Shown: one piece after another, positions 1 to 27,487 of the stretch | How positions within the stretch are numbered: the stretch's first letter is position 1 | How the letters are laid out: each line of letters begins with the position of its first letter | IMG/VR virus record: IMGVR_UViG_3300006734_000033 | Location: 1 to 27,487 of that record | Strand: one strand, 5' to 3' | DNA: 27,487 nucleotides | Origin: a virus | Translations under genes and position numbers: made by a program | The notes under the pieces: generated by a model | Told to the model about the DNA's origin: nothing | What the model saw: only the letters and a program-made list of their open reading frames with translations | The model's database searches: none

Positions 1-230
1 GCATAGTTTAAATAAGCAAAATCAGTTGGAAGTTTAGCTTTACCATGTTCAATATCTAAAACAACCTCTTTAGTTCTATGAATTCTTAAACCAAGATCAT
101 AGTTAACTCTTGTAGCTACTTTAATAAGCTGACCCGGATCTGTAAAACCTTCAATGCTATACGTAGCAAAATCAATAACAACATCGTTGTAAAGTTGATC
201 AAAGGTTCTGTATTTATGTGAAATAGCCAT
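1..230 (-). CDS. Ring/adaptor-like virion protein, 3' end cut by window edge
   Basis: The reading frame opens at the ATG complementary to 228-230 and runs off the left edge after about 76 codons. The protein begins MAISHKYRTFDQL and continues with DPGQLIKVATRVNYDLGLRI and then a basic RTKEVVLDIE segment. I recognise this N-terminus as typical of a conserved structural protein of crAss-like phages, generally placed among the proteins that form the rings below the portal. That is recognition, not a search result. Its ATG overlaps the TAA of the preceding gene by one base (TAATG), so the two are translationally coupled and probably made in matched amounts. The initial Met-Ala is followed by a helix-rich stretch. 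Exact ring number, length and C-terminus cannot be judged from this window. Confidence 0.8.
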   Translation of the reverse strand, partial: MAISHKYRTFDQLYNDVVIDFATYSIEGFTDPGQLIKVATRVNYDLGLRIHRTKEVVLDIEHGKAKLPTDFAYLNY

Positions 231-895
231 TATCTATGAGGATTAATTTTATTATCAGAATCTTCTGAAGGTATTCTTACCGTGTTTAGCATAACATTTA
301 AAACTTGACTTTCTATTTCAGCAAGCAAAGATTCTGGAACATTTACATCTTGACTATAGTGTGGTACACATTTATCATCACACTGCCAATTAGATATATC
401 AGAATCAAACACAGCTTCAATTTTTATAGCGTCCCATTCTAAATCTGGAAGATATAAATAATGATCAATAAACCAGAAGTATTTGGTTTTGTTATATCTA
501 AAAGATGTTGTCTTGGACATGGCTAAATATGTAGATGGTTGAATAGGTTGTAATTCTTGAGAACCATCTATTGATGTAACACTTCTAATTAAAGGTCCCC
601 AATACCCTTCAATCATATCAGGTAGCCTTTCTTTTGTTCTTCTAAAAGTACAACCACTTGTAATTCCTGAACATTGAGCTTCTACTTTGTCAACTTCTAT
701 TAGTTCAACATAAGGCAATGTTTTCCATATTGAATTAAACTTCATGAGCTTATTCATACTATCTTGCCTTCTCATTAATACCTGTGCAAACTTTTGCACA
801 AGACTATAAACATATCTGTCAGTCACAAAAGCATCTTGACTTTCAGCTTTTACTTGACCTCTAATTCTTGATATTACATCTGCAATTGTTGCCAT
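230..895 (-). CDS. Ring/adaptor-like virion protein (221 aa)
   Basis: The product starts MATIADVISRIRGQVKAES and has a helical N-terminal half (to about residue 55), a beta-rich centre with ELIEVDKVEAQCSG and GYWGPLIRSVTSIDGSQ, and a helical C-terminus (ESLLAEIESQVLNVMLN). This helix-beta-helix layout is that of head-tail connector or ring proteins in short-tailed phages. I recognise the N-terminal and GYWGPLIRSVTSIDGS segments as conserved in crAss-like phage structural proteins. There is a pair of Cys around residues 75-82 and another around 172-176. It probably sits in a ring between portal and tail. The stop overlaps the ATG of the next ring-like gene by one base, and a 35-base A/T-rich gap separates it from the gene upstream. 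The family is fairly secure; the exact ring position is inference. Confidence 0.85.
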   Translation of the reverse strand: MATIADVISRIRGQVKAESQDAFVTDRYVYSLVQKFAQVLMRRQDSMNKLMKFNSIWKTLPYVELIEVDKVEAQCSGITSGCTFRRTKERLPDMIEGYWGPLIRSVTSIDGSQELQPIQPSTYLAMSKTTSFRYNKTKYFWFIDHYLYLPDLEWDAIKIEAVFDSDISNWQCDDKCVPHYSQDVNVPESLLAEIESQVLNVMLNTVRIPSEDSDNKINPHR

Positions 896-930
896 TTTCT
901 TTAATTTTATATTTTACCAAAAGCCACTTT

Positions 931-1455
931 TTAAGTAGTTTTGGAGGAGTATAGATGAGCTACTCTATATTTATTTTTCATAAAAATATACTTAGTCCAA
1001 TTTTCAGGATATTTTTTAGCAACAGTTCTTTTAAAATCTCTTATTGCTTCAAATCTCCACAGCTCTCTATTCTTAAATCTATATTTTGTTGACCAATTTG
1101 TATAAAATATTTTACCTAAATTTCCATCAGTCTCCCAATTTTTGTTTCGTAATACTTTACCATATTGCTTAGATAAAACATAATTAGTGTTAACAGACTT
1201 GCTAGGAGGACATGTTCCAATGAATAAGTATCCCAATGAATCCGGTAATTCAACACCGTCTCTATATTCAATTACACCTTCCCACATTTTTTTGTTAAAT
1301 ATTTTAATTATGTTTTTAAGTTTTTGGTTATCAATATTTTCGTATATAGGATGTTTATCTTTAAATTTTTTTATTGTTTTACTGTTTAGTAATCCCAATC
1401 TTTTTTGTCTATATCTTGGAGCATTTAAATCGGGAGTTTTAAAATTGTTTATCAT
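931..1455 (-). CDS. Conserved phage hypothetical, basic (174 aa)
   Basis: I do not know the function. The protein is very basic and rich in aromatic residues. It begins MINNFKTPDLNAPRYRQKR, has a central GYLFIGTCP segment around residues 75-83, and a second half with GKIFYTNWSTKYRFKNREL and ENWTKYIFMK. I recognise this pattern as a family recurring in phages of Bacteroidota, next to structural genes, and usually annotated as hypothetical. The charge and the regularly spaced basic/aromatic pairs fit a nucleic-acid-binding role, but no catalytic motif is visible. It lies between the metallophosphoesterase gene (46 bases upstream) and the ring-like gene (35 bases downstream), so it is expressed in the late tail operon. 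A plus-strand frame overlapping its middle is a shadow. Confidence 0.8.
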   Translation of the reverse strand: MINNFKTPDLNAPRYRQKRLGLLNSKTIKKFKDKHPIYENIDNQKLKNIIKIFNKKMWEGVIEYRDGVELPDSLGYLFIGTCPPSKSVNTNYVLSKQYGKVLRNKNWETDGNLGKIFYTNWSTKYRFKNRELWRFEAIRDFKRTVAKKYPENWTKYIFMKNKYRVAHLYSSKTT

Positions 1456-1501
1456 ACAATTAACATTTATAATTTACAAAAAATTAAGCATTTAAAAAAG
1501 C

Positions 1502-2677
1502 TTATAATGAATAAACAAGTTCACATATAGTGCCTTTTGTAAATGATTGAAGTTCTAAAATAGCAGATCTTCTATTTCCCACATACTTATTGTGGTAGTG
1601 GTAATAATCGGTTTTAGAAAGGCTTGGTAAAGTTTTATGAACAAAACCTATTTCTTCAGATTTTGATAAATACTCAACCTTTCTATTTTGATGATAATGC
1701 CCTGTAAATAAAGTTCTAAACTTTGTCTTACCCCAGATATCAGGAAACTCAGTAGCATACACCAAAGGTGTGCTTTTTGATTTAACATCACCATGTTCAA
1801 AAGCATTAAAGTTGTCACCCCACCTATAAGCTTTTCTTTCAGCATATTCTATATCCCAATCAATACGCAAACTATCTATTGATTTGGATAAGGCATGTGC
1901 TAAATGAAATGAAGATAATCTATCATGATTACCAGGTAAATAAACAACTTTTAGTTTATCGCAATAACTAGCTAAATTAACTATAGCCCAATGCATACAA
2001 TCAAAAGCTTGAATGTAAGCATCTGTGGCTTTCATAGAATTATCTAATAGAGTGCCTGATGTTGTTGTTCCATTAAAAGTATCCATGTTAATCAGATCTC
2101 CTCCTATTACAAAATACAAAACCTCTATGCGATGTGACATAGAGGCTCTTTGAATCAGATCTTCAACGGCTGCTTCAAAATCTAAATCAATTGTATTATT
2201 ACCTTCTTTACCAAAATGTATATCCTGTAATGACATTATTCCACAAACTCTGGGTAAAGATTTATCAGATTTTTTACCAAAGTCTGTTATATAATTCTTT
2301 TTTGGTTTCCAGTTATCTAACAGGTGTTTAAATACTATTTCATCATTGTCTTTAATCTTTGTAACAAGAGCTGAAATCCTCCAACCATTTTCAACTTGTT
2401 TATTCCAATATGAAGAAAGCTTCCATTCATTTGTGTCAATGTTTAGAATTTTTATTATTTCTTCAGGTGATTTGGGTTCATGATTGGTAAATGTATCAAT
2501 CTTTATTTCACCTTTTTCAAGATTGACATACTTAGAAGTTTGATTGTTAAGCTTTTGGTTAATCTTATCTTTAATTAAGTTGTATTCACTAACTGATATA
2601 CCTAATCTCTTTGCACAATACTGTGGATTTTTTTTCCACTTTAATGATTGTAAAACTTTGTTTTCTAATTTACTCAT
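1502..2677 (-). CDS. Calcineurin-like metallophosphoesterase with N-terminal HTH (391 aa)
   Basis: Metal-dependent phosphodiesterase or phosphatase of the calcineurin/Mre11/SbcD fold. The full motif set is visible: QDIHFG (Asp152, His154), GGDL (Asp194), LPGNHD (Asn250-His251-Asp252), EHGD (His295) and TGHYHQ (His327, His329). These are the usual ligands of a two-metal centre, so the enzyme looks intact. Residues about 16-40 (NPQYCAKRLGISVSEYNLIK) resemble a helix-turn-helix, suggesting DNA binding. In phages such enzymes have been proposed to act in DNA processing or end trimming; the substrate here is unknown. The gene follows a strong terminator and a short A/T-rich gap, so it probably starts its own transcript, reading into the 174-aa hypothetical and the ring-like genes. 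A small frame inside it is a shadow. Confidence 0.92.
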   Translation of the reverse strand: MSKLENKVLQSLKWKKNPQYCAKRLGISVSEYNLIKDKINQKLNNQTSKYVNLEKGEIKIDTFTNHEPKSPEEIIKILNIDTNEWKLSSYWNKQVENGWRISALVTKIKDNDEIVFKHLLDNWKPKKNYITDFGKKSDKSLPRVCGIMSLQDIHFGKEGNNTIDLDFEAAVEDLIQRASMSHRIEVLYFVIGGDLINMDTFNGTTTSGTLLDNSMKATDAYIQAFDCMHWAIVNLASYCDKLKVVYLPGNHDRLSSFHLAHALSKSIDSLRIDWDIEYAERKAYRWGDNFNAFEHGDVKSKSTPLVYATEFPDIWGKTKFRTLFTGHYHQNRKVEYLSKSEEIGFVHKTLPSLSKTDYYHYHNKYVGNRRSAILELQSFTKGTICELVYSL

Positions 2678-2715
2678 TTTAATATTGAATAATTTCTGTA
2701 AATATAATACATTTT

Positions 2716-2745
2716 AAAAAAAAGAGGCCCTGTTGCCAGGACCTC
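2716..2745 (-). terminator. Rho-independent terminator with GNRA-type loop
   Basis: On the minus strand GAGGTCCTG pairs with CAGGGCCTC (nine pairs, one of them G-U) around a GCAA tetraloop, followed directly by eight T. It ends the transcript of the 189-aa FN3 protein and the appendage genes before it. It separates them from the metallophosphoesterase gene. Confidence 0.92.
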
Positions 2746-2755
2746 CACTAACAGG

Positions 2756-2784
2756 AATGATAGAAAACCAACAAAACTATCATT
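2756..2784 (-). other. Second hairpin just after the FN3 gene
   Basis: AATGATAG (2756-2763) and CTATCATT (2777-2784) form an eight-base-pair, A/T-rich stem with a 13-base loop. It lies between the stop of the 189-aa gene and the strong terminator. It has no T tract of its own, so it is more likely a 3'-end stabilising or processing hairpin than an independent terminator. Confidence 0.55.
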
Positions 2785-2796
2785 TTACTGTGTATC

Positions 2797-3366
2797 TTAA
2801 GCAAGCGTTGTTATCAATATCTGAACACTTTCACATAGTTCAGAACCGTCATTAGATACAAGCTTTATCTTATATTGAGTAGATGGTGTAAGTCCTGTTA
2901 ATCCGTAGGTTAAGACCGTAGGTGCTACAGGAGTAGCATTAGAAAGAACCCAACCTGTAGGTGCTACTACTGTATCATAGTATACACTTATACCGGTTGT
3001 TAAAGTTGATTCACCATTCCAAAGAATATCTGCTGTTGTGTTGGTAATATTTGTTGCATATACATTATATGGTGCATGGTGTAAATTTTCAGCATTACAT
3101 GTACCAAAACCATTTACTATCATAAGAGCTAGCTTCTGAAGAATCATATCCAACCGTTCTCCATTTTGTATCTGAAAAATGTTTTCCGTTTGTTCATCTA
3201 CAACTTGAAACGATGTACCGCAATAACTAACACATTCAGCGCATTGAACATCCTCACATCTTTCACTTCCTATTGCACAATCTGTATAAGAACAAGGTGT
3301 GCTTAAAGCTGAATCTGCACAACCGCAAGGTTTATTTGGATTACATTTACTACAATTACAAGACAT
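2797..3366 (-). CDS. Cys-rich virion protein with C-terminal FN3 domain (189 aa)
   Basis: Two parts are visible. Residues 1 to about 50 are extremely Cys-rich (MSCNCSKCNPNKPCGCAD, then further Cys to about residue 49), arranged like a small knuckle or disulphide/metal-bound head. After a linker, NGERLDMILQKLALMI (about 68-83) resembles the NG(D/E)-KL segment near the start of the 1171-aa protein upstream. From about residue 102 a fibronectin type III-like domain follows, with the core Trp in ADILW and the closing GLTPSTQYKIKLVS. It is probably a minor tail or capsid appendage component. The gene starts 20 bases after the 1171-aa gene and is the last of its transcript, before two hairpins. FN3 domains in phage virions are thought to help weak binding to surface glycans; that role here is inference. 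Confidence 0.85.
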   Translation of the reverse strand: MSCNCSKCNPNKPCGCADSALSTPCSYTDCAIGSERCEDVQCAECVSYCGTSFQVVDEQTENIFQIQNGERLDMILQKLALMIVNGFGTCNAENLHHAPYNVYATNITNTTADILWNGESTLTTGISVYYDTVVAPTGWVLSNATPVAPTVLTYGLTGLTPSTQYKIKLVSNDGSELCESVQILITTLA

Positions 3367-3386
3367 AATCTTTTTATTTATTTAAA

Positions 3387-6300
3387 TTAAAAACCACAAT
3401 CTACACATCCTGTTATTAATGCTGGTGAAGCAACCGGTGCAGTGTAATCAACACTTGAGAAAAATTCTTCTTCTGAAATAATCTCACCACAAATTTGTCC
3501 AGCAACAGCATCTGTAAAACTCCAAAACTGACCAACCGTAGGTGTAGAAGCATCTAACCAATTTACTCTAATAATATTACCGGTACCACATTCAATCATT
3601 CTATACCCTTCTAAGGTAAGTGCTGAACTAGGATAAGTTCCTGTACAATCTTCAACAGCTAACCTAAGTTGTTCATTAAATTGATCATCTTGATTATTAC
3701 CAATAGATGTATATGTTGAAGCTTTTTCTATATTATTTAAATAAGCCACCCAACCGGATTGATATAAACCAACAATCAAGTTTCCTGCAACAGTTGTAAA
3801 ACCATTATAAGGATTTGAAGCAGACGGAACTAAACCTTGCATTAAGTATCCTGTAACATCAGTAACAGTTTTAACACCATACTTTGAAGGAGGAATCATT
3901 TCTCCAGTATAAGCAGCTAGTGACTGCAAAATCATAGCACCATCGGCACTTGTACTGTTGTTTACAGTAAACGGATACAATACAGCACTAAAACCATCAG
4001 GATATTGAGGAACATTAAATCCTAAACCTTGAGCCCACGCACTTGTTTGAGTACCAGTTAAAGCATCAAGGAAAGCATCATAATCATCTTCGTATGCAGA
4101 TGAAGGTTGACCTGTAAATCCAGATGCTAGTGTACTACCATGATAATCTGTAGCTGCAGTATTAACAAATGCAATAACAAATGCACCATCCTTGTATTGT
4201 ATTCCAGAACTTGTCCAAGAAGGAGGAAGGTTTTGCAAAGCAACCCATGCTGGATCCAAATCTAGTGTTGCACTAGAACCATTATCCACAATAGATTTTT
4301 GATAACCTAAATATTTATTATCAGAAACAGGGATAAAGTATACATCACCAGTATATCCAAATAAAGCATTCCAAGTTGATGCAACATTGCTTAAACCAAG
4401 TTTGATTTGAGCACCTTCAGCATCTGTGTAACTTCCTGTATCAATAAATGCATAAATAGGTTGATTTTGATAAGAAAGTCTAACATCACAAGGAATAATT
4501 TGAATTTGAATTGTTGCAGTTGCTTGTTCGCAAGCTCCAAGAACTGAAGGTACCAGTTGAACTTGGAAAGTATCCCCATAAGAATTTACGGTATTTGTAT
4601 AAGTAAACTCATTAGATGTTGTTGATGACTGCGATAAAGTACCTGATACAGGTGCTGTAGTAACAGTCATGTTTGGTGAACCTTCACCTAAAACATAAGG
4701 AATGCTAAATGTTACTGAATTACCTTCTTGACAGAATACTTGAATGGTATCTGTAGAAATAAACGCAGGACAAATACAGCATTCTAATACTGAGCTAGCT
4801 GCAGTTCCTGCACTAAATGTATCTTTCCAACCAGCGTAAACATAAACAGTGTTACCCGATCTGACATATTTACCTATATAATACCATTTGCTGTTAACAC
4901 CTCCGCCAAAAACAGTGTAGTTTGTTCCATCACAAGAAAGAACTTGAGTGGCAACTTCTACACCAGCAGGGCAGGCTCCGGCAATTGTGTCATTATTACA
5001 GAATGCAGGATCCGATAACACAGTCCAATAGTCTGTTGCAAAGTCATATCTGTATATTAAGTAATCACTAGTAGTTGCACCACAGTCAGTTTTTGCCCTA
5101 AAGTAAACAGAACCGGATGTTGTACCCGTAGCAATATTTCTTGTGCCAGGAGCAGCACTTACGTCAGCACTCCAGTTAATTCCATCAACACTATAGTTTG
5201 TTATAATAGCAGTACCTCCAACAGTATAATTAAGATCAACTGTTATAACTCCAGAAACACTAATTGTTAAGTTTGTTGCAGCAGGAGCATCGCAAGTAAG
5301 AAGTCCTTCAGTTCCAACAACAATCTCTTGTGTATCTGGATTATACCAATAAGGTCTTTTAATATCCCCGCTTGGGTTTTCGTAACCTAAGTAAATATCA
5401 TTACTTCCATTTACACTGGTGGTAGCTGTAGTAAAGTTATTTGAACAAGTAGTTCCAGGAACCACCACAGTTACAGGAGGGCAAGTTTTAACCGATGAAC
5501 CTTGAGAAACTGTAACTATAATATCATATGTTCTACCTGGAATAGCTCCACCAAAACTATAATTAACTGTGATAGGTGGGCTTGTAATTGTGGTAGATCC
5601 TAACGTACCTCCTGTAGTTGTATCAATCGCAACAATTGTATATGTAACACCTGTTCCTAAAACATTCTGAAAAGTTACATCAATGTTTGTTAAAAGAGGG
5701 GTTGCTACAATTGAAGTTGGACAAGGAATACTTAAAGGAATAATGGTAGTCTGTTTATCAGCACATTGACTTGTACCATCACTAACACAAAAAGGTACAC
5801 TTAAAACTAAGGATGATAGTGTATTTAAACTGGAAACATTTACAACGGTTCCTAAAGGATTATTTGATAATGCTGTTACATTTAAAGATTGAGTGATTGA
5901 AGATCCGTTTGAATCTGTAATAGTAATTACCGTAGAACCACCGCAGTCATTAAAACCAGCGGGGATATTTGAACTAGTAAAGTTAAGGTTTAATGATTCT
6001 ACTACACCATCACCATTTGAATCAATAGTAGTATAAGAAACACCAAATATCACTCCGTCACAACCCGTATCACAACAGTTATTCTGAATATCAGATATAG
6101 CTGCATACAAATCACAAATGGCAAGCCATTGATTAATGTTACTTTGTGCTAGATTAGTTGGATTAGTGACCCAACCAGAAACACCAGAATATGTACCGGG
6201 ACCGCTTAATCTTGGAGTAGTTCCAAAAAGGCACTGTGCTGAAATAGCTTGATTAATTGAAGAAACAGATCCTACTGCATTTCTAAAATCACAAAAATCA

Positions 6301-6902
6301 GACTCAAGTGCAAGCACTAATTCAGAAATAGGAACCAACAGTCCTGGAAATAGACAATTTGATAAAACATCTGAAGCACCTTCAATTGAAGCACCTTCTG
6401 TACAAGGAAGTACACAGCTTTCTAAAACTGAAATTCTTGATTCAAAATCTATAAGAGTTAATTTGATTGTGTTAATTTCAGAAAGAATATTACAAACTTT
6501 ATTTCCCAGTAAAGTAGCAAATTGATCTAAAGGTAGTTGTAATACAGGATTACCCGTTCCTGGATCATCATATTGCAAACAAGCAGGAAGATTTATATTG
6601 GGTAATATATTACCACTTCCTGGGTTTAGATCACATAAATAATCTATAATAGCCTGTAACACGGCTTCCAACTCTAAAGGAGTGGTTGGTAAACAGTTTA
6701 AATTTAAACCCGAAATGTCAGGATTGCATTGACAACTTGCGTCTATAATGGAACAAAGTTCTGTACCCAACTTGCTAACTACATCACTTACTGTATCCCC
6801 ATTACAAAGGTTTATACAAGGGATATCAGGTCCTTGCCAAATAACACAATTTGAGGACACTGGAGAACAAGGTGAGTTTTTACCGTTACTTACTGGTATC
6901 AT
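3387..6902 (-). CDS. Large multidomain tail fibre/appendage protein (1171 aa)
   Basis: By size the main appendage protein of the window. Domains in order: a Cys-rich N-terminal segment (residues 1-60) with PDIPCINLCNGDTVSDVVSK, a type of anchor I recognise from many Bacteroidota phage fibres; a helical stretch about 120-165 (KVCNILSEINTIKLTLIDFE) likely to be a short coiled coil; several beta-sandwich, Ig/FN3-like segments from about 280 to 800, including DSNGDGVVES, which looks like a calcium-binding loop; a domain about 805-1085 starting PIYAFIDTGS, which resembles a von Willebrand A-like fold (weak); and a C-terminal module with VGQFWSFTDAVAGQICGEI. It probably forms a host-binding fibre or tail appendage. 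It is preceded by a 91-base gap with promoter-like repeats and followed 20 bases later by the FN3 gene. Internal small frames on both strands are shadows. The structural role is likely; the receptor is unknown. Confidence 0.88.
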   Translation of the reverse strand: MIPVSNGKNSPCSPVSSNCVIWQGPDIPCINLCNGDTVSDVVSKLGTELCSIIDASCQCNPDISGLNLNCLPTTPLELEAVLQAIIDYLCDLNPGSGNILPNINLPACLQYDDPGTGNPVLQLPLDQFATLLGNKVCNILSEINTIKLTLIDFESRISVLESCVLPCTEGASIEGASDVLSNCLFPGLLVPISELVLALESDFCDFRNAVGSVSSINQAISAQCLFGTTPRLSGPGTYSGVSGWVTNPTNLAQSNINQWLAICDLYAAISDIQNNCCDTGCDGVIFGVSYTTIDSNGDGVVESLNLNFTSSNIPAGFNDCGGSTVITITDSNGSSITQSLNVTALSNNPLGTVVNVSSLNTLSSLVLSVPFCVSDGTSQCADKQTTIIPLSIPCPTSIVATPLLTNIDVTFQNVLGTGVTYTIVAIDTTTGGTLGSTTITSPPITVNYSFGGAIPGRTYDIIVTVSQGSSVKTCPPVTVVVPGTTCSNNFTTATTSVNGSNDIYLGYENPSGDIKRPYWYNPDTQEIVVGTEGLLTCDAPAATNLTISVSGVITVDLNYTVGGTAIITNYSVDGINWSADVSAAPGTRNIATGTTSGSVYFRAKTDCGATTSDYLIYRYDFATDYWTVLSDPAFCNNDTIAGACPAGVEVATQVLSCDGTNYTVFGGGVNSKWYYIGKYVRSGNTVYVYAGWKDTFSAGTAASSVLECCICPAFISTDTIQVFCQEGNSVTFSIPYVLGEGSPNMTVTTAPVSGTLSQSSTTSNEFTYTNTVNSYGDTFQVQLVPSVLGACEQATATIQIQIIPCDVRLSYQNQPIYAFIDTGSYTDAEGAQIKLGLSNVASTWNALFGYTGDVYFIPVSDNKYLGYQKSIVDNGSSATLDLDPAWVALQNLPPSWTSSGIQYKDGAFVIAFVNTAATDYHGSTLASGFTGQPSSAYEDDYDAFLDALTGTQTSAWAQGLGFNVPQYPDGFSAVLYPFTVNNSTSADGAMILQSLAAYTGEMIPPSKYGVKTVTDVTGYLMQGLVPSASNPYNGFTTVAGNLIVGLYQSGWVAYLNNIEKASTYTSIGNNQDDQFNEQLRLAVEDCTGTYPSSALTLEGYRMIECGTGNIIRVNWLDASTPTVGQFWSFTDAVAGQICGEIISEEEFFSSVDYTAPVASPALITGCVDCGF

Positions 6903-6993
6903 AGAGATTTATTTTATAACGTACAAACATTTAGTACATACTATAATATACAAATTTTTTACAATCCAACAAACTGTTAATTGTAAAAGGTTA
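6903..6993 (-). promoter_or_regulatory. Promoter/control region of the large fibre gene
   Basis: This 91-base gap is strongly A/T-rich and contains, on the minus strand, TTTGTATATTATAGTATGTA (complement of 6935-6954) followed by AAATGTTTG. The 25 bases at 6936-6960 nearly match 9926-9949 in front of the 487-aa gene, differing by small indels. GTATATTA also occurs in the gap at 8.33 kb. TTTG with a downstream TTTG-ending box fits the Bacteroidota promoter layout only loosely, so the start site is not fixed. Confidence 0.5.
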
Positions 6994-7242
6994 TTAATTC
7001 TCCTTTACAGGAGCATCGGTAATAGTACCGTCAGACAAGTTGATTTGAACTTCACCATATTTCTCATTCAGTTGTCTAAAATAAAAATCAAGCTCTCTTT
7101 TTGCTTTACGCCATTCAGCTAAAGTTTCATCTTTCACAGTTTCCAATTCTCCAACTTGAGCAACCAAAGCGTTAATTTTGTTAATTTGATTTTGTAAAGT
7201 ACTAAGCTCTTCAGCTTCAATGGTTTTTTTTACATCTGTCAT
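6994..7242 (-). CDS. Small coiled-coil protein (82 aa)
   Basis: Function not recognised. The protein is mostly one long helix with heptad-like hydrophobics (LSTLQNQINKINALVAQVGE, then AEWRKAKRELDFYFRQLNEK) and a short C-terminal tail with QINLSDGTITD. It is acidic, with no Cys, unlike its Cys-rich neighbours. Similar small coiled-coil genes sit beside fibre genes in phages of Bacteroidota and may act as assembly helpers or minor virion parts; that is inference. It begins 11 bases after the 97-aa gene with the leader TAAAAATAAAATGAC, A/T-rich with no Shine-Dalgarno site, and it ends before the control region of the large fibre gene. The plus-strand frame across its 5' part is a shadow. Confidence 0.78.
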   Translation of the reverse strand: MTDVKKTIEAEELSTLQNQINKINALVAQVGELETVKDETLAEWRKAKRELDFYFRQLNEKYGEVQINLSDGTITDAPVKEN

Positions 7243-7253
7243 TTTATTTTTAT

Positions 7254-7547
7254 TTAAATGGTTTTGTCTACAATATGAACATCCGTGCTACATGTAACTT
7301 GATAGTTAGCTTGATTACATGTACAAGAAGAATTATCAGAACAAGCACTGTGGCAATCTTCCCCACAATTTAAAATTGGTTCATAGTTTAAAAGCTCTTG
7401 CCAATCACAGATTTCTTTTTTGATTTTTACATCAATAAGATTAGTATAACAACAAGATGCAATACCAAATCTTTTTTCTCTAAAATCTCTATAAACTGCT
7501 TCGGCAAACTTAGACTCTATTTCAATTTTTTTAATTAGCTCGTTCAT
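7254..7547 (-). CDS. Small Cys-rich protein (97 aa)
   Basis: Function not recognised. The N-terminal half is helical and charged ([20 protein letters not shown]). The C-terminal half has about nine Cys in a short span ([20 protein letters not shown], then TCSTD), after a CC pair near residue 32. The Cys spacing could support disulphides in the virion or metal binding. It starts directly after the stop of the 61-aa gene with no gap and is 11 bases from the 82-aa gene, so it belongs to the appendage operon starting at 8.3 kb. The clustering of Cys-rich genes here suggests they meet in one particle structure, which is inference. Confidence 0.8.
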
Positions 7548-7733
7548 TTACTTCTTAGTGATATTTGTATATGCTGTGTTGATCTTATCTGTTAATGAAT
7601 CTGTTTTAGGATAAACATTAGATATCTTTGCTTGATACTGTGTTAAACAGGTTTTGTGTACTACAGAACCATCATTAGCAGTTGTTTTCTGACAACCGCA
7701 TGTAAATCCTTTGTTACATTGTTTACAAGTCAT
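7548..7733 (-). CDS. Small Cys-rich knuckle-like protein (61 aa)
   Basis: A 61-residue protein starting MTCKQCNKGFTCGCQKTTA, with CxxC followed by CxC and one more Cys in KTCLTQY around residue 29. The spacing resembles a zinc knuckle or a compact disulphide-linked head. I recognise closely similar small proteins (Cys head, then an H/C-KTC segment) beside structural genes of Bacteroidota phages, always without a defined function. The C-terminal half is a helical, lysine-containing tail. The gene lies 12 bases after the 184-aa gene and abuts the 97-aa gene. The Cys pattern and the tight packing make it a real gene despite its size. Confidence 0.82.
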   Translation of the reverse strand: MTCKQCNKGFTCGCQKTTANDGSVVHKTCLTQYQAKISNVYPKTDSLTDKINTAYTNITKK

Positions 7734-7745
7734 AATATATTGGTT

Positions 7746-8300
7746 TTAATTACATCCTACGGTTTTACAAACTATCTTCTCTAATCTTTTTAGAGCATAG
7801 TTATACATTTCCATTCCTAAAGAAGGACTACTACAATATTCAACTTTTGCAATAGCACCATCAATAAGCGTTTTAATAAATTGCATTTCTTGAATCAAAT
7901 CTTGTTTTTCACTAGACGGTTCACATGTTTGCAAATCAATATCACATAAAGTTTTGTAGTATAAATTTAAAATTTTTGTAACTCTTAAATGATTGTACTC
8001 TACATAAACTTTATCATTTGGCGCAACACTATACTTAATAATATAAACACCATCCGGAAGATCAGATCTATTTTCTTCACAATCAGTTTTTTGAATACCA
8101 AGATCACAAGCTGTGATGTCTAAGAAAAAACCCTTGCTCACTTTTACAAGAGCTCCTGCATTAAATCCAGGAACGGTGATTAACAACTCTTCACAATCAA
8201 CGGCTAATAAAGTTGAATATTGACTAGTATCTCTTATAGATAAAATTTCACAGTTTGCTACGGTGGGTACCTCTAAGCTTAAAATATGTTTACTGGCCAT
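7746..8300 (-). CDS. Conserved tail-region virion protein (184 aa)
   Basis: I recognise this as a family common in Bacteroidota phages, without a known structure. It opens with a beta-rich domain (about 1-105; VDCEELLITVPGFNAGALVK, LPDGVYIIKYSVAPNDKVYV) followed by a helical C-terminal part (about 108-184) that includes EYNHLRVTKILNLYYKTLCD and GMEMYNYALKRLEKI. Cys residues occur through the whole chain. The family typically lies next to Cys-rich small proteins and fibre genes, as here. A beta-sandwich plus helical bundle is what one expects of a tail or fibre-attachment adaptor, but that is inference. It is the first gene of the appendage transcript: a 115-base gap with a terminator and a promoter-like TATATTTG box precedes it, the box ending 15 bases before ATG. 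Confidence 0.85.
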   Translation of the reverse strand: MASKHILSLEVPTVANCEILSIRDTSQYSTLLAVDCEELLITVPGFNAGALVKVSKGFFLDITACDLGIQKTDCEENRSDLPDGVYIIKYSVAPNDKVYVEYNHLRVTKILNLYYKTLCDIDLQTCEPSSEKQDLIQEMQFIKTLIDGAIAKVEYCSSPSLGMEMYNYALKRLEKIVCKTVGCN

Positions 8301-8314
8301 AATGACTGGATTTA

Positions 8315-8341
8315 CAAATATAGATTATATGTATAATATAC
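8315..8341 (-). promoter_or_regulatory. Bacteroidota-type promoter-like element
   Basis: On the minus strand GTATATTATACATATAATC is followed by TATATTTG (complement of 8315-8322), a full match to the TAnnTTTG -7 box of Bacteroidota promoters, 15 bases before the ATG of the 184-aa gene. No clear TTG -33 box sits at the usual distance. It lies immediately after the terminator of the 487-aa gene, where a new transcript should start. Confidence 0.55.
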
Positions 8342-8360
8342 TAAAAAAAACAAAACATAA

Positions 8361-8394
8361 AAAAAGAAAGGTGGAATATTTCTATCCCACCTTC
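8361..8394 (-). terminator. Rho-independent terminator of the 487-aa structural gene
   Basis: On the minus strand AAGGTGG (complement of 8387-8393) pairs with CCACCTT (complement of 8368-8374). The stem is followed by TCTTTTTTT and further T-rich sequence. It lies 22 bases beyond the stop codon and isolates this gene from the appendage operon. Confidence 0.88.
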
Positions 8395-8415
8395 TCTTAT
8401 AGTTACTAATATTTA

Positions 8416-9879
8416 TTAGTCAATGTTAGGTTCAAATGCAATTGGATTACCAGATCCATTAGCAACAGTAACAATCTGAGCTATCAAAGCATCCATCAAA
8501 GCTTGATTAGCTGAATCGGTACACTTAACGTAAATTTTGTAAACATACTGATCATTATCAAACACACCAGTAGGGTTGTTCAACCTAGGAATGCTGTGCT
8601 GAATATAATAAGTTTTGTACAAAGCATCACGGTCAATTGCACTCAAGATATCATCAGATCCTTCAATTTCACGAATACGTGCTGAATCCAGATTTCCTTG
8701 ATTATAAGGAGACTGCATGTAAGCTTCAGTCAAGAGAACATCTCTTAATACAGTTTCACCTGAAGTTTGCTGCATTGTACCAGGAGTTAGAGTTACAACA
8801 CCACAATCATTACAAGGATCACCAGTTTCGTCCAATATAGAAGCAGTCAGCTGTACAGGTTCTTTTTCATAATGATCACGAGTATCAAATGAACAATTAC
8901 CAAACTTAGTATCTACATAAGCACCTTGGAAGGTAACACAAGCAGTTACTTTAGCAGCAACAGGGTCGGTAGATGGGTTATAACCACCAAACAATACTTT
9001 GTCAATAGTATAAGTAGCAGTTTGAGTAACAGATGTTACAGTAACGGTAGCATCGTTGTTACCACCAACAATAGTTATAACATCAGCTAAAGTGTAACCA
9101 TTACCATAGTTACCAATAGATACTCCTGTTACAATACCACCAGCAACAACAATGTTCACGGTAAGACCAGAACCGGTACCTCCAGTAGTTGGTACATCGT
9201 TGTAAGTACCATCTGTATAACCAGTACCACCAACAAGCGAACCTACACCGTCAACAGCATTCAAAGCAGTTGCTGAAATTTCAATTCCACCACCGGTTTT
9301 CTCTTTTACAAAAGGTGTGATAATAGGATCTTGCAACAACATGTGAGCAGCTTTAGCAAGAGCAACAGCAGGGTCAAGATACTTTTGACCATCAATACAG
9401 CAGTTACCAGGATAACTGTTAACGTTTGCATTACCTGAACTATCACCAATTGCATAAGCATTGTGATTCAAGAAACGAAGTGCTGGAGATCCTTTAACAT
9501 CCAGACGAAGAAACAAATTAGATCCACAAGGAGCACAATCTGAATCTACACAAACTTTTACTGTAGCTGCAGTAGCAGTCTGACATTCAGAAGACCACAT
9601 TCTGCTGATAAATCTAGGATTGATTCCTTTAGATTTTACAGATTCGCTGTAACCTCCATGACCGGGATTGTTACCAATGTTGTCTTGAGTGTGAAAACTA
9701 CCTTGTACAAGATAAAAAAGTTCACCAAGAGTAATAGGACCACCCGCTGAAGCTTGAACAGAAGCCCAAGATTGAACTACTTCAAACTGACCAGGGGTAA
9801 ATGCGGAAGTCTTAGTTCCCGCAGCAGCAAAGCTATTGACTACAAATGCTTTGCTAAACGCATGATTAAAATAAGCCAT
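8416..9879 (-). CDS. Major structural protein candidate with inserted Gly-rich domain (487 aa)
   Basis: It starts MAYFNHAFSKAFVVNSF and contains GGYSESVKSKGINPRFISRM and DVKGSPALRFLNHNAYAI, segments I recognise from a structural-protein family frequent in phages of Bacteroidota; its exact role (tail tube, sheath-like or decoration) is not known to me. Residues about 209-284 form a separate Gly/Val-rich domain with GGTGYTDGTYNDVPTTGGTG and GNYGNGYTLADVITI, a module seen inserted in unrelated phage structural proteins. The chain then returns to the family sequence (YTIDKVLFGGYNPSTDPVAA). Cys pairs (CAPCGS, NCCID, CNDCG) are numerous. It is a single-gene transcript: an 83-base control region before it and a strong terminator after it suggest high expression, as for a major virion protein. 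A plus-strand frame near its 3' end is a shadow. Confidence 0.88.
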   Translation of the reverse strand: MAYFNHAFSKAFVVNSFAAAGTKTSAFTPGQFEVVQSWASVQASAGGPITLGELFYLVQGSFHTQDNIGNNPGHGGYSESVKSKGINPRFISRMWSSECQTATAATVKVCVDSDCAPCGSNLFLRLDVKGSPALRFLNHNAYAIGDSSGNANVNSYPGNCCIDGQKYLDPAVALAKAAHMLLQDPIITPFVKEKTGGGIEISATALNAVDGVGSLVGGTGYTDGTYNDVPTTGGTGSGLTVNIVVAGGIVTGVSIGNYGNGYTLADVITIVGGNNDATVTVTSVTQTATYTIDKVLFGGYNPSTDPVAAKVTACVTFQGAYVDTKFGNCSFDTRDHYEKEPVQLTASILDETGDPCNDCGVVTLTPGTMQQTSGETVLRDVLLTEAYMQSPYNQGNLDSARIREIEGSDDILSAIDRDALYKTYYIQHSIPRLNNPTGVFDNDQYVYKIYVKCTDSANQALMDALIAQIVTVANGSGNPIAFEPNID

Positions 9880-9962
9880 TTTTTTTAAATTTAAATTTTA
9901 CAAACAAACATTATGTGCAACACGCACATACTTAATATACAAAAATTTTATTAAATACCAAA
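9880..9962 (-). promoter_or_regulatory. Control region with 7-bp dyad upstream of the 487-aa gene
   Basis: The gap holds an inverted repeat, TATGTGC (9912-9918) and GCACATA (9924-9930) around AACAC. Next to it is GTATATTA (complement of 9933-9940), preceded on the minus strand by TTTTTG. The segment 9926-9949 recurs with small indels at 6936-6960. The ATG is preceded by TTAAATTTAAAAAAA, with no Shine-Dalgarno site. Promoter function is inferred. Confidence 0.5.
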
Positions 9963-10460
9963 TTAAGCCAGAAAAATTAATTTATATTTTGCAGCATTAA
10001 TTGCATCCTTTACTGTATCCAAAAGATTTACAATTTCAGTGTGAGGCATAACCGCCTGAAGTTCATCTACTTGCATTTTCATTTGACGCAAATATTCAAT
10101 AGCATCACTAACGCTTTCTAAAACAGCAGGTCCCTGACCTTCATATTTTAAAAGTACTTCACACGCTCCTTGATAACCTTCAGCAATTGAATCTGACAAA
10201 CCAGGTAATGCTTCATAAATTTCACCAAGTGCGTTGTGTTGTGCGTATGAGCCGGGTCCTGTTACTTGCAAATGCAACTTATGAAAACTAGTGGCAGCAT
10301 TCATAAGTTCTTGCACCAAAGAACCAGTCATATCATCAACCTTTTGCATTTCAAGTGATCTTCCAGATTCAGCTCTTTTAAGCATGGGTTTTTCTTGAGT
10401 TTTCATAGCATCATAACTCATGCTTGGTTTTATTTTTAAAGATCTTTTAGTATAATCCAT
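9963..10460 (-). CDS. Ferritin/Dps-like four-helix protein (165 aa)
   Basis: The first 40 residues are basic and disordered-looking (MDYTKRSLKIKPSMSYDAMK). From about residue 45 the sequence is four amphipathic helices: LVQELMNAATSFHKLHLQVT, then SYAQHNALGEIYEALPGLSD with SIAEGYQGACEVLLK, followed by two more helices to the C-terminus. The His-containing first helix, QHNALGEIYEALP and the acidic EGYQG segment resemble Dps/ferritin-like folds; I believe related phage proteins are grouped as DUF5856, though I cannot check. The classic metal-binding set is incomplete by eye, so ferroxidase activity is doubtful. It begins 2 bases after the 234-aa ring-like gene, and its stop precedes the 487-aa gene's control region. 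Confidence 0.78.
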   Translation of the reverse strand: MDYTKRSLKIKPSMSYDAMKTQEKPMLKRAESGRSLEMQKVDDMTGSLVQELMNAATSFHKLHLQVTGPGSYAQHNALGEIYEALPGLSDSIAEGYQGACEVLLKYEGQGPAVLESVSDAIEYLRQMKMQVDELQAVMPHTEIVNLLDTVKDAINAAKYKLIFLA

Positions 10461-10462
10461 AA

Positions 10463-11167
10463 TTAGTTATTTCTTTCTGCAGCCTGTTGTTCTCTCTGCA
10501 TTTGGTTAAAGTTTTCAATATCACCAGCAATCAAAGCTGCTGTATCATCTAAAATTAATTCAACAATATCATCCTTAAATTCTGAAATTACATCTGCTGT
10601 AGATGGTGTCCCAGTATAAGGATTAATTACACCAGCAAATTCAATTTTTCGCGGTTGTCTATAATACGTAAGAACAGGATTTATAATAGTAAAATCTCTC
10701 ACATAGATTCTAATTTGATTATTAATCATTGTAAGAAATGTTTCCCCCCAATCAAAATCTGGTCTTTTAAGTGTATCTCTAAGGTATAAATCTACATTAG
10801 CTTCTTCGCCTAAATAAACAGTCATTGATCGGGGATCAGGACAACATTCTGAAACAGCATCTGTGCTAACTCTTTTATATTCTAAATAGTCAGCAGGTGG
10901 AAAGTTGGTTGTTTGAAAATATTTATCCGTTGCTGTTCCTGTTAACGGTAGTTCTGTAAGCAATATTTGTAAATCATCAATTCTTCTCTTAGATAACTCA
11001 TCACCTTCTTTATAAAGATTATTGCCATGAAGCATTCTTCTGCACCACTCTACTTGAGCTTTGTTAAATGCTTCAATAACCTGCCAGTTTTCTAGATTAT
11101 CATAATCATTACTAGACAGTTTATTTAACCTTTGTTTAAGTTTTAACCTAAGAGTTTGATTATTCAT
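10463..11167 (-). CDS. Ring/adaptor-like virion protein (234 aa)
   Basis: The protein has a helical N-terminal domain (MNNQTLRLKLKQRLNKLSSN through NWQVIEAFNKAQVEWCRRML), a beta-rich middle domain (about 80-185; ADYLEYKRVSTDAV, NNQIRIYVRDFTIINPVLTY, YRQPRKIEF) and a helical C-terminal end (SEFKDDIVELILDDTAALIA). This is the layout of gp6-type head-tail adaptors and of the ring proteins of short-tailed phages. I recognise it as a conserved structural protein of crAss-like phages. It likely docks on the portal or on another ring. It lies 7 bases after the 338-aa gene and 2 bases before the ferritin-like gene. Placement among the rings is inference. Confidence 0.83.
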   Translation of the reverse strand: MNNQTLRLKLKQRLNKLSSNDYDNLENWQVIEAFNKAQVEWCRRMLHGNNLYKEGDELSKRRIDDLQILLTELPLTGTATDKYFQTTNFPPADYLEYKRVSTDAVSECCPDPRSMTVYLGEEANVDLYLRDTLKRPDFDWGETFLTMINNQIRIYVRDFTIINPVLTYYRQPRKIEFAGVINPYTGTPSTADVISEFKDDIVELILDDTAALIAGDIENFNQMQREQQAAERNN

Positions 11168-11174
11168 AATTTAA

Positions 11175-12191
11175 TTATATTGACCAATAAGGTTCTACCT
11201 TCTCTAACAACATTGTAAGTATTTCTTCATTAACCGGATCTTTCAAAAACTCAACAACCTCAATAGGTCTTTTACCAAGTCTAGCATTACCATCTAATGT
11301 TTCAATCCAACCGTTGGATTTAGGAACAATAAATCTATAAAACATTGCATCTTTAACAAGAGCTCTAATTTTAAGATCCTCCATGTTAGAACCGGCTGCA
11401 TCAATAAACAACTTAGCTGCTCTGGTTTTATTAGATTCACTTCCTTCACCAACAATAAAAGCATCCATATTTTCATACAAAATATCATTTGGTGTACTTT
11501 TAGTATATTGGGTGCTATCCGCATCTACAACCTTAGCCACATACATTAGCTTATTAGTATTTTTATCATAGAGTTTTTGCAATTCACTAATTGCTTTATT
11601 TCTAAGTTTAGTAGACTCTGTTCTTGTAGTTACTGTTTCTTCTAACTGATCTAAGTAAAATTTAGGAGGATTTATTGATTTCTTAGCGTCTTTCAAAGAC
11701 TTAGCAACAATTGAAAATCCCCCGGCATTAATTGCATAAAGTTTAATCAAATCGTAAGGATCAGAATCAGGATCTAAATAAACAGGATCATTACCACATC
11801 TTAAACTGATACGTGACCAAAATTTATCATTGTCTGGTTTAAGTAATGTAACTTTATTCCAAAAATCTTTGTCTTCTAAATCAAGTACGTTAGCTGCAAG
11901 TTCTGCTTCAAGTTGTGCTACAACTCTCCTAATTTCTTTAACTTTAATTTCTCTTTCACCAGGAGGTAGTTTTTTTACATCAGGAGCAAACTCATTCAAT
12001 CCTGTAACATATCTTTTAACACCGTTAAGTTCAAGACATGCTAAAGATTCTTCGTGCCACACTCCATCATAAAGTGCCATTCCATAGTTTTCCAGTCCCA
12101 TGTTCTGTTTGTTGGGATCAAAATAAGGTCTAATTGCAATAGACCTACTTTTGTTTTGCTGATACTTTTCTACAATTGTGTAATCATTCAT
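11175..12191 (-). CDS. Unknown structural-module protein (338 aa)
   Basis: I do not recognise a fold with confidence. Residues 1-60 contain IRPYFDPNKQNMGLENYGMA and a short beta segment (MALYDGVWHEESLACLELNG). About 75-110 is a charged helix (REIKVKEIRRVVAQLEAELA). The remainder is mostly helical, with KLRNKAISELQKLYDKNTNK and a C-terminal DPVNEEILTMLLEKVEPYW. There are no Cys clusters, transmembrane segments or catalytic signatures. The gene opens a transcript: a 102-base region with a palindromic hairpin and a TACCTTTG box precedes it, and the ring-like gene follows 7 bases later. Position between the surface-protein cassette and a ring-like gene suggests a virion or assembly role. Two small plus-strand frames inside are shadows. 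Confidence 0.85.
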   Translation of the reverse strand: MNDYTIVEKYQQNKSRSIAIRPYFDPNKQNMGLENYGMALYDGVWHEESLACLELNGVKRYVTGLNEFAPDVKKLPPGEREIKVKEIRRVVAQLEAELAANVLDLEDKDFWNKVTLLKPDNDKFWSRISLRCGNDPVYLDPDSDPYDLIKLYAINAGGFSIVAKSLKDAKKSINPPKFYLDQLEETVTTRTESTKLRNKAISELQKLYDKNTNKLMYVAKVVDADSTQYTKSTPNDILYENMDAFIVGEGSESNKTRAAKLFIDAAGSNMEDLKIRALVKDAMFYRFIVPKSNGWIETLDGNARLGKRPIEVVEFLKDPVNEEILTMLLEKVEPYWSI

Positions 12192-12218
12192 ACTTTATTG
12201 GTTTTTAAATTATTAACT

Positions 12219-12239
12219 CAAAGGTACATATTTATGTAC
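12219..12239 (-). promoter_or_regulatory. Promoter-like TACCTTTG box overlapping a dyad
   Basis: On the minus strand GTACATAAATATGTAC (complement of 12224-12239) is a 7-bp inverted repeat with a 2-base centre. Its right arm runs into TACCTTTG (complement of 12219-12226), matching the Bacteroidota TAnnTTTG -7 box, 27 bases before the ATG of the 338-aa gene. Overlap of dyad and box would fit an operator, though no regulator is identified. Confidence 0.5.
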
Positions 12240-12260
12240 AATTATTGTTTATAGTTCTAA

Positions 12261-12280
12261 AGTCAGGTTAAAACCTGACT
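12261..12280 (-). terminator. 20-base palindrome / hairpin after the 107-aa gene
   Basis: AGTCAGGTT and AACCTGACT form a perfect nine-base-pair stem with a 2-base centre, 13 bases beyond the stop of the 107-aa gene. On the minus strand it is followed by TTAGAACT rather than a T run, so termination would be weak. A protein-binding palindrome or a processing hairpin is an alternative. Confidence 0.5.
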
Positions 12281-12293
12281 AAAGTTATATGAA

Positions 12294-12617
12294 TTAAAAT
12301 CTAATTTGCTTGTGCTCTCCGTTTACTCTGCAATTAATTATACCTGTAAAATTTTCAAAAACATCAGCACTAATTAACTCATAAGAATCTGATTCTTTTA
12401 ATTCAGGCTTTTTAGAGTCGTACAAAGATATTAGTTCATTAGATTTACTTGCATCTACTTCACTTGTTCTTTGAGATTTGATAGTTTCTATCAATGATTC
12501 TTTAGCTTGTCTATCTGAATCTTCTTTTGACATCAGTAGAGTTTTTTGTTCTTCTGTTAATTCTACTTGTTTAATTTCTGTCCAAACACCTTGTGTTGTT
12601 AATTGATATTGTTTCAT
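12294..12617 (-). CDS. Small hypothetical at the end of the surface cassette (107 aa)
   Basis: Function not recognised. It begins MKQYQLTTQGVWTEIKQVEL and ends with a beta-like tail (ENFTGIINCRVNGEHKQIRF), with a charged helical middle (residues 20-70; TEEQKTLLMSKEDSDRQAKE). Proteins with this opening and closing are common in phages of Bacteroidota, at the end of fibre or structural gene sets, and could be fibre-assembly helpers or capsid-bound minor proteins; I cannot decide. It lies 5 bases after the beta-solenoid gene, so the two are made together, and is followed by a palindromic hairpin. Confidence 0.78.
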   Translation of the reverse strand: MKQYQLTTQGVWTEIKQVELTEEQKTLLMSKEDSDRQAKESLIETIKSQRTSEVDASKSNELISLYDSKKPELKESDSYELISADVFENFTGIINCRVNGEHKQIRF

Positions 12618-12622
12618 GATTA

Positions 12623-13696
12623 TTATCCTTGATTATTTTCTACATTAGTTCCATCTAAACACATTCTTGTTTGACCTAAGCCTGACACGGTTTGAAAAGT
12701 TCCTGCTGTTTTTTTGCACCAATAAATCTTTCCGGTCAATGAGCCTGTTAGACCATTATTATTTCCAAAAGACTTGTTGCCTCCGACACAACTATAAAAA
12801 ACTCCACTACAAGTACCTCCTGTGCCGAACGTCTCATCTCCACCCTCACATTCATAAAACGTTCCGGAAGCCGTACCGCTATATGAGCCAAATGAATAAT
12901 CTCCGGCAATACAATTTCTAAAAACGCCCGATGCCACACCAAACCCATAAAACCAATCAATCCCAAAAGAATCTGTACCTGATTTACAATTTGTAAAGGT
13001 TCCGGACGCTTGTGCAGTACCCGCTCCTGCGTAAGCAAAACTAAAATCTCCCGCAATGCAATTAGTAAAAACCCCTGAAACTGTAACCACACGGGTTGGT
13101 GTACCATTTTGGCTTACCCCAAACGAATAATTACCCCCTGCACAATCTATAAAAGTTCCATTTACTGTAATATCGTCGTTAGATTTAAAACCAAAGGAAT
13201 AATCACCACCTTTGCAATTTTCAACTTTTAACAAGCTTTGATGACTTGCAACAGTAAACGGCTTGGTACCAACATCTACACCTTTTACGTATATATCATT
13301 TCCAGTTACCGCAATTGTACCTGCTGCATTTGCAGAATTAAAAATAATACTTCTATTTCCGTCTAAAGATACCAAATCAATATACTCAACTTCCATTGTA
13401 AAAGCCGTAGAACCAAAATTATAGTAACCAGGTGATGCTATAATAGTAATCCTGTTTGTTGGACTTGGAGACATTGTTTTAGCTGTGTCATATGCTGACT
13501 GAAGCTCTGCTGCATTTTCAGTGTCTGTTCCGTTAGCGTATACAAAAACATAACTTGTCCCTAATAACTCAGGAGGAGCAGGAGGAATAACAGAACTTAC
13601 AGCTTCAATAAAACTTTCATTTGTTATCAAGTCACTCCAAGTATTATTTAAATTTTGACCAATGTGGTTTGTTTCCCCTTTAAAATATGTTGCCAT
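12623..13696 (-). CDS. Cys-ladder beta-solenoid surface protein (357 aa)
   Basis: Residues 1-40 (MATYFKGETNHI, NESFIEAVSSVIPPAPPE) match the start of the 227-aa gene upstream in pattern and probably attach the protein to the particle. About 45-150 is a beta-rich segment with right-handed beta-helix character (AYDTAKTMSP, NRITIIASPGYYNFGSTAFT). From residue 161 the sequence CxxGxxSFG recurs at about 161, 185, 213, 237, 262, 283 and 303, with a degenerate copy at 327, each preceded by GxFxxC. Units are 20-28 residues, the spacing of a beta-solenoid coil with a Cys stacked in each turn. The product is likely a capsid or tail surface fibre/adhesin. It follows the glycosyltransferase by 23 bases. 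Overlapping frames on both strands are shadows. Confidence 0.85.
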   Translation of the reverse strand: MATYFKGETNHIGQNLNNTWSDLITNESFIEAVSSVIPPAPPELLGTSYVFVYANGTDTENAAELQSAYDTAKTMSPSPTNRITIIASPGYYNFGSTAFTMEVEYIDLVSLDGNRSIIFNSANAAGTIAVTGNDIYVKGVDVGTKPFTVASHQSLLKVENCKGGDYSFGFKSNDDITVNGTFIDCAGGNYSFGVSQNGTPTRVVTVSGVFTNCIAGDFSFAYAGAGTAQASGTFTNCKSGTDSFGIDWFYGFGVASGVFRNCIAGDYSFGSYSGTASGTFYECEGGDETFGTGGTCSGVFYSCVGGNKSFGNNNGLTGSLTGKIYWCKKTAGTFQTVSGLGQTRMCLDGTNVENNQG

Positions 13697-13719
13697 TTTA
13701 TTTATTATTTTATTGTTTA

Positions 13720-14352
13720 TTATATAGTTAAATCGTGTGATTGAAAAAATACACTTTCAGATGCTAACATTTCTTCTTTAGTAGATAATTCCCAATTATT
13801 CCATTTTTTATCTAGAAGTTCAATAGTTAAATCTATTTTAGATAATGCTATCATCAAAGCCCATTCATCATATTCATACTTTGATGTACCTTTATCAATA
13901 TCATATAACTTTTCTCTTTCAAGATATTCATATTGCCATTGATCACAAATCTTTTTAGCTATTTCAAGATTTTTAAAGTACATAAAACCACTATTAATTT
14001 TATGACCATGAAAATCAAAAGCATCTTGTCTAATTTTATCAGGCAAGTACCATTTACCTTGATATGGCACGTAAGCAAAATCCGTATCTTCTTTTACACT
14101 AAATGTTTCAAATGGATTTTCCATTAACGTAAACATATCTGCATCCATAAATATAACAGAACCATCTGCATTATCTATGTAATTAGCAAAATTACATTTG
14201 TGCCACAATCCATTAATTAAAGGATCACTGTTAACCTCAACGTAATTATCACTTGCTTTTGTAAACACTTCTATTGGAAGATCAACAGTACGCTTTAAAC
14301 GTAATGCTTCCTTCTCATATTGTTCTCCTATTGCTACTGAAAATAGTTTCAT
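13720..14352 (-). CDS. GT-A-type glycosyltransferase (210 aa)
   Basis: A nucleotide-sugar-dependent glycosyltransferase by fold. MKLFSVAIGEQYEKEALRLK is the opening strand-helix. GSVIFMDADMF (Asp70, Asp72) is the DxD metal/nucleotide motif after a hydrophobic strand. HKINSGFMYFKN (about 117-128), YEYDEWALMIAL (about 159-170, the acidic base region) and FFQSHD (about 202-207) are typical of glycogenin/LgtC-like GT-A enzymes. No signal peptide or membrane segment is seen, so it acts in the cytoplasm. It lies 1 base after the 227-aa gene and 23 bases before the beta-solenoid gene, within a set of probable surface proteins. Modification of these virion proteins is therefore the simplest idea; host cell-surface or phage DNA sugars are alternatives. 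It appears intact and full-length for a minimal GT-A domain. Confidence 0.85.
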   Translation of the reverse strand: MKLFSVAIGEQYEKEALRLKRTVDLPIEVFTKASDNYVEVNSDPLINGLWHKCNFANYIDNADGSVIFMDADMFTLMENPFETFSVKEDTDFAYVPYQGKWYLPDKIRQDAFDFHGHKINSGFMYFKNLEIAKKICDQWQYEYLEREKLYDIDKGTSKYEYDEWALMIALSKIDLTIELLDKKWNNWELSTKEEMLASESVFFQSHDLTI

Positions 14353-14353
14353 A

Positions 14354-15037
14354 TTATGTTACTACTATATAACCTTTATTTGTTGCTATTGTCGGATCAA
14401 TTCCCGTTTGGTCGCTAATAAGAGAAATGTTTAAAGTTGCTGTTTTAGTTGTTGTGGGCAAATCTGTAAAAAATTGATTTAAGACATTCCCACTATCTAA
14501 GGATATAGGGCCATTTATAAAAGCAAGTGCTTGTGTAGTACCAAGATCTTCTAAACCAGTCAACAGATGTGCATTTCTAAAAATACTAAAAGAAGCACCT
14601 GCAGCGCCTAATCTTAAACTTCTGAAAATAGTAGGATTACCGTAAGATAAGAAATCATAATCAGAGTAATCAGTAAAACGTACAACAGCAAAATAATTAT
14701 TAGTGCTGCTAGCAGTTGCTGACGTAACATAGTTTGGAGCATAACCTCCGGGAGTTTTATCTAAAGGAGCAGGAAACCCTACTCCTACCAATCCGGTCCA
14801 TCCGATACTATCAATTTCGGCCTGTGTCATATAAGACCACCTAAAATTTTTGTATATAAACTCTTGTCCTGCTTTACTTGCATCTGTAATTGGGTATTCG
14901 GTAAGAACTTCTACTGTGCCACCACCGCCAGTAGGAGTTATTGCTTGAACCGCTTCTGTAAATTGTTCATTATCAAATGCATCAATATTTGAAAATTCAT
15001 AACCTTTTTTACGAGGTCCTTTTTTATAAATAGCCAT
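14354..15037 (-). CDS. Probable head/surface appendage protein (227 aa)
   Basis: Function not recognised outright. Residues 1-40 are basic then mixed (MAIYKKGPRKKGYEFSNIDA; NEQFTEAVQAITPTGGGG) and match in pattern the start of the beta-solenoid gene downstream, including NE-F-EAV-I-P and a following flexible linker. After the Gly linker the chain is beta-rich with many Thr/Ser (VRFTDYSDYDFLSYGNPTIF, then FRSLRLGAAGASFSIFRNAH) and ends in a compact strand (NKGYIVVT). The Gly-rich hinge followed by a small beta domain resembles head fibres or decoration proteins. It follows the major capsid gene's terminator by 27 bases and precedes the glycosyltransferase by 1 base. It may be a glycosylation target; that is inference. 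Confidence 0.78.
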   Translation of the reverse strand: MAIYKKGPRKKGYEFSNIDAFDNEQFTEAVQAITPTGGGGTVEVLTEYPITDASKAGQEFIYKNFRWSYMTQAEIDSIGWTGLVGVGFPAPLDKTPGGYAPNYVTSATASSTNNYFAVVRFTDYSDYDFLSYGNPTIFRSLRLGAAGASFSIFRNAHLLTGLEDLGTTQALAFINGPISLDSGNVLNQFFTDLPTTTKTATLNISLISDQTGIDPTIATNKGYIVVT

Positions 15038-15056
15038 TTTATTTTTTTTTAAAATT

Positions 15057-15086
15057 AAAAAAAGGGGGGAGATTTTATTCTCCCCC
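15057..15086 (-). terminator. Strong Rho-independent terminator after the major capsid gene
   Basis: On the minus strand GGGGGAGA (complement of 15079-15086) pairs with TCTCCCCC (complement of 15065-15072), an eight-base-pair GC-rich stem around a six-base loop, followed by one more C and TTTTTTT. It starts 18 bases after the capsid stop and should keep capsid mRNA levels separate from the surface cassette. Confidence 0.95.
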
Positions 15087-15104
15087 GGTTAATAATAAGC
15101 TTAA

Positions 15105-16724
15105 TTAGAATGATCCTCCTGTTACAGGGTTTCTCATTACAATCTTAAGAACCTTAGTTGGGTCTTTTACCCAAACAGCAGGCATGGTCTGACTCATGTA
15201 TACACGATAACCATTGAAGTTACCAACAGAAGCAAAACCTTGACTACGGCCCATATAATCCATAGTACCATTCTGATAGAACCACTTAAGTTGATTATCC
15301 CACTTAAGTTTCAACAAATAGATGTTATCATTTCCGTTATCAGTAACATCAAAGATAATAAAGCTATAAGAACTCAAAGGACGTCCATCAATCAAAGGAT
15401 TCTCAATGTCGTTAGTGTGAAGGTTGTCAAAAGCAGGATTCAAGACAAACTTAACGTTAGCCAAGAAAGGAATGGTAAAGCTTGTGTAAGCAAAACCAAA
15501 ATCAAGATCCATACCTTTTCCGGTTACAGCACCAATATCAGATGCATTCTGAACCAAACCAGATCCGTATACTTCGTCAGCAATTGCTTTGTTAATCAAC
15601 TGCATACCACCAATACCGGTTTGTACTACAAGTCTACGCTGGGGATCTGGACCTTTAAATTCAACCTTACCTTGATAGAAGTTATAAAGTTCAGACTTGA
15701 ACATATCAAGGGTAAAAGAAGATTTGTTGTAAACACGCTTGAATGAGTTATCAAGCTGACTCCACAAACCTACAGACAATCTGATATCATCTGGTCCGTC
15801 TTGCTTGATTCTACCACCTTTACCCCACATCAGGTAAGTTTCAATGTCATTAGAAATCTTACTCAAGTGAGCTGCTTCCAAGTTAGTAATAAACGTGCGT
15901 GTCAATTGTCCACTTTCAAATGCTTGACGAGCACCTGATTTACCCATAGAAGCTACAAGCTCCTCAATAGAAGAAACTGAAGGATTGTTTACATCCTGGT
16001 TAAAGTTTCTCCAAATTTCAGTAACAGGAACAGTACCGTCAGCATTAAGACCGCCTTTGATCATCAAGTCAGCACGGCTAGAAATAGAATAGTGAACATG
16101 AGCTTCAGCACCACCCACAAAGTTGTAGAATTCACGGAAGCCAGAACCAGTCTCCATATCAGAAAATCTTTCTCCGTATTCTCCACGGGCAGAACCTTTG
16201 CGGAAGAACTTAGTTCCAGGAGTAAGATAAGTGTTATCAAGACTTGCGGCATTGTTGTTGTTCACCAACTGTACAGTGTAGATGAAACCATCACCAGCAG
16301 GGATAATATCAGCTGCAGTAATGTACAATTCCAAACCGTTGTACTTGTCATAGGTAATAATATCACCATGACCGAAAGCTCTCTTAGACAATTTAATAGT
16401 AAAAGTGGTACCATCAATACCTTTTTCAACGTTTCCTGGATCAAGATCCACAACAATGAAAGGAAGGTCTTGAGCAATAGGTGTTTGCCACTTGTACTCA
16501 CCACGAGCATTGTCTACCATAATGGTGTTTTTACCACCAAAAGAAGCCATTTGATAAAGGGGCATTTCAACCTTTTGAGTCATTGCCCACAAATCTACCG
16601 GACCCAAATCCATGGGTTCGGCACTACCCAACATTTGAGTCAGGTGATAAGAATCAACGTGAGAGCTTGCTTTATAATTAGTGTCTCTCAGGAAGATTCC
16701 GTTGTTTAAAACTGGAGTTGCCAT
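15105..16724 (-). CDS. Major capsid protein (539 aa)
   Basis: Placed as the HK97-fold major capsid protein because it directly follows portal and scaffold-like genes, has the right length (539 aa) for a large-genome phage capsid, and ends at a strong terminator. The start is MATPVLNNGIFLRDTNYKAS. Features that fit are a long N-terminal arm with helix (about 25-60), a beta-rich middle with GTTFTIKLSKRAFGHGDIIT and GARQAFESGQLTRTF, and DPQRRLVVQTGIGGMQLINK, which resembles the P-domain helix/strand region. No leader-peptide cleavage site is obvious. The ATG follows an A/T-rich leader (TTAAATTAAATT). It forms the icosahedral shell with the portal and scaffold proteins. Numerous frames on the opposite strand are shadows. 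I did not align it, so the domain borders are approximate. Confidence 0.88.
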   Translation of the reverse strand: MATPVLNNGIFLRDTNYKASSHVDSYHLTQMLGSAEPMDLGPVDLWAMTQKVEMPLYQMASFGGKNTIMVDNARGEYKWQTPIAQDLPFIVVDLDPGNVEKGIDGTTFTIKLSKRAFGHGDIITYDKYNGLELYITAADIIPAGDGFIYTVQLVNNNNAASLDNTYLTPGTKFFRKGSARGEYGERFSDMETGSGFREFYNFVGGAEAHVHYSISSRADLMIKGGLNADGTVPVTEIWRNFNQDVNNPSVSSIEELVASMGKSGARQAFESGQLTRTFITNLEAAHLSKISNDIETYLMWGKGGRIKQDGPDDIRLSVGLWSQLDNSFKRVYNKSSFTLDMFKSELYNFYQGKVEFKGPDPQRRLVVQTGIGGMQLINKAIADEVYGSGLVQNASDIGAVTGKGMDLDFGFAYTSFTIPFLANVKFVLNPAFDNLHTNDIENPLIDGRPLSSYSFIIFDVTDNGNDNIYLLKLKWDNQLKWFYQNGTMDYMGRSQGFASVGNFNGYRVYMSQTMPAVWVKDPTKVLKIVMRNPVTGGSF

Positions 16725-16750
16725 AATTTAATTTAAGTTAATTGTTAATA

Positions 16751-17992
16751 TTAAAAACGTTTAAAAATGTTACTAGGTCTTTGTATTTTTCTTTTGTTTA
16801 CAGGTCTTTCAGTTTCTTCTGTTTTATCAACACCAAGAGAACTTCCATTGTTACTAGCTTGCTCTGTCTTCAACTTTCTTACTGTTGCTTCAACAGCTTT
16901 TTGAGATCCTTTTTCCATAATTTTAGATTTATATCCTTCAGGATCCGAAAGCAACCACAAAGCCTCTGAAATTAATGTATAGTTTGGTTCAACAAACTGA
17001 TACTTTTCTAAAAGGTGCCCAAGCAAATTTGTATTTCTACCACTAACAGATGGAAAGTTAGGTTGAACAAGACCATTATAAAGCATGTTTTGTGTCTTTC
17101 TATCAATCTTGACATCACCTAATGTACCATCTTTCAGTGTTTCATATACGTTCTGCATATACTGTTGAGATGCTTGTTCTTGTTGTTTCCTGCGCATTTC
17201 TTGTTCTTCAAGCTTTCTAGAAACAACTTGTTCTTGCATCTTATCCAATTTTGGTTTGAACTTGTTAGCTTGTTGTTCTAGCTTTCCAAGATCTTTCCAA
17301 ATTTCAATTTCTTCTTCAATTTCTTCAACTGTACCATAACCAGTGGCTCTCAAATAATCACGAATGATTATTTCTTGATCTTTCTCATCAGTTATATCCA
17401 ATGTCCTTGTTTCTTCAGCTTGTGCCAAAGTTGCAAAAAGACTTTTCAAATCAGTTCCACCATTAGCTACATAACGCGCAGCAATCTGAAGCTCTTCAGG
17501 TAAAGATTCAAAAAATTGCTTAGGTGTCTCCCGTCTTACTTGATTAGCTCTTTCTTCTAAGTTTGCTTCAATAAGTTCTTCCCAATCTTTTGCAGTGTAT
17601 TCATCTAAAGGTTTATCATCATCAAAAGGAACAATTTTATCTTCCTTAATAAGTTTAGAAAACACATCATTAATACCATTGATTGGTTTACGACCTCTAG
17701 TTTCATTTTTTTCTGAGGTTTCTTCTTCATCTAATGAATTTAGAAAATCATTAGTTTCAGCTGATGTTTCTTTTTTAGTTTCAGTTTCTTCAGTTTCTTC
17801 AGTTTCTTCTTCAGATTCTTCAGATTCTGTAAAAGAAAAATCTACAGGTTTTTCCTTTGAAAAAATGTTAACTTTTTTGGTTTCTTCTTCGGCAGGTACA
17901 GTAACGCTAGATGCGGATACAGCCCCATCAAACAATTCATCCAGGTTAACATCTACCTGTTCTACTTTTGTTTCTACTGATTGTGTACTCAT
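16751..17992 (-). CDS. Scaffold-like acidic protein between portal and capsid (413 aa)
   Basis: Position between portal and major capsid genes, an acidic and low-complexity N-terminal part and a long helical C-terminal part fit a capsid assembly scaffold. Residues about 50-82 are Glu/Thr/Ser repeats (ESEESEEETEETEETETKKE), encoded by 9-base repeats. Next comes a basic RGRKPINGINDVFSKLIKED, then DEYTAKDWEELIEANLEERA and YVANGGTDLKSLFATLAQAE. Helices rich in Gln/Glu (about 230-285; LGKLEQQANKFKPKLDKMQE) are coiled-coil-like. The C-terminus is basic (NKRKIQRPSNIFKRF), as in scaffolds that bind the capsid subunit by a basic tail. An alternative is a minor head protein. It starts after a 111-base gap and ends 26 bases before the capsid gene. 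Confidence 0.78.
   Translation of the reverse strand: MSTQSVETKVEQVDVNLDELFDGAVSASSVTVPAEEETKKVNIFSKEKPVDFSFTESEESEEETEETEETETKKETSAETNDFLNSLDEEETSEKNETRGRKPINGINDVFSKLIKEDKIVPFDDDKPLDEYTAKDWEELIEANLEERANQVRRETPKQFFESLPEELQIAARYVANGGTDLKSLFATLAQAEETRTLDITDEKDQEIIIRDYLRATGYGTVEEIEEEIEIWKDLGKLEQQANKFKPKLDKMQEQVVSRKLEEQEMRRKQQEQASQQYMQNVYETLKDGTLGDVKIDRKTQNMLYNGLVQPNFPSVSGRNTNLLGHLLEKYQFVEPNYTLISEALWLLSDPEGYKSKIMEKGSQKAVEATVRKLKTEQASNNGSSLGVDKTEETERPVNKRKIQRPSNIFKRF
17785..17823 (-). repeat. 9-base tandem repeat in the scaffold-like gene
   Basis: On the plus strand TTTCTTCAG recurs in tandem, with the last copies slightly changed. On the coding strand it encodes the acidic Glu-Thr-Glu repeats. 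Copy number could vary between strains by slippage, in steps of three codons, without shifting the frame. Confidence 0.7.
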
Positions 17993-18103
17993 ATTTTTAT
18001 TTTTGTTGGTTTCTTAGATACAATATAGAAAGATTATTTTAATTAAACCTATAATATTTTTATATACTTTTACATTTCATGCAGTATATAGCTATAGTTT
18101 AAA
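17993..18103 (-). promoter_or_regulatory. A/T-rich gap between portal and scaffold-like genes
   Basis: This 111-base gap has no gene. On the minus strand it contains the palindrome TATAGCTATA and GTATATAAAAATATTATAG, and nearer the scaffold start TATATTGTATC, a poor match to the TAnnTTTG box. No convincing terminator follows the portal gene. It may hold a promoter for the scaffold and capsid genes; the evidence is weak. Confidence 0.35.
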
Positions 18104-20860
18104 TTACTTTTTCTTCTTTTCAGACTTTGACTGTACATCATACTTGTTTTTGTTTTCTCTAGCAATTTCAAGTTGTGTATTTGCAACATCTCTTTGGGTT
18201 GCGAGTTTCTCTCTTTCCATCTCAAGTTTTTTCTGAGTCATACTATTATTCATAGCAGCTTGTTCTCGTTTAAAGTTCATTTGCTCTTGATACTGAGTTG
18301 ACTCTTTAATATCCTTCATAGCATCTCTATAATCAGACATTTTGTTTTCGTCAATATCTTGCATTGCACCATAACCAGCTGATCTAATTTCAGCTATAAG
18401 CAGATTATTCTTCCTATCCTTGTCATTCTCCATTGCCTCAAACTGAAGTTTCATTTGTTCTTCTTGCTGTCTAGCCATAATAGCTTGTTCCTGCATTTGC
18501 TGCTGTTGCTGCATTTCTTGCTGTTTTATAGCCATTTGCTTTTCTTCAGCTGCTTTCAGAATGTTAGATACTTCAGCAATAGAATCAGCTTTAATGATAT
18601 TACCAAGATCAAATATAGAAGCTCCTGTTGTGTTATTGGTAAGTGCTAATTGCTTTAACTGATCAAGAATAGCTCTATGATTAGTTTTAGTTGTAGCATA
18701 AATATTAAAATCTCTAAGCAAAAGCTCTGTACCATTAATAGTAAAGTTTACTTTTTCAGCTTCAGAAGTAATATAACTTAATCTTACACTTGGATTTGAA
18801 CTATGATAAAACTGCGCTAAGTCGGTTCTCATCTGATGAACCCTTGGCATTAAATTATCAGCATGCTGATTAAAATAAACTTCTGTTTGTGCATAAGACT
18901 GATTTAAAGCTTGTGTAACCCCAGTTGCTGTTTCTTGAGCCATTGGTGCCCCTAATCTTTGAGGGTTAATTCCAATTGCTTCAAAAGCTTGCTGTTTAAA
19001 ATAGTTAGATAATTGAATCCTTGACATCAATCTATTAGTCTGTTCCATGTTAAGAACTTGATAATGATTGAAATTGGTGGCATTCTCTGTGTTTGTAATT
19101 GATGTATCCAATGGAAGCATTTGAAAATCCTTCATTGCTACATATGCTTTTGCATAATTACCTTTACCCCAATCTTCACCCATAGAATGTCTAGGCAATG
19201 CATTTTGATCAAACATAATTACAGTACCAAGCTCATCTACAAGAATATCAGCTATTTGGTTGTTTACCATGTTATACCCAACCTGATAAGCTTTCATAAG
19301 GTCTACAAGAGATGTAGATCTAGTATTTCTGTCTGAAAATACCCTACCTTCAACAGGTAGCTTACAGCCATACAAAGTACGCGAACCTTTAAACTGAAAA
19401 GGAATTCTTCCAGGTTTAGTTCTATTTATCCCTACATAAATGGGGTTGATGTTATCACCAATATTTGATCTCCAAAAAGCAGGTAAGTTTGGACCGATTT
19501 TAACCCCTCCCCATACTTCATTAATCCAGATCCAATCAACGTGTTCACCTTGAAGAAGGTTTTCTTTAGTTTTGTTTTTAAAAATTGATGTATCATATAT
19601 TGGTTTTTCAGTAACTTTAAATGTCTCGTCAATAATTTCTTGGATGATCTCACCTTCCTCTGTGATTTTAGTAAGATGGCCCACTTTTCTCTGAGTCTTC
19701 CAATACACTGTACAAACACGCATTAAATAACTCTCACCCCAATTATACACATCATCACTCTCATTGAGAATAGCACTAACAATATCACCACCTCGCGCAG
19801 GATCATTCTGCCAATTACTAACATATCTTCTGTAATCTAATCCAGGCATATTGGTATTCCATTCATGAGATTTGCTTGGATCATAATAAGTACCATCATT
19901 TTGATATCCATTAACCTGATATAATGATGATTTAGCCGGATATATATTTTGTAATGAGCTAAGTTGTTTCTCATTCATTAAATAACCATACTTGTCAATA
20001 ACATCAGCAATGGTCATAAGATCCAACTTACCAACAAAATTACCTTCTGAAATATATCTTGAATCTGGTGATTTATGATAGAAAGTAAGAACAGGGTTCC
20101 AAAGCTCTACTTCATAATCATCCTCCATCATTCTAAAATGCCAAAACTCACGGTCTGTAATAAGCATATCACGAAATGCTCTTTCCTCTAGTTCAGCCAT
20201 TTTAAATCTTTCTTCATCAACATTATATTGATGAGATGCCCATTCTTCAACCAAAGACCTATAATCCTTTTTAAAGAATTCTTCAATCTCAGGCAAAGAC
20301 TTAACATTTTCTGGAGCTAGTTGTTGTTGTGCTTCAGGGCTATTTGGGTCCATACCCATTTCAATCATTCTACTAATAAGTTTTGCTTCAGCATCTGCAA
20401 GAAGATTTTGTTCTATCTGAACCCTTTTTTGCTCAAGCATTTCATTATAAGACAAATCATCTACAGCTCTAAACTGAACTTTGTTGTATCTTTTTGAAAA
20501 CTCACCACAAAGAACATTAACCACGTTTGGTATGATTGGATAAAATTTTAACTCTAATGCTGAACTATCTTCTTTTGTTAAAACATCAATTAATTCACTA
20601 TTATCATTGTCTTCAGCAACAATGTAATCTGTTTTATCAATAATACCTTTTGCAAGTTTATAATTTTTAAGAAGTCTTCTAGCATTAAGTCTAATAAACT
20701 CCATGCCTTGTAATTCCAACCAATCTATGTTCCATACGGCCCAATCATCATCTTTCTTGCTGGCTGGTAAAAACTGAATGGGTTGTGTTAAGCTAGATGT
20801 AGTCGGATAAGCTTCACCTTTAGCTCCTTTTTTTAACTGTAATGCGTTGTATACCTTCAT
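18104..20860 (-). CDS. Portal protein (918 aa)
   Basis: The dodecameric portal through which DNA enters and leaves the head. It starts one base inside the terminase stop (TAATG), and its length of 918 is in the range of large crAss-like portals. Visible parts are an N-terminal clip/wing region (DDDWAVWNIDWLELQGMEFI; ARRLLKNYKLAKGIIDKTDY), a middle with NRTKPGRIPFQFKGSRTLYG, a stem-like helical region about 590-690 (FNHYQVLNMEQTNRLMSRIQ; ATGVTQALNQSYAQTEVYFN) and a long C-terminal coiled coil rich in Gln (about 775-918; QQEMQQQQQMQEQAIMARQQ) ending in a basic tail. The C-terminal coil could form a barrel within the head. Identification rests on position after the terminase and the overall pattern. 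Small frames on both strands are shadows. Confidence 0.9.
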   Translation of the reverse strand: MKVYNALQLKKGAKGEAYPTTSSLTQPIQFLPASKKDDDWAVWNIDWLELQGMEFIRLNARRLLKNYKLAKGIIDKTDYIVAEDNDNSELIDVLTKEDSSALELKFYPIIPNVVNVLCGEFSKRYNKVQFRAVDDLSYNEMLEQKRVQIEQNLLADAEAKLISRMIEMGMDPNSPEAQQQLAPENVKSLPEIEEFFKKDYRSLVEEWASHQYNVDEERFKMAELEERAFRDMLITDREFWHFRMMEDDYEVELWNPVLTFYHKSPDSRYISEGNFVGKLDLMTIADVIDKYGYLMNEKQLSSLQNIYPAKSSLYQVNGYQNDGTYYDPSKSHEWNTNMPGLDYRRYVSNWQNDPARGGDIVSAILNESDDVYNWGESYLMRVCTVYWKTQRKVGHLTKITEEGEIIQEIIDETFKVTEKPIYDTSIFKNKTKENLLQGEHVDWIWINEVWGGVKIGPNLPAFWRSNIGDNINPIYVGINRTKPGRIPFQFKGSRTLYGCKLPVEGRVFSDRNTRSTSLVDLMKAYQVGYNMVNNQIADILVDELGTVIMFDQNALPRHSMGEDWGKGNYAKAYVAMKDFQMLPLDTSITNTENATNFNHYQVLNMEQTNRLMSRIQLSNYFKQQAFEAIGINPQRLGAPMAQETATGVTQALNQSYAQTEVYFNQHADNLMPRVHQMRTDLAQFYHSSNPSVRLSYITSEAEKVNFTINGTELLLRDFNIYATTKTNHRAILDQLKQLALTNNTTGASIFDLGNIIKADSIAEVSNILKAAEEKQMAIKQQEMQQQQQMQEQAIMARQQEEQMKLQFEAMENDKDRKNNLLIAEIRSAGYGAMQDIDENKMSDYRDAMKDIKESTQYQEQMNFKREQAAMNNSMTQKKLEMEREKLATQRDVANTQLEIARENKNKYDVQSKSEKKKK

Positions 20861-23043
20861 TATCTAAAGTTTTTAAAACCAGATCTTTTCTTTCTTACTA
20901 TACTCTTAGACCTATTATTTCCCAAATTAGTAAAAGGGTTATGTTTTAATTTATATAAATCTTTTGAATTTTGCAAATTGTTACTCTCATCTTCTTCTCT
21001 TCTTTTTGTAAAACCTCTATTAGATTGTTGAATTTTAGCAAAAGCCACTAAAGCAGAAAAAGCAACTAATCTATCCACATTGACACCCGGTTGATAAGCA
21101 AGCATTTCTTTTAATAACATTGGGTCTGGTATTCTTTCTACGCCAAGAGTATTAGCAATTATGTTTCCATTATTGTCTAATTCGCTGTCAATTTCTTCTC
21201 TTAAAAATTCAATTGCATAGGAAATAAGGTGGCTTTTAAATAAAACACCTGTGTTCTTCCAACCGTATTCTTGAAAGACGTTATTGTTTGATCCTAAGTC
21301 TTTTAGGAAAAGAATCTGTTGTTTTGGAACAAGATATCTCTGTCTTTTTCTACTAATCATATGTTGAATAAATAGAGATATGTTATTTTCCACAATGGTC
21401 CATGCATTGTACCATTCAATAATTTTTTCTAATTGTTCGTGTGTTTTGTTAATATCATCATATCTACCACACCAGGCTGCAACAATTTTATCTCTCTCTA
21501 TAAAAGATTCATACCCATCGGGCGTTTCTCTTGTTACTTCTGTTGCTGTCTTGTATATGTAAATACTACACAATGAATCTGATGTAGTTGTCTTACCTTC
21601 AGACACAGGGTCTACAGATGCGTAATACATGCCAAAAGATGGATTCTTGACCGGCCTTTCCCAAACAACAAGTACTCCGGATTTATCTTGCATCTTCTTA
21701 TCTACCGGAAATTGTGAGATAGGATTTTTGGTACTTCTTTTAGCAATTATACCATCGGCATTTCTGTCTAATTCAATGTGTTCAAAAGAATATTCTTTTT
21801 CTTCTATTCTTTTTAACTGCTTGGAAATCAGACCTTGAGGAAATATAGATTCCTTTCTATAAGCAAAAGCCTCTGCAATATTTGTTGGTTTCTGAGAAAT
21901 TCTCAACTGATATTGCTCAGGGTTTAGTTCAGATCTCCATTTTTCTCTTTCTTTATGAATAGCTTCTAAAGCTTCATCTACCTTAGAATTACCATAGTCG
22001 TCTATGTAAGGTGGCATAGACCATTGTTCAGGAATAAATAAACCGGCCAGTCCCTCAGTACCATCTGCATCTAAGAGGTTGGTTTGTACTGCATAGATGT
22101 CATTGTTTGTTGGATTTAATATCATATCCTTTAAAGGATTACACTGATCTAAATCCCCAACTGAACCGGCTGCTATAAACATACCGGTAGTTACCATACC
22201 CGAAGACATGGCCGGTCTTAAGTATTCATAAGTATCCATCATTTTTGGTGCAATCCCAGCTTCCTCATGAAAGAAATAAGTGGTGGGACCACCAACACCT
22301 GTTGTTGGACTTTTCTCAAAGGAGGCACCTTGAATTTTAGATTTTAAACCTTTAGTGGTTTTTCTATTACCAACCCTAACTTCAATTTGTTGTTGCCACA
22401 ACAATACTTTTTCAGGGTTGCTTGGTCTATACCATGCTGTATGTTCATTTAAAAAATCTTTATATTCATCAAGAAATTTCCATGAACCTTTATCATTTAT
22501 ATAATCTTTTAAAGATGCTCCAATTTTACAAACACTACCCTCTTCAAACCAATATGTATTTATCAACTTACCCATGTGAAAGTAAGAAGAAGCAATCTGA
22601 CGTTTTTTAAGAATAGCTGAATGTTTGTAGTTTAATTCTGCAAGTAGCTCATACAAAGCCATGTGATATTGAGCATCTCTAACCTTAGCAAAACCATATT
22701 TCTTTTCTTCCTTGTCATAAATCGGAAGGAAGTTTAACCACATATAATAGTCTCTTGTAAGATACCAGGTTTTGTCTTTATTTTTAAAAATAACCCCATT
22801 TCTACACTTACTCTTTTGGTCTTCCCAATAAGAATTAAAATCTTTAGATCTAAAAGGTGCGGAGCAATAAAAACCGTTTTTGTTAAAGTTTTGAGCTTGT
22901 TCATTAAAAACAAAGGATGTTTCATCAAACTCATATTTACCCGGTTCTTTAAATATACTCACTAAAAACTCAAGGAATTCATTTTCTTTAAATTCCGTGT
23001 GTGTCCATTCGCCATTTTCATATGTAGGTATAACCCTATTCAT
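20860..23043 (-). CDS. terL: Large terminase subunit (727 aa)
   Basis: ATPase-nuclease that cuts concatemers and drives DNA into the head through the portal. The ATPase domain shows KKRQIASSYFHMGKL (about 146-160), the Walker A position in which the usual RQxG has Ala, and TTYFFHEEAG (about 254-263), the Walker B Asp-equivalent and catalytic Glu as paired acids. The nuclease domain shows YYASVDPVSEG (Asp478), TIVENN (Glu552) and NVDRLVAFSALVAF (Asp657), the three acidic positions of the RNase H-like fold. The length is normal to long. The ATG lies within the last codons of the co-chaperonin gene (8-base overlap), and its stop touches the portal ATG. No small terminase was recognised nearby. 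Short frames on either strand are shadows. Confidence 0.94.
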   Translation of the reverse strand: MNRVIPTYENGEWTHTEFKENEFLEFLVSIFKEPGKYEFDETSFVFNEQAQNFNKNGFYCSAPFRSKDFNSYWEDQKSKCRNGVIFKNKDKTWYLTRDYYMWLNFLPIYDKEEKKYGFAKVRDAQYHMALYELLAELNYKHSAILKKRQIASSYFHMGKLINTYWFEEGSVCKIGASLKDYINDKGSWKFLDEYKDFLNEHTAWYRPSNPEKVLLWQQQIEVRVGNRKTTKGLKSKIQGASFEKSPTTGVGGPTTYFFHEEAGIAPKMMDTYEYLRPAMSSGMVTTGMFIAAGSVGDLDQCNPLKDMILNPTNNDIYAVQTNLLDADGTEGLAGLFIPEQWSMPPYIDDYGNSKVDEALEAIHKEREKWRSELNPEQYQLRISQKPTNIAEAFAYRKESIFPQGLISKQLKRIEEKEYSFEHIELDRNADGIIAKRSTKNPISQFPVDKKMQDKSGVLVVWERPVKNPSFGMYYASVDPVSEGKTTTSDSLCSIYIYKTATEVTRETPDGYESFIERDKIVAAWCGRYDDINKTHEQLEKIIEWYNAWTIVENNISLFIQHMISRKRQRYLVPKQQILFLKDLGSNNNVFQEYGWKNTGVLFKSHLISYAIEFLREEIDSELDNNGNIIANTLGVERIPDPMLLKEMLAYQPGVNVDRLVAFSALVAFAKIQQSNRGFTKRREEDESNNLQNSKDLYKLKHNPFTNLGNNRSKSIVRKKRSGFKNFR

Positions 23044-23317
23044 TTATAACCACAGCAAGAACGTCACCTTGAGAAATCAATAGATGTGTTTGACCTTTAT
23101 GTTTCATTTCAACAGGAGTTGCATAACTCGCATATTGAATTAAGTCTCCCACCTCAACTTCTGTCACTTCTTTACCCACACCAACAACATAACCTTGATG
23201 TGTTTTTTCTCTTGCTGTTGCTGGAATTACAATTTTAGTTCCGGGATAAAACTCTTCTGGATCTTTTTCTAAGATTAAAATCCTTTTTCCTACAGGTACA
23301 ATAGTTTGGTTTTTCAT
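23036..23317 (-). CDS. GroES-like co-chaperonin (93 aa)
   Basis: A Cpn10/GroES-like protein that would cap a GroEL ring during folding. It starts MKNQTIVPVGKRILILEKDP, aligning with the PLxDRVLV start of GroES. GTKIVIPATA (about 26-35) is at the mobile-loop position with the hydrophobic Ile-Val-Ile that contacts GroEL. GYVVGVGKEVTEVEVGDLIQ (about 42-61) and the C-terminal ISQGDVLAVV match the conserved core and terminal strand. The length of 93 is usual. As with T4 gp31, a phage co-chaperonin may be needed to fold the capsid protein with host GroEL; here it sits directly before the terminase, overlapping its ATG by 8 bases. Its RBS region is A-rich (ATAATAAAAATG). The fold is quite secure, the client is inference. 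Confidence 0.9.
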   Translation of the reverse strand: MKNQTIVPVGKRILILEKDPEEFYPGTKIVIPATAREKTHQGYVVGVGKEVTEVEVGDLIQYASYATPVEMKHKGQTHLLISQGDVLAVVINE

Positions 23318-23327
23318 TTTTATTATA

Positions 23328-23846
23328 TTATAATTGATCGTATGCTAACCCTTGACCTCCTCTAACATGACTCTCTTGTTCTTGTTTCATATCATTAAAC
23401 GCGCCTTTATAAGATTGCCTGATTTGCTCAAATTTTGCAGCCGCATTTACAAGAGAATTTATGTTGCCATCTCTACCATGTTCAATTGATGTAGTTTCCA
23501 TATACTTTGCTAATCTATCAAGCATGGACTTAATTCCTTTGTATGCTCTATAGGCAGGAGTTTCATAAAGCTTATTACAAGTTTCTAAAGCTCTAACAAT
23601 AACCGCATCTTCAGGTGATTCATCTAACAACACTTCTTCAATAATCAAATCTTCTTTTTCAGATTCTGAAACATTAAAAAAGGGATTCATATCCGGATTG
23701 GGACAAGTCATATAAAATATATACTGATATACAGACATGTATGTGTCAGGGTAATTATCCATCACAGCTTTCAAAGAATCTACTGTATAACAATGCTCTG
23801 TTGGAATCACCTTACCGTTCTGAACGTCAAATAATCTTACTATCAT
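23328..23846 (-). CDS. Conserved phage hypothetical (172 aa)
   Basis: Function not recognised. The N-terminal third is beta-like (MIVRLFDVQNGKVIPTEHCY) followed by YPDTYMSVYQYIFYMTCPNP and an acidic segment (SESEKEDLIIEEVLLDESPE). The C-terminal two thirds are helical: ALETCNKLYETPAYRAYKGI, then KSMLDRLAKYMETTSIEHGR and AAKFEQIRQSYKGAFNDMKQ. I recognise similar proteins just before the terminase in phages of Bacteroidota, where a small terminase-like or structural role is imaginable because of the helical C-terminal part. It overlaps the nuclease stop by 4 bases (ATGA) and precedes the co-chaperonin by 10 bases, so it is part of the packaging transcript. Confidence 0.8.
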   Translation of the reverse strand: MIVRLFDVQNGKVIPTEHCYTVDSLKAVMDNYPDTYMSVYQYIFYMTCPNPDMNPFFNVSESEKEDLIIEEVLLDESPEDAVIVRALETCNKLYETPAYRAYKGIKSMLDRLAKYMETTSIEHGRDGNINSLVNAAAKFEQIRQSYKGAFNDMKQEQESHVRGGQGLAYDQL

Positions 23847-24655
23847 TTTTTATTATCTTTTAACCACATTATTAAACTATTTACTTCATCCTGCAAATAT
23901 GGTAATTCATAAAATACAATGTCTTCAATAACCGGTTCTCCATTAACATGCTCATTAATTGGATAACCATTCTCGTCAACACCTAACTGAACAAATTTTA
24001 CATGTTGTATAGTTAGCTTACCAATTTTTAATCTGGGATTGTGCTTTTTAATAATATACGCATAAATACTCAATTGTAAGTTATAATGATTTAAATTACA
24101 ATCATCTAAATGCGAAACAGGATGATACATTTTTTGAGTTATACCTTCCCAATTTGTAAATCCTTTTTCTTTAATTTCTTTGTTTGTTTTGTAATCTGTA
24201 ATATTTAAAGAACCATTAACCACTTCAACTAAATCGGCTTGTCCACATAAACCTATAGATTTCAAATAAACCAAATGTTCTGGGTAAATACCATCTGACA
24301 ACCTTTGATCTGGGGCAAACTTTAATCCATCCTCAACTATTGGTTTTACTATGGGTAAAGACGAACCTTCTTTCTCAATGGTTTGACACTCTAATAAATC
24401 TGACTCTCTTTGGTTATGATACCAATTACCTAATTTAATAGCTCTTTCAGATTCTGAATTCCAAGCATCTATGATTTCCTCTGGTGTCATACCATACCAC
24501 TTGGATCTTTTATTCTTTGCTGATTTTTTTGCTGCTTCTTTTGAATCAAACTTGGGTTTAAACATCCCAATAAAAGATGTTACACTAACCCATTCTATGC
24601 TATCTTCTTTTATGCTTTTGTATAGATGTCCATCTTCTTTAAAATATATACTCAT
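23843..24655 (-). CDS. RecB/Cas4-like PD-(D/E)XK nuclease (270 aa)
   Basis: The fold of exonucleases such as Cas4 and the RecB nuclease domain, acting on DNA ends. Motifs in order are LGNWYH (His80), GLCGQADLVEVV (Asp141), NITDYKTNKE (Asp154, Lys156) and NLQLSIYAYII (Gln194, Tyr198). These are the GxxxH, GxAD, DxKT and QxxxY signatures, so the catalytic set looks complete. No Fe-S Cys cluster of Cas4 type is visible. Such nucleases occur in crAss-like genomes, usually with replication or recombination genes; here it lies in the packaging-side operon between a small hypothetical (4-base overlap) and the conserved 172-aa gene (4-base overlap). End processing or recombination is the likely function; the substrate is inference. 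Confidence 0.9.
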   Translation of the reverse strand: MSIYFKEDGHLYKSIKEDSIEWVSVTSFIGMFKPKFDSKEAAKKSAKNKRSKWYGMTPEEIIDAWNSESERAIKLGNWYHNQRESDLLECQTIEKEGSSLPIVKPIVEDGLKFAPDQRLSDGIYPEHLVYLKSIGLCGQADLVEVVNGSLNITDYKTNKEIKEKGFTNWEGITQKMYHPVSHLDDCNLNHYNLQLSIYAYIIKKHNPRLKIGKLTIQHVKFVQLGVDENGYPINEHVNGEPVIEDIVFYELPYLQDEVNSLIMWLKDNKK

Positions 24656-24864
24656 AACTTATCATCTTTATTATTCAAAAAAATACTACTTGTTGTAAAG
24701 TACCAGTTTATTTTTTTGTTTATAGTTATTATTCCATCTTTATATTTAACCCATTTACTATTCTGAACTTCACGAGCATTATTGATCTTACTTCTAACAT
24801 ATTTACCTAATTCTACATCATTAGGTAAATTGTATACTTCTTCTTCGTCAATCTCTATCTTCAT
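24652..24864 (-). CDS. Small hypothetical (70 aa)
   Basis: Function not recognised. The protein is acidic at the start (MKIEIDEEEVYNLPNDVELG) and basic after (KYVRSKINNAREVQNSKWVK), with a beta hairpin-like YKDGIITINKKINWYFTT. The ATG is inside the 108-aa gene (17-base overlap) and its stop overlaps the nuclease ATG by 4 bases (ATGA), so it is held by tight translational coupling on both sides. That is the main reason to accept a gene of this size. Confidence 0.68.
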   Translation of the reverse strand: MKIEIDEEEVYNLPNDVELGKYVRSKINNAREVQNSKWVKYKDGIITINKKINWYFTTSSIFLNNKDDKL

Positions 24865-25174
24865 AGTTTATTTCTTTTTTAAGTTTGTTTTCTGTTTCCT
24901 CATCCATAATAGCTTTCCATTTTCCTAAAGGACATTCTGAAGATAAAGATCTAGTTTTAAAACCCAAGCTACACCCGCATTCACCACAACAAGGTTGTGT
25001 ACCAGGTGCAAAACACTTATCACCATCTCTATCTAAGGATGGACATTCTTTACAAATTGACCACCTTAAAGCTGCCTCAGCTTCAATATGATCTTTTTTA
25101 AATATCTTATTCTTAAGACCCTCAAGAATTTGAGGTGTGTTTTTAAAAGCCCCTAAAAATTTTTCCAATCCCAT
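24848..25174 (-). CDS. Cys-cluster, zinc-ribbon-like small protein (108 aa)
   Basis: Function not recognised. Eight Cys fall in a stretch of about 43 residues (WSICKECPSLDRDGDKCFAP, PCCGECGCSLGFKTRSLSSE, then CPLGKW), a pattern like a double zinc ribbon or a small metal-binding domain. I recognise it as recurrent in phages of Bacteroidota. The N-terminus is basic and helical (MGLEKFLGAFKNTPQILEGL), the C-terminus acidic and helical. It follows the HU-like gene by 3 bases and overlaps the next gene by 17. Position beside an HU-like protein and a nuclease would fit DNA or RNA binding, but this is inference. Confidence 0.8.
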   Translation of the reverse strand: MGLEKFLGAFKNTPQILEGLKNKIFKKDHIEAEAALRWSICKECPSLDRDGDKCFAPGTQPCCGECGCSLGFKTRSLSSECPLGKWKAIMDEETENKLKKEINYEDRD

Positions 25175-25177
25175 GAT

Positions 25178-25537
25178 TTATTTTTTGTTTTCTTTAAACT
25201 TTTTTTTCTCTTCTATCATTTCTTCATAAATCTTTTGAATTCTTTTTAGATTCTCAAGCTTTTCCTTTACAGCAACAGTCTTCTCATAACCCTTGTAGGT
25301 ATGTTTTCCTAAGTTGCCCAGTATATCTTTGTTCTTCTTAATTGCTTTATCTAGCTTTTGCTTTCTCAAAACAAATGTTCCTAAACCATCAACAAAAATT
25401 CTTGGATAAGATAAATCACTCAGATTCTTTCTAAGAAGACCGTAGTAAAACTCAATAAAATCATCCACTACATTTGAATGTACCCCGACTTCCTCAGCAA
25501 TATCTTTTTTAAATTGTTTGTAGCTTTTAGGATTCAT
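25178..25537 (-). CDS. HU/IHF-like DNA-binding protein (119 aa)
   Basis: A nucleoid-type DNA-bending protein. Residues 1-40 (YKQFKKDIAEEVGVHSNVVD, then DFIEFYYGLLRKNLS) align with the helical dimerisation part of HU. VDGLGTFVLRKQKLDKAIKK (about 49-68) matches the GFGTF-R strand where the DNA-binding arm begins. Beyond it there is no standard HU arm sequence; instead a basic helical tail of about 45 residues (KLENLKRIQKIYEEMIEEKK) follows, so the DNA-contact part has diverged. HU/IHF-like genes are found in many crAss-like phages. It may help bend genome DNA for packaging or replication. The start overlaps the preceding gene by 11 bases. Confidence 0.85.
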   Translation of the reverse strand: MNPKSYKQFKKDIAEEVGVHSNVVDDFIEFYYGLLRKNLSDLSYPRIFVDGLGTFVLRKQKLDKAIKKNKDILGNLGKHTYKGYEKTVAVKEKLENLKRIQKIYEEMIEEKKKFKENKK

Positions 25538-25889
25538 TACCTAGTATCTTAAAATCTAAAAATATTATACCCTCATATTGAATAGACATCTTTGAATTAA
25601 GACTAATAGTCTTTTTGTTTTTACCGGTCTTAAAGATTAACGATTTTTTAGAGGCTTTAGTTACAGCATTTCTTGCCGATTGAGCACTTTTAAAAATTTT
25701 TTTCTCCGTAATTAGATCACAAAACTTAGTCAATTCAATATCTTTATTGAATGCAAGTTCAGTTAAACATTCTAAATCCGACTGACTAATCTGAATATCA
25801 TTAAAAAAACAATAAGTTAGAATCTGGTATTTAACCACATACCGACCACTTGTTTTAATTTTTTTCTCTACTCTATTTACTAACGCCAT
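25527..25889 (-). CDS. Hypothetical, basic (120 aa)
   Basis: Function not recognised. It is a basic protein with an N-terminal part (KTSGRYVVKYQILTYCFFND) followed by helices (SQSDLECLTELAFNKDIELT, then KFCDLITEKKIFKSAQSARN) and a C-terminal beta segment (YEGIIFLDFKIL). The first 70 residues resemble a small winged-helix or DNA-binding arrangement, including an NAVTKASKKSLIFKTGKNKK segment where a recognition helix and wing could be; this is only a pattern. It lies 1 base after the amidase gene and overlaps the HU-like gene by 11 bases, so it belongs to the same transcript. Confidence 0.72.
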   Translation of the reverse strand: MALVNRVEKKIKTSGRYVVKYQILTYCFFNDIQISQSDLECLTELAFNKDIELTKFCDLITEKKIFKSAQSARNAVTKASKKSLIFKTGKNKKTISLNSKMSIQYEGIIFLDFKILGNES

Positions 25890-25890
25890 A

Positions 25891-26808
25891 TTACAAACTC
25901 ATTATAACTTCAACTAATCTAGGATCTGGATATACATCCATTTTATCCTTTCTAACATTTGTATGAGATAACAAACCTTTAACCTTTCCATAGTATGCGT
26001 CTTCTTGAAAATCAAAAGCTTTAGTGGGTCCATGCTTTCTAATCCACCGCTGCAACCCCTCTCTCAAATTAATATTATCTCTTTCGCCTATATACTTTAA
26101 CCACTTCTCAATCTCTTTAATCTGTTTATCAGAATACTTATGCCAATACAAACAGCCTTTAAAAGCTTCAGGTAATTGTATAACCTGAGAATCTATAACC
26201 TTTGTATTAACGTAAGTTTTTTTATGCGAGTTAAGATGACCCATTGAACATATCTCCAACCCCACAGTCCTACGATTCATGTATCCCGAACCAGACTTAC
26301 CGATATGCCAAGCTAAATTCCCTTCCGGAAAAGCCTGAACCATAATACCATCATGTTTGTCATCTCCCGTCTTATGGTTTTGACCACCTAACACAAACTC
26401 CGTAGCAATTCTTCCCCGTGTATCTCTTGCCCATTGATCAATGCAAGCATATGGGTTGGCACCACCAGCAGTATGATGAAGCATTACGTATTCATTCTTA
26501 TGGTTTTCATGAACATATTCATTCTTTGGTAAATAATACCTATGAATAAGCTCATCATAATCTGTTGTGTAATATTGATCACTTAAATCTGTGTCTTGAT
26601 CAATATCTTCAACAAACCCACCTTTAGAAAAAAGAACAGTCCATGTCTCATTACCTACAATACCATTAGGTTGAATTTCATGGTGCATTTGATACTTAAT
26701 GACAGCACGTTCAGTTTTCTCACCAAAAATACCATCAGTCTTAAGACCTAAGATTTTTTGAAGTTTTCTAACATCTTCTCCAACATATCCTTTCTTAAGC
26801 ATTCTCAT
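25891..26808 (-). CDS. Endolysin: N-acetylmuramoyl-L-alanine amidase with PG-binding domain (305 aa)
   Basis: Cuts the amide bond between N-acetylmuramic acid and L-alanine in the cell wall at lysis. Residues 1-60 are a peptidoglycan-binding domain type 1 (VGEDVRKLQKILGLKTDGIF; AVIKYQMHHEIQPNGIVGNE). From about 105 an Amidase_2-like domain follows: VMLHHTAGG (His111/112) and HIGKSGSGYMNRRTVGLEIC (about 168-187), then GLLSHTNVRKDKMDVYPDP with the second His at 282 and Asp291. These are the expected zinc ligands and neighbouring acid, so the enzyme appears active. There is no signal peptide, so a holin or another release route is needed; none is seen here. Two Met lie at the start (MRMLKKG); the second is possible. 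Confidence 0.92.
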   Translation of the reverse strand: MRMLKKGYVGEDVRKLQKILGLKTDGIFGEKTERAVIKYQMHHEIQPNGIVGNETWTVLFSKGGFVEDIDQDTDLSDQYYTTDYDELIHRYYLPKNEYVHENHKNEYVMLHHTAGGANPYACIDQWARDTRGRIATEFVLGGQNHKTGDDKHDGIMVQAFPEGNLAWHIGKSGSGYMNRRTVGLEICSMGHLNSHKKTYVNTKVIDSQVIQLPEAFKGCLYWHKYSDKQIKEIEKWLKYIGERDNINLREGLQRWIRKHGPTKAFDFQEDAYYGKVKGLLSHTNVRKDKMDVYPDPRLVEVIMSL

Positions 26809-26809
26809 A

Positions 26810-27103
26810 TCAACTACGTTTTAAAGTTCTCCGAGTAGTTTCTTCCTCCTTCACCTTATTAAAATCTTCACCCGCCTTTTCCACCTCTTCATTTTTATCC
26901 GCAGCAAATGCTTGCGCTAAAAAGACTTGAGCTTGAACCCTTCTTGCTCTTAGCTCCTCAATATCTGTTAAGAGTTGTTCATACTCCTTTTGAACTTTAA
27001 GATGTGGAATGTTTGACTTGTAGAAACTACTGATCTCTTTTCTACGTGCTTCCAATTGTTCCTTTGACAATTGTACTTCTTCTTCTGTGAAATTTTCTTC
27101 CAT
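26810..27103 (-). CDS. Small charged coiled-coil protein (97 aa)
   Basis: Function not recognised. Almost entirely helical and highly charged: MEENFTEEEVQLSKEQLEAR, then YEQLLTDIEELRARRVQAQV with hydrophobic heptads (about 40-70), and an acidic then basic C-terminus (EVEKAGEDFNKVKEEETTRR). Coiled-coil dimer or oligomer is likely. A TATATTTG box lies 27 bases upstream of the ATG, so the gene probably starts a transcript that includes the amidase, 1 base further on. It might be an assembly or lysis accessory, but nothing decides this. Confidence 0.75.
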   Translation of the reverse strand: MEENFTEEEVQLSKEQLEARRKEISSFYKSNIPHLKVQKEYEQLLTDIEELRARRVQAQVFLAQAFAADKNEEVEKAGEDFNKVKEEETTRRTLKRS

Positions 27104-27129
27104 AATATATTTGATTTTTTAGTGAAATA

Positions 27130-27137
27130 CAAATATA
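27130..27137 (-). promoter_or_regulatory. Bacteroidota-type -7 box upstream of the 97-aa gene
   Basis: TATATTTG on the minus strand exactly fits TAnnTTTG, lying 26-33 bases before the ATG in an A/T-rich 59-base gap. The same eight bases stand before the 184-aa gene and next to the 92-aa gene. No clear TTG box lies 19-21 bases upstream. Confidence 0.5.
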
Positions 27138-27162
27138 TTAAAGAAGATTAAATAAAAAAAGT

Positions 27163-27414
27163 TTAAGAAATGATTTTTTTATCCAGTTCCTGTTTTAATT
27201 CCGCACACAATTCATACTCCTCATATTTTGCAAAATAATCTATAACATCTTGAATAACATCACGGGTTATATCCCCATGCGGATCATGCACTAATACAGC
27301 ATAACTACTTTCATCCATAAGCTCATCAAAAGACACCTTGTTAGTAATAATCCTATAAGAATTATAATAAGCTTCCTCTAGTATTTCTGATTCATTAAAA
27401 GGCAGGTCTTCCAT
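27163..27414 (-). CDS. Small acidic hypothetical (83 aa; longer start possible)
   Basis: Function not recognised. The frame can open at 27441 (MQKFWYICYMEDLPFNESEI), but I prefer the Met at 27414 (MEDLPFNESEILEEAYYNSY) because the first nine codons coincide with a promoter-like TATATTTG box (27419-27426) and add only aromatic residues. The protein is acidic and mostly helical, with VSFDELMDESSYAVLVHDPH in the middle and a C-terminal KYEEYELCAELKQELDKKII that resembles short UvrB/UvrC-type helical pairs. If the internal start is used, the leader is only about five bases, close to leaderless. A 59-base gap follows before the next gene. Confidence 0.65.
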   Translation of the reverse strand: MEDLPFNESEILEEAYYNSYRIITNKVSFDELMDESSYAVLVHDPHGDITRDVIQDVIDYFAKYEEYELCAELKQELDKKIIS

Positions 27415-27418
27415 ATAA

Positions 27419-27426
27419 CAAATATA
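27419..27426 (-). promoter_or_regulatory. TATATTTG box at the 92/83-aa gene start
   Basis: TATATTTG on the minus strand lies four bases before the ATG at 27414. It is the third copy of the same octamer in this window, and it would give a near-leaderless message. It also encodes codons of the longer reading frame, so it may be chance. Confidence 0.35.
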
Positions 27427-27451
27427 CCAAAATTTTTGCAACCTCTAATAC

Positions 27452-27487
27452 CTACCCCCCATCTTTATAAAAGGATTTGATACCCCC
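27452..27487 (-). other. Possible 3' end of an upstream gene at the right edge
   Basis: On the minus strand the edge reads GGIKSFYKDGG and then TAG (27454-27452) in one frame, with G runs (GGGGG and GGGGGG) unusual for this A/T-rich DNA. It may be the last codons of a gene whose body lies beyond the window. Eleven codons are too few to be sure. Confidence 0.25.

What the first reader, a model, noticed from the sequence alone, without database searches (positions are those of the whole stretch)
13720..14352. Glycosyltransferase inside the virion-surface gene cassette
A GT-A enzyme with an intact FMDADMF motif lies 1 base after one probable surface protein gene and 23 bases before a beta-solenoid surface gene, just after the capsid terminator. 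The simplest reading is that the phage glycosylates its own capsid fibres, perhaps on the many Thr/Ser of the 227-aa protein or on the solenoid. Capsid glycosylation could mask the particle or mediate binding.
Basis: inference. Interest (0 to 1): 0.6.

Follow-up and report, generated by a model that had tools for sequence, protein, structure and literature searches.

The report
Phage surface protein with private glycosyltransferase
In this uncultured crAss-like phage, a sugar-attaching enzyme sits next to a chimeric capsid-surface protein, and the same pair (surface-protein body plus enzyme) recurs in unrelated phages joined to each phage's own anchor, so the phage most likely decorates its own particle with sugar using a movable two-gene kit.

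Summary
In detail: 13720-14352 (-) is an intact GT-A glycosyltransferase under purifying selection, 1 base after p227, 23 bases before a repeat-rich protein, behind the capsid terminator of a crAss-like phage fragment. Eighty relatives with 81-97% identical capsid protein lack it; 55 of 72 measurable ones have at most 450 bases at this site. The enzyme recurs in unrelated phages. A scan keyed on the enzyme alone gave 19 contigs: 18 have it just behind a gene ending in the p227 C-terminal domain; the exception is a truncated enzyme without that gene. p227 is a chimera: residues 1-36 match the capsid-proximal protein native to this lineage, 39-226 the enzyme-linked body. So a 'fibre body + glycosyltransferase' unit was grafted onto the local anchor, and the body is the likely acceptor. 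The solenoid is not the partner: its relatives lack the enzyme. Sister end-domains are followed by sulfotransferase-like genes instead. Virion glycosylation by phage enzymes is known (mycobacteriophages); the movable pair and its sulfotransferase counterpart appear undescribed in the literature held. Acceptor, sugar and benefit remain inferred.

The parts
13720..14352 (-). GT-A glycosyltransferase, 210 aa; D70-A-D72 metal motif, N120-S-G, invariant E160-Y-D-E163 and Q204-x-H206
   Evidence: Pfam PF03407 E 9.1e-9; invariant residues; model pLDDT 90.6; best fold match PBCV-1 A64R Z 15.7, tied with GT6 and LARGE1
14354..15037 (-). p227, chimeric surface (probable head-fibre) protein, the probable acceptor
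   Evidence: body homologous in all enzyme-linked loci; chimera shown by local alignment
14930..15037 (-). p227 residues 1-36: lineage-specific capsid anchor shared with the native gene after the capsid gene and with the 357-aa protein
   Evidence: z 13.3 with L022, 8.4-8.8 with L015/L016, 8.6 with the 357-aa protein; alignment ends at residue 36
14357..14581 (-). p227 C-terminal cap of about 75 aa (LRR-like), LPTTTKTAT loop, ATNKGY end motif
   Evidence: alignment A3; LPx[TAVS] motif in 15/15 enzyme-linked caps, 1/23 others; weak LRR fold matches Z about 5
15065..15086 (-). terminator-like hairpin after the major capsid gene
15105..16724 (-). crAss-type major capsid protein
   Evidence: PF23898 E 4e-31; phrog_11589
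12623..13696 (-). 357-aa repeat-rich surface protein with the same N-terminal anchor; a separate unit
   Evidence: anchor similarity; homologues L193-L198 without the enzyme or cap
12294..12617 (-). 107-aa protein that follows solenoid homologues elsewhere (partner of the solenoid, not of the enzyme)
   Evidence: 43% identity to the gene after the solenoid in L193, 34% to one near the solenoid in L196

Best explanation
13720-14352 is a phage-encoded GT-A glycosyltransferase dedicated to the surface protein encoded directly upstream of it (p227). The body of that protein and the enzyme form a two-gene unit that moves between unrelated phages and is joined each time to the recipient's own virion anchor. 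Here it sits on the anchor used by the gene after the major capsid gene of this crAss-like lineage, so p227 is most likely a head fibre. Late in infection the soluble enzyme would transfer a sugar from a host nucleotide-sugar to p227 (most likely O-linked, perhaps on the Thr-rich LPTTTKTAT loop of the LRR-like end), so that finished particles carry glycan on their surface. Shown: the gene, fold and motif, the near-constant linkage, the chimera, its absence from close relatives. Inferred: head-fibre location, acceptor site, sugar, and the benefit (altered binding or masking).
For: Enzyme-only scan: 19 contigs, 18 with a p227-type gene just upstream (one of these, L120, with a 2OG-Fe oxygenase-like gene between). 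p227 body found in all 14 contigs of the first enzyme scan, gaps 1-15 bases where measured. The single exception, L187, lacks the enzyme's first 40 or so residues and has no p227-type gene. p227 is a chimera: residues 1-36 align to the native gene after the capsid gene, 39-226 to the enzyme-linked body. In L004, L008, L011, L014 and L120 the fibre's N-terminus is likewise shared with another gene of the same locus. Carriers have different head genes: crAss capsid here, phrog_1328 in L014, portal phrog_213 in L148. No enzyme, sulfotransferase or cap in 1.35 Mb around 80 related capsid genes. Enzyme-linked caps form one clade with an LPx[TAVS] motif. Enzyme under purifying selection. Top fold matches include PBCV-1 A64R, deposited as a glycosyltransferase for capsid glycosylation. 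No membrane segment in enzyme or p227.
Against: No mass-spectrometry or biochemistry. The acceptor is inferred from linkage only. Distances of enzyme and cap correlate over all 15 pairs (r 0.59, 0 of 5000 permutations) but not significantly within the 10 close ones (r 0.22). All enzyme-linked caps form one clade, so the motif and linkage may reflect few independent events. p227 has no confident fold match, and no sequence match to the solved crAss001 head fibres. The fold match to A64R is tied with enzymes that act on glycans.
Confidence: 0.68

Rival explanations
1. The enzyme modifies a host surface glycan (capsule or LPS) to block superinfection or re-adsorption of progeny, and is linked to p227 because p227 binds that same receptor.
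For: This role was proposed for late-gene glycosyltransferases of gut phages (PMC8008677). Linkage of a receptor-binding protein and a receptor-modifying enzyme would look similar. The middle of p227 is hypervariable, as in receptor-binding proteins.
Against: No flippase or lipid-carrier transferase next to the enzyme in the window; no membrane segment. The enzyme tracks the conserved cap, not the variable middle. It is embedded in the late structural cluster. Sister caps carry sulfotransferase-like genes at the same position, and these and the enzyme can share a C-terminal domain that in isolates follows tail or structural genes.
Confidence: 0.15
2. The enzyme glycosylates another virion protein, such as the 357-aa repeat protein or the major capsid protein.
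For: They are adjacent in the window and the 357-aa protein is rich in Ser and Thr. Mycobacteriophages glycosylate capsid and tail tube (PMC12363180).
Against: Homologues of the 357-aa protein lack the enzyme; enzyme loci lack that protein and, within the fetched DNA, this capsid protein. Only the p227-type body is constant.
Confidence: 0.08
3. The protein has no needed transferase activity and acts as a folding or assembly helper for the fibre (chaperone-like).
For: Position directly after the fibre gene is where fibre-assembly proteins often lie; distant homologues carry an accessory domain found after tail or structural genes in isolates.
Against: The metal motif, NSG and Q-x-H residues are invariant in all 11 aligned homologues, which fits retained catalysis.
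Confidence: 0.06
4. DNA-glycosylating enzyme that happens to lie in the structural cluster.
For: Many phages use glycosyltransferases for DNA hypermodification (cited in PMC12619734).
Against: Near-constant linkage to a surface protein; fold matches are to retaining GT-A enzymes of protein and glycan acceptors.
Confidence: 0.03

Closest known systems
Virion glycosylation in mycobacteriophages Che8, Corndog and Myrna (Freeman et al. 2023, as cited in PMC12363180 and PMC12619734)
   Same: phage-encoded glycosyltransferases modify the phage's own structural proteins
   Different: there the acceptors are capsid and tail-tube subunits; here a fibre-like protein whose body travels together with its enzyme as a two-gene unit; sequence relation of the enzymes was not tested
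PBCV-1 A64R (PDB 2p72, 2p73, 2p6w)
   Same: similar size and GT-A fold, Z 15.7, rmsd 2.9 over 175 residues; virus-encoded; named for glycosylation of the major capsid protein
   Different: 10% identity; eukaryotic virus; may add a terminal sugar to a growing glycan (PMC4691112); the Z lead is within a tie
PhicrAss001 head fibres gp21 and gp29 (PMC10172136)
   Same: short N-terminal anchor binding the capsid hexon pocket with a variable outer domain; lineage-restricted
   Different: no detectable sequence similarity; location of p227 is inferred from shared N-termini
Pfam PF03407 Nucleotid_trans
   Same: profile match over residues 38-181
   Different: a broad family from all of life; the CAZy family was not tested
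phrog_3347 'Galactose-3-O-sulfotransferase'
   Same: matches the sulfotransferase-like proteins that replace the enzyme behind sister caps (E 2.5e-6)
   Different: filed as a moron in PHROGs; link to a cap-bearing surface protein not recorded in the library entry

Membership tests
PF03407 Nucleotid_trans glycosyltransferases | profile score above the curated cut-off | tested here: met
   36.0 bits against 22
GT-A glycosyltransferases | GT-A Rossmann-like fold with DxD motif | tested here: met
   confident model, Z 14-15.7 to many GT-A enzymes; D70-A-D72 invariant
GT-A glycosyltransferases | transfer of a sugar from a nucleotide-sugar | not testable with these tools
   needs an enzyme assay
Self-glycosylating phages (mycobacteriophage type) | glycan on purified virion proteins that depends on the phage enzyme | not testable with these tools
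   no virions; phage is uncultured
Crassvirales | crAss-type major capsid protein plus portal and terminase | tested here: met
   PF23898 E 4e-31; PHROG capsid, portal and terminase matches
crAss001 head fibres (gp21, gp29) | sequence homology to the solved N-terminal anchors | tested here: inconclusive
   no match at E up to 10; the paper says most crAss groups lack detectable homologues
crAss head fibre in general | N-terminal anchor shared among capsid-proximal surface genes of the lineage | tested here: met
   capsid binding itself was not tested
Serotype-converting gtr systems | membrane transferase with flippase and lipid-carrier transferase genes alongside | tested here: not met
   no hydrophobic segment in the enzyme (maximum mean hydropathy 0.93); neighbours are p227 and the 357-aa and 107-aa proteins
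Sulfotransferases (sister units) | Sulfotransfer profile match | tested here: inconclusive
   7 of 13 match PF03567, best E 5e-5; phrog_3347 E 2.5e-6; the individual scores printed lie under the Pfam cut-offs

The most novel reading that the evidence does not exclude
Phages share a family of movable surface-tailoring units: a surface protein ending in an LRR-like cap plus a private modifying enzyme just behind it, either a GT-A glycosyltransferase (once with a 2OG-Fe oxygenase-like gene) or a sulfotransferase. The unit is grafted onto each phage's own anchor, so that virions of very different phages are glycosylated or sulfated by interchangeable kits.
Probability: 0.45. Interest if true: 0.8.

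Novelty: new variant of a known kind. Interest (0 to 1): 0.62.

Why it matters
If true, virion glycosylation is a trait that phages can gain in one step by acquiring an acceptor domain with its enzyme, not a special case of mycobacteriophages, and it reaches crAss-like phages. It yields a clean two-gene test system (enzyme plus acceptor). It also predicts that cap type tells the modification (sugar or sulfate), and that particle surfaces of many uncultured phages are chemically modified, which bears on host binding, mucus binding and recognition of phage particles.

Tried and rejected
Isolate phage records: no tblastn match for the enzyme, a distant homologue, the cap, or the sulfotransferase; no megablast match for the window. 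Bacterial genomes: no enzyme homologue in the 84,980-species collection with the patterns used; one cap plus sulfotransferase unit in a Pirellulales MAG contig. PDB sequence search with the enzyme profile: nothing. p227 fold search: no significant Foldseek match; VIA-align rows are mostly LRR proteins at Z about 5, too weak to claim a fold. Solenoid as acceptor: rejected because of separate distribution. Coupled distances within the close set: not significant. Literature on phage sulfotransferases with tail fibres: nothing relevant held. The primary mycobacteriophage glycosylation paper is not held, so it is cited through two others. One apparent exception set (L139, L142, L143, L145 with no listed sulfotransferase ORF) proved to be sulfotransferase frames missed by ATG-only ORF calling.

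Full report
What is there. The window (27,487 bases, one virus record) is a crAss-like phage fragment: the major capsid gene 15105-16724 matches Crass_capsid PF23898 (E 4e-31), with portal and terminase matches. On the minus strand the order is capsid gene, terminator hairpin 15086-15065, p227 (14354-15037), the enzyme (13720-14352), a 357-aa repeat protein (12623-13696), a 107-aa protein and a conserved 338-aa gene.

The enzyme. It matches Pfam PF03407 above the curated cut-off. The AlphaFold model has mean pLDDT 90.6. Fold comparison gives GT-A enzymes throughout; the best Z (15.7, rmsd 2.9, 175 residues) is PBCV-1 A64R, whose PDB title names it for glycosylation of the virus's major capsid protein. 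GT6 BoGT6a (15.0) and LARGE1 (14.7) lie within or at the edge of the tie, so acceptor type cannot be read from the fold. D70-A-D72, N120-S-G122, Y161-D-E163 and Q204-x-H206 are invariant in 11 homologues. dN/dS is 0.09-0.24 for five pairs and 0.39 for one close pair.

The site. In 80 viral contigs with related capsid protein (81-97% identity), the enzyme, p227 body and 357-aa protein are absent; HMMs for enzyme, sulfotransferase and cap find nothing in 1.35 Mb around them. The distance from capsid gene to the 338-aa gene could be measured in 72: median 395 bases, 55 at most 450, and 2,913 here. Where a first gene was found it is mostly a short one of about 64-90 aa; 17 relatives have longer intervals, most with longer genes of various kinds, so this is a variable slot.

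p227 is a chimera. Residues 1-36 align to the N-terminus of the native gene after the capsid gene (L022 z 13.3, L015 and L016 z 8.4-8.8) and to the 357-aa protein (z 8.6). Residues 39-226 align to the enzyme-linked surface proteins of unrelated phages. In PhicrAss001 the head fibres bind the hexon pocket by residues 1-38 and 1-58 and carry different outer domains (PMC10172136), which fits the same plan, though no sequence similarity was found.

Linkage. The first enzyme scan gave 14 contigs, all with the p227 body just upstream; measured gaps were 1-15 bases. A second scan keyed on distant enzyme homologues gave 19 contigs, 18 with a cap-bearing gene just upstream (in L120 with a 2OG-Fe oxygenase-like gene on the other strand between). 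The exception L187 is an enzyme without its first 40 or so residues and without a cap gene. Several contigs are near-duplicates; with the window there are 15 distinct pairs. The carriers differ: crAss capsid here, head protein phrog_1328 in L014, portal phrog_213 in L148. In L004, L008, L011, L014 and L120 the N-terminus of the linked protein is shared with another gene of the same locus (z 5.5-29). So body plus enzyme is a portable unit attached to local anchors.

The wider family. A scan with the C-terminal cap gave 48 contigs. Behind the cap gene, 17 have the enzyme family and 22 a sulfotransferase-like gene; 2 more have a sulfotransferase behind a second cap gene; 7 have neither. The sulfotransferase assignment rests on weak profile matches (7 of 13 to PF03567, best 5e-5; phrog_3347 E 2.5e-6). 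Some members of both enzyme types end in the same accessory domain (phrog_6034); a similar domain in three isolate phages examined stands alone close behind tail or structural genes. Enzyme-linked caps form one clade and carry LPx[TAVS] in 15 of 15, against 1 of 23 others; because they form one clade this is not many independent events. This Thr-rich loop is my candidate acceptor region, by inference only.

The 357-aa protein is a separate unit: six homologues lie in contigs without enzyme or cap nearby, and in L193 and L196 a homologue of the 107-aa gene follows. In L196 a different putative glycosyltransferase (weak Anp1 match) lies between them.

Mechanism and confidence. Most likely the enzyme glycosylates p227, a head-fibre-like protein, before or during assembly (0.68). 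The main rival is modification of a host glycan against superinfection (0.15), as proposed for other gut phages (PMC8008677); absence of membrane-linked partners, linkage to the constant cap and the sulfotransferase counterpart speak against it. Nothing here shows a glycan.

Novelty. Phage glycosylation of virion proteins is established for mycobacteriophages (PMC12363180; PMC12619734). I found no description of a portable acceptor-plus-enzyme unit or its sulfotransferase counterpart in the searches of the held literature, and no isolate record carries it at the sensitivity used. I file it as a new variant of a known kind.

Noticed in passing
L121, L122, L147, L151, L154-L156, L159, L161-L171 (just after the cap gene): Sulfotransferase-like genes of 187-314 aa follow cap-bearing phage surface proteins at about -56 to +18 bases (ATG starts), suggesting virion sulfation.
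   Followed up: partly
L120:3291-4127 (-): A 2OG-Fe(II) oxygenase-like gene (PF13759 E 6.6e-10) lies between a cap gene and the glycosyltransferase homologue, which recalls hydroxylation followed by glycosylation.
   Followed up: no
L187:4001-4513: The only enzyme copy without a cap gene lacks its N-terminal part; it may be a remnant left after loss of the surface gene.
   Followed up: partly
L196:5912-6643: A different putative glycosyltransferase (Anp1/GT2-like, weak) starts at the stop of a solenoid homologue, a second fibre-plus-transferase pairing.
   Followed up: partly
L148, L150, L151, L159, L157:4074-4679: Glycosyltransferase and sulfotransferase homologues share a C-terminal accessory domain (phrog_6034); a similar domain stands alone behind tail or structural genes in isolates.
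   Followed up: partly
window 12192-15104 and the same site in L015-L094: The site after the crAss capsid gene is a variable slot: 17 of 72 relatives have longer intervals there (560-3,863 bases), most with longer, unrelated genes.
   Followed up: partly
L001:861-1481: A nucleotide-sugar epimerase-like gene (PF01370 E 1.7e-20, N-terminal part of the profile unmatched) lies just before the fibre-enzyme pair.
   Followed up: no
L009:5826-6842: A 338-aa protein that by eye recalls a hydroxyproline-type glycosyltransferase lies beside another surface gene; no Pfam or NCBIfam match.
   Followed up: no
window 14588-14752 (p227 residues about 96-150): The middle of the fibre body is hypervariable among phages while both ends of the body are conserved.
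   Followed up: no
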